From NCBI GenBank assembly GCA_009780675.1, contig WQZP01000017.1, positions 1 through 52,951 on the forward strand: a stretch of 52,951 nucleotides of DNA. Direction: 5' to 3'. Positions 1-52,951 of this stretch are shown here, in pieces. The translations under genes and the position numbers were made by a program. Position 1 is the first letter of the stretch. Each line of letters starts with the position of its first letter. A model generated the notes under the pieces. The model was not told the origin of the DNA, did not search any database, and saw only the letters and a program-made list of their open reading frames with translations. Source of the stretch: Spirochaetaceae bacterium. GTDB taxonomy: Bacteria; Spirochaetota; Spirochaetia; CADAEX01.

Positions 1-29
1 AATAATTATAAAAATATCAAAAACCAAGC

Positions 30-95
30 CTATTTTCCAGTACCCCATGTATAAGAAAATTCATTGTTTATGTAAATATTTTATTAATACTGATG
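30..95 (+). repeat. 66-bp direct repeat, copy 1
   Basis: Identical, base for base, to 1527-1592 (offset 1497). It lies just beyond the 3' end of the AAA ATPase gene; copy 2 lies just beyond its 5' end, so the repeat brackets that gene exactly. The flanking bases differ on both sides. Confidence 0.9.
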
Positions 96-128
96 CTGAG
101 TCATTTTTACATGATATTTTTCATTTAC

Positions 129-1427
129 TCAAGGAGTACAACACCACATAGCATAAAGCGGAATGCTCTTTATACCATTTTCGTAGCCAAAGTTTTTTGC
201 AGAGACTCTTATTGCTTTTTCTATATTGTATTTCTTACGGAAGACTTCAAGGCTTTGCGATCTTGTTGCTTCCCATGATTTTGCTTCGATTGGGATTATT
301 TGATTTTCAATCTGGATTACAAAATCAAGTTCTGCTTGATTACTGCTTTCCCAGTAATAAAATTTGAATCCGTTTGCGTGAAGCTGCTGCGCTATATAAT
401 TTTCTGTTAATGCGCCTTTCGCAGTGTCGCCCATAGTTCTGCCCAGTACCGACAAGTGCGAGTTATTGCTTTTTGCGCAATACAAACCTACATCGCTCAT
501 GTATACCTTGAACGACAAAAAGTCTTCATAATTTGCCAGCGGTTCTTTGCCCTCGGTTACCTTGCTGCACTTGATTATTACCGATGCTTTTTCCAGCCAA
601 TGTAGCGACAGTTCGTAGTCATTCGCGCGCGCGCCACTTTTTATTAATGCATATTGAAATTTTCGATTTTCCTTTGCAAGCTGAGATGGAAGAGTATTGT
701 ATACAGCTTCATTTCTCACTGCTTGAGTTTTTGTTTCAGTATATTTATTCATATCCAAAATATAGTTGTTGCAAATCGAAAGCTGCTTTGCTTTGACCAT
801 CGTGTAATTTTTAGTGTTCTTGTATTCCAAAATTGCTTCCGGCATACCACCTATAACCAGATATTGCAAAAACAATTCCAGCGCCTGTTTATGCAAACCA
901 GCCGGCATAGGAGCATCGTTTTCAAAACATCCTTTTATCAATGGTAGAAGTTTTGGATTAAACGCCATCAAAAATTCTTCAACCGTAAATGGATGCATAT
1001 ACAACTCATCTACCTTGCCTACAGGGAACGAAGCCCCCTGTCGATTTATGGCAACACCTAACAAGCTTCCGGCAGCAATAATATGATATTGCGGAGCAGC
1101 CTCTTGAAAGCGTTTTAGCGAATTAAGCGCAGCCGGACAAGTTTGCACTTCGTCAAAAACAATGAGCGTGTTATCGGTGATTGTTTGATTTGCATACGCT
1201 TCCATCCGTGTTACGAGCGAATCTATGGAGTTATATCCACTATCAAACAATGCGCAAAGGTCAGGGTTATTATCAAAGTAGAAATACGCAACACTGGCAT
1301 AATGCGCCCGGGCGAACTCTAAAATACTGTGAGTTTTCCCAATTTGTCTGGCGCCGTAAATAATCAATGGCTTTCTGTTTTTGTTGTTTTTCCACTCAAC
1401 CAATTTGCCGTCGATTAATCTTTTCAT
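129..1427 (-). CDS. AAA ATPase with C-terminal DUF4143 (AAA_14 family)
   Basis: Predicted cytoplasmic ATPase of the AAA_14/DUF4143 family, usually 380-440 residues and often present in many copies in anaerobes. Its cellular role is not established, though these proteins are often treated as accessory or defence-like genes. Walker A is GARQIGKT (residues 25-32) and Walker B LIVFDEVQ (88-95). The C-terminal region carries Asp368, Glu381 and Lys383 in a D-x12-ExK arrangement typical of the PD-(D/E)xK-like fold seen in DUF4143. The ATG at 1427 has no clear Shine-Dalgarno sequence, but the MKR...LxxW opening is normal for the family. The gene stands alone between two perfect 66-bp direct repeats, which suggests it arrived or duplicated as a unit. 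Confidence 0.88.
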   Translation of the reverse strand: MKRLIDGKLVEWKNNKNRKPLIIYGARQIGKTHSILEFARAHYASVAYFYFDNNPDLCALFDSGYNSIDSLVTRMEAYANQTITDNTLIVFDEVQTCPAALNSLKRFQEAAPQYHIIAAGSLLGVAINRQGASFPVGKVDELYMHPFTVEEFLMAFNPKLLPLIKGCFENDAPMPAGLHKQALELFLQYLVIGGMPEAILEYKNTKNYTMVKAKQLSICNNYILDMNKYTETKTQAVRNEAVYNTLPSQLAKENRKFQYALIKSGARANDYELSLHWLEKASVIIKCSKVTEGKEPLANYEDFLSFKVYMSDVGLYCAKSNNSHLSVLGRTMGDTAKGALTENYIAQQLHANGFKFYYWESSNQAELDFVIQIENQIIPIEAKSWEATRSQSLEVFRKKYNIEKAIRVSAKNFGYENGIKSIPLYAMWCCTP

Positions 1428-1526
1428 GTATTATAGATTAATGTATCGAAGAAATTTAATCAAGCAAAATCACATTTTTAGGCACCCTATAAATGTGATT
1501 TGTGTCAGCATTTGTAATATGTACAT

Positions 1527-1592
1527 CTATTTTCCAGTACCCCATGTATAAGAAAATTCATTGTTTATGTAAATATTTTATTAATACTGATG
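1527..1592 (+). repeat. 66-bp direct repeat, copy 2
   Basis: Perfect copy of 30-95, located 100 bp upstream of the ATPase start codon. Its last three bases form an ATG that opens a 29-codon reading frame to 1679; see findings. Confidence 0.9.
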
Positions 1593-1675
1593 AAGGTTCA
1601 GAAAAAAAGGGCTGCTCCGACAAGCATGCATGACCTGGCTGGCTTAGTAAATAAAATAAACGAATATGCAAAAAA

Positions 1676-2710
1676 CTAAGAAGTAATTTTCCAATAGCCG
1701 GTTTTCTTTGAGCCGCTTCGTGTAATTAGTCCCTGCTCTTGCATTTCTGTCATAATTGTTTTTGTGGTTCTCTCGGATTTATCTATTTGCGTGGCAAGTT
1801 CTTTTTGCGTAATGTTTGGGTTGTCTGCGATAATTCTTAATATGTCGGCTTGCACTTTATTTTGCACTTTATTTTGCACTTTATTTCCATCATCATTATT
1901 TGATTTAATACGCATATCTCGGTTACGTAGAATATTGTTCTCGCCAAGTATTAAATTGCCAAGAAAACACAGCAGGAATTCCATTGTTGGATAACTGTCG
2001 GAAGTGTGTTTGCTATAATTTGCTCTTACAAGTGCATTGCGAAAATACCATGAATGCTCGGTAAATAGATTGTCCAAGACTGTAAACCCCATAGAGCGTA
2101 AGTATCTAATCAAGAAGACAGCTGTGGTTCGTGTGTTGCCCTCTACAAACGGATGAATTTGCCAAATCCCGGAAATAAAGTCGGCAATGTGTTCTACTTT
2201 TTGTCTTGTGTTTAGTCCTTTATAGTCAAATTTTTTCTCTTGCGCAAAGTCATACTCAAGTGTTTCTTTAATGTTTTCGAAGCTTGCATAGTAAACTGTG
2301 TCGCCATTTAATGCCCATTCGTCTTTTGAAATATTATAATCCCGAATTGTTCCTGCAAAATCATAAATGCCCGCGAACAATCGTCTGTGAATGTTAATAT
2401 ACTCTACTGGACTAAATGAAAAAGTTTTTTCTGCCAAAATTTCGGCAATATTAGCTGAAACTTTGTCAGCTTCTTCTGTGCGATCACCATTGTTAACTCT
2501 CTTGCTTTTGGTTTTGTAGTAAGTGTCTAAGCGCGCTTTTACATCGCTGATTGTTATTTTACCATCAATATTTTCTTTTGCACTTTCTATAAGATAATTT
2601 GACGGCTTTAACCCATCTGTGTCTTGCAGTCCGATGGCGGTTTGCCAGATACTTAGTTTTTCTTTTTTGCCGGGCTCGACAAGGCGTTTGTATTCGTCAA
2701 AATTATTCAT
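1676..2710 (-). CDS. Fic family protein with C-terminal winged-helix domain
   Basis: Fic-domain enzymes usually transfer AMP (or another phosphate-containing group) to a protein hydroxyl. The catalytic motif is complete: HPFVEGNTRT at residues 186-195, with the His, the acidic residue, Asn and Arg in place. The preceding helices are typical of stand-alone bacterial Fic proteins. I do not see a clean class I-III inhibitory (S/T)xxxE(G/N) motif. Residues about 275-344 form a MarR-like winged helix, so the protein probably binds DNA, perhaps its own promoter. A linker contains three copies of the tetrapeptide NKVQ from a 12-bp tandem repeat. The gene lies 33 bp downstream of lgt on the same strand, so it may be read from the same transcript. 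The substrate is unknown. Confidence 0.9.
   Translation of the reverse strand: MNNFDEYKRLVEPGKKEKLSIWQTAIGLQDTDGLKPSNYLIESAKENIDGKITISDVKARLDTYYKTKSKRVNNGDRTEEADKVSANIAEILAEKTFSFSPVEYINIHRRLFAGIYDFAGTIRDYNISKDEWALNGDTVYYASFENIKETLEYDFAQEKKFDYKGLNTRQKVEHIADFISGIWQIHPFVEGNTRTTAVFLIRYLRSMGFTVLDNLFTEHSWYFRNALVRANYSKHTSDSYPTMEFLLCFLGNLILGENNILRNRDMRIKSNNDDGNKVQNKVQNKVQADILRIIADNPNITQKELATQIDKSERTTKTIMTEMQEQGLITRSGSKKTGYWKITS
1851..1886 (+). repeat. 12-bp tandem repeat (3 units) inside fic
   Basis: Three exact copies of TGCACTTTATTT. They encode repeated NKVQ in the linker between the Fic and winged-helix domains. Gain or loss of a unit stays in frame and would change linker length. Confidence 0.85.
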
Positions 2711-2713
2711 GCG

Positions 2714-2727
2714 TTATGATATCATAA
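2714..2727. promoter_or_regulatory. 14-bp perfect palindrome before fic
   Basis: TTATGATATCATAA is a perfect palindrome that ends 3 bp upstream of the fic start codon, where a Shine-Dalgarno sequence would be expected and none is seen. It may be an operator for the Fic protein's own winged helix. That role is inference. Confidence 0.4.
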
Positions 2728-2743
2728 AACCGAACAACAAACA

Positions 2744-3745
2744 TTACTTTCTTTTTGTCCGCAGCCGCTTTTTAGGGGGTTCTTTTTCTGTTTCAACAGG
2801 TGCGCGGTTTTGTTGCTTATATGAGTAAAGGATAAACAATAGCCCTGCGACAATCATGAGAAAGCAAAGAAGTTGCCCCATTGTAAAATTTAAAAAAGAA
2901 TCAAACCTGTATATATGGCTTGCCTGGCTTGAAAACTGCAAAATAAAACCAATGTTATGGTCAGGCTCTCTAAAATATTCTATAAAAAATCTTATAAAGC
3001 CATATCCCGCGATATAGGAGCCTATAAGCGCGCCATGCGGTAGCTTTATTTTTCTTATAAAAAACCATAGAACAGCCCAAAGAACAAAGCCTTCAAAAAG
3101 AGCTTGATAAAGCTGGCTTGGGTGACGCGGCAGATTTACAAATCCGCTTATCGTAGAGATATCCATGCCTATTCTTGTTGCAAATTCCGCTACCCAGGTT
3201 TCCCGCAAACTAAAAGGGGAGGCATTTGGAAAAATTATTCCCCAGGGCGCTTCTGTTACCCGCCCATAAAGTTCCCCGTTTGCAAAGTTGCCAAGCCTTC
3301 CAAAAGCATGACCAGCGGGAATTGCAACAGCAATCATATCCCCTATTTCAAGCAGATTGATTTTTTTTCTTTTACAATAAATAGCAACAGCAATAAATCC
3401 ACCTATGAGCCCTCCATGATAAGACATTCCCTGTAGCCCTGTAAAATTAAAGTTGCGGTCAAATGGCCAAAAAATAAGCAGGGGATTTCTCCAATAATCT
3501 CCGGTGTTATCATAAATAAGAGCATGGAATACTCTTGCTCCCAAAAGAATACCAAGGATACCCCAGGAAAAAAGGCTGGTTAAAGTATCATCTGTTATTT
3601 TAAGCTCTTTTTCTTTTGCTTGTTTTCTTACAAGAAAGTAAGCAATTGCAAAAGCAACTATATACATAAGGCCGTACCATCTTATAGGCAGGGCTGGAAT
3701 AATTTCCGGTCTTAGCCATGAGGGATAATTAATAAAAGCAAGCAT
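2744..3745 (-). CDS. lgt: Prolipoprotein diacylglyceryl transferase
   Basis: Lgt is an inner-membrane enzyme that moves diacylglycerol from phosphatidylglycerol to the lipobox cysteine of prolipoproteins, the first step of lipoprotein maturation. The many lipoproteins in this window depend on it. The protein has about seven hydrophobic segments. The HGGLIGG motif (residues 110-116) and the signature GRLGNFANGELYG (139-151) with its key Arg and Asn are present. A longer reading frame opens at 3775, but the ATG at 3745 is preferred because AGGAAG sits 7 bases before it and the N-terminus then matches the family. The C-terminal tail is basic (KKRLRTKRK). Confidence 0.95.
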   Translation of the reverse strand: MLAFINYPSWLRPEIIPALPIRWYGLMYIVAFAIAYFLVRKQAKEKELKITDDTLTSLFSWGILGILLGARVFHALIYDNTGDYWRNPLLIFWPFDRNFNFTGLQGMSYHGGLIGGFIAVAIYCKRKKINLLEIGDMIAVAIPAGHAFGRLGNFANGELYGRVTEAPWGIIFPNASPFSLRETWVAEFATRIGMDISTISGFVNLPRHPSQLYQALFEGFVLWAVLWFFIRKIKLPHGALIGSYIAGYGFIRFFIEYFREPDHNIGFILQFSSQASHIYRFDSFLNFTMGQLLCFLMIVAGLLFILYSYKQQNRAPVETEKEPPKKRLRTKRK

Positions 3746-3810
3746 ATTTACTTCCTGTGAAAAGTTGTGGAACAAAAATAAATCTATACATAAATCTTCA
3801 GTACCCTTTT

Positions 3811-4950
3811 TTAGAATTTATAGCCAGCATTGGAAGCTTTGACTATTTTAGACTTTAACAGATTATTTTCTTTTTTTAATTCATTTATTTCCATCTGCTG
3901 GGTTTTTACAATATCGATTATATCTGAAGATGATAAAGTCCCACTGTGGAGAAGCTCTTCCATTGATTGAATTTTTGATGAAAAATCTGATTGCGCTTCG
4001 AGTTCCGCATTTGCATAGGACTCATCGAAATAATCTTCATCCGGTGTTGTATCGTGCCTGTACTCTGCCTGGAGCTTGTCCACAATTCTATAAACAGCTT
4101 GCGAAAGAACAGACTGAGGTTTATACACTATTATAGGCAAGCGGGAATTAAGCGCAATTGACTGGAGCTCGTCGCGGTAAATAACGCCTAAATGTTCGAG
4201 GTCAAAGCCAAGATACTCTCTGCACGATTTTCTAAGCTTTCCTGCAAGCGCTGCCTGTCTTGGGTCTTCCACCATATTCATTATAAGCAGCGGTGAAAAA
4301 TTTTTTACTTTTTCCATAAAGATAGAGTAACTTTCGGGGTCTGCAATTCTTATTACTTCAAGAAATTTGGGAATATACATTTTTTGCACTGCGGCGCTGT
4401 CTTCCCGCAATTTATCAATATGAGTTCTGGCAATGGTTTTTCTGCGAAAAGAGGAATCCATTATTCTAAAAATTGCCTGCTTGATAAAAATATAGGCATT
4501 AAGGGTCGCAGTTAAAGCAGGTGTTGTTACAATTATTCCCTGCCCAGAGGCAAGAAAAAAATCAATAGTATTATAATTTGTCCCAGCTCCCAAATCCATT
4601 ATAAGATAATCGTAATTAAGGGAAAAAAGATTTTTTAAGAGTTTTCTTTTCTGAGCAGTTTTTAGATTTGCCATTCCTGGCATATCAGAATCTCCGGGTA
4701 TAAAATGAACATTCTTGTAACCAGTATCATAAATAATTGAATTAAAAGAAGTTCCAGGGGTGTTTAGGAAACTGCCGATTCCGCCCCGGACCCCTGTCAT
4801 TCCCAGAACAACATGAAGATTTGAACCCCCAAGATCCATATCAACAATAGCAACTTTTTTGTCTGCCTGGCCAAGAGCAATGGCCAGATTTGCTGAAACC
4901 AAAGTTTTTCCCACGCCACCTTTGCCGCTGGCTATTGGTATTACCTGCAT
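3811..4950 (-). CDS. MinD/ParA-type P-loop ATPase
   Basis: Deviant Walker A ATPase of the MinD/ParA/Mrp superfamily. SGKGGVGKT (residues 8-16) carries the signature lysine, and a conserved IVDMDLGGSN segment follows at about 34-43. The N-terminal 270 residues are the ATPase domain. An acidic linker and a C-terminal heptad-like stretch (about 335-372) that could form a coiled coil are additions to the basic fold. FlhG/FleN-type ATPases look similar, but no flagellar gene is adjacent, so the exact subfamily is open. The start codon abuts the stop codon of the upstream membrane-protein gene (TAA at 4953-4951, ATG at 4950), which implies translational coupling. Confidence 0.8.
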   Translation of the reverse strand: MQVIPIASGKGGVGKTLVSANLAIALGQADKKVAIVDMDLGGSNLHVVLGMTGVRGGIGSFLNTPGTSFNSIIYDTGYKNVHFIPGDSDMPGMANLKTAQKRKLLKNLFSLNYDYLIMDLGAGTNYNTIDFFLASGQGIIVTTPALTATLNAYIFIKQAIFRIMDSSFRRKTIARTHIDKLREDSAAVQKMYIPKFLEVIRIADPESYSIFMEKVKNFSPLLIMNMVEDPRQAALAGKLRKSCREYLGFDLEHLGVIYRDELQSIALNSRLPIIVYKPQSVLSQAVYRIVDKLQAEYRHDTTPDEDYFDESYANAELEAQSDFSSKIQSMEELLHSGTLSSSDIIDIVKTQQMEINELKKENNLLKSKIVKASNAGYKF

Positions 4951-5340
4951 TTATTCCCTCGATAAATTACTAAAATATTTTTTTGCAAGAAAAATCATAT
5001 ACAACATTATAATCGTATCCACAAGAAGTATATTAGCTGTAAAAATAACTTTAAAAAACAACTCTTGAGTTAAAAAAATCATTTTTACTGATTTTGCCAT
5101 TCCCAGCAGATAGATAATTCCGGTAAAAATTCCCAAAGCTTTGCCTGCTATTACAATTTTCATATAATGGCAATACTTATTAATGTCATAACATAAAAAC
5201 AGATAAATATAAAATATTATAAGCTGTTGTGATAAAACCCATAAAATAAAAACACTTTCCCCCTGGTTTTTTGCAGAAAAAAATAGAAGGAAAAATCTTA
5301 GGAGTTCCCACAAAAGGCCCGCAAGAAAGTACTTTCTCAT
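4951..5340 (-). CDS. Small membrane protein of unknown function
   Basis: 129 residues, hydrophobic, with about four predicted membrane segments and a short basic C-terminus. I recognise no family. It is the first gene of the leftward operon that continues into the MinD-type ATPase with no intergenic base. The ribosome-binding site of the ATPase (GAGGGA) lies inside the last codons of this gene. A membrane partner or anchor for the ATPase is a reasonable but untested guess. Confidence 0.65.
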   Translation of the reverse strand: MRKYFLAGLLWELLRFFLLFFSAKNQGESVFILWVLSQQLIIFYIYLFLCYDINKYCHYMKIVIAGKALGIFTGIIYLLGMAKSVKMIFLTQELFFKVIFTANILLVDTIIMLYMIFLAKKYFSNLSRE

Positions 5341-5424
5341 TATATTTTAGTTTACGAATACTTGCTTGCAGGGTCAATAAGATAGTATGTTTTTTTAATA
5401 CAGAAGCGGAGTGAGAGGAATATA

Positions 5425-5457
5425 GAACCGCTGATTCATAACAGTGACCAGCGGTTC
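5425..5457 (-). terminator. Hairpin after lipoprotein gene 1
   Basis: The arms GAACCGCTG (5425-5433) and CAGCGGTTC (5449-5457) pair perfectly. The hairpin lies 14 bp past the stop of the leftward gene. The same hairpin follows both paralogues (7056-7088, 8607-8639). It lacks a strong U-run, so it may act as an RNA 3' end stabiliser as much as a terminator. Confidence 0.65.
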
Positions 5458-5470
5458 CATAGGTTTGCTT

Positions 5471-6655
5471 TTATCGGGTTAATACAATATATTCGGGATC
5501 TAAATCGTTTGCGGCTCTTGCCTCTGCCAATGTATCGAACATTCCGTCATACCATGTATGCGCGACCCCTTCCTCATTGGGATCATCCGTCCTCAGTATG
5601 CTATATATACTCCACTTCAAATCCCCCTGAACAAGCTCTACTCTATGTTTTTCGAAAACAGGTCTTGGCTGTACTCCACGATCAATCAAAAACGCTTCCT
5701 CGTGCCTGGATCTGTAGTATTGATCAATCAACCGCCATTGGTTTTCAGTGAAGTTGATCCAATGAATATAATAATTACCCCTGTCGTCTTTATCAATGAA
5801 AAACTGTGGGCCGGCTCCCCACACAATGTCACTCCAATCGTTTTTCTTTTCAGGAGTAATACCTTTGCCTACAAAAAAAGCATTAACAGCAGCAGCTAGT
5901 TCGTTTTCGTTTCGCGCACGATACAAAGGGTAGGTAAGGATAAGATCAAAGTCGGTGTCGCTTCCATCTCTTTCTATAACAGTTACCATCATTGAGTCAG
6001 GAGGATGCCTTGTGCCATCCAGGTCGATTCTAACTGAGTCTAGGCTTATATTCCATTGAGTAACAAGCATTCTTCCCTCATTTCTGCCACCACAATCAAG
6101 GTTTTCTGAAAAATGCCAAAAACCTCTAAGATTGAGCGGAATCCCTCCTGTCTCGGGCTCCTCTGTAACAGCACCTGTTATGTTAATCGTATTATCCAAT
6201 ACAACTGGGAAAGTGAAGGGTCTCCAGTCGTCATCAGCAATTCTTACCGCCAAGGTAGCAGTAGCGCCAATGGGGTTCCAGCTTGAATCAAAAGCCCCAT
6301 TGATGGTATAGCGTATCATACTTGAGGATGCAGAAACGCTGTAAGTAAACGTTTCCTGGTCAATGGTACCGGAAAGGTTAAAAGTAATACCACCATCATA
6401 TAAACGACCGCTTACAGGGATGCTGGTGGGAGTTCCCAAGCTTGCTCGCTGGCTGCTGCTGGAAGAATTTGAAGCTTTATTCAGCAAGAAAAGAACATCG
6501 GCTGTGTTAGTAGCATTTCTAAATCTACCGGAAATTAAAACCTCTGGATCAATTGAGCTGCCTGGTGGATCGTTGCTATTGTTACAAGCAGTTATTGTAA
6601 ATCCGATTATCATTACAAGAGCGATAATCCCTAAAAATTTGAATGTGTTTTTCAT
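5471..6655 (-). CDS. Paralogous lipoprotein 1
   Basis: Predicted lipoprotein of unknown function. The signal peptide runs to a lipobox TAC with Cys24; the ATG at 6655 is chosen over the upstream frame opening because AAGGAG precedes it and the signal peptide starts there. The mature part has a Gly/Ser-rich beta-type N-terminal domain (ISGRF... then YTINGAFDS) and a C-terminal domain with the conserved blocks RGFWHFSE, GRMLVTQWN, NFTENQWRL.DQYYRSRHEE and LDPEYIVLTR. The same blocks occur in the two genes that follow (7102-8283 and 8653-9867), so the three form a tandem paralogous family. No enzyme motif is visible. Surface or periplasmic location is inferred from the signal. Confidence 0.85.
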   Translation of the reverse strand: MKNTFKFLGIIALVMIIGFTITACNNSNDPPGSSIDPEVLISGRFRNATNTADVLFLLNKASNSSSSSQRASLGTPTSIPVSGRLYDGGITFNLSGTIDQETFTYSVSASSSMIRYTINGAFDSSWNPIGATATLAVRIADDDWRPFTFPVVLDNTINITGAVTEEPETGGIPLNLRGFWHFSENLDCGGRNEGRMLVTQWNISLDSVRIDLDGTRHPPDSMMVTVIERDGSDTDFDLILTYPLYRARNENELAAAVNAFFVGKGITPEKKNDWSDIVWGAGPQFFIDKDDRGNYYIHWINFTENQWRLIDQYYRSRHEEAFLIDRGVQPRPVFEKHRVELVQGDLKWSIYSILRTDDPNEEGVAHTWYDGMFDTLAEARAANDLDPEYIVLTR

Positions 6656-6770
6656 AGGAAAAACTCCTTTTGCGCTACCCGACCATAATATTAACAAGGG
6701 CGGGTAATCATAAAGATTAACTCGCCCTCAAGGGCAAGAGATACAATGGCGAAAGCCAGTAATATAAAAA
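6656..6770 (-). promoter_or_regulatory. Structured leader, class A, of lipoprotein gene 1
   Basis: Read on the minus strand, the leader holds in order the word TTTTATATTA, a TGGC-TTTC-GCCA hairpin, TTGCCCTTGAGGGCGA (hairpin), GAGTTA, a small TAATC/GATTA hairpin, CCCG...CGGGTA, and AAGGAG before the ATG. The same order of words and hairpins occurs before the genes at 9867 and 24976. It may be a cis-regulatory RNA; no known riboswitch class was recognised. Confidence 0.5.
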
Positions 6771-6884
6771 AGCCAGGAACTGTCCCATGCTTTTTTTCCC
6801 GCAAGAGAAAATTGAAAAGAATTTTAAATTTTTGTTAAAAAATGAAGAAAAGTACTTTACACGGTAATATGTAGCTGGTAATTT

Positions 6885-6912
6885 TTGTTGCTTGTTGCTT
6901 GTTGCTTGTTGC
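6885..6912 (+). repeat. Heptanucleotide microsatellite (TTGTTGC x4)
   Basis: Four exact TTGTTGC units. The homologous site at 10093-10106 has two full units, so the tract changes length. It lies about 230-260 bp upstream of the lipoprotein 1 start codon, outside any convincing gene. Confidence 0.8.
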
Positions 6913-7055
6913 GTATTAGCGAGAGATCTCTGTCTGGAGTTTGTCACGTTATAATTCGAAGTCATAAAATAATAATATCTAATGTTTGGGCAATATGTCA
7001 ATTCCCATGTTTTGGGTCTGTCAATAACCAGCGATAATTTCACCCTAAATTTATA

Positions 7056-7088
7056 GAACCGCTGATTCATAACAAGGACCAGCGGTTC
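7056..7088 (-). terminator. Hairpin after lipoprotein gene 2
   Basis: The arms 7056-7064 and 7080-7088 repeat the GAACCGCTG/CAGCGGTTC hairpin found after genes 1 and 3, here 13 bp past the stop of the gene at 7102. Confidence 0.65.
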
Positions 7089-7101
7089 CATAGGTTTGCT
7101 T

Positions 7102-8283
7102 TTATCGGGTTAATACAATATATTCGGGATCTAAATCTTTCACAGCTCTTGCCGCTGCCAATGTATAGAACATTCCGTCATACCAAGTACCCCAGACAGA
7201 AGTCTGAGGCTCGCCATACATACTCCATTTCAAATTTCCCTGGACAAGCTCGATTCTGTGTTTTTCGAAAATAGAGGTTGGAGGAACCTTAGCTGCAATC
7301 AAAAATTTTTCCTCGTGTCTGGATCTGTAGTATTGATCAACCAACCGCCATTGGTTTTCAGTGAAGTTATACCACCAAATATCCATATCAGGAGTAACAT
7401 AAAACTGCGGACTTGTTCCTGTAACAGCATCCCAACTTAATGCCCTTGTTGGCTTAATACTTTTGTCTTTGAAAAAATCTACAACAGCAGCAGCTATCTG
7501 GTTCTCGTCTTTCGCAACATACAAAGGGTAGGTAAAGATAACATCAAAAGCGCTGTTGGTTCCATTTACCTCTATTACAGTTACTGTCATAGAGTCAGGA
7601 TACCTTATGCCATCCAGGTCGATTTCAACCATATCTAGACTTGCATTCCATTGGGTAACAAGCATTCTTCCCTCAAAACTACCCCAATCTGGATTGCTTT
7701 CTGAATAGTTCCAAAAACCTCTGGCAAGGAGTGGAATTCCCCCGTCTACGGGCTCCTCTGTAACAGCATCTGTTATGTTGACCGTATTATCCAATTCAAC
7801 CGGGAAAGTGAAGGGTGTCCATGTAGTCCCAGAATCAAGACTTAGCGCAATGGTGGCAGTAGAACCAATGGAATTTCCATTAGAATCAAATGCCCCATTG
7901 ATAGTGTAGCGCAAAAAACTTGAGGCAGCAGAGACACTGAAACTTAATGCTACGGGGTCATAGGTGCCGGAAAGGTTAAAGATCATAGCGCCATCTTTTA
8001 AAACACCACTTACAGCAAAGCTGCTGTTAGTTACCGACCTTGCTGGCGCCATGCTGAGGCTACTTGTTGGTGGGGTGAAAGTACGTGCATCACCCAGCTG
8101 GAAAGAAACATCGCCGCTACCAGCGCCACCACTTTTGGTAAATGTACCAGAAATTGAAAACTCTGATTCAGGAAGAGTAGTTGAAGTTGGTGGTGGGTCA
8201 GAGCTATTGTTGCAAGCAGTTATTGTAAATCCGATTATCATCACAAGAGCGATAACCCCTAAAAATTTGAATGTGTTTTTCAT
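7102..8283 (-). CDS. Paralogous lipoprotein 2
   Basis: Lipoprotein of the same family as its two neighbours; 393 residues, lipobox TAC with Cys24. The ATG at 8283 is preceded by AAAGGAG. It shares with lipoprotein 3 the N-terminal block FQLGDARTFTP..SSLSMAPARSVT and with both paralogues the C-terminal blocks (RGFW, GRMLVTQWN, YYRSRHEE, LDPEYIVLTR). Unlike genes 1 and 3 it lacks the class A leader. Its upstream region carries a different conserved element (8430-8467) also found before the lipoprotein at 48483. Function unknown. Confidence 0.85.
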   Translation of the reverse strand: MKNTFKFLGVIALVMIIGFTITACNNSSDPPPTSTTLPESEFSISGTFTKSGGAGSGDVSFQLGDARTFTPPTSSLSMAPARSVTNSSFAVSGVLKDGAMIFNLSGTYDPVALSFSVSAASSFLRYTINGAFDSNGNSIGSTATIALSLDSGTTWTPFTFPVELDNTVNITDAVTEEPVDGGIPLLARGFWNYSESNPDWGSFEGRMLVTQWNASLDMVEIDLDGIRYPDSMTVTVIEVNGTNSAFDVIFTYPLYVAKDENQIAAAVVDFFKDKSIKPTRALSWDAVTGTSPQFYVTPDMDIWWYNFTENQWRLVDQYYRSRHEEKFLIAAKVPPTSIFEKHRIELVQGNLKWSMYGEPQTSVWGTWYDGMFYTLAAARAVKDLDPEYIVLTR

Positions 8284-8429
8284 AAAAAAACTCCTTTCCT
8301 GCTTCTGCAGGATTATAAAAATTTATTACCCCAACAGGGTAAGGTGAAAAATAGGGAATTCGAAACTGTTTCCCCATAGTTTTCAATTACATCTATATAA
8401 GTAAAATTATTGCGAGAAGATACATTTGC

Positions 8430-8467
8430 CCAGCTACCAAATCTGGTGGCATGGCTGTTTTTGGAGG
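8430..8467 (-). promoter_or_regulatory. 38-nt conserved element, class B
   Basis: Read leftward, it begins CCTCCAAAAAC and contains ACCAGATTTGGTAG. It matches 48362-48399 at 31 of 38 positions without a gap. In both places it points in the direction of a downstream lipoprotein gene (here the one starting at 8283, 146 bp away). Its second half can fold on itself. Confidence 0.5.
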
Positions 8468-8475
8468 GATTTTTT

Positions 8476-8495
8476 ACCTACCAAATCTTGTAGGT
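8476..8495. promoter_or_regulatory. Short hairpin related to class B element
   Basis: ACCTAC and GTAGGT face each other around CAAATCTT. The sequence resembles the palindromic half of the class B element next to it, so the motif is present in near-tandem form. Confidence 0.4.
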
Positions 8496-8606
8496 AAGGT
8501 GTTGGAAGATAATGAGAGAAAAGTAATGTTAAATGAAAGAAGATGTTATAAAAATTATGTGTTATTGGATAGTTGGCATTGCTACATAGAGAGTGAGAGG
8601 AGTATA

Positions 8607-8639
8607 GAACCGCTGATTTATTACAAGGACCAGCGGCTC
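8607..8639 (-). terminator. Hairpin after lipoprotein gene 3
   Basis: Third copy of the GAACCGCTG/CAGCGG(T/C)TC hairpin, with one G-U pair in the transcript, 13 bp past the stop codon at 8653. Confidence 0.65.
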
Positions 8640-8652
8640 TATAAATTTACTT

Positions 8653-9867
8653 TTAGCGGCGTAATATAATATAATTGTCGAGATCTAATGTTGTCACAGC
8701 TCTTGCCGCTGCCAATGTATAGAACATTGGGTCATACCAGATATCCTCGTGATCATTCCCCTCGTGATCAGTCCACCTATGCGTCTTCCGCGTACCATAC
8801 ATACTCCATTTCAAATTCCCCTGGACAACCTCTACTCTATTTTTTTCGAAAATAGGGGTTGGAGGTACTCCAGCTCTAATCAAAAACGCTTCCTCGTGTC
8901 CGGATCTGTAGTATTGATCAACCAACCGCCAATGGTTTTCAGGGAAGTTGATCCAACTAATATAATAGTAATTATCCCTTTCGTTTTTACCAATGTAAAA
9001 TTGCGGACCTGTTCCCCACGTAATGTCATCCCAACTTAATGCCCTTGTTGGTTTAATACTTTTGTCGTTGAAAAAATCTAAAACAGCATCAGCTAGTTCG
9101 TCTGCGTTTCGCGCACGATACAAAGGGTAGGTAAGGATAACATCAAAAGCACTGTTGGTTCCATTTACCTCAATAACAGTTACTGTTATTGAGTCAGTAT
9201 ATCTTCTGCCATCCAGGTCGATTTCAACCATATCTAGACTTGCATTCCATTGAGTAACAAGCATTCTCCCCTCAAAACTGCCCCATTCTGGATCGCTCTC
9301 TGAAAAATGCCAAAAACCTCTAAGATTGGACGGAATCCCTCCTGTCTCGGGTTCTGCTGCTGTCCCTACTAAGTCAGGCATATTCTCCACTGTAGTATCT
9401 ACTGGGGAAGTGAATGTTGTCCAGTTTTCACCAGTTCTTACTGCCAGAGTAGCAGTAGAGCCAATGGAATTCCCATTAGAATCAAATGCCCCATTGATGG
9501 TGTAGCGCATAAAACTTGAGGCAGCAGAGACGCTAAAACTTAATGCTATAGGGTCATAAGTACCAGAGAGGTTAAAGATTATACCGTCATCTTTTAAAAC
9601 ACCACTTACAGCAAAGCTGGCAGAAGTTACTGACCTTGCTGGCGCCATGCTTAGACTACTTGCCGATGGGGTGAAAGTACGTGCGTCACCCAACTGGAAA
9701 TAGGCATTGCCGCCCTCTGCATTGGCAAATCTGCCAGAAATTGAAAACTCTGATTCCGGAAGACCTGCTGCTGGTGGTGGGTCGTTGCTATTGTTACAAG
9801 CTGTTATTGTAAATCCGATTATCATTACAAGAGCGATAATCCCTAAAATTTTGAATGTGTTTTTCAT
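8653..9867 (-). CDS. Paralogous lipoprotein 3
   Basis: Third member of the tandem lipoprotein family. The ATG at 9867 follows AAGGAG and begins the standard 24-residue lipoprotein signal; the frame also opens upstream at 9909. The N-terminal half resembles lipoprotein 2, while the leader and upstream region are near-identical to those of lipoprotein 1, so the family looks shuffled by recombination. The C-terminal block differs slightly (TTLDLDNYIILRR). Function unknown; an exposed or periplasmic binding protein is possible. Confidence 0.85.
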   Translation of the reverse strand: MKNTFKILGIIALVMIIGFTITACNNSNDPPPAAGLPESEFSISGRFANAEGGNAYFQLGDARTFTPSASSLSMAPARSVTSASFAVSGVLKDDGIIFNLSGTYDPIALSFSVSAASSFMRYTINGAFDSNGNSIGSTATLAVRTGENWTTFTSPVDTTVENMPDLVGTAAEPETGGIPSNLRGFWHFSESDPEWGSFEGRMLVTQWNASLDMVEIDLDGRRYTDSITVTVIEVNGTNSAFDVILTYPLYRARNADELADAVLDFFNDKSIKPTRALSWDDITWGTGPQFYIGKNERDNYYYISWINFPENHWRLVDQYYRSGHEEAFLIRAGVPPTPIFEKNRVEVVQGNLKWSMYGTRKTHRWTDHEGNDHEDIWYDPMFYTLAAARAVTTLDLDNYIILRR

Positions 9868-9981
9868 AAGAAAAACTCCTTTTGCGCTACCCGACCATAG
9901 TATTAACAAGGGCGGGTAATCATAAAGATTAACTCGCCCTCAAGGGCAAGAGATACAATGGCGAAAGCCAGTAATATAAAA
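9868..9981 (-). promoter_or_regulatory. Structured leader, class A, of lipoprotein gene 3
   Basis: Almost identical to 6656-6770, with the same series of hairpins and CGGGTA...AAGGAG before the start codon. Confidence 0.5.
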
Positions 9982-10212
9982 AAGCCGGGATTTGTTCCCA
10001 GCTCTTCCGCAAGAGAAAATTGAAAAGAATTTTAAATTTTTGTAAAAAAATGAAGAAAAGTACTTTACACGGTAATATGTAACTGGTAATTTTTGTTGCT
10101 TGTTGCTTGTTAATGAGAGATCTCTGTCTGGAGTTTGTCACGTTAGAATTCGAACTCATAAAATAATAATACCTAATGTTTGGGCAATATGTCAATTCCC
10201 ATGTTTTGGGTC
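9868..10212. repeat. Duplicated non-coding segment, copy 2
   Basis: Second copy of the 6656-7018 segment, a little shorter because it has fewer TTGTTGC heptamers and small deletions. Confidence 0.8.
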
Positions 10213-10271
10213 ATAATACCCGCAATACCTCAAAATCTGGCCCAAAGGGGCTATCGAACCCCTAAAGCACC

Positions 10272-10298
10272 TTGACAAATTATCACCATAAATAGGAT
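10272..10298 (+). promoter_or_regulatory. Putative promoter of the S41 protease gene
   Basis: TTGACA at 10272-10277 and TAGGAT at 10293-10298 are separated by 15 bp, a short spacer. A hairpin AGGGG/CCCCT (10246-10263) lies just upstream. The start codon at 10336 has AAAGGGG as ribosome-binding site. Confidence 0.4.
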
Positions 10299-10335
10299 TA
10301 TTTTATAGGTATTAAAACATCCTAAAGGGGTACAA

Positions 10336-11739
10336 ATGCTTTCAAAAATTAAAGAAAGATATTTATGGATGGGGGCAAGTGTTTTTCTTGTCATAATTAT
10401 AACTTTATTTTTACTTTCTCCTCTTACATTCGCGCAAACAACAGGGAGTAATGATGCTGCTGCATACGCTGAAATTCTCCAGCAGGTTATGAGATTTATT
10501 CAAAATTATTATGTAGATGATATTGACCCCAGGGTGCTCTATGAAGGTGCAATGAGGGGGATGTTTGAAAGCCTTGGAGACCCGTATTCTGTTTTTCTGA
10601 CTGCACGGGATATGGAAGACCTTTCCAGTACCACGACCGGAAGGTTCGGCGGTGTTGGTTTATACATAAGCAAACACTCTGGCCGCATAAGAGATGACGA
10701 ACGACAGCGCCCTTATGTAAGAGTTGTAGCCCCTATTGAAGGGACTCCTGCTTTCAGGCTTGGTATTTCAGCCGGGGACTATATCACAAAAATAAACGAT
10801 AAACCAACCGATAATATGTCTCTTGACGAAGTTCTTGGACACCTTAGGGGCGAGCCTGGCACAACAGTAAATGTTACGATATTAAGGGGCGAAAGTATTG
10901 TTTTTTCAGTTGATATCAGAAGAGAGTATATTGTTGTACCTACTGTAAGATCAGCAATGATAGACGATAACATTGCTTACTTGAGGATAGTTCAGTTTAC
11001 TCCAATTACAACTGTAGATGTCAGAAATGCGATAGAAAATTTTACAAATCAAGGGTACAGTTCGTTAATTATAGATCTTAGAAGAAATCCAGGCGGGCTG
11101 CTTTCTTCTGTTGTTGAGATTGCGAATTTTTTTCTTTCAGATGCGGTAATTGTAAGCACCAGGTCTAAGATCCCAACAGAAAATCAGGTTTTTAGGGCAG
11201 ACAGGTCTCTTCTTGTTCCAAAAGAAATTCCTATTGTTGTTCTTATTGATAAGGGGTCAGCTTCGGCATCAGAAATATTTGCAGCTGCTATTAAAGACAA
11301 CCAAAGAGGTTTTCTTATAGGAGAAAAAACTTTTGGAAAAGGTTCTGTTCAGCAGGTGCGATCCATAGGCGATACTGGGTTTAAACTCACAATGTCCAGA
11401 TACTTTTCTCCGTCCGGAGAAATTATTGATCAAGTGGGAGTAGAGCCGCACAAAGAAATAATAGAAGAGTCTCTTACAGAAGAAGCGCTGGAGTCTTATA
11501 AAAGAATTATAGAAGAATTTATTATACAGAACTTTGTCAGAAACAAACCCAATCCAGGCGAAGCAGATATTAATAACTTTATAAGAGAGCTTCGGGCAGA
11601 TGAAATTGTTTTGGAAGAAAGGATCATCAGACGATTAATAAGAAATGAGCTTAATAAAACAAATAACGATCCTCCTGTGTTTGATCTGGAATTTGATGTT
11701 GTTTTAAAAGCAGCTGTTGATATAATTCGGGGGAATTAG
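10336..11739 (+). CDS. S41 family C-terminal processing peptidase
   Basis: Carboxyl-terminal processing protease (CtpA/Prc-like), an envelope serine protease that trims or degrades periplasmic proteins. An N-terminal hydrophobic segment (about 11-33) acts as signal or anchor. A PDZ domain lies at about 100-180 (GRFGGVGLYI, then the carboxylate-loop region) and the S41 catalytic domain at about 200-375. The catalytic dyad is the Ser in KGSASASEIF (about 310) and Lys335 in FGKGS, placed by comparison with E. coli Prc. The length is normal for the CtpA branch. It heads a rightward cluster with YjbQ and RsmE, but the functional link to them is unclear. Confidence 0.93.
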   Translation: MLSKIKERYLWMGASVFLVIIITLFLLSPLTFAQTTGSNDAAAYAEILQQVMRFIQNYYVDDIDPRVLYEGAMRGMFESLGDPYSVFLTARDMEDLSSTTTGRFGGVGLYISKHSGRIRDDERQRPYVRVVAPIEGTPAFRLGISAGDYITKINDKPTDNMSLDEVLGHLRGEPGTTVNVTILRGESIVFSVDIRREYIVVPTVRSAMIDDNIAYLRIVQFTPITTVDVRNAIENFTNQGYSSLIIDLRRNPGGLLSSVVEIANFFLSDAVIVSTRSKIPTENQVFRADRSLLVPKEIPIVVLIDKGSASASEIFAAAIKDNQRGFLIGEKTFGKGSVQQVRSIGDTGFKLTMSRYFSPSGEIIDQVGVEPHKEIIEESLTEEALESYKRIIEEFIIQNFVRNKPNPGEADINNFIRELRADEIVLEERIIRRLIRNELNKTNNDPPVFDLEFDVVLKAAVDIIRGN

Positions 11740-11752
11740 TAAATTATTAAAT

Positions 11753-12148
11753 ATGATACTTAACAGAATTAATATAAAAACAGAAAAAAGGGCAGAATTT
11801 ACTGATATTACAACAACAATAAAAAAAATTATTGTTTCTGAAAACTTTACAGACGGGCTTTGTTCTGTTTTTGTGCCCCACACAACAGCTGGTATTACTA
11901 TAAATGAATCTGCAGATCCTGATGTTGTTAAAGATATTCTTGGTCATTTAGATAAAAAAGTTCCGCATAACAATGACTATCTTCATATAGAAGGGAATTC
12001 CGCAGCGCATATAAAAACATTAATTACCGGTAGCTCTGTTACAATTCCTGTTAAAGATGGCAAACTTGTTTTAGGCACATGGCAAGGGATCTTTTTTTGC
12101 GAATATGATGGCCCAAGAAGCAGGTCTTATTTTATAAGTTTAGTTTAA
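11753..12148 (+). CDS. YjbQ family protein (UPF0047)
   Basis: 131-residue protein of the YjbQ/UPF0047 family, some members of which have weak thiamine phosphate synthase activity in vitro; the real role is unsettled. The conserved blocks VPHTTAGITINE (about 41-52), HNNDYLHIEGNSAAHIK (about 72-88) and GTWQGIFFCEYDGPR (about 108-122) with their histidines are all present. It lies 13 bp after the protease gene and 3 bp before rsmE, so it is probably in the same transcript. Confidence 0.88.
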   Translation: MILNRINIKTEKRAEFTDITTTIKKIIVSENFTDGLCSVFVPHTTAGITINESADPDVVKDILGHLDKKVPHNNDYLHIEGNSAAHIKTLITGSSVTIPVKDGKLVLGTWQGIFFCEYDGPRSRSYFISLV

Positions 12149-12151
12149 TCC

Positions 12152-12913
12152 ATGAAACAATTTATACTGCCTGATTTTGACAGCGCTAACGCTGAAATTA
12201 TTCTTGGCAATAAAGAGACTCATTACCTGAAAAATGTGCTTAGATGCAAAGTAGAGGGAACTTTTACTGCTGCGGATAAATCGGGAAATACCTGGAAAGC
12301 AAAAATTTTGCGATTTGAAAACAGGAAAAGCGTTATTGCTCTTTGCTGCAAAACAGAGCCTGACAAAGAAGAAAAAGAAGCAATCCCGGAACTGGTTTTA
12401 TACCAATGCTTACTTAAAGGGAAAAAAATGGATATTGTTGTAAGGCAGGCAACAGAAGCAGGAATATCAACCATAATTCCTGTTGAAAGCGAATTTGCCA
12501 TAGCAAAGATAGAAGAAAAGCAGCGAAAAGAAAAAACAGAGAGATGGGAAAAAATCTGCAAAGAAGCTTTGCAACAATCTGGAAGTTATGTTTTAACTAA
12601 TGTCAAACAGGATATAACTTTTATGCAGCTTGATCAGTTTTGCAAAAAAACAGAGACATCTATTTTTTTTCATCAAAACCCTATTGAAAATAAATCGCTT
12701 CATCAGTATCTTTTTTCACATAAAGGGAAGATAAATATTATTATAGGTCCTGAAGGGGGGTTTTCCAATAAGGAAGTAAAGTTTATGATTGAAAGCGGAT
12801 TTTTGCCTGCGTATCTTGGAAAAAATATTTTAAGAGCAGAAACTGCGGCAATATACGGAATTGCTGCCATAAAAACAATTCTTTTGGAGAAAGAAAAATG
12901 GTTACCCTGTTAA
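12152..12913 (+). CDS. rsmE: 16S rRNA m3U1498 methyltransferase
   Basis: RsmE methylates N3 of U1498 in 16S rRNA using SAM, through a C-terminal SPOUT knot. The N-terminal PUA-like part begins KQFILPD and contains HYLKNVLRC. The diagnostic knot motifs are IIIGPEGGFSNKEV (about 196-209) and LGKNILRAETAAI (about 222-234). The length of 253 is normal. The stop overlaps the next gene by 16 bp. Confidence 0.93.
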   Translation: MKQFILPDFDSANAEIILGNKETHYLKNVLRCKVEGTFTAADKSGNTWKAKILRFENRKSVIALCCKTEPDKEEKEAIPELVLYQCLLKGKKMDIVVRQATEAGISTIIPVESEFAIAKIEEKQRKEKTERWEKICKEALQQSGSYVLTNVKQDITFMQLDQFCKKTETSIFFHQNPIENKSLHQYLFSHKGKINIIIGPEGGFSNKEVKFMIESGFLPAYLGKNILRAETAAIYGIAAIKTILLEKEKWLPC

Positions 12914-13656
12914 ATCCGAATAGAAAAAAAATAGATGTTATTGGTATTTCTGTTGATGTTATTGCGTATGAAAATCTTGAAGAAAAAGTAAAAGAACTTC
13001 TTGCTGATGGAAAAAAGCATCATATAATGTTTCTTTCTCTCCGCGATATAGTAATGGCGAAATTCAAAAGAGAACTTAGGACAACTATTGAAAGGGCAAG
13101 CCTTGTTCTTCCAACTTCTTTACATATTTGTAATGGGGCAAAATTTCTAAGAAGGGGTTATGTTCCCCAAAAAATATATACTTTTGAATTTATTATAAAA
13201 CTGCTTGGCGCAATTGAGAATGTCGGGAAATCGGTTTACCTGCTTGGTGGAAAGCGGGATGTTCTGCAGGTAACAGAATCCAATATAAAGTCTTCTTTTC
13301 CTGGTTTAACTATTGTGGGAAGATATACAGGATTTTTTCCAAAAGAGATGGAGAAAAATATTATTACCGCAATAAAAAAAGCTTCGCCTGCTCTTATTCT
13401 TGCTGGTGTTGGTCTCCCTGGAAAAAGATATTGGATTACAAGAAATAATTCTTTTTTTAATCCCAGTATATCACTATGGGTAGATAGTTCTTTTGATGTT
13501 TTTACAGGCAAAAAATCCAAGCCCGCAAGGACGTCAATTGGGATATTTTTTGAAAAAATAGAAAAACTGATCAAGAATCCTTTTAGGATATTCAATATTT
13601 TTATTTATATTTTATATTTTATTCTGCTGCTCTATTATAAAGTAAGAAAGCTTTAA
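12898..13656 (+). CDS. WecG/TagA/CpsF family glycosyltransferase
   Basis: GT26-type glycosyltransferase that adds a sugar (for example ManNAc or ManNAcA) to a lipid-linked precursor in surface polysaccharide synthesis. Visible family features are the opening IDVIGISVDVIAYENLEEKV, the central VYLLGGKRDVLQ, and AGVGLPGKRYWI. The ATG at 12898 overlaps the end of rsmE, implying coupled translation. A C-terminal hydrophobic stretch (FIYILYFILLLYYKV) may attach the protein to the membrane, as in other members. The acceptor cannot be told from the context. Confidence 0.85.
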   Translation: MVTLLNPNRKKIDVIGISVDVIAYENLEEKVKELLADGKKHHIMFLSLRDIVMAKFKRELRTTIERASLVLPTSLHICNGAKFLRRGYVPQKIYTFEFIIKLLGAIENVGKSVYLLGGKRDVLQVTESNIKSSFPGLTIVGRYTGFFPKEMEKNIITAIKKASPALILAGVGLPGKRYWITRNNSFFNPSISLWVDSSFDVFTGKKSKPARTSIGIFFEKIEKLIKNPFRIFNIFIYILYFILLLYYKVRKL

Positions 13657-13698
13657 AAATTCATTAGCTTAAAAGATTTTTAATTTTAGCCAGCAAGT

Positions 13699-14130
13699 TT
13701 AACCGGCATCGTAAAGTTTTAAATATTCATAAATATCTTTTAACTGATTTTCCATTTTGGATGTAATTAGTTTTCCAACACAGTTTCTTATTACAGGGAT
13801 AAAAAGACAAAGCCCTATTGCGTCTGTTATAAAACCCGGTGAAATCATAAGAAGCGCGCCTGCAAGAACTCCTGCAATGCCAATAAACTCTTTTCCCGGA
13901 TACTCTCCATTTTTTAGTTTTCTTTTTACTTGTTTGATAAGGGCGTCTATTTCGCCGAAAGCTATTAAAATACCCAAAAGGGATAGCGCTGCAGTTAATG
14001 CAATAACCAGATAATTTCCAAAAATTCCGCCAACATGGAGTATGAGAACTATTTCCGCGAGAGGGATTAGTGAATAAAAAAGCGCAAGCAAAAGCAATTT
14101 GAAAATAAAGTCCTTTTGGAACAGCCGCAT
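13699..14130 (-). CDS. FxsA family membrane protein
   Basis: Small inner-membrane protein of the FxsA family (E. coli FxsA modulates phage exclusion; the general role is unknown). The opening LIPLAEIVLIL, the segment LGILIAFGEID, and the block GIAGVLAGALLMISPGFITDAIGLCLFIPVIR are typical. The start is uncertain: ATG at 14130 gives the usual short N-terminus, but ATG codons at 14151 and 14166 are in frame, and none has a good Shine-Dalgarno sequence. It is convergent with the glycosyltransferase gene. Confidence 0.82.
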   Translation of the reverse strand: MRLFQKDFIFKLLLLALFYSLIPLAEIVLILHVGGIFGNYLVIALTAALSLLGILIAFGEIDALIKQVKRKLKNGEYPGKEFIGIAGVLAGALLMISPGFITDAIGLCLFIPVIRNCVGKLITSKMENQLKDIYEYLKLYDAG

Positions 14131-14288
14131 TATAAAACCAGTATTAAACATAACTAACTTTATCATAAAAAAAATCAATGAATCAAGCAACAATCTTATC
14201 CTAAAGATAGCTGTTGGCAGGTGAGTATGGATTATCTGCAGGCTTAATAAAATAAAATGGTTACAAAGGGGAAAGAGGTTTTAAAAAA

Positions 14289-14317
14289 TTGACTATTCGA
14301 TTTTTTACTATTAAAGT
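14289..14317 (+). promoter_or_regulatory. Putative promoter of trxA
   Basis: TTGACT (14289-14294) and TAAAGT (14312-14317) with a 17-bp spacer. The region 14131-14288 upstream holds nothing else recognised. Confidence 0.4.
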
Positions 14318-14352
14318 AATATACAATAGCATTTTTATGGAGGTCTGGGATA

Positions 14353-14682
14353 ATGGCTGTTGAACTTTTAGATGGAAATACATTTAATTCAAAAATTATT
14401 GAAGGAAAGGAAACTGCAATAGTTGATTTTTATGCTGACTGGTGCGGCCCGTGCAAAATTTTAGGTCCGATTTTTGATTCACTTTCAAATGAATTTAAGG
14501 GGAAACTTGGTTTTTATAAAATTGATATTGATAAAGAAAATAATCTTGCTGCTCAGCATAATATAATGAGCATTCCTACTGTATTATTTTTCAAAAATGG
14601 GGAAAAAGTAGACAGCTTTACAGGCTCTATCCCAAAAGATAAAATAGCAAGCTTTATTAAAAAAAATATTGGTGAGAATTAA
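14353..14682 (+). CDS. trxA: Thioredoxin
   Basis: General cytoplasmic disulfide reductase. The active site WCGPCK carries Cys31 and Cys34, the cis-proline motif is MSIPTVLFF, and the length of 109 is normal. GGAGG lies 9-14 bases before the ATG. It leads a short operon with the CoA-binding protein gene. Confidence 0.96.
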   Translation: MAVELLDGNTFNSKIIEGKETAIVDFYADWCGPCKILGPIFDSLSNEFKGKLGFYKIDIDKENNLAAQHNIMSIPTVLFFKNGEKVDSFTGSIPKDKIASFIKKNIGEN

Positions 14683-14686
14683 AAAG

Positions 14687-15067
14687 ATGTTGGAAAAAAC
14701 AGTAGCTATTCTGGGCGCAAGTAATAATCCAGAGAGATATTCTTATAAAGCTTTAAAAATGCTTGCAGAGTATGGGTATAAAACTATTCCTGTACATCCG
14801 CAGTTAAAAGATATTGATGGAGCTGAAGTGAAAAACAGCCTGGGAGATATTAACGAAGATGTGTATACCCTTACGCTTTATGTTGGCCCGGAGAAAGTTG
14901 CGCCATTGATTCCGGATATTATTAAGCTAAAACCGCAAAGAGTTATTTTAAATCCCGGGACAGAATCCAAAGAACTTGAAGATGCTCTTGAAAAAGCATC
15001 AATACCATATCTGGAAGCATGCACTCTTGTTCTTCTCAAGACAGGGCATTTTGAAAAAGCTTTTTGA
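14687..15067 (+). CDS. CoA-binding domain protein
   Basis: Rossmann-fold CoA-binding family protein (YccU-like, related to the succinyl-CoA synthetase alpha N-terminal domain) of unknown cellular role. Visible features are VAILGASNNPERYSYKAL near the start, IPVHP at about 31-35, and the block ILNPGTES. The ATG at 14687 is preferred over a TTG at 14669 because GGTGAG (14671-14676) sits 10 bases before it. The gene begins 4 bp after trxA, so the two are co-transcribed. Confidence 0.85.
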   Translation: MLEKTVAILGASNNPERYSYKALKMLAEYGYKTIPVHPQLKDIDGAEVKNSLGDINEDVYTLTLYVGPEKVAPLIPDIIKLKPQRVILNPGTESKELEDALEKASIPYLEACTLVLLKTGHFEKAF

Positions 15068-15090
15068 TCTGTAAGGTTTGTTTTTTTAAT

Positions 15091-16494
15091 ATGAAAAAGT
15101 TGTTGTCGTTATTTTTTGTATTGCTACTTTTATGCGCAGATGCCCAAATTGTTTTCTCTTATAGCGAAGAATCACCAGGGTCAAATAAGCCACAATCTAC
15201 AACCACAAGCGGAACTCTAAAGCGTGGACTTATTGCCAGTGGCGAGGCTTTATTAAGCAATTTTGTTCTTATGACTTTTAATATTTTTGTTACAAGGGAA
15301 GCCTGGAGCACGCCTTCCAGAAGTTCTATTTATAACAATTTTACTCTTCCATGGGTATGGGATAATGATGGCTATAGGGTAAATCAACTTGGCCATGCTT
15401 ATCAGGGAGCTATGTATTTTAGCGCTGGCCGGGCTAATGGATTTGGTTTTTATCAATCACTTTTTTTCAGCGCTCTTGGAAGCGCTACATGGGAAATATT
15501 TTGTGAGAGTGTTCAGGCTTCCAAAAATGATGTTATTACTACTGTTGGCTCCTCCATGGCTTTGGGAGAAATGCTCTACAGGCTTTATCTGGAAGCCTGC
15601 TCTGCTGGGGCGCCAGCGCCTGCTGCGTTTATTATCAACCCTGTTGCTGGTTTTCACCGCCTTGTAACAGGTTGGGAGCCAGAAGGTGGAGGAAACATCT
15701 ATAAGTTTAATACTTATCTTGGGATGGGCTGGGCTCAAACCAGTTCTTTGTTACTGGATGCGGACGTTAGCCATGAATTATTTTCTTTCAGCGGGTTGTT
15801 TGCCAATGTTGGTTTTTCAACTATTTACGGCAACCCTTTTTTTCAAGAAACCTTTGTCCCTTTCAGGCATTTCGAGCTTTCTGTTTTCTTTGGTATTGAT
15901 GTAGGCAATTATATGAGTATTCGTCTTATTTCTGATGGTTACTTATTTGCGTTCTCTCCGGTTTATACAGCTACAAGTATGATGAGTACCGGGCTTTCGT
16001 TACATCTTGATTTTGTATCTGTTGGTGAATTGGATAAGTATGATTCTACGGTTGATCAGTTTAGTAATGCTCTTAACTGGACAGTAAAATATCAGCGTTT
16101 GTTTGGTGAAAATATGATTTTTGAAACAAAGGCGCATTTGGGCGTTACTTTTATGGGGTCGTCAAAAAGTTATCCCAAAGGGGCAATACCAGAAAAAAAA
16201 TACGGATATGGGTTTAATTCCAAAAAGATTTTTGCTCTGGAAAATAAAAAACGGGGCAGATTTGAATTGAGTGTTTTTAATTATATATTGTGTGGATTTT
16301 TTAATGCTCCATCTTCATTGACCAATGTTTATTGGCTTTTTGTTGATAGCATTTATTATCATTTTCTTTCCAGAAATTTGTCTCTTGCAATAGCGAATTT
16401 TTTTGCTATGGAGCGGGGATTTTATGAAAGCAGTTTTTATAATACCAGAAACTATAACAATGAATTGAAATTATTTGCTGTGTGGAGACATTGA
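15091..16494 (+). CDS. DUF3943 family outer-envelope protein
   Basis: Signal peptide of about 27 residues (MKKLLSLFFVLLLL... ending near FSYS) followed by a DUF3943-type domain: DGYRVNQLGHAYQGAMYFSAGR and a helical GxxxWE stretch, then a C-terminal half rich in aromatic beta-strands that suggests an outer-membrane barrel. The function of DUF3943 is unknown. The frame opens earlier at a TTG (15064) inside the preceding gene; the ATG at 15091 gives a proper signal peptide. It is the last gene of the trxA cluster and faces the leftward rseC-like gene. Confidence 0.75.
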   Translation: MKKLLSLFFVLLLLCADAQIVFSYSEESPGSNKPQSTTTSGTLKRGLIASGEALLSNFVLMTFNIFVTREAWSTPSRSSIYNNFTLPWVWDNDGYRVNQLGHAYQGAMYFSAGRANGFGFYQSLFFSALGSATWEIFCESVQASKNDVITTVGSSMALGEMLYRLYLEACSAGAPAPAAFIINPVAGFHRLVTGWEPEGGGNIYKFNTYLGMGWAQTSSLLLDADVSHELFSFSGLFANVGFSTIYGNPFFQETFVPFRHFELSVFFGIDVGNYMSIRLISDGYLFAFSPVYTATSMMSTGLSLHLDFVSVGELDKYDSTVDQFSNALNWTVKYQRLFGENMIFETKAHLGVTFMGSSKSYPKGAIPEKKYGYGFNSKKIFALENKKRGRFELSVFNYILCGFFNAPSSLTNVYWLFVDSIYYHFLSRNLSLAIANFFAMERGFYESSFYNTRNYNNELKLFAVWRH

Positions 16495-16550
16495 TTTAAA
16501 AACAGGTATTCTCCATACAGCAGGGCAAATGGCAATATCAAAAACAGTTT

Positions 16551-16973
16551 TTATTCTTCATCATAATCAATTTTTTTCGTTATGACAGGATACTGGTGTT
16601 TCCTGGTAAGGGAATTATGAAAAAAAGCTATTACAAAACCAGCAGCAAGACCCACAAAGCCGCCAAGAACTTTTGCCCCTTCGGACACCGTATCTGAAAG
16701 TTTTCCTGTAAGAAAAAATCCTGCAAGAAACATTAGTAACGGAAAAATCAAAACAGAAAAACTATATCCAATGGTCTTGCCTGGTGATAAATAAATTTCC
16801 ACAGTATCGCCTGTCCTGAGGTCAAGACCATCTGTGTTTAATGCTTTAAATTCTCTTACTTTTGATTTACAGAAAAGTTTTCCTGCCGCACAGGTTTTGC
16901 AATCACCCTGCTTGGAACATACTATGGTTATAAATTCTTTATCAACTGCTGCTACAGTTCCTCGTTCATACAT
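16551..16973 (-). CDS. RseC/MucC-like membrane protein
   Basis: SoxR-reducing system RseC family, associated with Rnf-type electron transport or sigmaE control in other bacteria. The N-terminal Cys-rich motif is CSKQGDCKTCAAGKLFC, the GDTVEI segment follows, and two membrane helices lie at about 67-115. The ATG at 16973 has GGAG about 10 bases upstream and starts within the 3' end of the YmdB-like gene (22-bp overlap). No rnf genes are in the window. Confidence 0.85.
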   Translation of the reverse strand: MYERGTVAAVDKEFITIVCSKQGDCKTCAAGKLFCKSKVREFKALNTDGLDLRTGDTVEIYLSPGKTIGYSFSVLIFPLLMFLAGFFLTGKLSDTVSEGAKVLGGFVGLAAGFVIAFFHNSLTRKHQYPVITKKIDYDEE

Positions 16974-17776
16974 TCTTCTTTCTCCGCTATACAAGATTTT
17001 TTTATTCTTTCTATACTTATTGATTTTCCTGTTTCCGGGTCAACATCAACAAGAACTCCCTGCAGTTCCAGATTATCCCAGCAATCACGGGAACGTTCCG
17101 GAATTTGCGAAAGGAATTTTTTTATTTCAACCTGAGGCTCAAGTCCTCCAACCGAGGTTTGGCTTCCTGTTCTTCCCGCATCTGTTATTGCCGCAGTTCC
17201 GGCAGGCAATATTTTCTCATCTGCGGTCATAACTTTTGTATGGCTTCCTATTATTGCAGAAACTTTCCCTTCTGCATGATAAATCATTGCTTTTTTTTCA
17301 GCAGTTGTAGCTGCGTGAAAATCAAAAAAAACAATATTTGTCTCTTTCCTGATTTTTTCTGCAATATCAGGCAAATAATAAAAAGGGTTATTCAGGTATA
17401 TCCTGTTAAATCCGGAAGTCCCAAGTAATGTCAATACTCCGATTTTATGTTCCCCAGCCTGATATACTCTATACCCTCTTCCCGGAACATTGGGCGGATA
17501 ATTTGCAGGCCTAAGCAAAAACGGCGCTTTAGGTATGTAGTCAACCATATCTTTTTTAAAAAAGACTTTTTCCCCTGCTGTAAGGACATCTATCCCCAGT
17601 TTTTTTAGATATACTGCATGGGTTTTTCCTATACCAAAGCCCCCTGTAACCCCTTCGCTTCCTGCTATTGTAAAATCTACAGCAAGTTCTTTTTTGAGGT
17701 CAGGAAGTAGTTTTTTTATACAAAAAATACCGCTTTTCCCTGTTATTTCACCAATGTAAAGTATTTTAAAACCCAA
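16952..17776 (-). CDS. YmdB-like metallophosphoesterase with altered metal ligands
   Basis: The length (274), fold motifs and order of blocks match the YmdB/TIGR00282 family of Fe-dependent cyclic-nucleotide phosphodiesterases: PxLKKEL, GGFGI, RPANYP, DFHA, GSHT and TADEKILP...AITDAGRTG. However, by alignment from memory to the characterised family, several metal-site residues differ. The usual N-terminal Asp is Glu10, the GNH motif is GEK (Glu69, Lys70), and the second His of HTH is Lys181. Glu41, His154 and His179 remain. The enzyme may therefore be inactive or changed. The start codon is a TTG with AAGGGG 8 bases upstream. It overlaps the rseC-like gene. Confidence 0.82.
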   Translation of the reverse strand: MGFKILYIGEITGKSGIFCIKKLLPDLKKELAVDFTIAGSEGVTGGFGIGKTHAVYLKKLGIDVLTAGEKVFFKKDMVDYIPKAPFLLRPANYPPNVPGRGYRVYQAGEHKIGVLTLLGTSGFNRIYLNNPFYYLPDIAEKIRKETNIVFFDFHAATTAEKKAMIYHAEGKVSAIIGSHTKVMTADEKILPAGTAAITDAGRTGSQTSVGGLEPQVEIKKFLSQIPERSRDCWDNLELQGVLVDVDPETGKSISIERIKKSCIAEKEECMNEEL

Positions 17777-17844
17777 AATATACCCCTTTAACTTCTATTT
17801 TAAAACTAACAATTTATTTTGCGTTTGGCAATATTATGAAGTCC

Positions 17845-17873
17845 TTGACACGTTTTTAGGGCTTGTTTATATT
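17845..17873 (+). promoter_or_regulatory. tRNA-Leu promoter
   Basis: TTGACA (17845-17850), a 17-bp spacer and TATATT (17868-17873) form a near-consensus housekeeping promoter. Its expected start point lies about 15 bp before the tRNA. Confidence 0.75.
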
Positions 17874-17895
17874 TCAAACTAATTGTGGTAATCCT

Positions 17896-17979
17896 GCCCG
17901 GATGGTGAAATTGGCAGACACGCTAGATTCAGGTTCTAGTGCCGGTTGCGGCATGGAGGTTCAAGTCCTCTTCCGGGCA
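17896..17979 (+). tRNA. tRNA-Leu (CAG)
   Basis: The acceptor arms GCCCGGA and TCCGGGC pair perfectly, with discriminator A at 17979. The anticodon stem is CTAGA/TCTAG around the loop TTCAGGT, giving anticodon CAG at 17930-17932 (reads CUG). A variable arm (GCCGGTTGCGGC) and GGTTCAAGTCC T arm are present, as expected for a class II tRNA. CCA is not encoded. Confidence 0.96.
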
Positions 17980-18008
17980 TCTTTTCAAATTAAAAAGATA
18001 GGTACATT

Positions 18009-18422
18009 ATGTGGGCTATATATGCTTTGTTGGGTGCTCTTTTTGCAGCGCTTACTTCTATTCTTGCAAAAATTGGTATTGAAAATGTCAACTCCAACCT
18101 GGCAGTAGCTGTAAGAACTATTGTTGTGCTGCTTATGGCATGGGGAATTGTGTTTGTTACAGGCAGGCATAATGAAATAACAAATATTTCACAAAAGAGT
18201 TTATTGTTTCTGGTTCTTTCCGGGTTTGCCACAGGTCTTTCCTGGTTGTTTTTTTTCAAAGCTTTACAGCTTGGGGATGCCTCAAAAGTTGTGCCTGTAG
18301 ATAAATTCAGTGTTGTTATAAGTATGGTTATGGCATTTTTGATTTTAGGCGAAGCAGTAAGTATAAAAACAATTATAGGGGGACTTTTAATTACTGCAGG
18401 TACTATTGTCTTAATATTTTAA
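18009..18422 (+). CDS. Single-domain EamA (DMT) membrane protein
   Basis: 137 residues with five hydrophobic segments, half the size of a normal ten-helix drug/metabolite transporter. Typical EamA features are LLGALFAALTSILAKIGI at the start, GLSWLFFFKALQLGDASKVVPVDK, and the closing GGLLITAGTIVLI. Such half-length forms may work as dimers. The gene sits between an intact tRNA-Leu and a broken copy of its 3' half, so it may be cargo of a past integration or duplication. The substrate is unknown. Confidence 0.82.
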   Translation: MWAIYALLGALFAALTSILAKIGIENVNSNLAVAVRTIVVLLMAWGIVFVTGRHNEITNISQKSLLFLVLSGFATGLSWLFFFKALQLGDASKVVPVDKFSVVISMVMAFLILGEAVSIKTIIGGLLITAGTIVLIF

Positions 18423-18426
18423 TATT

Positions 18427-18535
18427 GATACGCTAGATATAGTGCATATAGTGCGATGCCTTCAGATAATGGAAAGAGTTGCTTTCAGGTTCTAGTACTG
18501 GTTGCGGCATGGAGGTTCAAGTCCTCTTCCGGGCA
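18427..18535 (+). pseudogene. Broken tRNA-Leu copy (3' half plus trace of 5' part)
   Basis: 18484-18535 repeats the anticodon loop to discriminator of the tRNA at 17928-17979 with two differences in 52 bases. A short match (18427-18438 to 17917-17928, 11 of 12) precedes it, and 45 unrelated bases separate the two parts. The acceptor 5' arm and D arm are missing, so it cannot be a working tRNA. Confidence 0.75.
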
Positions 18536-18661
18536 AATTAAATAAAAATGTGCGAAAAAACGAAGAAAAGTATAGATAAATGCGAAAGTTGTGATAGTAT
18601 TTATTAGTATAAGTGGAAAATAAGTTGATTTGCTTGAAACATATAAGTTTTTGGAGATGTT

Positions 18662-18949
18662 ATGGGTAATGCCAAACAACTATGCGAAGAATTAGATAAA
18701 ATTCTTTCAGGGATTTCAAATTTTAATATAACTCCTGAGACCATGGGAAAGCTTGAAAAAATTAGCGCCGATGCTGATGGGTTTGGCATGAAAACAGGAA
18801 AAAGGCTTGTTGATAATTTTGTTGAAGTTTTAAAATCATTTCAGGCAGGCAAATCAGGCGAAGATAGTGTATCTCTGCGCCTTACCGCATTGGAATTCTA
18901 TAAAAAAAATATTTTAGAAAGTACCTCCGAGACAGAAGAAGAGTTGTAG
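18662..18949 (+). CDS. Hypothetical protein, 95 residues
   Basis: Soluble, acidic, probably all-helical protein of no family I recognise. GGAG sits about 8 bases before the ATG, and the coding pattern is like that of its neighbours, so it is likely real. It ends 42 bp before the acyl-CoA ligase gene on the same strand and may be co-transcribed with it. Confidence 0.6.
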   Translation: MGNAKQLCEELDKILSGISNFNITPETMGKLEKISADADGFGMKTGKRLVDNFVEVLKSFQAGKSGEDSVSLRLTALEFYKKNILESTSETEEEL

Positions 18950-18991
18950 TTAAAACTGAAATTTTTATAGTGTTTAAAAAGAGGTATAATT

Positions 18992-20686
18992 ATGTATCGG
19001 ACATTCGCGTTCCTGGAGGAATTTCGGGGAAAAATATTTAATGGAGATGTTCCTACTGTTTTGGAATTACTTCTTGTTTCAGAAGCAAGATTTGGCAACA
19101 AAAGCTGTTTTACATCTTTTACCCCTGAAAAAACAGTTTTAACATTCAGTCAGGCAAAAAATAAAATTTTTGAATTTGCCGGAGCGCTTATAGATAAAGG
19201 TGTAAAAAAAGGGGATCTTGTAGCTCTTACAGGAAAAAATTCTATAGAATGGGCAGTATCATATCTTGCCATTATTGCTGCGGGTGGAGTAGTTGTTCCA
19301 CTGGATTATCAGTTTTGCGAAACAGAAATAGAGAATATTATAGTATTTACTGATGCCAAAATATTGATTGTTGATGAAGAAAAATATGATGCTATAGGAA
19401 AAACACACGGAAAAGAGTTTATAAAACTTTCTTTATCAAAAGAAAAACCTAACTATATTTTTGATATGAAAGCAAAACCTCTTGAAAAACCTGTTCTTAC
19501 TGCTCCTGATGAGCTGGCTGCAATTCTTTTCACTTCCGGAACAACTGGAAATCCTAAAGGGGTTATGCTTACCCATTCAAATCTGGTTAAAGATTGCCTT
19601 CTTGCCCAGATGAATTTAAATATCTTTCATACTGATGTTTTTTACGCTATTCTTCCTCTCCACCACTCTTATACAATGCTTGCTGTTTTTATTGAGGCAA
19701 TGTCAGTTGGAGCAGAAGTGGTTTTTGCTTCAAAACTGGTTGTAACGCAAATGCTTCTTGAATTAAAAGAAGGTAAAGTTACCATGCTTCTGGGAGTGCC
19801 AATGCTCTTTAACAGGGTATTAAAAGGAATTCTTAAAGGGGTAAGGGCAAAAGGGATTATTGTATATGGCATTATAAGATTTCTTCTTGTTATAAGTGGT
19901 GTTATAAAAAAGGTGTTTGGAAAAAATTTGGGGAAAAAGCTTTTTAAATCAGTTCTTGAAAAAGCATCTCTTTATTCAGTAAGAATATGTATAAGCGGGG
20001 GTGGCCCTCTTTCGCCATCAACATTTAAAATATATAACCAGCTTGGAATAGATTTTGTTCAGGGTTATGGGCTCACAGAGACATCTCCAATTGCTGCGTT
20101 GAATCCTGTGGAAAATTTCAAAATAAAATCTGTTGGGAAAATAATTCCTGGCATAGAGGTAAAAATAGTAAATCCTGATGCTGATGGCAGGGGAGAGATA
20201 GCTATAAGAGGCCCTATTGTCATGAAGGGGTATTATAAAAATGAAGAAGCTACTAAAGCGGTTATGTCGGAAGATGGCTTTTTCTTTACAGGCGATGTGG
20301 GTTATCTTGATTCTGAAAACTATCTCTATCTTACAGGAAGAAAAAAGAATTTGATCGTTACTGGTGGCGGAAAAAATGTTTTTCCCGAAGAAGTGGAAGA
20401 TAAATTTCAGCTTTGTGAAAATGTTGAGCAGGTTTTTATCCGGGGATATATTAAAGACAAAAAAAGTCTTGCCGAAGAGATCGAGGCAATGTTTTATCCA
20501 TCAGAAGAATTAAGAAATAAATGTACCAAAGAAGAGATTTATGAAATAATGAAAAAAGATGTGGCTGAAATAAATCATAAAATGCCTCCATATATGTGGA
20601 TAACGAAAATAGGCATATTGGATGCGCCACTTGAAATGACTTCAACTAAAAAAGTAAAAAGATTTAAAGTAGCGAGAGAAGAATAG
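18992..20686 (+). CDS. AMP-dependent acyl-CoA synthetase/ligase
   Basis: ANL-superfamily adenylating enzyme, probably a medium/long-chain fatty acyl-CoA (or acyl-ACP) ligase. The P-loop-like motif LFTSGTTGNPKGVMLTHSN lies at about 182-200, the acyl-binding YGLTETSP in the middle, and FFTGDVGYLD plus GRKKNLIVTGGGKNVFPEEVE with the conserved Lys near the C-terminus. The length (564) and order of motifs are normal. GAGG precedes the ATG. The stop codon overlaps the GTG start of hisA by one base. Confidence 0.9.
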   Translation: MYRTFAFLEEFRGKIFNGDVPTVLELLLVSEARFGNKSCFTSFTPEKTVLTFSQAKNKIFEFAGALIDKGVKKGDLVALTGKNSIEWAVSYLAIIAAGGVVVPLDYQFCETEIENIIVFTDAKILIVDEEKYDAIGKTHGKEFIKLSLSKEKPNYIFDMKAKPLEKPVLTAPDELAAILFTSGTTGNPKGVMLTHSNLVKDCLLAQMNLNIFHTDVFYAILPLHHSYTMLAVFIEAMSVGAEVVFASKLVVTQMLLELKEGKVTMLLGVPMLFNRVLKGILKGVRAKGIIVYGIIRFLLVISGVIKKVFGKNLGKKLFKSVLEKASLYSVRICISGGGPLSPSTFKIYNQLGIDFVQGYGLTETSPIAALNPVENFKIKSVGKIIPGIEVKIVNPDADGRGEIAIRGPIVMKGYYKNEEATKAVMSEDGFFFTGDVGYLDSENYLYLTGRKKNLIVTGGGKNVFPEEVEDKFQLCENVEQVFIRGYIKDKKSLAEEIEAMFYPSEELRNKCTKEEIYEIMKKDVAEINHKMPPYMWITKIGILDAPLEMTSTKKVKRFKVAREE

Positions 20687-21435
20687 TGCTTATAATACCT
20701 GCTATAGATATTCTTGACGGAAAGTGCGTAAGGCTTTATAAAGGCGATTACAGTAAAGTGACAGTATATGGCGATGATGCTGTGGCAGTTGCTGTTGGTC
20801 TTGAGAAAGCCGGAGCAAAACGAATTCATATTGTTGACCTTGATGCTGCGCAAGGAAAAGGGATAAACAACAGAAAAATTATTTCAAATATAAGAAGCAA
20901 AGTAAAAGCTACCCTTGAACTTGGGGGAGGTATCCGTACTGAAAAAGATATTGACGAGATACTTTCCGCAGGGATTGACAGGCTTATTCTTGGAACTATT
21001 TTTGCAAAACAACCCAATGAATGCAGGGACTGGATCAAAAAATACGGGAACAAATTCATTGCTGGTATTGATGCTCTTGACGGAGAAGTGCGCATCTCTG
21101 GCTGGGAACAAGGCTCTGGCATTAAAGATGTTGACCTTGCCAAAAAAGCAGCAGAGGCCGGTTTTTGTAGTATTATTTACACAAATATTTCAAGAGACGG
21201 AACACTATCAGGACCTGATCTTGAAAATACCAAAATGATAGCAGTTGAGTCAGGACTTCCTGTTATTGTCTCCGGCGGCATAAGCGGGGAAGGTGATTTT
21301 AGAAAAATTACCGAAGATGCCTTTGCACGCGGAAAAATAAGAGGTATTATTACCGGAAAGGCTTTTTATGATGGGAAATTTGACCTAACTTCTGTTATAA
21401 GCAAATATCAGACAGATGAGGGCGTGTTTTTTTAA
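20686..21435 (+). CDS. hisA: Phosphoribosylformimino-AICAR ribotide isomerase
   Basis: HisA catalyses the Amadori isomerisation of ProFAR in histidine synthesis. Family marks are IIPAIDILDGKCVRLYKGDY at the start with the catalytic Asp, LELGGGIRT, AGIDA and IYTNISRDGTLSGP with the second acidic residue, then VIVSGGIS. The length of 249 is normal. The start is a GTG sharing a base with the TAG of the ligase gene, so translation is coupled. No other his gene is in the window, which is unusual for this pathway. Confidence 0.92.
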   Translation: MLIIPAIDILDGKCVRLYKGDYSKVTVYGDDAVAVAVGLEKAGAKRIHIVDLDAAQGKGINNRKIISNIRSKVKATLELGGGIRTEKDIDEILSAGIDRLILGTIFAKQPNECRDWIKKYGNKFIAGIDALDGEVRISGWEQGSGIKDVDLAKKAAEAGFCSIIYTNISRDGTLSGPDLENTKMIAVESGLPVIVSGGISGEGDFRKITEDAFARGKIRGIITGKAFYDGKFDLTSVISKYQTDEGVFF

Positions 21436-21576
21436 TTATTCGCTGACGTAGGGTTCGCACGCAAGCTTGATTGTAATATGACCGAACGAGGGGCGAACAA
21501 AGGGTTTTATACCCCTATTTTCAAAGCCGGGATTTTTTAATAATCAACAATATCAGACTACAATAACCAGGAGCAT
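21436..21576 (+). other. Gap between hisA and the methionine gene, with inverted repeat
   Basis: 141 bp. GTTCGC (21453-21458) and GCGAAC (21493-21498) face each other, and GGGTTTTATACCC is a small hairpin further on. No S-box or T-box was recognised. It may hold the hisA terminator, a control site for the methionine gene, or both. AGGAG precedes the ATG at 21577. Confidence 0.4.
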
Positions 21577-23421
21577 ATGGTGAGAATAAACTATCTTGAA
21601 AGAATTAAAAAAGGGGTAATTCTTTTTGACGGCGCTATGGGAACAATGCTTTATGAAGAAGGTGTTCCATTAAACAGTTGCTTTGAAGAAGTTTCGCTTT
21701 CTAATCCTGCTCTTGTAGCCAGTATTCACAGGCGGTATATTGAAGCTGGCGCGCAAGTTATTGAAACAAATAGTTTTGGAGCAAATCCAATAAAACTTAA
21801 AACATATCAGATTGAAAATAAAGCAGAAGAGATAAACAGGGCTGCGGCAAAGATTGCAAGAAAAGAGGCTGGGAGTGATGTCTATGTTGCCGGGTCTGTA
21901 GGCCCTATTGGTCAGCGGCTTGCTCCGCTTGGACCAATCAGTATAAAAGAAGCAGAAGAAGCATTTAAAATTCAAATTTCCGCACTGGTTGGCGAAGATA
22001 TAGACTTTATTATTTTTGAATCATTTAAAGACATAAAAGAGCTGCTTCTTGCTGTAAAAGTCGCAAAGTCGCTTGCACCCCAAATGGCTGTGCAGGCGCA
22101 GTTTACTATTGGACCTCTTAATGTTGAAGAGTATAAAAATGAAGCGCCCTCGATCGCAAAACAACTTGATGCTGAAAACGCTATCGATATTGTTGGTGTC
22201 AATTGTACTGTAGGCCCTGACCATATGCTTGAAATATTAATGGCAATAAAGCCTTTTGTAAAAAAGCCTATTTCGGTTATGCCTAATGCAGGGCTGCCAA
22301 GGGAAATTGATAACAGAAATATGTATCTTGCATCACCTGCGTATTTCGGCAACTATGCGCTTAAATATCTGGAAGCAGGAGCTACTGCTATAGGGGGATG
22401 CTGCGGAACAACTCCTAACCATATTAAGGAAGCAGGGAAAATGATCCTCTCTCTTGGTGCTGTTTCGGAAATTAAAGTTACTTCTGTAACAGAAAAAGCA
22501 GTGCAGGAAAAAGAGGAAGTATTACTGGGAGAGCGCTCTTCTCTTGGGAAAGCATTGGCTGATGGAGCCTGGATAACAACAGTGGAGCTTGTTCCGCCAA
22601 TGGGTACAGATTTATCAAAAATTATTGAACGCTCCGCAGAATTAAAATCCAAAGGGATCAGTTATATTAACCTGCCTGATGGTCCTCGCGCATCTTCCAG
22701 AATTTCTGTAGGGATAACAGCTCTTGAGATAGAAAAAAAAGCAGGGGTGGAAGCAATACCTCATATTTGCTGCAGAGATAAAAATCTTATTGGGATACAA
22801 TCCGAATTGCTTGGGTTTCAGGCAGTTGGTTTAAAAAATATTTTTTTGATTACAGGCGACCCCCCAAAGGTTGGCAACTATCCGGATGTCACAGGGGTTT
22901 TTGATGTTGATGCTATAGGGCTTATTACTCTTGCGAAAAGGCTCAACAAGGGGATAGATTTTGGCGGAAAAGAACTTTCCGGACAAACAAGTTTTGTAAT
23001 AGGAGCTGGCGCAAATCCTGCAACAACAGGGCTTGAGCGGGAAATCGAGCGTTGCTTTCTTAAAGCAGAAGCTGGCGCAGATTATTTTATTACACAGCCG
23101 GTTTTTGACTATGAGCATCTTTTGGCTTTTATAGATAAAATAAAAGATACAAAAATTCCTGTGATTGCGGGGATATGGCCTCTTGCTTCATATCGCAATG
23201 CTCTTTTTCTTAATAACGAAGTTCCGGGCGTTACCATTCCTGATTACATTATGAAAAGAATGGAAAAGACCCAAACAAAAGAAGAGGGTGTAAGAGAAGG
23301 AATTTTAATTGCGCGGGAAATTCTTGCTGCAGTGAAGTCCGCAGTAAAAGGGATACAAATAAGTCCTCCGTTTGGGGTTATACAAAGCGCAATAGATGTT
23401 ATAAGGGAAGATTTTGAGTAA
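21577..23421 (+). CDS. Fused homocysteine S-methyltransferase / methylenetetrahydrofolate reductase
   Basis: Two-domain protein like Bacillus YitJ. Residues about 1-290 are a homocysteine S-methyltransferase: LFDGAMGTMLYE at the start and the zinc cysteines in GVNCTVGP and GGCCGTTPNHI. Residues about 320-610 are MetF: TTVELVPP, FLITGDPPKVG, GAGANPA and FITQPVFDYEHL. The protein would make methyl-THF and pass the methyl group to homocysteine, giving methionine. The cobalamin and activation domains of full MetH are absent. The stop overlaps the next gene. Confidence 0.93.
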   Translation: MVRINYLERIKKGVILFDGAMGTMLYEEGVPLNSCFEEVSLSNPALVASIHRRYIEAGAQVIETNSFGANPIKLKTYQIENKAEEINRAAAKIARKEAGSDVYVAGSVGPIGQRLAPLGPISIKEAEEAFKIQISALVGEDIDFIIFESFKDIKELLLAVKVAKSLAPQMAVQAQFTIGPLNVEEYKNEAPSIAKQLDAENAIDIVGVNCTVGPDHMLEILMAIKPFVKKPISVMPNAGLPREIDNRNMYLASPAYFGNYALKYLEAGATAIGGCCGTTPNHIKEAGKMILSLGAVSEIKVTSVTEKAVQEKEEVLLGERSSLGKALADGAWITTVELVPPMGTDLSKIIERSAELKSKGISYINLPDGPRASSRISVGITALEIEKKAGVEAIPHICCRDKNLIGIQSELLGFQAVGLKNIFLITGDPPKVGNYPDVTGVFDVDAIGLITLAKRLNKGIDFGGKELSGQTSFVIGAGANPATTGLEREIERCFLKAEAGADYFITQPVFDYEHLLAFIDKIKDTKIPVIAGIWPLASYRNALFLNNEVPGVTIPDYIMKRMEKTQTKEEGVREGILIAREILAAVKSAVKGIQISPPFGVIQSAIDVIREDFE

Positions 23422-24097
23422 AGCGCTTAGATACAAATGCCTGTTTCTTGACCATGATGACACTTCTGTAAACAGCACTCCAATACTCCACCATAGAGCG
23501 CATGTAGAAATTATGAAAATAATGAGACCCGATACCCTGCCGCTTTCTCTTGATGACTGGTTTAGGAAAAATTTTGAACCCGGGATTATGGAATATCTGA
23601 AAAACGATTTATCCATGTCAGATGAAGAAATTAGAATCGAGTACGGAATATGGAGAGAGTATGCTGAAAAAACTGTTTCTGATTTTTTTCCCGGTATCAT
23701 AGAAATACTTATTGAATACAGGAACAGGGGCGGAAAAGTTGTTGTTGTTTCCCATTCAGATAAAGACCTTATTGAGAGGGATTACAAAACTAATGGATTT
23801 TTTGGGGGCGAATCTTTTCTTCCTGATATGATTTTTGGATGGACAACTGATGCGACAAAGCGGAAGCCGCACCCGTGGCCTGTAATCAGCTCGCTGGAAG
23901 CGCTTGGAATAGAGGCAAAAGATTCTATAATACTGGATGATCTTAAGCCCGGCATTCTTATGGGGAAAAATTCAGGTGTTGACGCTGTTACCGCAGGCTG
24001 GGGGCATAATATTCCTGAGATAAAACAATACATGACAGCAAACACTATTGCATATTGTAGTACGGTCGAGGAATTTCGGGGTTTTCTGCTGGGTTGA
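23414..24097 (+). CDS. HAD-superfamily hydrolase
   Basis: Phosphatase-like HAD protein. Motif I is FLDHDDTSVNS (DxD near residue 13), motif II VVVSHSD, a Lys in TDATKRKPHPWPV as motif III, and IILDDLKPGI as motif IV. The start is a TTG at 23414 inside the end of the preceding gene (8-bp overlap, with AAGGGAAG upstream), because the next ATG would remove motif I. The substrate is unknown; phosphoglycolate phosphatase-like enzymes are the nearest type. Confidence 0.87.
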   Translation: MSKALRYKCLFLDHDDTSVNSTPILHHRAHVEIMKIMRPDTLPLSLDDWFRKNFEPGIMEYLKNDLSMSDEEIRIEYGIWREYAEKTVSDFFPGIIEILIEYRNRGGKVVVVSHSDKDLIERDYKTNGFFGGESFLPDMIFGWTTDATKRKPHPWPVISSLEALGIEAKDSIILDDLKPGILMGKNSGVDAVTAGWGHNIPEIKQYMTANTIAYCSTVEEFRGFLLG

Positions 24098-24114
24098 TTT
24101 TCTTTGTATATATA

Positions 24115-24429
24115 CTATTTATTATTCTTTTTAATCGCGGTTATTCTTGTATGAATAAAATGTTCAAGGTCGGTTAATAATTGGGTCTGCCAGTCTTTTT
24201 CTATCTTTTTTTCATAGTTTTTAATATAAAACAGCTCATATGATTTTTTTTGAAGACCAGAAGCTATCTTTTCCAACATTGTGTCGGTTGGGAACCGTTT
24301 TCCATTCTCTATTTGCGCAATGTAATTAGTTGCTGTATTAACTAACTCTGCCAGCTTGGCTTGCGAATAGCCAAGTTCTGCTCTATAGGCTTTCATGTTT
24401 GTACTAAGGATTTCTCTAAGTTCTGTCAT
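24115..24429 (-). CDS. XRE-family HTH regulator
   Basis: 104 residues with an N-terminal helix-turn-helix of the Cro/C1 type: LGYSQAKLAELVNTATNYIAQIENGKRFPTDTMLEKIA (about 18-55). The C-terminal half is charged and helical. No clear Shine-Dalgarno sequence precedes the ATG. It is convergent with the HAD gene, and no partner toxin is adjacent. Confidence 0.85.
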   Translation of the reverse strand: MTELREILSTNMKAYRAELGYSQAKLAELVNTATNYIAQIENGKRFPTDTMLEKIASGLQKKSYELFYIKNYEKKIEKDWQTQLLTDLEHFIHTRITAIKKNNK

Positions 24430-24854
24430 AATATCAATCTTTATGCTTGATAAAGAAAGTATATGTGGCTTAAAGCTCTTGACGCAAATAGCGATTGGCT
24501 CTATATTTACTAATATATAGCTAATAGCTATGGTAATTCGCAGATAAGGACAAATCTCTACGACTTATTGCAGCAAAAGCAAAATCGTCAAGAGGAGAGT
24601 CTTTAGGAACATGAAAACAGTTGAAGTGCTATTTAGAAAACATAAGGCTAATAATTTGACTCAAAAAAACTTTTTATTTAGTTTTTTCTGCGATTGCTGT
24701 AATGCGACGGACTTAAGACAACCACCTTTCAGAACAAGCAATATAATACATTATACACATTCTCTAAATAATTATGTCAACTATGCGTTAGTTTCTTTTT
24801 TCACAAATTTATTGTTTTTTTCTCATTGCTTAAACACAGGCAGGCGTTACCTGT
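24430..24854. other. Gene-poor stretch
   Basis: 425 bp between the XRE gene and the leader of the next lipoprotein. A 99-codon frame at 24611-24910 runs into that leader and looks like chance. A fragment reading FADKDKSLRLIAAKAKSS in the plus strand (about 24538-24603) may be the tail of a lost gene. No RNA gene was recognised. Confidence 0.4.
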
Positions 24855-24966
24855 CTTTTATATTATTCCTACGTTGTGGGAATTTGCCTCTTAAGGCTGG
24901 AGTTATTTAAGGCTTCGTAGAAGCCGGTGATTGTCCGCCGAAAGGGGGCGGGTAACACAATAAGGA
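24855..24966 (+). promoter_or_regulatory. Structured leader, class A, of the lipoprotein at 24976
   Basis: It contains, in order: TTTTATATTA; a hairpin ATTCC...GGAAT (24865-24883); GCCT/AGGC (24886-24897); GAGTTA; GGCTTC/GAAGCC (24911-24925); CCGCC/GGCGG (24935-24951); then CGGGTAAC and AAGGAG. The order matches the leaders of lipoprotein genes 1 and 3, although the hairpin sequences differ, as expected for a conserved RNA structure. Confidence 0.5.
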
Positions 24967-24975
24967 GTAATTTAT

Positions 24976-25668
24976 ATGAAAAGTTTAATTAAACTATTTG
25001 GAATTATCGCTCTTGTTGCGATATTCGGATTTTCAATGGCAAGTTGCGATAATGATTCCCCCGGCGACAACGGCGGCGCAGGCGGAGGTGGAGGCGGCGG
25101 CGGCGGCAATGGAGATGACCCAACCGAGTTAAGGTTATCTGGTGTAGCGGTAACGTTTACAAAAACCCCTGTTGCTACCAACTTTGGGCGTATTTGGGGA
25201 CTGAGCAGTGGTAAACAGCCAATGGGCACTTATATTACTGGAACACCAAGTGTGCAGCTAACCGGAACAACCCCCGGCAGCACTCTTAGCATAGTAATGG
25301 ATGCGCCAAAAGCCAGCGAGCTGATAACAATTAGCGATGAATTGCCGGGCGCTACAGTATCCCCAAGTGATGCAAAGGGATTTATAATATATGATTTTGA
25401 GACAGCAGATGGAAGTCATTATTTAACTATGGATGGTCCCGGCGCCGGCTCGATATGTACAATTTTTATATTTGTAGACAAGGATGTAACTATAAACGGC
25501 ACAGGCACTGACCCTTATAGTTACTTTGGGTTAAATGCAACGTTTGAAAATGTCTCTTTGAGCAGAGGCTGGAATTTTGTGGTTCTTAATTATAGCACAA
25601 ATACTTTTCAATCAGCATCTCAAACACAGCCTGAGGGCGTAACATGGAGAGTGGATGGAGGAGGTTGA
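24976..25668 (+). CDS. Lipoprotein with polyglycine linker
   Basis: 230-residue lipoprotein of unknown function. The signal ends in ASC with Cys24, followed by an acidic, glycine-rich stretch (GGAGGGGGGGGGN) and a predicted beta-rich domain. AAGGAG precedes the ATG. The Gly run is coded by a GGN repeat that could slip in replication. The gene stands alone between the class A leader and the MNT/HEPN pair. Confidence 0.8.
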   Translation: MKSLIKLFGIIALVAIFGFSMASCDNDSPGDNGGAGGGGGGGGGNGDDPTELRLSGVAVTFTKTPVATNFGRIWGLSSGKQPMGTYITGTPSVQLTGTTPGSTLSIVMDAPKASELITISDELPGATVSPSDAKGFIIYDFETADGSHYLTMDGPGAGSICTIFIFVDKDVTINGTGTDPYSYFGLNATFENVSLSRGWNFVVLNYSTNTFQSASQTQPEGVTWRVDGGG

Positions 25669-25771
25669 GAAGCTTTGCGGCTAATGATACAGCATATATT
25701 TTTAAGGTATTATAGCTATTGCTATTTTTAAAAAGTAATCCGCCAATTTTTGCTGCTATAAAAAAATAGTT

Positions 25772-25806
25772 TTCTGAGCTGTGCGGACTGTCTGCGCAGC
25801 TCAGAA
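25772..25806 (+). other. Long hairpin between lipoprotein and MNT gene
   Basis: TTCTGAGCTG (25772-25781) and CAGCTCAGAA (25797-25806) pair over ten bases and the stem can extend by four more with wobble pairs. No U-run follows. It may end the lipoprotein transcript or shield the toxin-antitoxin pair. Confidence 0.45.
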
Positions 25807-25907
25807 CATTTGTGGAGCAAAGTCTTTTTTGGTATGCTTGTCCCGCATTATCCAGCTTGTGTAAAAGCTGGTGACCTAGTATGATATCAAATAGAAACGA
25901 GGTGGTT

Positions 25908-26249
25908 ATGTGCAGTCAATCTGTATTAGATTTGGTAACAGCTAGAGTCGTAGATGCCGCAAAGAAAAGTCTTGGTGAGAGGCTGGATAAGGTGATCCTT
26001 TATGGTTCATATGCCCGAGGGGATTATGAAGGTGATTCCGATATAGATATTATGATATTAGCGGATATTCCACTTGAGAGTCGTGGGCTTGAACGGGAAA
26101 AAATTAGAAAGCTTCTTGACTATATTGATTTAGAGCACGATATTGTTTTGGCCTTAAACGTTACTGACTGCAAAACATTCAATAAATTTTTACAGGTTGA
26201 ACCGTTTTACCAAAATGTGATAAAGGAAGGTCTGGTTTTAAGTGCTTGA
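25908..26249 (+). CDS. MNT-type nucleotidyltransferase (HEPN partner)
   Basis: Minimal nucleotidyltransferase of the MntA type. The active-site motif GSYARGDYEGDSDIDIMIL holds the GSxARG and DxD residues. In studied pairs, the MNT protein neutralises the HEPN partner by AMP-adding modification. The ATG at 25908 is chosen over that at 25881 because GAGGTGG lies just before it. It overlaps the HEPN gene by 8 bp. Confidence 0.88.
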   Translation: MCSQSVLDLVTARVVDAAKKSLGERLDKVILYGSYARGDYEGDSDIDIMILADIPLESRGLEREKIRKLLDYIDLEHDIVLALNVTDCKTFNKFLQVEPFYQNVIKEGLVLSA

Positions 26250-26637
26250 TGAAACCTGTAGAATTTCAGTAAATTTTCGCATTGAAAAAGCACGAAATTG
26301 TTTAAATGCTGCTGAAACACTCTTATCTGTCGGATCATATGCTGATTCCACAAACCGTTCATATTATTGTATTTTTCATGCAATGCGAGCAGTTTTGATT
26401 ACTGTAGGATTTTCCTCAAAAACCCATTCTGGCAATATCGCTGAATTCAGACGAAGATTTATTAAAACAAGCGTTTTTCCTAATGAGTTCTCCGACATTA
26501 TTGGCAGCGCTTTTGAAATAAGAAACGATAGTGATTATGAAGATTTTTATATAGTTTCCAAAGATGAGAGTGAGCAACAAGCTGCGAATGCAAAAGTCTT
26601 TTTTAAAGCAGTGGAAGATTACATTAATACCTTATAA
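26242..26637 (+). CDS. HEPN domain protein (UPF0332 type)
   Basis: 131 residues with the UPF0332 HEPN pattern: KARNCLNAAETLL, YADSTNRSYYCIFHAMRAVL, KTHSGNIAEF and EIRNDSDYEDFY. The usual HEPN nuclease motif Rx4-6H is not present; RNDSDY replaces it, as is common in this subfamily. The start is a GTG inside the end of the MNT gene, so translation is coupled. The pair looks like a HEPN/MNT toxin-antitoxin module; whether it cuts RNA is unknown. Confidence 0.85.
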   Translation: MLDETCRISVNFRIEKARNCLNAAETLLSVGSYADSTNRSYYCIFHAMRAVLITVGFSSKTHSGNIAEFRRRFIKTSVFPNEFSDIIGSAFEIRNDSDYEDFYIVSKDESEQQAANAKVFFKAVEDYINTL

Positions 26638-26742
26638 GGATGTAACTGGATTTTGCAGCCTCCCACAAAACTCAATTTTAAACGCATTAAATAGTAATGG
26701 TTATTCTTTAGGTGCTTTGTATCAGCAAGTAAGCGCCGCCAA

Positions 26743-27888
26743 TTACCCAGCCATAAGGTTTGTGCTCGCGAAGTATGCGCTGCCCTGCACAGCAGTCCGC
26801 GACATCCATGTCGCAGATACTCTGTTGATGTAAAGGATTATGGGAAAGTGGTCTGAATAACCGCGTTGTGTTCTGGTATTCCATCTAAGAGGCGCGCCAT
26901 CTGCATCTGAAAATTCTCTGTAATTTAATACCCTAAAACCAGAATATTCCCATTTCCTGTTATTAAAAAACGGAGCTGTTAAAAGAAAGTGGTCGATCGT
27001 TTGCCAGCGCCCCCTGAACAAATAGCTGCCGATTTCTTCTCCCTGCCCCTGAAGCCCAAACCATGGAGAATAAAAAACAAGAGAGTCTTCGGACAGAACA
27101 GCCTCATACTTATTTCCTGTTACAACCAAAACATCTTCAAAAGGAAACAAATGCATTTCACTCAAAGGCATTATTGCAGTTAAATATCTTCTATTATTTC
27201 TTTTAAATTCATCTATGTTCAGATTCAAATCACCTGCTACAATTATTTTTGCATTAGGGTTTTCAAGATAAATTTCCCTGCACCGTACTGCGATTGCTTT
27301 TGCTGCTTTTATCCTTGCAGGCTCTGTTTGCTCATCGCCCCCGATTTTTGATTTCAAATGACAGTTAAATATATAAAAATCACTACCATCAATTTCAATA
27401 AGAGTTTCTGTAATAATTCTAAGATTGCTAAACTCTTTTAAATACAGCGAATGGTTTTTGGATTTTTTTATAGGATACCTGCTTATTATCCCTGTTGTTA
27501 TTGCGCTTCCTTCGTTGACTGCAGCTACATAATAGTTATAGGAAAATTGTCTAAGCCATACTGTTGCAAGGTCTCTAAGAACCCTGCTATTTTCAATTTC
27601 CTGAAGACAGATTATATCTGGTCCGCGCCTGGGCTCTGTTGCGGCAATAACATCTGCTACATTGCTAAGCCGCTGCCTATAAAGAGAAGATGTCCACGTA
27701 CCTCTTGAAGGGTCAAACTCAGGATACTCTGTCCCATTTCTTACATCATCAAAAAGATTGAATACATTATAAGAGACAATAACCAGATTTTTTGGGGGAT
27801 CTGCTTCTGGAAAAAACGAACATTTTATAAATATCGCGAATAACAATGTAAGAGAAATAAAAAGAGAGGGTTTTAAAATTTTTTTCAA
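26743..27888 (-). CDS. Endonuclease/exonuclease/phosphatase-fold lipoprotein
   Basis: EEP-superfamily enzyme (DNase I-like fold; DNA, phosphoinositide or sphingomyelin substrates in relatives). The motifs are SYNVFNLFDD (about 38-47), IICLQEIEN with the metal-binding Glu, FNCHLKSK, VAGDLNLN and GYSDHFPI with the catalytic Asp-His near residue 355. The N-terminal signal ends in a Cys at about 23 (FIKCS), a loose spirochaete-type lipobox, so the protein is probably exported. The tail beyond SDHFPIILYIN is about 25 residues. Convergent with the HEPN gene. Confidence 0.85.
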   Translation of the reverse strand: MKKILKPSLFISLTLLFAIFIKCSFFPEADPPKNLVIVSYNVFNLFDDVRNGTEYPEFDPSRGTWTSSLYRQRLSNVADVIAATEPRRGPDIICLQEIENSRVLRDLATVWLRQFSYNYYVAAVNEGSAITTGIISRYPIKKSKNHSLYLKEFSNLRIITETLIEIDGSDFYIFNCHLKSKIGGDEQTEPARIKAAKAIAVRCREIYLENPNAKIIVAGDLNLNIDEFKRNNRRYLTAIMPLSEMHLFPFEDVLVVTGNKYEAVLSEDSLVFYSPWFGLQGQGEEIGSYLFRGRWQTIDHFLLTAPFFNNRKWEYSGFRVLNYREFSDADGAPLRWNTRTQRGYSDHFPIILYINRVSATWMSRTAVQGSAYFASTNLMAG

Positions 27889-28058
27889 GGTGTCCTGCCT
27901 TCTGTTTTTTCATTCCGTTTTATATCGACCGGAGCCTGTTCCGATAAAAATCAAAACAATACGGAATTTATTGATATACGAGGTAGGACACTAGTTTTTG
28001 CTTTACTGCTTCAAAATATAAAGTTTTTTGCGAAATTTTTTCTAGCGAAAAGAAAAAA

Positions 28059-28658
28059 TCACACTCCAAGCTCATTTCTATTACAAACTATCTTTGAAAT
28101 AAGCCCATACTCCAAAGCTTCTTCTGCGCTCAGCCAGAAATCTCTGTCTGTATCTTCTTCAACCTGTTTTATGTCTTTGCCAGTTTCATCAGCTATAAGC
28201 TTGTTGATTTTTTGCCTTGTTTTTTCCAATTCTTTTGCATGGATTTCGATTTCAGTCGCAACACCTCTTATCCCGCTAAGTGGCTGATGGATAAGATAAT
28301 GGGAATTAGGAAGCCCGAACCTTCGCTCTTTTGGCGCTGCAAGAAGGATAAGAGCCCCGGCGCTTGCAACAAGCCCCATCCCTATCATGTATATATCGGG
28401 TTTTATAAACCGCGCCATATCAAATATTGCATATCCTGCGTCAACATCTCCGCCCGGAGAATCAATAAGTATTTTTATTGGGCTGTCATTATCTGCTTCA
28501 AGCAACAACATCTGCATGACAGCTTTTTCTGCGCATTTTTTATTTATTTCGCCCGAAATAAGAATTGTTCGGGTTTTTAAAAATTTTTCAGATATAGCAT
28601 CTTCTTTTTTTTCATTTTTTTCACATTCTTCATCATCATTAAATATATTGCTTTTCAT
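28059..28658 (-). CDS. clpP: ATP-dependent Clp protease proteolytic subunit
   Basis: Serine peptidase that forms the Clp proteolytic barrel with ClpX/ClpA-type unfoldases. The catalytic residues match ClpP: Ser99 in GLVASAGA, His124 in YLIHQP and Asp173 in DRDFWLSAEEALEYGLI, with spacings equal to the E. coli enzyme. The N-terminus is extended and very acidic (residues 7-20 mostly D/E/K), unlike standard ClpP, so it may be a second ClpP. No Clp ATPase is adjacent. Confidence 0.9.
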   Translation of the reverse strand: MKSNIFNDDEECEKNEKKEDAISEKFLKTRTILISGEINKKCAEKAVMQMLLLEADNDSPIKILIDSPGGDVDAGYAIFDMARFIKPDIYMIGMGLVASAGALILLAAPKERRFGLPNSHYLIHQPLSGIRGVATEIEIHAKELEKTRQKINKLIADETGKDIKQVEEDTDRDFWLSAEEALEYGLISKIVCNRNELGV

Positions 28659-28675
28659 TTTTATCCTCTTTTAGG

Positions 28676-28704
28676 TGTTTAGCATAGAGTATTATCTATG
28701 TCAA
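28676..28704 (-). promoter_or_regulatory. Putative clpP promoter
   Basis: On the minus strand TTGACA (28704-28699), a 17-bp spacer and TAAACA (28681-28676). It lies in the 92-bp divergent gap shared with era. Confidence 0.45.
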
Positions 28705-28750
28705 TAAAAATCTATACGATACTTGAAAACAAGCCAGCCAGGGCAGTATA

Positions 28751-29680
28751 ATGTTTAAAATGAAATCAGCTTTTATTACACTTATAGGAAGACCTTCTTC
28801 TGGAAAATCAACTCTTGTAAATAAGATATGTGGGCATAAAGTTTCTATTGTATCGGCAACTCCGCAAACAACAAGAAATGTAATACGTGGTATCTATACC
28901 GAAGAAAGAGGGCAACTGATTTTTCAGGATACGCCAGGGTATCATATTTCAGAAAAGAAAATAAATAACGAACTCAAGCAAGTAACAGAAAATGTTGTTA
29001 ATGAAGCAGAGGTAATACTTTATGTTTTTGATTGCACAAGAGAGCCCGGCGCAGAAGAGAAAAGAATAATAGAATATCTTTCATCACTAAATGCCGCTAT
29101 AATAGTTGCTTTAAATAAAATAGATCTTATTACAATCCCAGAGAAGAACATAAAAGAATTTATGGAAAGCAATGAAAATTTTTTGAAAAAAAATCTTAGG
29201 AAAAAAGATAGTAATAAAGATATTTCCATGTGCCATGTTTCTGCAATGACAGGGGAGGGTATCGACAAACTCCTGGAAGCAATGTTTGATAAAGCGCCTG
29301 CAGGCGAGCAATTGTACCCTGAAGATATTTATACTGACCAGGATGTTTCTTTTCGGATAAGTGAAATTATAAGAGAGAAAGCAGTTAACAGAACAAAAGA
29401 GGAAATCCCGCATAGTGTTTATGTTGAAATCGCAGATATTGAGATGAAGAAGGGCAAGCTTGGCGAAGAGCTTTGGGTCAGAGCTTTTTTAACTGTAGAA
29501 AATGAATCGCAAAAGCGGATAGTTATTGGCAGCGGCGGGGAGAAAATACAGGCAATAAAAAAGGCTGCAAAGCGGGAAATAAAATCCATTTTTCCGTATC
29601 CGGTAATAATAGACTTGCGGGTAAAAGTCAATCAAAACTGGAGAAAAAAGCGGGGAATCATAACCCGGCTTGTTAAGTAG
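28751..29680 (+). CDS. era: GTPase Era
   Basis: Ribosome-assembly GTPase that binds 16S rRNA. The G motifs are GRPSSGKST (13-21), DTPGYH, and NKID; the C-terminal KH domain shows VIGSGGEKIQAIKKAAKREI. The length of 309 is normal. An insert of Lys-rich sequence (FLKKNLRKKDSNKD) lies in the G domain. Divergent from clpP. Confidence 0.95.
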   Translation: MFKMKSAFITLIGRPSSGKSTLVNKICGHKVSIVSATPQTTRNVIRGIYTEERGQLIFQDTPGYHISEKKINNELKQVTENVVNEAEVILYVFDCTREPGAEEKRIIEYLSSLNAAIIVALNKIDLITIPEKNIKEFMESNENFLKKNLRKKDSNKDISMCHVSAMTGEGIDKLLEAMFDKAPAGEQLYPEDIYTDQDVSFRISEIIREKAVNRTKEEIPHSVYVEIADIEMKKGKLGEELWVRAFLTVENESQKRIVIGSGGEKIQAIKKAAKREIKSIFPYPVIIDLRVKVNQNWRKKRGIITRLVK

Positions 29681-29700
29681 TCGGAAGCGTATTCCGAAAA

Positions 29701-31296
29701 CTAGTACCTCTCGAACAGCGGGAGGATTTTGTTTTTACCTGCTGTCATTATAAACCCTGCGAGTCTTGGCCCTTTTTCTTTTCCTATAAGAACGTTGTAT
29801 ACCAGCTTAAAAATATCTTTTGGGTCAGCGCCATTATCCTGCGCTATTTTGTAAATTGCTTCTGCGAGGGAAACTTCTGTGTGGGTTTCGAGTTTTCTTA
29901 CTTCATCAGATAATGCTTTTAGTATTTGCGCTGATTTCTCGTCAACTGCAACAATTGAATCAGATAAAGACCTTAGCGTAAACTTAAAGTCTTCGGGCGC
30001 AAAATTTGTTATCCATCTCCACGCGCATTGCGCTCTTGCTTCTATTTTTTTCTTTTGCTCTTCGGTTATATTGCCAAATTCTTCTATTATTAAAGCATCG
30101 ATATTTCCCGAATGTATCTGAAGCAAATTACACAGATGTCTGAACTGGATCTGAAAAGGCATTTCAGATGGAATAGCGTTTACTTGTGAAAGCTCGTAAA
30201 TTCTTTTTTCTTTATCTGCTTTTTTATCATTTATAGCTTCGTTTCCAAAATATATTCTTTCGCACTTATCATAGTCTTCATAAATTTTTATTACATCAAG
30301 GTCGAACGATATTACAAATTCTGAATTTGGCCTTGTCCCTGCAAACATATATCTTACGATTTCTGGCTCGTATATCTCAAGCACATCTTTGAGGCTTATG
30401 ACCTCGCCGCTTGATGATGAAATTTTTCCGCCTCTCCCTTTGATGCCTAAAAAGTCATACTGAAAAGAAACAGGAGGGTCATAATTATAAACCTCTTTGG
30501 CAATATTTTTCGCAGTATCAAAAGAGCCCCCTTCTGAGTGGTGGTCTTTTCCTGCTGGCTCAAAATCTACTTTTTCATAAGCCCAGCGCATTGGCCAATC
30601 CAGTCGCCAGGGGAGTTTTACGCATGAAGTACTTCTTAAATCCACTGTTTCCCTGTTTCCGCATGAAGAGCAGTTATACGAAACACTCCAGTCATTGTCC
30701 CATGCTTCAACTTCTGTTTTGTCTTTGTTGCATTTTGTGCAAAAAACAGAAACAGGCATCCACTTTTCTTCGAGCGGCGCTGTTCTGTGGGCATCAAGCA
30801 GGTTTCTGATTTTTTCCCTGTTTTCAAGAGCTATTCTGATCTCTTTTGCGTAATCTGAATTTCTGTATTTTTCAGCCTGATAAATATATTGAGGAAAAAC
30901 CCCTACAGCAGGAAGAATATTCTCAAGCTCTGTTTCGTTAGCCATTGCATAACTTTTTTCCTTGCCCCATGGATCCGGAACCATTGTTATTGGAAAACGC
31001 AAATACTTTTCAAGAGTTTCCTTGTTTGGCATATTAGCAGGAATTTTTCTGAATACATCGTAATCATCCCAGGAGTATATAAATTTTACTTTTTCTCCCT
31101 TGTCTTTAAGAGCGCGTACAACAAGTTCAACAGAGATTATCTCCCTAAAATTACCTATATGAACAGTTCCCGAAGGGGTTATGCCAGAGGCGCAAATAAA
31201 ACACTCTTTATCTTGCCCAAGAAATTTTTTTCTTTCTCTTATGATTTTATCGGCATTTATATCTGCCCAATGTGTTGAGTTAACAATATTTTCCAT
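29701..31296 (-). CDS. lysS: Lysyl-tRNA synthetase, class I
   Basis: Class I (archaeal-type) LysRS, the form found in most archaea, spirochaetes and a few other bacteria. The HIGH motif variant is TVHIGNF at about 43-49 and the KMSKS variant KISSSSG at about 292-298. The zinc-like cysteines (CTKCN...CSSCG) are present in the middle. The length of 531 is normal. AGAGGA lies about 13 bases before the ATG. It is convergent with era. Confidence 0.95.
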   Translation of the reverse strand: MENIVNSTHWADINADKIIRERKKFLGQDKECFICASGITPSGTVHIGNFREIISVELVVRALKDKGEKVKFIYSWDDYDVFRKIPANMPNKETLEKYLRFPITMVPDPWGKEKSYAMANETELENILPAVGVFPQYIYQAEKYRNSDYAKEIRIALENREKIRNLLDAHRTAPLEEKWMPVSVFCTKCNKDKTEVEAWDNDWSVSYNCSSCGNRETVDLRSTSCVKLPWRLDWPMRWAYEKVDFEPAGKDHHSEGGSFDTAKNIAKEVYNYDPPVSFQYDFLGIKGRGGKISSSSGEVISLKDVLEIYEPEIVRYMFAGTRPNSEFVISFDLDVIKIYEDYDKCERIYFGNEAINDKKADKEKRIYELSQVNAIPSEMPFQIQFRHLCNLLQIHSGNIDALIIEEFGNITEEQKKKIEARAQCAWRWITNFAPEDFKFTLRSLSDSIVAVDEKSAQILKALSDEVRKLETHTEVSLAEAIYKIAQDNGADPKDIFKLVYNVLIGKEKGPRLAGFIMTAGKNKILPLFERY

Positions 31297-31470
31297 AGCA
31301 ACAAAATCCTCTTGATAGTATTAGAGAAGTATATATGTTTTTAATCTTTTTGTTCAATATTTCTTAAGGGTAGTGCTGATGGATTTTTACCTGCTTGCTA
31401 TTGCTTTTAATCGCTTAATAGCTGCTTTGTGCGATGGAAAGATTTGCTAAACAGTTGGTTGAGCCTCGTA

Positions 31471-31728
31471 TTATGTTTCGTGCTTGCCTGTAGGACTGTG
31501 CTTGCAGGGCGTTTGACTACTTGCTACTACGCCACACCATTTGCATTTTACACCATTAGAGCCGTGTATATGTTTACGAGAAGGTGTTTGAAGGCAGCCA
31601 TTCCCATAAGAAGATGAGCCGCAAAACATGCACCTCTTATCATCAGTATTATGCTGATGCAAGCCATTAATGCTACCGGGACAACCCGGACCAAATTTAC
31701 TTGAACCACAATGTGTACATTTAGACAT
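31471..31728 (-). CDS. Small protein with three Cys/His zinc modules
   Basis: 85-residue protein built from three similar units: CTHCGSSKFGPGC...HQH, CMFCGSSSYGNGC...HIH, and CKWCG...C...H. Each likely binds one zinc through Cys and His. The ATG at 31728 is chosen because GGAGG lies 5 bases before it; an in-frame ATG upstream (31740) contains that ribosome-binding site. I recognise no named family. Alone between lysS and rlpA. Confidence 0.75.
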   Translation of the reverse strand: MSKCTHCGSSKFGPGCPGSINGLHQHNTDDKRCMFCGSSSYGNGCLQTPSRKHIHGSNGVKCKWCGVVASSQTPCKHSPTGKHET

Positions 31729-31842
31729 AAAAACCTCCATGTTATAATTATATATCGGCAGTTTTTATTAATATAGAAATACATTTATTATTTCGGAAAT
31801 CTGTTTATAAATCTTCGGAGCATACACTCCGATAATAAATTA

Positions 31843-32436
31843 ATGAAAAAATTATCAATTCTCTTTTTATTTTTGTTTATTGCAAGCCCATTTTTGTTTT
31901 CTGAGGCAGCAGGTTATGCATCCTGGTATGGCGGTAAATTTCATGGCAGAAGGACTGCGAATGGCGAGATTTATAATATGCACCAGCTTACAGCAGCGCA
32001 CAAGACTCTCCCTTTTGATACGATTGTCAAAGTCAAAAACCTTGAAAATGGCAAAACAACTGTTGTAAGAATAAATGACCGCGGGCCATTTATTGAAGGG
32101 AGGATAATAGATCTTTCCTATGCTGCTGCAAAAGAGATTGGAATGGTTGAGGCAGGAATTGTAAAAGTAGCTCTGGAGATTATTGAAGGGGACGCAAGCC
32201 AGGCAATCAATTATGTTTATAGAATCCAGGTTGGGGCATATCGCGATATAAGAAATGCTCAAAATGCAGTTGCGGGTTTAAAAGCAAATGGATTAAATCC
32301 CTCTATTGAGCAAGAAAGAGATATATTCAGGGTTGTATTACTTAATATAGAAGAAAAAGATGTTGAAAAAAGCCGGGAGATGCTTAGACGGGCCGGGATT
32401 AGAGATTATCTTGTAAGGCGAGAGATTCGGCTGTAA
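31843..32436 (+). CDS. RlpA-like septal lytic transglycosylase with SPOR domain
   Basis: Cleaved signal peptide (about 1-22), then a double-psi beta-barrel with the RlpA blocks [22 protein letters not shown] (about 24-45), [11 protein letters not shown] and [16 protein letters not shown], and a C-terminal SPOR domain from about 127 ([16 protein letters not shown]). RlpA enzymes cut naked glycan strands at the septum, and SPOR targets them there. The length of 197 is short but complete. No clear Shine-Dalgarno sequence. Confidence 0.9.
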
Positions 32437-32439
32437 TAT

Positions 32440-32823
32440 TTAGGCTTTTTTGGTTTCAAGCAATGCGCCTGCCATAATACAAATAATTGGAATATTTAAA
32501 TAACGTACGCCGATTTGCATGATATAGGTATCTATTGGCATTTTGGACATCGGCAGCAGTATTAATGCATCGAGTATCAGGTTTATCAATAACCAAATTA
32601 CACCGATAGCGATGCCAGTCTGTAAATAAGCGCCTTTGGTTTTACGAAAAAATATCACCAGCAATCCGCAACCCGCTAGTGCGCTGACTACTATCATAAT
32701 AGATTTGAACAAATCTATATCAATTAAGCAATTTCCATTTTTATCATAAAAGAAAAAAGAGACAACAAAAGGGATGAGCCATGTCAGGACGCCATAAGCT
32801 GTTATTTTTAAATATTTCTTCAT
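32440..32823 (-). CDS. Membrane protein of unknown function
   Basis: About 127 residues with four predicted membrane segments and no family I recognise. The ATG at 32823 is chosen because AAGGAA precedes it; the frame also opens at 32865. It is convergent with rlpA (3 bp apart). Confidence 0.65.
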   Translation of the reverse strand: MKKYLKITAYGVLTWLIPFVVSFFFYDKNGNCLIDIDLFKSIMIVVSALAGCGLLVIFFRKTKGAYLQTGIAIGVIWLLINLILDALILLPMSKMPIDTYIMQIGVRYLNIPIICIMAGALLETKKA

Positions 32824-33114
32824 GATAATTCCTTTTAGTGCTTTATAATCCCTTAATTTTACCATAGATTACCTGTGGTTATCAACAGAAAAAATTGCAG
32901 TCGCAGCTCGCTGATTGTAATATGGCATACAGCGTTATTATTATATAATTTGTATATACTATTATGGTGTGCAACGTGCTTTTGTCAAAGATATTTAGTT
33001 AAAAAACAGAAAAACAGAGAGCGGATAACAAGCTATTCTATTGACAAAAATTACTGAATGTAGCTAAAATAAAAAACTAGAATATCAGCCCATTTTAGGA
33101 AAGCGAGTCACAAT

Positions 33115-33735
33115 ATGCCACGTAACAAATCAACAAAGAAAAAAATTTTTTTTGTAGCAGTAGATTTCTTTGCGGAGAAAGGTTTTAAGCATTGTACTAT
33201 GCAGGAAATTGCCGACAAAGTTAATATAAAAGCGCCAAGTATCTATAAACATTTTATCAATAAAAAAGAAATTCTTACCGAGATATTTGAATACTATAAA
33301 AATAATTTAAATAAACACAGGCTGCCTGTAGAAAAAATACTGGAGGCTATAGATCATGAGCCTCCTGGCAAAGTATTTACCAAGCTTTTTTCTGCATTTG
33401 AAACAGAAGAAGAATATGCACTGATGATGAAAATATCAAAAATCGTTATCGGGATGTCTTATGAAAACGAAGATGCAAAAAAAATTTTTCAACAGGCATT
33501 TGTCGAAGAACCAACAAAATATCTTAATGATGTTTTTACAAAGCTGATTGATTCTGGAAAAATAAAGTTATTTGATTATGAATCGTTAACATTTCAAATA
33601 ATTGCATTTTCCCGCATGATTTTTGAAACAAGCTTGCCAGACGGAACTGACCGCGCAGAGATGGATGCCAAGTACAACAACGGAATAGCCCTGCTCGCAA
33701 AAGGTTTTGAGAGAGCGGATTTACTCGTTAGGTAA
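33115..33735 (+). CDS. TetR/AcrR-family regulator
   Basis: 206-residue one-component repressor. The N-terminal HTH is typical: AVDFFAEKGFKHCTMQEIADKVNIKAPSIYKHFINKKEIL (about 13-52). The ligand domain shows no informative motif. The gene is convergent with the oxidoreductase operon and overlaps its last gene by 8 bp. Confidence 0.88.
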   Translation: MPRNKSTKKKIFFVAVDFFAEKGFKHCTMQEIADKVNIKAPSIYKHFINKKEILTEIFEYYKNNLNKHRLPVEKILEAIDHEPPGKVFTKLFSAFETEEEYALMMKISKIVIGMSYENEDAKKIFQQAFVEEPTKYLNDVFTKLIDSGKIKLFDYESLTFQIIAFSRMIFETSLPDGTDRAEMDAKYNNGIALLAKGFERADLLVR

Positions 33736-35794
33736 GTAGCATTCTATTTGCTTTCATAACTATTGCGGCAGTGGGGCATACTTTGGCACATTCACCGCAG
33801 CCATCACACGCAGAATCAACAAGAGATTTCCCGAAAGGCACTGCCATGCGGGTCTTAAATCCCCTGTTTACAAATGAAAAAACATTAAGTTGTTTTATAT
33901 CTGCGCATGCCCTTACGCATGAGCCGCACGTTATGCACTTTCCTGTTTCCATTTTAATATCCAGCCGGCTTGTATCAAGAGAGTATGTCCTTCTTTCTCC
34001 TTTAAAAAAGTTCTGATCAACATCAAAGCGGGTGGCATATATTCTTAGCTTGCACTCTTCAAGTTTATCGCATCCGCATTTTAAACACCTTTCTGCTTCT
34101 GCAACAGCTTTATCGTATTCAAAACCAGTTTCAATTTCTTTGTATGTGTGTTTTCTGTCACTTAAATTTATTAAAGGCATTTTTATCCTTTCTTTTTGTT
34201 CAATGCCCTCAAAAAGTGTATCTGGCACACTCTCAAGCGGGCCCATCTGTGAATTAAAAACCTTTTGCTCTCCAGTAACTACTTCTCCGGCAAGATACTG
34301 ACCAATTGCATGTGCTGCTTTTCTTCCGTTACCTACTGCTCTAACTGCAATGTCTGCCCCGCTCTGGCAGTCGCCTGCTGCAAATATTCCAGGCCTGGTT
34401 GTCATAAATGTTGCAGGGTCTGTGGCAATATTACCGTTTTTATCGATTTCTACACCCAAAGGAGCTACAGTGCCGGTTAAAACCTGTTGCCCTATTGCGC
34501 TAATTACTGTATCAGCATTAATTTCAAATTCAGAATCTTTTATGGGAACAGGACGCTTTCTGCCTGACTCATCAGGTTCCCCTTGTTCCATTCTTATACA
34601 CTTAATGTAAAGCTTGTCATTTTTTCTGACAATTGAAACAGGGGCAACAAGATATTCTATTTTTACCCCTTCTTCTTCAGCTTCTGATATTTCAAAATTG
34701 CTTGCAGGCATTTCTGCTTTAGTGCGCCTGTAAAGGATTGTAACATCTGCGCCTGACCGGACAGCGCTTCGGGAAGCATCAATTGCTGTGTTGCCTCCGC
34801 CGATAACAAAAACTTTTTTGCCAATATCCGGGAATTCTCCGCGTGCAATTTTTCCAAGATAATCTATTCCAGTATAAACACCGGAAAGGGTCTCTCCCTC
34901 TACTCTCATTGATGATGCGCCCTGCGCGCCTATTGCTATTAAAAGCGCGTCATAATCTTTTTGAAGAGAAATTATATTTATATCTTTTCCTGTTTCTGTA
35001 TTATATTTTACTTTAACTCCGGTTTTTTCTATTGAGTCCATTTCTATCGAAAGTATTTTGTCGGGCAATCTGTAGAAAGGGATTCCGTATCTTAACATTC
35101 CGCCGGACTTTTCATTTTTTTCAAAAACAGTAACATCATGCCCCTGCTGTCTTAAAAAATATGCCGCGCTCATTCCCGCAGGGCCAGCTCCAATTATTGC
35201 AACTTTTTTTCCTGTTTCGTAAGCGGGATTTTTTAATTGAATACCGCCATATTTTTCAATCTCGTTGTCTGATGCAAAACGTTTCATGTTGCAAATTGAA
35301 ATTGGCTGCTCAATTCTGGTTCGCCTGCATTCATCTTCGCAAGGTCGTGGACATATTCTTCCGAGTGAGGCGGGGAGAGGAGCTTTTTCCCGTATGATTT
35401 TAGCTGCTTGTTCAGGGGTATTATCTGCAATAGCTTTTAAAAAACTTTTGATATCGATTGATGCAGGACATGCTGCTTGGCAGGGCGGCAAACAATCGCC
35501 GCAATGGTCTGAAACAAGCAAGGTAACGCACATTTTTCTCGCAGCATTGATTTCAGGAGATTCTGCTGTAATGCTCATCCCTTCTCTGACTATTGTAGCG
35601 CACGAAGGGACAAGATTCCCCTTTCCCCCCTCTATTTTTACTACACAAACAAAACAGCTTGTAAAAGGTTTTAAGCCTTCTGCATTACAAAAAACAGGAA
35701 TATCATAGCCTGCTTTTGTTGCTGCTTCCAAAACCGTAGAGCCTTCCGGGACTGTTATATCTTTTCCATCTATTTTTACAGTAACATCTGCCAT
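33728..35794 (-). CDS. NfnB/GltD-like FAD oxidoreductase with ferredoxin domains (StnC-like)
   Basis: 688-residue iron-sulfur flavoprotein, third gene of a leftward operon. Residues 1-80 are a NuoG-type [2Fe-2S] domain (Cys36, 47, 50, 65). A Cys-rich GltD-type linker follows (CGDCLPPCQAACP, CPRPCEDECRR). Then come FAD- and NADPH-binding Rossmann motifs IIGAGPAGMSAA and VIGGGNTAID, the closing FAAGDCQSGAD, and C-terminal [4Fe-4S] motifs (CITCGSCVRAC, CDGCGECAKVCP). With the NuoF- and NuoE-like partners this is the architecture described for the Stn (Sporomusa-type Nfn) electron-bifurcating transhydrogenase, which couples NADPH, NAD and ferredoxin. No H-cluster motif is present, so it is not a hydrogenase subunit. 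Confidence 0.82.
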   Translation of the reverse strand: MADVTVKIDGKDITVPEGSTVLEAATKAGYDIPVFCNAEGLKPFTSCFVCVVKIEGGKGNLVPSCATIVREGMSITAESPEINAARKMCVTLLVSDHCGDCLPPCQAACPASIDIKSFLKAIADNTPEQAAKIIREKAPLPASLGRICPRPCEDECRRTRIEQPISICNMKRFASDNEIEKYGGIQLKNPAYETGKKVAIIGAGPAGMSAAYFLRQQGHDVTVFEKNEKSGGMLRYGIPFYRLPDKILSIEMDSIEKTGVKVKYNTETGKDINIISLQKDYDALLIAIGAQGASSMRVEGETLSGVYTGIDYLGKIARGEFPDIGKKVFVIGGGNTAIDASRSAVRSGADVTILYRRTKAEMPASNFEISEAEEEGVKIEYLVAPVSIVRKNDKLYIKCIRMEQGEPDESGRKRPVPIKDSEFEINADTVISAIGQQVLTGTVAPLGVEIDKNGNIATDPATFMTTRPGIFAAGDCQSGADIAVRAVGNGRKAAHAIGQYLAGEVVTGEQKVFNSQMGPLESVPDTLFEGIEQKERIKMPLINLSDRKHTYKEIETGFEYDKAVAEAERCLKCGCDKLEECKLRIYATRFDVDQNFFKGERRTYSLDTSRLDIKMETGKCITCGSCVRACADIKQLNVFSFVNRGFKTRMAVPFGKSLVDSACDGCGECAKVCPTAAIVMKANRMLLT

Positions 35795-35804
35795 CTTTAA
35801 TTAC

Positions 35805-37574
35805 CTAATTTTTATATATTGCATCGAATTTACATTTTTGAATACAAATGCCGCACTTTGTACAGGCTTCGTTATTAATTATATGTGTTTTTTTCTTTTC
35901 GCCACTTATTGCGTTTGCAGGACATACTTTTGTGCATATAGTACAGCCTGTGCATTTTTCAGGAGCAATAATAATTTTAATAAGAGAGCGGCATACTCCT
36001 GCAGGACATTTTTTTTCTTTTACATGAGCTATATATTCTTCTTTAAAGTATTTTAGCGTTGTGAGAACAGGATTAGGGGCAAGCTGACCCAATCCGCAAA
36101 GGGAAGTTTTTCTTACATGATTTGAAAGTTCTTCAAGCAGAATGATGTCGTTTTCACTTCCTTTCCCCTCTGTTATGCGCTGCAATATCTCAAGCATTCT
36201 TTTTGTTCCAATTCTGCAAAATGTACATTTGCCGCAAGATTCATCTTGTGTAAACTGCAGAAAGTACCGCGCAACATCAACCATGCAGGAGCTTGTATCC
36301 ATTACAACAAGTCCGCCAGAACCCATTATTGCGCCTGTGGCATTTATTGAATCATAATTTATTTGGGTATCAAAAAGGTTTTTAGGTATGCAGCCGCCAG
36401 CAGGCCCGCCGATTTGAACAGCTTTAAGAGGATATTTTGTAGAAGAACCTCCCCCTATTTCCTGTACAACTTCGCGTATTGTAATACCCATTGGAACTTC
36501 GACCAATCCTACTCTTTTGACTTTTCCAGCAAGGGCAAAAACTTTTGTCCCTGTACTGTTTCCGGATTTATATTTATTAAAAGACTCTGCGCCGTTAGCT
36601 ATTATTCCTGGAACATTTGCAAAAGTTTCAACATTATTGATATTGGTTGGCGATCCATTTATCCCTTTTTCTGCAGGGAATGGGGGTCTTAAGTTAGGCA
36701 TTCCCCTGCGGTCATGGATAGACATTATAAGAGCAGTTTCTTCTCCGCAGACAAAAGCGCCTGCCCCTTCTTTAACAATTATGTCAAAAGAAAAATCTGT
36801 TTCCAGAATATTATTGCCAAGAAATTTTTTCTCTCTGGCATCGGTTATTGCTTTTGTTATTCTTTTAATTGCAAGGGGATATTCTGTTCTGCAGTAAATA
36901 TATCCAAGCTGCGCGCCTGTTGCTTTGGCAGAAATAATCATCCCTTCGATAACAGAATGAGGATCCCCTTCAAGAATTGCTCTATCCATAAATGCGCCAG
37001 GGTCTCCTTCATCTGCATTACAGATAAGATATTTTTTTTCACCTTCTGCTTTTAGAAGAAATTCCCACTTCTGACCTGTTAAAAACCCTGCTCCTCCGCG
37101 CCCTCTTAACCCAGACTCTTTTATGGTATCTATTATTTTTGTATTTGTAATATCATGAACAGCTTTTTTAAGGGCGCTATATCCACTTCTTTCTATATAA
37201 TCTTCTATGTTTTCAGGGTCAATAACTCCGCAGTTTTTAAGCGCAAGTTTTACCTGCGGGCCTATATATTTTTTTACTTCTTCATCATCAAGAATTCTAT
37301 TCTCCGGAGGAAGCGACCCGAACAAAATCCCATCTATAATTTTTTTTGCAAAATTTTTATCAACATGACCATATGCAATTTTTTTATTGTCTTCGTAAAA
37401 TTCAACTATTGGTTCTGCAAAACAGAGCCCTATACATGATGTCCTGCTTACAGTTAAATGGGTATCCCCAAGATTTTTTTTAACGTCATCAGAAAGAAAG
37501 TAATCATATACATCAAGAGCGCCTGCGGCAATTCCGCATGAGCCAAGCCCAACTTTAACCATTTTTTGGGTCAT
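35805..37574 (-). CDS. NuoF/HydB-like NADH-binding subunit (StnB-like)
   Basis: About 589 residues: a thioredoxin-like N-terminal domain (SCGIAAGA, SCIGLC), the NuoF core with the FMN/NADH glycine motif RGRGGAGFLTG, CNADEGDPGAF, the N3-type cluster SCGKCTFCRIGT, and two C-terminal [4Fe-4S] motifs (CTGCTICTKVCP, CTKCGICIQKC). It should carry FMN and pass electrons between NADH and the Fe-S chain. The ATG at 37574 overlaps the TGA of the NuoE-like gene (ATGA), with AGGAG upstream, so translation is coupled. The earlier frame start at 37601 is not needed. Confidence 0.88.
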   Translation of the reverse strand: MTQKMVKVGLGSCGIAAGALDVYDYFLSDDVKKNLGDTHLTVSRTSCIGLCFAEPIVEFYEDNKKIAYGHVDKNFAKKIIDGILFGSLPPENRILDDEEVKKYIGPQVKLALKNCGVIDPENIEDYIERSGYSALKKAVHDITNTKIIDTIKESGLRGRGGAGFLTGQKWEFLLKAEGEKKYLICNADEGDPGAFMDRAILEGDPHSVIEGMIISAKATGAQLGYIYCRTEYPLAIKRITKAITDAREKKFLGNNILETDFSFDIIVKEGAGAFVCGEETALIMSIHDRRGMPNLRPPFPAEKGINGSPTNINNVETFANVPGIIANGAESFNKYKSGNSTGTKVFALAGKVKRVGLVEVPMGITIREVVQEIGGGSSTKYPLKAVQIGGPAGGCIPKNLFDTQINYDSINATGAIMGSGGLVVMDTSSCMVDVARYFLQFTQDESCGKCTFCRIGTKRMLEILQRITEGKGSENDIILLEELSNHVRKTSLCGLGQLAPNPVLTTLKYFKEEYIAHVKEKKCPAGVCRSLIKIIIAPEKCTGCTICTKVCPANAISGEKKKTHIINNEACTKCGICIQKCKFDAIYKN

Positions 37575-38089
37575 AACCTGGCTCCTGAAGATTTGTCGCA
37601 TGGCTCTGATATTATTATGCCATTAAGAAGCTCCTTAATACTGTCGGGAGTCTGCTTTGCATATACGCGGTCCCCAATCATTACAACAGGAGCAAGGGAG
37701 CAGCACCCAAGGCAGGCAACTGTTTCGAGAGTAAAAAGAGCATCTTTGGTTGTTTCGCTGTTTTTTATTTTAAGAAAATCGCACAACGTGTCGTATAAAA
37801 TATCAGCGCCTGATACAAAACAGGCTGTCCCATTGCAAAGTTTTATAACGTACTTGCCAAGAGGGGTAAATCTGAATTGTGAATAGAAAGTCGCAACTCC
37901 ATAAAAATCACTTACAGCAATTTTTGTTAAGCTAGAGATTTCGCGCAATAAAGCTTCGGGAATATACCCTTTCTTTTTCTGAATTTCCTGCAGTATTGGT
38001 ATTGCTTTTTCTTTTCCCGCAACTGCAATTATTTCTTCTGCGTCTGCTTGTAGTGTAGAATCATTTTTATTGTTGCAACAGTTTTCCAT
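37571..38089 (-). CDS. NuoE/HydC-like [2Fe-2S] subunit (StnA-like)
   Basis: 172-residue NuoE-type subunit, first gene of the three-gene operon. The C-terminal thioredoxin fold carries the four cluster ligands in CNGTAC and CLGCC. The helical N-terminal part (IPILQEIQKKKGYIPEALL, YGVATFYSQF) is typical. The pair with NuoF forms the NADH-reacting module of bifurcating enzymes and hydrogenases. Confidence 0.9.
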   Translation of the reverse strand: MENCCNNKNDSTLQADAEEIIAVAGKEKAIPILQEIQKKKGYIPEALLREISSLTKIAVSDFYGVATFYSQFRFTPLGKYVIKLCNGTACFVSGADILYDTLCDFLKIKNSETTKDALFTLETVACLGCCSLAPVVMIGDRVYAKQTPDSIKELLNGIIISEPCDKSSGARL

Positions 38090-38294
38090 AATATGCTGTT
38101 AGAGTAACTGAAAACTTTGGGTTTTACAATAATATTGTCTAAAAAATTAGCTACAGCTTCGCAGGGAGGTAGCGATTTTTGGGTGAATTAGGGTCTTCCA
38201 GGCTCATCACAACCATATCAGCCTGCCATAGATTTTTTTCAATATTATCCATATAATCAATAACCATTATCAAAACAACAAGGGGTGGCTCAAT

Positions 38295-39125
38295 ATGTTT
38301 ATAAACCTCGAACACGCGGATATTTACACAGAAGTAACAGGAAGCGACAGGCCAATGCTTATGCTCCACGGTAACTGGTGCGACCACAATCTTATGAAAG
38401 GCTGTATGGAAAATATTTTTACAACAGAAACAGGAAGTAACATAAATAAAAACTGGAAAAGAATTTATTTCGACCTTCCGGGAATGGGCAATACTGTTTT
38501 AAAAAAAGAAATATCTACCACAGATGATATATTTAATATTGTCGAAGAATTTATTCATAAAACAATTCCCGAAGAAGTTTTTTATATTGCATCAGAATCG
38601 TACGGTTCTTATCTCGCAAGAATGTTTATAAAAAAATATCCACAAAGAGTGGGCGGCATAATGATGATTTGTCCTGTTGTTTTTCCTCTGCTTGAAGACA
38701 GAAATTTGCCGGAAATGAAAATAACAAATAGGGATAATGAATTTTATAAAACCCTTAGTGTAAAAGAACAAGAAACATTTGATAGTATGTTCACCATACA
38801 AAACAGCAGCAACTGGGAGCGCTATATAAAGGAAGTAAGGTCTGGGGTAAAAAAAAGTGATATTGCGCTGCTTAAAAAAATTAAAAAATACGGATATGGT
38901 TTTAAAGAAAATCCAGATATTCTTGATGCGCCATTCAAAAATCCTTCGCTTATAATTACAGGCAGGCAAGACCTTTCTGTAGGATATAAAGATGCATTTG
39001 CGCTTATTGATAAATACCCCAACTCAGATCATGTAATACTCGATGAAGCTGGGCATATGCTTCAAATCGAGCAAAAAGAAATTTTTAATAAACTTGTTTT
39101 AAAATGGATTTCAAGGTTAGAATAA
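38295..39125 (+). CDS. Alpha/beta-hydrolase
   Basis: 276-residue cytoplasmic alpha/beta-hydrolase. The oxyanion region is MLHGNW, the nucleophile elbow SESYGSY has Ser in place of the first Gly of GxSxG, and the catalytic Asp and His are in ITGRQDLS and EAGHML. The substrate is unknown. Divergent from the NuoE-like gene across 205 bp in which no clear promoter was recognised. It lies 20 bp before the A2M gene, so co-transcription is likely. Confidence 0.82.
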   Translation: MFINLEHADIYTEVTGSDRPMLMLHGNWCDHNLMKGCMENIFTTETGSNINKNWKRIYFDLPGMGNTVLKKEISTTDDIFNIVEEFIHKTIPEEVFYIASESYGSYLARMFIKKYPQRVGGIMMICPVVFPLLEDRNLPEMKITNRDNEFYKTLSVKEQETFDSMFTIQNSSNWERYIKEVRSGVKKSDIALLKKIKKYGYGFKENPDILDAPFKNPSLIITGRQDLSVGYKDAFALIDKYPNSDHVILDEAGHMLQIEQKEIFNKLVLKWISRLE

Positions 39126-39144
39126 CTTAGGCAGGGAGAGCATT

Positions 39145-42100
39145 ATGGTAAAAAAACTATCTGCAGTAATTTTAATACTACTTTTTATATCATTTTCTTT
39201 TTCATGTAGAAATCATCAACAGGCAGTGCCGATAAATTCGGAAAAAGTATCTGCATTTACAGGCGGCATTATATCGCCAACAGAATCCATCAGAGTTGTG
39301 TTTAATGATGCTTATGATACTGCAAGGCCTATCCCTGCTGGTATGTTTCAGTTAAAACCAGCAGCCCATGGAAGAGTGTTTTGGGAAAATGAATGGACAC
39401 TTGTTTTTGCGCCATCAAAACCTTTGAGGCCGGAGACCCGGTATCGGGCAATTGTTGATATTTCAAAAATATCTGAAAAAGAAAATCCCCCTTTTTATTT
39501 TGAATTTCAAACCCAAATCCCGTTACTTGAAATTGATCTTAATTCAATAAGAGTAGATGAGTTGGGAATGGCTTTTATATCAGGAATAGTAACCGCAGAT
39601 AAAGGGATGCCAATAGCACAGATCGAGCGGGTGCTAAGTTCAAGAGAGCTTGGAAGAGTTGAGTGGGATCACCAAAATGGGATCCATCATTTTTCTTTTA
39701 ACCCAATAGCGCGCAGAGATAGAATCCAAACAGCTGCCATAAGATGGGATGCCAGGCATATTGGGTTAAGAGAGAGGGGCAGAATACCTGTCCAAATACC
39801 AAAATCAAACCTGTTTGAAGTTATGGATATCAGGCAGATTGGAAGAGCTACACTTGAAATCGCATTTTCATCCCCGCTTAGAAATAATCAGGATTTAAGA
39901 GGCTTTGTATCGCTTTCAGGACAAAGTGATATCCGTTATTCGATTGATGGAAATATCGCCAGAATTTATGGAAGCGATTTTTTCCCTGGAGGAACAGAGC
40001 TTATTATAAAAGACCTTGCAGATATTCATGGAAACAGACTGACAACACCTGTTTCTTATAGAGTGACCGAAAGATGGGAGCTGCCGGAAGTTCGTTATGC
40101 GAGAACCGGCAATATTCTCCCTACCACTCAGGGCTCTGTAATGGTTGTGGAAACGCGCAATCTTTCAGGTATTATGGTAGAAGCTTTTGAGATCCGCGGC
40201 GATAATATGCTGCAGTTCTTACAGATAAACAGTTTAAGTGGAACAAGAGAGCTTAACAGAGTTGGAGCACCTGTATGGTCAAAGACTTTTGACCTTCCAT
40301 GGCAAGCTACAGATAAAAACAGGTGGATCAGTCATGGGCTTGACATTTCTGAGCTTGCGACAAAATATCCGGACAGCCTTTTCCGTATGCGCGTTACATT
40401 CAGAAGACATCATGTAAATTTTGAATGTACAAACACTCACCCAAGTTTTGCCAATCTTCAGTTTCCGGATGAAAAATTCCCCCGTATAGATTCTGATGAT
40501 ACATATGGTGATTTTAGCTTCTGGTCAGCTTGGGGCAATAACGTGAATATTCCCTGGGAATGGCACAGATTCAGGAGAGACCCATGCCACCCTGCGTTTT
40601 ATATGCAGTTTTCTGACCACAATATTACGATTGGAAGAAATATTTTGGTATCTGACCTTGGGCTGGCAGCAAAAAGAAGTGCTTCGGGTAATTGGCTCGT
40701 TACAGCAAAAGATATCAGAACAGCAACTCCTGTTCAAAACGCAGAAATATTATTTTTAAATTTTCAGGGCAGGGTTTTGGAAACTTTAAGAACCGATAGA
40801 GACGGGCTGGTAATGTCAAGGCTTTCTTCTGAGCCTACGTTTATTTTTGCACGTGGCGTGTCGAGTCGCGCGTTTTTAAGACTTAGCGATTCTCTTGCGC
40901 TTGCAACAAGCCACTTTGATATATCTGGCGATAGACCGGTATCTGGCATCAAGGGGATGATATACGGAGAAAGGGGAGTATGGAGACCAGGTGATAATAT
41001 ATATCTTACATTCATTCTTTCTGATCCGCAAAACACGTTGCCTGCAAATCACCCTGTTTTGTTTGAGCTTGAAGATCCGCGGGGGAGAATAGTTGAAAAC
41101 AGGACACTCACATCTTCTGTAAATGGCTTTTATGCTATAACTACTTCTACAAGAGAAAATGCTCCAACAGGGCGCTGGACAGCCCGTGTTAGGGTAGGCG
41201 GAGCCTTGTTTGAGCAAAGTCTTAGCGTCGAAACAGTTATGCCTAACAGGCTTAAAATAGATCTTGTGTCAGGGAGTGACAAGCCTTATCTTGATACCTC
41301 CCCTACGCTAATGACTCTTGAGAGCGCGTGGCTTCATGGGGCAACAGCGCCTAATCTTAAAGCAGATGTATCTGTAGTTTTTACAGACAGAGAAACATCT
41401 TTTGCTACTTTTCAGGATTATACTTTCCGTGATCCGTCAAGAGTGGTTTTTTCAGAAAGACAGACGTTGTTCGACGGAACTCTTGACCAAAATGGCAAAG
41501 CGGAATTTAATGTGACCCTTTCTCCTGGTACTGCTGTTCCGGGAAAACTTTTTGCAAGATTTCTTACGAGGGTTTTTGAGCCTTCGGGATTGTTTTCAAC
41601 AGAGCAGGTGACAATGGAGTTTTCTCCGTATAACCGTTATGTTGGAATCAAGTTGCCCAAGGGAGATGAAGCAAGAAATATGCTTTTGACAGATACAGAC
41701 CACGCAGCAGAGGTTGTTCTTCTTGATTCTGACGGCAACCTTGTGCAGGAAGATGTACGGCTTGAATTTTCATTGCATCAGCTTCAATGGCGCTGGTGGT
41801 GGGAAAAAGGGGCAGAAGAAGCAGCCTCATTTTCAAATGCTTTATCACGAACACCAATAATGAGAGGCGAAGTGATTGCAAGAGGCGGGAAAGCTACCTG
41901 GAATTTCAGAGTAAATCATCCTTCATGGGGGCGCTACCTTGTTCTTGTGCGCGATGTATCAGGCGGGCATGCAGCAGCAGAGGTTGCTTATATTGACTGG
42001 CCGGGCTGGGCAGGCAGAGCGCAGGATGGCCAACAAGGCGCTGCAGCGATGCTTGCTCTTACAACAGAACAGCCTTCATATAGACCAGGGGAAACTATTT

Positions 42101-44703
42101 CCATCTCTTTTCCATCAAACAGAGAAGCAAGGGCATTGGTTGTTGTTGAAAAAGGGGGAGAGATAATACGGACAGAGTGGATCGAATGTCGAGATACAGT
42201 GACAACGTATGAGTTTAGGGCTGATGCGTCCATGAGCCCCAACATATATGTTCATATAACTTTATTCCAGCAACATCTTCAAACATTAAACGACCTCCCC
42301 ATAAGATTGTATGGAATTATTCCTGTTATAATAGATGATCCACAAACACACATCCGTCCTCAAATCATTGCACCGGAATCGTGGGAGCCTTCAACACGAG
42401 CCTCTTTTACAATAAGGGAAGAAACAGGAAGAGCAATGACATATACTGCGGTAGTCGTTGATGAAGGGCTTCTTGGGCTAACAAGATTCAGAATGCAGAA
42501 TCCAAGAAATATCTTTTACAGAAGAGAAGCTTCGTTTTTAACATCATGGGATCTCTACGCTGAAATAATAGGCGCTTTTTCCGGCAAGCTCCAGACGTTA
42601 CTTGCTATTGGCGGGGGCGATTCCGGAATAGATGCTTCTGCAAGAAGAACAGAGCGGTTTAGACCTGTAGTATTTTACTTTGGACCATACGAGCTTGCAG
42701 CGGGCGAGTCAAAAACAAAAACTTTTGATATGCCACAATATGTTGGAGCAGTAAGGATTATGGTTGTTGCAGCATCTTCTCCGACCGCTTCTCCGGTTGC
42801 GGCTACGGCTGCTACGCAGCAAAACAGGCAGCAGAGCGGAAGAGCTTTTGGTGTTGCAGAACACACTGTCCCGGTAAAATCAGACCTTATGGTTTTGGGA
42901 ACTGTTCCTCGAACACTTTCACCTTATGATGAAATTGTAATTCCAGTCACAGTTTTTTCTTATAGAGAAGGGAGAAGAAGTGTAAGAGTAGACATTAATA
43001 TAGAAGGAAACTTGGCGCTTATGCCAGATACGCCTGCCTCTATTAATGCAGATTTTAACGAGCCTGGCGATACAATAGTTTTTTTTAGGGCAATTGCTTC
43101 CTCTCTTCCAGGCCCGGCAAAGATTAATATTTCAGCTTCATCCAGAGGGCTTAGGGATGCTGGGCATGAAATAGAGCTGGACATAAGATCTACTGCAATC
43201 CCTGTAACTCAGGCGTTGACAGAATTGCTGCCGCCAAACAGTGTATGGGAGCGCAATATTGCGTTACCGGGCAGAGGCGATACAAATAACGCGGCTCTTG
43301 AGCTTTCCAGAATGCCGCCTATTGCTCTTGAATCAAGACTTAGGTTTTTGATTCTCTATCCTCACGGGTGTCTTGAGCAAATAACCAGCATCCTGTTCCC
43401 GCAACTCTATCTCGACAAGGTGCAAACCCTGACCGATGATGAGAAAAACATGGTAACAAGAAATATTACAGCAGGCATAGAAAGGCTGGCTGGTTTCCAG
43501 ACCCATAACGGAGGATTTGTCTACTGGCCTGGTGCTGGTGATGCGCATGATTGGGCTACAAGTTATGCAGGACATTTTCTTGTGGAAGCGCGGCGCATGG
43601 GATATGAAGTGCCGGAAGCCCTAATTGGAAACTGGATAAACTTCCAGAGAAGAAGAGCTGCTGACTGGGCAGGCAGGGACGACCAGGAACTTCTTTTGCA
43701 GGCTTATCGGTTATACACCATTAGTTTGGCAGGGGCTGCTGATATAGGTTCCATGAACCGGCTTATGGAAAGAGGCAATTTACCTCCTGCGGCTGCATGG
43801 CGTCTTGCTGCAGCATATTGGTATGCAGGGCAGAGAGAGACAGCAAGAACTATTGCGAGAAGAACACCAATTACTGTTGCAGAGTATAGGGAGCTTTCAG
43901 GAACATTTGGGTCTACTTTCAGGGATAGAGCAATGATTCTTGAAACAATGGGATTGCTCGGAGATGATGGCAGGGCAAAAGAACTTCTTGAAGAAATTGC
44001 TTATGTTCTTTCATCAGACAGATGGCTTTCAACTCAGGAAACTGCTTATGCGCTGATAGCTGTTATGCCATTTCTCCAGAACAGGGACAATGCAGAACTT
44101 ATTACAATAGAAGCAACTATGCAAGGTCAGACGCATACTATTGTATTCCGCTCTCCTATAATGCGTCTGGATTTTGGTGATGTTTCAGGTACAGAAGCCA
44201 GGACTGTTTTGAGAAATTTATCCTCTCTGCCTGTGTATGCCCGTCTGGTAACAAAAGGGCTGCCTGCAGAAGGTTCTGAACCTGCTCTAAGCCAGGGGCT
44301 TTCTCTTGAAGTGCAATATCTTGATATGGAAGGAAGAGAAATTGATCCTTTCAGGCTTCCGTTAGGCGATGATATGGATATAAGGGTAACAGTCCGCAAC
44401 ACAAGCGCTTTTGCTGTGCCGGAAATAGCATTGGTTCACATTATTCCCGCGGCCTGGGAAATTATAAACACAAGAATTGGAGCAGAAAGAGGTCAAGCTT
44501 CGCTGGATTATAATTATCAGGATATAAGAGATGACAGAATAATGACTTATTTTGATTTAGCTTCCGGAAGGGATATAACTATAGGTTTTAGGGTGAACAG
44601 AACTTATGCTGGCAATTATTTCTTGCCTGCGATTCACGCCTATGCAATGTATAATGAGTCTATCAGAGCGCTTATTCCGGGAAGAAGATGGGCCAGTGAA
44701 TAA
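39145..44703 (+). CDS. Bacterial alpha-2-macroglobulin lipoprotein
   Basis: 1852-residue periplasmic protease trap of the bacterial A2M (YfhM-like) family. The signal peptide ends in FSFSC with the lipidated Cys near 21. MG-domain repeats fill the N-terminal half (including the conserved GERGVWRPGDNIYLTF). The thioester motif GCLEQ (Cys at about 1409) is intact, with alpha-alpha barrel repeats after it (ERLAGFQTHNGGFVYWPGAGDAHDWATSYAGHFL). The usual model is that it ensnares foreign proteases that enter the periplasm, while the adjacent PbpC repairs the peptidoglycan. GGGAGAG precedes the ATG; pbpC follows after 18 bp. Confidence 0.93.
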   Translation: MVKKLSAVILILLFISFSFSCRNHQQAVPINSEKVSAFTGGIISPTESIRVVFNDAYDTARPIPAGMFQLKPAAHGRVFWENEWTLVFAPSKPLRPETRYRAIVDISKISEKENPPFYFEFQTQIPLLEIDLNSIRVDELGMAFISGIVTADKGMPIAQIERVLSSRELGRVEWDHQNGIHHFSFNPIARRDRIQTAAIRWDARHIGLRERGRIPVQIPKSNLFEVMDIRQIGRATLEIAFSSPLRNNQDLRGFVSLSGQSDIRYSIDGNIARIYGSDFFPGGTELIIKDLADIHGNRLTTPVSYRVTERWELPEVRYARTGNILPTTQGSVMVVETRNLSGIMVEAFEIRGDNMLQFLQINSLSGTRELNRVGAPVWSKTFDLPWQATDKNRWISHGLDISELATKYPDSLFRMRVTFRRHHVNFECTNTHPSFANLQFPDEKFPRIDSDDTYGDFSFWSAWGNNVNIPWEWHRFRRDPCHPAFYMQFSDHNITIGRNILVSDLGLAAKRSASGNWLVTAKDIRTATPVQNAEILFLNFQGRVLETLRTDRDGLVMSRLSSEPTFIFARGVSSRAFLRLSDSLALATSHFDISGDRPVSGIKGMIYGERGVWRPGDNIYLTFILSDPQNTLPANHPVLFELEDPRGRIVENRTLTSSVNGFYAITTSTRENAPTGRWTARVRVGGALFEQSLSVETVMPNRLKIDLVSGSDKPYLDTSPTLMTLESAWLHGATAPNLKADVSVVFTDRETSFATFQDYTFRDPSRVVFSERQTLFDGTLDQNGKAEFNVTLSPGTAVPGKLFARFLTRVFEPSGLFSTEQVTMEFSPYNRYVGIKLPKGDEARNMLLTDTDHAAEVVLLDSDGNLVQEDVRLEFSLHQLQWRWWWEKGAEEAASFSNALSRTPIMRGEVIARGGKATWNFRVNHPSWGRYLVLVRDVSGGHAAAEVAYIDWPGWAGRAQDGQQGAAAMLALTTEQPSYRPGETISISFPSNREARALVVVEKGGEIIRTEWIECRDTVTTYEFRADASMSPNIYVHITLFQQHLQTLNDLPIRLYGIIPVIIDDPQTHIRPQIIAPESWEPSTRASFTIREETGRAMTYTAVVVDEGLLGLTRFRMQNPRNIFYRREASFLTSWDLYAEIIGAFSGKLQTLLAIGGGDSGIDASARRTERFRPVVFYFGPYELAAGESKTKTFDMPQYVGAVRIMVVAASSPTASPVAATAATQQNRQQSGRAFGVAEHTVPVKSDLMVLGTVPRTLSPYDEIVIPVTVFSYREGRRSVRVDINIEGNLALMPDTPASINADFNEPGDTIVFFRAIASSLPGPAKINISASSRGLRDAGHEIELDIRSTAIPVTQALTELLPPNSVWERNIALPGRGDTNNAALELSRMPPIALESRLRFLILYPHGCLEQITSILFPQLYLDKVQTLTDDEKNMVTRNITAGIERLAGFQTHNGGFVYWPGAGDAHDWATSYAGHFLVEARRMGYEVPEALIGNWINFQRRRAADWAGRDDQELLLQAYRLYTISLAGAADIGSMNRLMERGNLPPAAAWRLAAAYWYAGQRETARTIARRTPITVAEYRELSGTFGSTFRDRAMILETMGLLGDDGRAKELLEEIAYVLSSDRWLSTQETAYALIAVMPFLQNRDNAELITIEATMQGQTHTIVFRSPIMRLDFGDVSGTEARTVLRNLSSLPVYARLVTKGLPAEGSEPALSQGLSLEVQYLDMEGREIDPFRLPLGDDMDIRVTVRNTSAFAVPEIALVHIIPAAWEIINTRIGAERGQASLDYNYQDIRDDRIMTYFDLASGRDITIGFRVNRTYAGNYFLPAIHAYAMYNESIRALIPGRRWASE

Positions 44704-44721
44704 AAGCTGATGGGATAAACA

Positions 44722-47091
44722 ATGTTGAGAAATAATTTTCGCTATATCTGCTATGTTATGGCAGGTATAGTTATATTGTTATTTTCTTTTTCTCTTTCAA
44801 CCCCGCTTTTTAAAGTGCCGTACTCTCATGTTATATATGCCCGCAATGGGGAGCTTCTTGGCGCATTGGTTGCAACAGATGGGCAATGGCGGTTTCCGCC
44901 GCAGCCTGTTAAAGATTCAAGATTTGCGATTGCCATAATAGAATATGAAGACCGCAGATTCCGTTATCACCCTGGGGTTGACCCAATTGCAATTGCAAGA
45001 GCAGCAGTTCAAAACATCAGGGAAGGCCGGATTGTTTCCGGCGGTTCTACGATTACAATGCAGACAATAAGGCTTGCGAGAGGGAATCGCAACCGCACTT
45101 TTTATGAAAAAATTATTGAAGTGATACTTGCGTTGCGGCTTGAACTTACGCACTCAAAAGATGATATTCTCGCGCTTTATGTTTCAAATGCCCCTTTTGG
45201 CGGGAATGTTGTGGGGCTTGAGGCAGCGGCGTGGCGGTGGTTCGGCCGCTCTACAGAAGAGCTGTCATGGGCAGAGGCAGCGACTCTTGCTGTTCTTCCA
45301 AACAGCCCGGGACTTGTTCACCCAGGAAGAAACAGAGATACTTTAAAACAAAAAAGAGATTCGCTGCTCGACCGTCTTGCAAAGCGCGGATTTATTACAG
45401 AAGAGACGCGCCTTCTTGCAAAGATAGAACCGCTTCCGCAGGAACCAAGGCCGCTCCCAAGACAAGCGCCCCATCTTTTGGCCAGGACTTTTATGGAGCA
45501 GCAAAGTCAAAACAGGCAAAGAAGTTTTTTTCATAAAAGAAATGACCATGCGCGCATTACTACAACGATTGATTACAGGATTCAGGAAAGAGCTAGTGTT
45601 ATTTTGAATCGGTGGTCAAGCCGCTTTCAGGGTAATGGGGTTATGAATGCTGCTGCAATTATTCTGGATACCCAGACAGGGGAAGTGCTTGCGTATGTTG
45701 GTAACGTTCACAGCAGGATTGCGGGCGATGTTGATATTATACCTGCTCCGCGAAGCTCCGGAAGTTTATTAAAGCCTTTTTTATATGCTGCAATGCTTGA
45801 TTCTGGAGAACTTATGCCAGCAGGGCTTGTAAGCGATATCCCTACAAGGATTGGGAGTTACAGTCCGGAAAATAATACCAGAACTTTTGTTGGGATGATC
45901 CCTGCAGATCAAGCTCTTGCGCGGTCAGTGAATATTCCGGCTGTCAGGAAATTGCGCTCTTTTGGCGTTGACCGCTTTGCAAGATTGCTGCGCTCTCTTG
46001 GCGTGTCTACCTTATTCAGGCATGGAGATGATTACGGCCTTCCCCTTATCCTTGGCGGAGCAGAAGTTACATTGTGGGATATGGCTGGATTATATGCCGG
46101 GCTTGCGCGAACAGCAACAGCTGAGATTGAAAGTAGAGATTCAAAATTTTTCTCTCCTACATACTATCCGCGTGTCGTGAAAACAGAGGGGCGGCAAAAT
46201 TTAACAAGAGTAAGCCCTATTTCTCCTGGCGCAGCATACCTTACTCTGGATGCGCTCACTTATGTTGTGCGCCCAGGCGAGGAGGCTGCATGGCAAAACT
46301 TTGCAAGCGCAAGGCGTATTGCGTGGAAAACAGGGACAAGTTTTGGTTTTAGGGATGCATGGGCAATAGGCACAACATCACGGTGGACTGTCGCAGTTTG
46401 GGTTGGGAATGCAACAGGAGAAGGGAGAGCAGAGCTTCGCAGTACAACAACAGCCGCGCCTGTTCTTTTTGAGATATTTTCTTTTTTAGGTTCTTCTGAA
46501 TGGTTTGAAAAACCTTTTTACGATCTAAAAGTTGCGGAAGTATGTTTTTTGTCCGGGTTCCCGGCAGGGGGGAACTGTGAAGCAATCAGAATTACAAGTT
46601 TGCCGCGAAACGCGCCATTCCATAACCCATGCCCATTTTGCAGAACAGTAACGTTAAATGAGGCGCAGGACAGACAGGTAGTGTTAACAGCAAATACTAT
46701 AGAAAGAACAATAACAAGAAGATGGTTTGTAATGCCTCCAGCAGAAGAGTGGTTTTTTACGCGCTGGAATCTTGATTATAGGGTGCTTCCCCCGTTTGAG
46801 GGTGTTTCTGCCAGGTCGACCCCTCTTGCTCTTTTTAATCCAGAGGAAAACTCTCAAATTTATGTTCCTGTGGAAATTGACGGGAGACTTGGGCAGGTAG
46901 TATTTATGGCTGCGCATAGGGATAGTAATGCAACCATCCACTGGCACCTTAATGAACAATTTCTGGGGTCAACACAAGTCTTTCACGAAATGGAAACAAG
47001 GCCAGCTACAGGCGTGCACCTGCTTTCTGTAGTAGATAACTTTGGCAACACAGTGCAGCGGCGGTTTAGGATTCTAAGCGCAGCGGATTAG
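44722..47091 (+). CDS. pbpC: Penicillin-binding protein 1C
   Basis: Class A bifunctional PBP. A single N-terminal membrane helix (about 9-28) is followed by a GT51 transglycosylase domain (EDRRFRYHPGVDPIAIARA, GGSTITMQ, EKIIEVILALRLE) and a transpeptidase domain with SLLK (Ser348), SVN, and KTGTSFGF (Lys536). The C-terminal BiPBP_C domain typical of PbpC is present, with HWHLNEQFLG near the end. It forms the known A2M-pbpC pair with the preceding gene. Confidence 0.94.
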   Translation: MLRNNFRYICYVMAGIVILLFSFSLSTPLFKVPYSHVIYARNGELLGALVATDGQWRFPPQPVKDSRFAIAIIEYEDRRFRYHPGVDPIAIARAAVQNIREGRIVSGGSTITMQTIRLARGNRNRTFYEKIIEVILALRLELTHSKDDILALYVSNAPFGGNVVGLEAAAWRWFGRSTEELSWAEAATLAVLPNSPGLVHPGRNRDTLKQKRDSLLDRLAKRGFITEETRLLAKIEPLPQEPRPLPRQAPHLLARTFMEQQSQNRQRSFFHKRNDHARITTTIDYRIQERASVILNRWSSRFQGNGVMNAAAIILDTQTGEVLAYVGNVHSRIAGDVDIIPAPRSSGSLLKPFLYAAMLDSGELMPAGLVSDIPTRIGSYSPENNTRTFVGMIPADQALARSVNIPAVRKLRSFGVDRFARLLRSLGVSTLFRHGDDYGLPLILGGAEVTLWDMAGLYAGLARTATAEIESRDSKFFSPTYYPRVVKTEGRQNLTRVSPISPGAAYLTLDALTYVVRPGEEAAWQNFASARRIAWKTGTSFGFRDAWAIGTTSRWTVAVWVGNATGEGRAELRSTTTAAPVLFEIFSFLGSSEWFEKPFYDLKVAEVCFLSGFPAGGNCEAIRITSLPRNAPFHNPCPFCRTVTLNEAQDRQVVLTANTIERTITRRWFVMPPAEEWFFTRWNLDYRVLPPFEGVSARSTPLALFNPEENSQIYVPVEIDGRLGQVVFMAAHRDSNATIHWHLNEQFLGSTQVFHEMETRPATGVHLLSVVDNFGNTVQRRFRILSAAD

Positions 47092-47535
47092 GGATGATTT
47101 TCTTTGCGTTATATCCTGGTGCGAAACATTTTTTATCTAAATGATGAGGCGTATGTGAAATTCGTATTATGCAGTTATGCGAAACACTCTGGTATGGCTG
47201 GGGGGGCGTGGATAGGTAGTGTATAATTTGACAAAATTTAATTAGTATTGTAATATCATTATTATGAATATCGAAATATTTAATGTTTTAGAACAGGCAT
47301 CGTGTGTAGCGAATTTGTGAAAAAATTATCTTGCGGGTAGCGGTTTTAAAATGGAAACAAGACCTGCTTCTTCAGGCATTCAAGGTAGGCAAGGCGGGAA
47401 GGGAATAAAATGGGAGTCTTGTGCAAATTTAGATAAGTAGAAATGAGAAATGTTAAACACAATTTTTTTTAATCATTCACAGTTAGATTTAAGCTCTTCT
47501 CTTTTTTCTGTTAAGAAACTCTCAAATTTCTGCAA
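47092..47535. other. Intergenic stretch before the recombinase cassette
   Basis: 444 bp with no convincing gene or RNA. It carries several short A/T runs only. It separates the core-like pbpC region from the recombinase cassette. Confidence 0.5.
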
Positions 47536-47571
47536 AGTGTGAAAGAAAAACGCTCGTTTATTTTACACACT
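47536..47571 (+). repeat. 36-bp recombination-site-like repeat, L1
   Basis: It starts AGTGTGAAA, has the core CGCTCGTTTA and ends TTTTACACACT, so its two ends are nearly inverted copies of each other (a dyad). It lies 37 bp past the recombinase stop codon. It matches R1 in 28 of 36 positions or more and L2 in the conserved ends and core. Confidence 0.75.
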
Positions 47572-47608
47572 TGCATATGCCTTAATATAACAGCCCTTAG
47601 AAATTGTT

Positions 47609-48223
47609 TCAAGGGGGTATTGGATAAGATTTTTCCAGGTTTTTTGCAAACGAAATAATGGTCTTCCGGGACACGCCGAACTTGCGGGCAATGGAGCTTT
47701 TTGAAGCCTTTCTGTCTAATAACGATTGTATTTCTGCCTCATATCCTGAAAGTTTGCGCCGGGCGGGCTTTTTTCCAGGGGGTCTGCCAAGTATAAACCC
47801 CTCTGATTTTTTACGCGCAAGCGCCTCTTTTGTTCTTTGGGAGATTAGATTACGTTCTATTTCAGCAGATAATCCGAACGCAAATGCAAGAATTTTCGAA
47901 TGTAAGTTATCTCCCAGTCGGTAATTGTCCTTAATTGTCCAAATTCTTACGCCGTTTAACATTAAATTGTTCAAAATCGACATTATCATGAACAAATTCC
48001 TGCCCAGCCTGGATAGCTCGGAGCAAATGATTAAATCATTGGGTTTGGCTGCGGCAAGCAGCGCCCCCAACATTCGCTTTTCCGGCGATTGTGATCCGCT
48101 GATGGTTTCCTCAATCCACTGGTCGATAACTATATTGTTTTTTAAGCAAAACTGTTCAATTTCAAATCGCTGATTATCAAGTGTTTGTCTGTCCGTACTG
48201 ACCCTAATATAACCGTATATCAT
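47609..48223 (-). CDS. Serine recombinase (resolvase/invertase family)
   Basis: 204-residue small serine recombinase. The catalytic serine is Ser9 in GYIRVSTDRQ. The core motifs ELSRLGRN and AEIERNLISQRTKEAL are present, followed by an arm and a C-terminal HTH (KSSIARKFGVSRKTIISFAKN) that would bind the site. GGAGGT lies 5-10 bases before the ATG. The site R1 sits 32 bp upstream and overlaps the likely promoter, so the protein may repress its own gene. A second copy's 3' end lies at 52874-52951. Confidence 0.95.
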   Translation of the reverse strand: MIYGYIRVSTDRQTLDNQRFEIEQFCLKNNIVIDQWIEETISGSQSPEKRMLGALLAAAKPNDLIICSELSRLGRNLFMIMSILNNLMLNGVRIWTIKDNYRLGDNLHSKILAFAFGLSAEIERNLISQRTKEALARKKSEGFILGRPPGKKPARRKLSGYEAEIQSLLDRKASKSSIARKFGVSRKTIISFAKNLEKSYPIPP

Positions 48224-48255
48224 AACTACCTCCGGTTATAAATTCCATTAGTTTA

Positions 48256-48291
48256 ACTGTGTAAAATAAACGAGCGTATAAAATTCCCACT
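48256..48291 (-). repeat. 36-bp recombination-site-like repeat, R1
   Basis: Inverted relative to L1. Read on the minus strand it starts AGTGGGAA, shares the identical core ACGCTCGTTTATTTTACACA (20 bp) with L1, and ends GT. It lies between the recombinase start and the lipoprotein gene at 48483. Confidence 0.75.
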
Positions 48292-48361
48292 TTTATAGGG
48301 ATAGGATAATAACAAAACAGGAGAGGGGCATGAAAAAAATATCAAGATTAGAGGTGCAAAT

Positions 48362-48399
48362 CCTCCAAAAACTACCGTCCTACCAGATTTTGTAGGTGG
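48362..48399 (+). promoter_or_regulatory. 38-nt conserved element, class B
   Basis: Begins CCTCCAAAAAC and contains CCTACCAGATTTTGTAGG, a short hairpin. It matches 8430-8467 (minus strand) at 31 of 38 positions. It lies 83 bp upstream of the lipoprotein start codon in the same direction. Confidence 0.5.
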
Positions 48400-48482
48400 T
48401 CAAATGCGTTTTCTCATAATAACTTTACTTTTTGGTATTGATTACAATGATTTTATTCTAAGAAAAATTTAGGAGGATATTT

Positions 48483-50078
48483 GTGAAAAACACACTCAAA
48501 CTAATCGGGATTATCGCTATTGTAACGGTAATCGGGTTTGGTATGGCGGCTTGTGCAAATCCTGCAGGCAGCGAGACAGACAAAACACCTTTGGCAACAC
48601 CAGCCAATTTGCATATAGAGGCTGATGCTTCTGGTTTCTTCCTTAAATGGAACACTGTAACAGGGGCAGCATCGTATTTAGTGGACATAAACGGTGAAAC
48701 GTTTTCCACATCAACAACAAGTTATTCATTGGACCATCTGGCAAACGATAACAGGGTACACAAAATCAGGGTTAAAGCAATCGCCCCAAGCAACAGTGCG
48801 GATGTAACTGATTCAGCTTTTTCAGCCCAAATAAATTGCGAGCCTGCTATTTATGTTTTTATGTTTGAAGCAAACAGCCCTCTTAGAATTACGGGGCTTA
48901 CAGGTTACGGCGGAACCATGTTAGACATTGTTATTCCAGAGCAAATCGGGAACAGTGAAGTAACAGCAATAGGACACGGAGCATTTGAAAACAACGCAAC
49001 AATGGTTTCGGTAGTTATCCCCGCAACCGTAACCGCTGTAGGCAATAACGCTTTTAGTGGCGCAACAGCTTTAACAGAAGTAACTTTTGGAAGTGCAACA
49101 CCGCCAAGTTTTGGGGCAGGTGTTTTTAACGGCGCTAATTCAATTGAAACAATTGTAGTGCCTGCGGGCAGTGAAAGCGCTTTTGAGTCATCGCTTCCTT
49201 CGCTTCCGCCTGTAACAATCGCGGTAATGTATAATGTAACATTTAACGCAAATGGTGGACAGTTTCAAAATGGCAGCGAAACACTGACATTGCAAGTTCG
49301 GGGAGGTCAAAGAGCCACACAGCCCCAGGCTCCAGCAAGGCAAGGTTTTACTTTCGTTAACTGGACTGCAACTGCTGGCGGAACATCATTCGATTTTAAT
49401 ACAATAATAACCTGGCACACAAATTTATTTGCAAGATGGAATGCCACTGGCGGCGGTACTACACCCCCGGCTGCCCATGAAGATTTTAATCTGGCAACAA
49501 TTTTGAACGCATTGAATCCTATGCCAACCCAGCTAACAGCCACTACATGGGGGCAAGCCGCGCAACAATTAGGGCATTCGAATGTACCTATACTTATAGA
49601 GGTAATTAAAAACCATTTGTTTACACAAACAGGCAGGACAGTTGTAAACATCATGCAAGTAGGCGCTGCTATGCCAATCGAAATAACCGCGCAAACACCT
49701 ATAAGCCTTGGCACTTCCGCCACACACCCGCCAACCATGATAAGGGCGTTTTTTGAAGGCAGCGGCACTACGCCCCCTCAACAGCCCGCGCATGAAGATT
49801 TTGACTTAACGCCGATTTTGCTTTCATTCGGCAACGATGTGAATTTTCCAGCAACCACATGGGGAGGATTGTTAATTCCCGGCGGCAGATTTTCTACATT
49901 GGATGGGCTCATTCACGCCATCATTGGCTATTGCACAGTAGAAGCTGGCAGACTGGTTGTTAACATCATGCAAGTAGGCGCTCTTATGCCAATCGAAATT
50001 ACAGAACAAACACCTATAAGCCTTGGTATTACTCCCACAGATCCGCCGCAAACAAGGATTCGAGCTTATTTTCAGTAA
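48483..50078 (+). CDS. Multidomain surface lipoprotein (FN3, BspA-LRR, InlB-type repeat)
   Basis: 531-residue lipoprotein. The start is a GTG with GGAGG upstream; the signal ends in AAC (Cys24). In order: an FN3-like domain (about 38-120, LHIEADASGFFLKWN), leucine-rich BspA-type repeats (about 140-225, IGHGAFENNATMVSVVIPATV), an InlB/Flg_new-type beta-repeat (about 245-320, VTFNANGGQFQNG... FVNWTA), and two C-terminal repeats of about 90 residues, each with VVNIMQVGA, MPIEIT and TPISLG. Such proteins usually bind host or microbial surfaces. Located beside R1, transcribed away from the recombinase gene. Confidence 0.87.
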   Translation: MKNTLKLIGIIAIVTVIGFGMAACANPAGSETDKTPLATPANLHIEADASGFFLKWNTVTGAASYLVDINGETFSTSTTSYSLDHLANDNRVHKIRVKAIAPSNSADVTDSAFSAQINCEPAIYVFMFEANSPLRITGLTGYGGTMLDIVIPEQIGNSEVTAIGHGAFENNATMVSVVIPATVTAVGNNAFSGATALTEVTFGSATPPSFGAGVFNGANSIETIVVPAGSESAFESSLPSLPPVTIAVMYNVTFNANGGQFQNGSETLTLQVRGGQRATQPQAPARQGFTFVNWTATAGGTSFDFNTIITWHTNLFARWNATGGGTTPPAAHEDFNLATILNALNPMPTQLTATTWGQAAQQLGHSNVPILIEVIKNHLFTQTGRTVVNIMQVGAAMPIEITAQTPISLGTSATHPPTMIRAFFEGSGTTPPQQPAHEDFDLTPILLSFGNDVNFPATTWGGLLIPGGRFSTLDGLIHAIIGYCTVEAGRLVVNIMQVGALMPIEITEQTPISLGITPTDPPQTRIRAYFQ

Positions 50079-50113
50079 TATAAACACATAACAACATTAC
50101 AAGGAGATTTTTT

Positions 50114-51169
50114 ATGGCTACTTATGAAGAAGGCAAAGGATGGAAAAGCAATACAGGTATTAACGATTACCATTCTACCCAAGGAGGCGCAGAAGCACGT
50201 GATCAACGATTTAACGCTAGTATGAGAAGTAATTTTGGTGGCGGAGGTGGCGGCAGTAATATCGGTGATTCTGTTTTAAGCGGAGGAATGGCGATTTTTT
50301 TCCTGTTGGGAAAAATAATCGGTAAAATTATAGGAGCAATTTTCGGCATTCTTTTTAAACTTGGTATTGTCGGCAAAGTTATTCAGTCGGCTATTTTTGG
50401 CGCAGGCGCATTTGTACTTTTAATAATAATAATTGGCGGCGGCACTCCGCTTTCCAGATTAGTCGCCTCTGACGGGCTTGCCGGCTGGATTACGTTTTTC
50501 TCATTCATTATTCCCGCAGCAGCTCTTGTTTTCTGGTTCTGGCAGAACCATTATAAAGCATTAAAAGCAATGCCCCTCGGTGATTTTATAAACCTCACTG
50601 CCATTTGTTTCAGTATTTGTCTTTATGGAACAATTATTTCAGCATTAATTTTCGCTTTTTTTATAAAAATTGGAGAGTGGACATTGGGAGTAAGCCTCGG
50701 TATACCCCTTTTTATTGCAGCTTTAGTATGGTTTTTTAATACAAGAGAATATGCTGGATTGGCAAAATCTTTTGATGAATTAACTAAAGCCGCAAACTCA
50801 GGAGATAGCGAAGCACAACATGAACTTGGTTTAGCCTACTTCTATGGAGAAGGTGTCAAGGAAGACAAGAAAAAGGCCGTTGAGTTATTTCAAAAATCTG
50901 CTGAAAAAGGGGTTGTTGATGCTTATTATCAACTGGCTGCTGCATATTTTGATGGAGAGGGAACAAAAAAAGACCTTGATAAATCTTTGAAATGGTACAA
51001 AAAAGCTGCTGATAGCGGACACCCCGAAGGAGAGTTTGGTCTTGCCGTAATATATGCGCTAGGTGAATGTGGCGTTACCAAAGATTTAAAGAAAGCAAAG
51101 GAATGGTGCAATAAAGCAGCAGCTCAAGGCCATGAAGAAGCGAAAGAATTCCTGAAAGAGTTGGAGTAA
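50114..51169 (+). CDS. Membrane protein with Sel1-like repeats
   Basis: 351 residues. A Gly-rich N-terminus is followed by four to six hydrophobic segments (about 53-215), then three Sel1-like (SLR) helical repeats (about 230-345: HELGLAYFYGEGVKEDKKKA, YQLAAAYFDGEGTKKDLDKS, FGLAVIYALGECGVTKDLKK). SLR domains are scaffolds for protein contacts. AAGGAG precedes the ATG. It lies 35 bp after the lipoprotein gene, so the two may be co-transcribed. Confidence 0.85.
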   Translation: MATYEEGKGWKSNTGINDYHSTQGGAEARDQRFNASMRSNFGGGGGGSNIGDSVLSGGMAIFFLLGKIIGKIIGAIFGILFKLGIVGKVIQSAIFGAGAFVLLIIIIGGGTPLSRLVASDGLAGWITFFSFIIPAAALVFWFWQNHYKALKAMPLGDFINLTAICFSICLYGTIISALIFAFFIKIGEWTLGVSLGIPLFIAALVWFFNTREYAGLAKSFDELTKAANSGDSEAQHELGLAYFYGEGVKEDKKKAVELFQKSAEKGVVDAYYQLAAAYFDGEGTKKDLDKSLKWYKKAADSGHPEGEFGLAVIYALGECGVTKDLKKAKEWCNKAAAQGHEEAKEFLKELE

Positions 51170-51302
51170 TAAATTCAGGGGGAAATTTAACAGCGAGGAT
51201 ACCGTTACCATAAGCAACAAGCGCTACCCTTAATGTTTAGGACTTAAGGGTGAGCTATGATGTGGAGTATTCACAGCAGCGAAAATATGGGTTATACTTA
51301 AA
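51170..51302. other. Short non-coding gap
   Basis: Between the Sel1 protein gene and the ORF6N remnant. Nothing recognised. Confidence 0.4.
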
Positions 51303-51488
51303 TTATGGATTTGAACATACCTTATATTGATTAAAATCCGCAACACCTTGTTCTGTAAAAACAAAAGGCATAAAACGTCTTTCACCGTGTTGATTTTTTT
51401 GACCATTTTTGCGGTGCCATTTTGTTACCGCATAACCCATGCCTGATGTGGCTCTGATTGCAAAGCCTGCAGGGAACTGTGCCGCCAT
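51303..51488 (-). pseudogene. Remnant of an ORF6N-type (phage antirepressor-like) gene
   Basis: A 61-codon frame contains ERRFMPFVFTEQGVA, the diagnostic block of ORF6N/KilA-type proteins, preceded by a basic stretch. The rest of the domain and its C-terminus are missing, so it is a fragment. The start of the frame overlaps the tail of the FN3 gene remnant. Confidence 0.6.
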
Positions 51489-51570
51489 TGATAGTTAATA
51501 GTCCGCCTGACTGTATTACGACAACATTGTCTGCGGTATTTTCATTTGTAACATTGGCCGCGTCCTGAAC
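51478..51570 (-). pseudogene. Out-of-frame tail of the FN3 lipoprotein
   Basis: In a frame different from that of 51574-52518, the minus strand reads VQDAANVTNENTADNVVVIQ followed by SGGLLTINGGT, a typical beta-solenoid or adhesin-like pattern. It looks like the continuation of the FN3 gene after a frameshift and is cut by the ORF6N remnant. Confidence 0.4.
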
Positions 51571-51573
51571 CGG

Positions 51574-52518
51574 TTATAATATACTGACCGCGGGGGTCCT
51601 TGTTGCGGTCACTTCTGGACCACTCCCAACAGCGTTTACTGCCCTGACCCAGAATGTATATGGTGTTCCGTTGGTCAGGTCTGTGAAGGTGTGGGTAGTC
51701 GCAGTAACAGGATTTGGACTTATCCAATTCACACCACTATCTCTTGACACCTCGTATCCGGTAATCGTACTGCCGCCATTATCCAACGGCGCTGCCCAGG
51801 TAAGTGGAATTCGCGTATTTCCTGTTGCAGCTGTGAAGTTTTGCGGAGCGCCGGGGACAGTGGGCGTCGTTGCTGCTGCGCTTGCGTGTAGACCATATCC
51901 AATAACGTTAACTGCCCTGACCCGGAATGTATATTGTGTTCCGTCAATCAGGTTTGTAAAGGTGTATGTATATGCAGGATAAGGAAGATCTACCCACCTC
52001 GCACCATCATCACTTGATACCTGGTATTCGGTAATTACGGCGCCGCCGTCACTTGCAGGCGTTTCCCAGCTAAGTGTAATTGATCCGATGCCTGGCACTG
52101 CTGTAACGTATAACGGAATGCCGGGAAAGGTGGCTGGTGCATCAGGCATAACAACAAAGCGCACTGGAAAAGAGACGTTGATTCCATTCCCGCCGCGAAC
52201 ACGAACCGTACTTGTGTGTACCCCTTCGGGAAGGTCAGCATTGGGTCTGACAACCAGTGTATTATTGCTTCCATCACTTGCAATTGAGTTAATAGTAGAA
52301 ACGCCAGTGGAAGCGGCAGATGAATTAAAAGGGCCGGTAATTTCAACCGTAAGAGGCCCTGTGGCGTTTCCAGCGAAATTGTAAATATATACATTCAATT
52401 CTGGTATGTTGTTTGCTGAATACCCAGGAAGGCGGGGAGAAAAATGATATACCCCAGCCGAGTCCCGGGTAAATCCTCTTAAAACAACCCCATAATCATA
52501 TATACTTATAATCGGCAT
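51574..52518 (-). pseudogene. FN3 lipoprotein, C-terminal part (frame-shifted)
   Basis: 314 residues with a beta-rich N-terminal region and two fibronectin type III domains (about 135-220 and 222-310: ITLSWETPASDGGAVITEYQVS, IPLTWAAPLDNGGSTITGYEVS). It lacks a signal peptide. The preceding frame (52496-52771) supplies a lipoprotein signal and overlaps it by 23 bp, which suggests one ancestral gene of about 400 codons broken by a small frameshift near TATATATG (about 52497-52504). A sequencing error or a slippery site is also possible. Confidence 0.6.
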
Positions 52519-52771
52519 ATCTTTGCATGTTTATTGGAACATTGTTATTTGACCCGAGTACGACGTTTGTCCCACCAGTCCCATGAGCATAATTAAAACC
52601 ATTTATAGTGGCAAATACAGTACTGCCGGCGGGTAAGCGTATGGTGGCAGTTCTGGTTCCGCTTCCCATATCCTCAAAATAGGAGTTATCCTCTGAATTA
52701 GGGATAAAGCAGGCTGAAAGCAGCATTATGCCGAGTATAAGGATAAATGAAATTATTATTTTTGTTTTCAT
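52496..52771 (-). pseudogene. FN3 lipoprotein, N-terminal part (frame-shifted)
   Basis: 91 residues: signal MKTKIIISFILILGIMLLSAC with lipobox Cys21, then a short acidic and beta-rich stretch, ending at a stop inside the start of the FN3 part. The ATG at 52771 has GGGAGG upstream. On its own it has no functional domain. It is transcribed away from the second recombinase cassette. Confidence 0.6.
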
Positions 52772-52812
52772 TTTTTCCTCCCTCTTTTTATAATTTAACG
52801 GATCTTCCAAGG

Positions 52813-52848
52813 AGTGGGTAAATCAAATGACCGTTTTTTTTACACAGT
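52813..52848 (+). repeat. 36-bp recombination-site-like repeat, L2
   Basis: Starts AGTGGGTAAA and ends TTTACACAGT (a dyad), with CCGTTTTTTTT in place of the CTCGTTTATTTT core of L1 and R1. Same length and same position relative to a recombinase 3' end as L1 (25 bp past the stop). It lies 42 bp upstream of the lipoprotein start codon at 52771. Confidence 0.7.
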
Positions 52849-52873
52849 TGCACCATTTGACTATACAATGTCT

Positions 52874-52951
52874 TCACGCAGCATTGCAAGACATGTTTTT
52901 GATAAATGTGAAAACGGTCTTACGGCACACGCCGAACCTTCGGGCAATAGA
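52874..52951 (-). CDS. Second serine recombinase, 3' end only (cut by window)
   Basis: The 25 visible codons read SIARRFGVCRKTVFTFIKN..., closely matching the HTH end of the recombinase at 47609-48223 (SIARKFGVSRKTIISFAKN). The stop is TGA (52876-52874). The rest lies beyond the window. Its divergence shows that it is a related cassette and not a copy artefact. Confidence 0.8.
   Translation of the reverse strand, partial: SIARRFGVCRKTVFTFIKNMSCNAA

Follow-up and report, generated by a model that had tools for sequence, protein, structure and literature searches.

In the Hin system of Salmonella, the invertase gene lies inside the H segment (hixL-hin-fljBA promoter-hixR), a stretch of less than 1 kb whose outward promoter drives a surface-protein gene when it is correctly oriented. 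Another well described invertase, Mpi of Bacteroides fragilis, inverts 13 regions, most of them distant (PMC4747536). The inverted repeat of its promoters is given as ARACGTTCGTN, and homologous promoters of B. intestinalis carry the inverted repeat GTTCGTTTAA (PMC8375218). The locus studied here lies in a contig of 52,951 nucleotides from a Spirochaetaceae bacterium (assembly GCA_009780675.1, contig WQZP01000017.1), and this whole stretch is called the window. Like Hin, its invertase sits inside its own segment of less than 1 kb, with one site near the start of the recombinase gene and an outward promoter-like element at the other end; unlike Hin, the enzyme is of the Mpi family, the sites carry the Mpi core and a spirochaete lipoprotein stands in place of flagellin. 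With B. fragilis Mpi it shares the enzyme family and the half-sites AAACG..CGTTT (PMC8375218), and the lipoprotein is the proposed counterpart of the surface components which Mpi controls by promoter inversion. It differs from B. fragilis Mpi in that the invertase gene is inside its own inverton, the centre of the sites is CT and no distant CT-centred site pair was found in the genome. Close Treponema homologs (L004, L018 and L024) lie beside inverted hsdS fragments, at loci that rearrange the coding sequence of the type I restriction specificity subunit, whereas no hsdS gene is found near the window cassette.

The recombinase gene (47609–48223, minus strand) encodes 204 amino acids with an N-terminal catalytic resolvase domain and a C-terminal DNA-binding region. 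In an NCBIfam profile search the protein scored 303.5 bits against the Mpi invertase model NF009949, above its curated cut-off of 272 bits, which places it in the Mpi family, and it also matched Pfam Resolvase (PF00239, 1e-31). The nearest solved structures by sequence are the DNA invertases 4m6f and 3uj3, together with gamma-delta resolvase, and alignment to the two phage invertase structures showed that the catalytic serine context YIRVST is retained.

This gene is enclosed by two inverted sites, as the sequence-only reading had claimed. The left site (47534–47572) is a dyad with a central CT at 47553–47554, and the right site (48255–48293), inverted with respect to the left one, has a central AG at 48273–48274, i.e. 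CT on the other strand. The site which had been assigned to the promoter region of the recombinase is in fact the right-hand one, 32 bp upstream of the ATG. The arms (38/39 nt) are 82% complementary with 682 nt between them, giving a segment of ~760 bp with the sites included. Each arm is itself dyad-symmetric around its CT/AG dinucleotide (15/19 paired positions on the left, 11/19 on the right), and read in a common direction the sites are AAGTGTGAAAGAAAAACG-CT-CGTTTATTTTACACACTT and AAGTGGGAATTTTATACG-CT-CGTTTATTTTACACAGTT, near-palindromes with a non-palindromic CT centre. The claimed 20-bp identical core was also borne out: the exact 20-mer ACGCTCGTTTATTTTACACA (47550–47569 in the left site) is common to both arms, and the match between the flanks exceeds all of 1,000 dinucleotide shuffles, with a best 24-mer between the two 260-bp flanks of 22/24 (shuffle maximum 21) and a best 36-mer of 30/36 (shuffle maximum 25). 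Mismatched flank pairs from related loci (600 pairings) peak at 20/24, under the 22/24 of the window. The core, AAACG-CT-CGTTTA, has the half-sites of the published Mpi core and differs in the central dinucleotide; as an inverted pair, ARACG-NN-CGT is present as AAACGCTCGTTTA on the left and ATACGCTCGTTTA on the right, with one mismatch in the right outer half.

Within the segment, a sigma70-like outward promoter element (TTGAAA-N17-TATATT, 47584–47612, minus strand, with TGn before the -10) overlaps the final codon of the recombinase and reads left through the left site. The earlier description of a ~750-bp segment therefore stands as to the recombinase and fails as to the claim that it holds just this gene, since the promoter-like element also lies between the 3′ end of the gene and the left site. 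Shuffles of the region between the gene end and the site gave P=0.004 for this element locally, while a promoter scan of the whole region returned 5 sites against 4.2 expected. Pooled over six cassettes, outward promoters reached P=0.002, with inward-strand scores being similar in several of them and L007 falling below its null mean. The counterpart in L026 is TTGCCT-N18-TAAACT, L022 carries a related sequence, and L049 has, as judged by eye, a Bacteroidota-type TTTG ... TATCTTTG. These shuffle statistics are only suggestive of an outward promoter in Mpi-type cassettes; the promoter at the 3′ end of the recombinase gene is likely the switched part of the segment.

The proposed target is a predicted surface lipoprotein gene (48483–50078, plus strand), whose product has a signal peptide with a lipobox, BspA-type LRR_5 and a Listeria-Bacteroides repeat. 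Between the right site and its start at 48483 no promoter was found at the scan threshold. In the sequenced orientation the outward promoter points left toward 47091–47536, where no gene lies on that strand; after inversion its -10 end is predicted to lie near 48243, facing the lipoprotein gene. The cassette (47534–48293) was assembled through in one orientation. The DNA on its left, at 47090–47325, is what remains of a gene pair of nucleotidyltransferase/HEPN-like kind (MntA-HepT type) whose middle has been deleted; its promoter and initial codons share 91% identity with an intact locus of the same genome (G000:C4:113828–117034, L118), and the promoter of this scar (TTGACA-N17-TAATAT, 47228–47256) still reads toward the cassette.

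We infer that the segment does invert, that its promoter is active and that this lipoprotein gene is what the switch regulates. The Mpi-type recombinase would bind the dyad sites on either side of its gene, cut at the central CT of each and re-join the DNA with the ~720-bp segment inverted. In the sequenced orientation, with the outward promoter pointing left to a strand that carries no gene, the lipoprotein would be OFF; in the inverted one the promoter would face right and, reading through the right site, drive the lipoprotein gene from ~240 nt upstream, turning it ON. The recombinase gene would travel with the segment and stay between the sites in both states, and switching would therefore stay reversible. 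A self-contained inverton switching the lipoprotein is the best-supported reading and, in our judgement, a probable one; it agrees with the sequence-only reading of a Hin-like invertase with its own sites that is able to switch the lipoprotein, and it draws on the NF009949 score, the Mpi core and the recurrence of the layout.

Further sites near recombinase genes, for which a search of the genome had been proposed, were indeed found. At the right end of the window, a second cassette has a crossover site at 52812–52849 with an AC centre at 52830–52831 and the 3′ end of a second recombinase gene (52874–52951, minus strand; last 25 codons, SIARRFGVCRKTVFTFIKNMSCNAA and stop), which is cut by the contig end. 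This fragment shows a 60-nt match to 47636–47695 and an 87% DNA match to a copy on contig C2. An outward promoter-like element (TTGCAA-N18-TATAGT, 52860–52889, minus strand) is aimed at the lipoprotein on its left, a short lipoprotein-like gene (52496–52771, minus strand, product beginning MKTKIIISFILILGIMLLSACF) without a Pfam match, which was listed from a TTG at 52810, but for which the ATG at 52771 comes after a ribosome-binding site. Its paralog on C2 of the source genome is arranged alike, beside a decayed cassette (G000:C2:81700–82047), in which the promoter TTGTAA-N18-TATAAT takes up the position of TTGCAA-N18-TATAGT in the second cassette. In both further cassettes the promoter is thus directly upstream of paralogous lipoproteins, and by this arrangement they would represent the expected ON orientation. 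Contig C4 breaks off at its right end inside a matching site, in the inner half. Since the DNA adjoining this break shows a 92% match to that lying past the decayed C2 cassette, C4 probably represents the opposite flank of the second cassette. A mixture of orientations would be expected to end a contig at just such a point, where the sequences of the two cassette ends part; this is only suggestive, because the partner contig C17, carrying the second cassette, breaks elsewhere, inside the recombinase gene, where 45 bp or more are identical to C2.

The layout recurs in relatives. Among 92 Mpi-family loci examined for an inverted site pair around the gene, 5 had a significant one, namely the window, three termite-gut Treponema MAG loci (L007, L022 and L026) and one of Dysgonamonadaceae (L049), with 24-mer scores of 21–24 for these four relatives against a null maximum of 20. 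All five follow a common site plan of an outer half roughly GTGGGAAATTAAWCG, a centre and an inner half CGTTTAATTTACACAGTT. This centre reads AC in the four relatives and CT only in the window cassette. The window, L007, L022 and L026 fall, along with L019, in a supported clade (99/91), with L049 being separate, and on nearby tree branches are enzymes encoded next to inverted hsdS fragments. Lipoprotein or other secreted-protein genes adjoin each cassette: in the three Treponema loci a divergent lipoprotein or secreted-protein gene lies beyond the 5′ site of the recombinase, and in L049 the same surface-protein N-terminus is present on both sides of the cassette.

Two further candidates were rejected. 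The repeat of L013 passes the numeric test, but ACAACTGTGAACCTTCGGTTCGAG is unrelated and lacks the core dyad. The L008–L020 group has a single upstream motif, AGACGATAAGTAAT, for which none of the nine genomes that carry it offers a convincing partner site. In five members of this related clade (L008, L010, L011, L014 and L020) a conserved motif, TGTTATG...AGACGATAAGTAATAACA, occurs once in the interval separating the recombinase from a divergent lipoprotein gene, and their contigs end inside the 5′ part of the latter; no second copy of the motif was found beside a recombinase or lipoprotein promoter in their genomes. Plasmid Mpi homologs of the isolates T. saccharophilum, P. nigrescens, A. 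anguillae and P. distasonis have no self-flanking sites. Mpi-type recombinases beside inverted hsdS fragments, as in type I restriction specificity shuffling, were observed in L004, L018, L024, L044 and L048 and span Treponema, Elusimicrobiota, Gastranaerophilales and Lachnospiraceae. In another Spirochaetaceae locus (L038), an Mpi-type recombinase lies between ~95% identical long inverted gene copies (1529–2422 and 3952–4833), possibly an outer-membrane protein pair exchanging by inversion.

Site pairs of the same type, 150–200 bp apart and without a recombinase, adjoin lipoprotein genes in the genomes of L007 and L022/L026, and in L138 and L140 a strong promoter, e.g. TTGACT-N18-TATAAT, lies within the pair. 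These site-promoter-site elements resemble non-autonomous invertons that would be flipped in trans. Contigs C18 and C25 (L125 and L130) of the L009 genome both begin with the same ~240-bp element, two AC-centred sites around promoter-like sequence, which leads into different genes. A contig end lies at most 400 bp upstream of the recombinase in 13 of the 47 tabulated loci, against 1.4 expected, and downstream in 4; both repeats (lipoprotein or hsdS paralogs) and inversion could be the cause of this excess.

Other explanations should be weighed against a self-contained lipoprotein switch. Perhaps the segment inverts without the lipoprotein being its target, the inversion altering only recombinase expression or antisense transcripts that enter the PBP1C gene at its end, while the lipoprotein promoter is constitutive. 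We hold this to be rather unlikely, even though there is, beyond the crossover point, a weak promoter-like element (TTCCCA-N15-GATAAT, 48284–48310, spacer of 15 bp) from which the lipoprotein could be expressed whichever way the segment lies. Also in its favour is the lipoprotein leader with the signal peptide (48348–48539), 88% identical to that of a lipoprotein at C4:48778–48970 (L120) which has no cassette; the remainder of the latter looks different, as in a 5′ module common to different surface proteins. It is opposed by the outward promoters directly upstream of the lipoproteins in the other two cassettes of the genome and by the promoter-only invertons upstream of lipoproteins in relatives. 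A role of the enzyme as a master invertase acting in trans on many promoters, to which its own cassette would be incidental, is the least probable of the explanations weighed here. Such behaviour is on record for the 13 regions of B. fragilis (PMC4747536), and genomes of relatives do hold recombinase-less site pairs matching the sites of their own cassettes. In the present 2.40-Mb genome, though, three motif searches (20-mer with up to 3 mismatches, 12-mer core with 1 and 15-mer half site with 2) found no other CT-centred site pair and only chance-level matches; ACGCTCGTTTATTTTACACA itself does not occur elsewhere at up to 2 mismatches, a single 3-mismatch match being at control level. Action in trans on many promoters is thus not indicated for this enzyme; it is a property of B. 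fragilis Mpi, not of every family member.

That the inverted arms are instead the ends of a small mobile unit, of serine-transposase or IS607-like type, appears decidedly improbable. Several diverged copies in one genome, short recombinase-less versions with the same ends in relatives and the absence of the cassette from the PBP1C locus of the same-genus genomes G002 and G003 would suit such an element, yet the arms, unlike plain terminal repeats, are dyad-symmetric about a conserved centre and contain the Mpi core. The IS607 transposase model NF033518 gave the recombinase 23.9 bits, far under its cut-off of 110, and no target-site duplication or clean empty site was found in the comparison with G002 and G003, where other genes follow the PBP1C orthologs. 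It is very improbable, too, that the gene is the leftover resolvase of a degraded transposon and the dyads its operator or res subsites: members of the Mpi family do adjoin Tn3-family transposases elsewhere, e.g. on the Aureispira plasmid pAUEb, but no transposase is present among the genes around the cassette, and the inverted sites flank the gene, one at each end, in contrast to res sites, which are grouped together at one side.

Returning to the preferred lipoprotein switch, the kind of system is itself known; what is new is a Hin-type anatomy built from an Mpi-type enzyme and its sites, in spirochaetes, with satellites in relatives. In the open-access literature, the only literature covered, we found no paper on a lipoprotein switch by DNA inversion in a spirochaete. 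More tentatively, and with doubt outweighing belief, these loci might form a phase-variation family common to gut spirochaetes and Bacteroidota, in which autonomous site-recombinase-promoter-site cassettes and trans-flipped site-promoter-site satellites lie before lipoprotein genes, and in which a difference in central dinucleotide (CT in the first cassette, against AC in the second one and all relatives examined) would keep co-resident cassettes from recombining with each other. If the switch operates as proposed, gut spirochaetes would possess a compact one-gene promoter switch of ~760 bp, which may explain the frequent contig ends at these loci. Moreover, a single genome would supply recombinase-site pairs that differ in their central dinucleotides, making the orthogonality of co-resident invertases directly testable.
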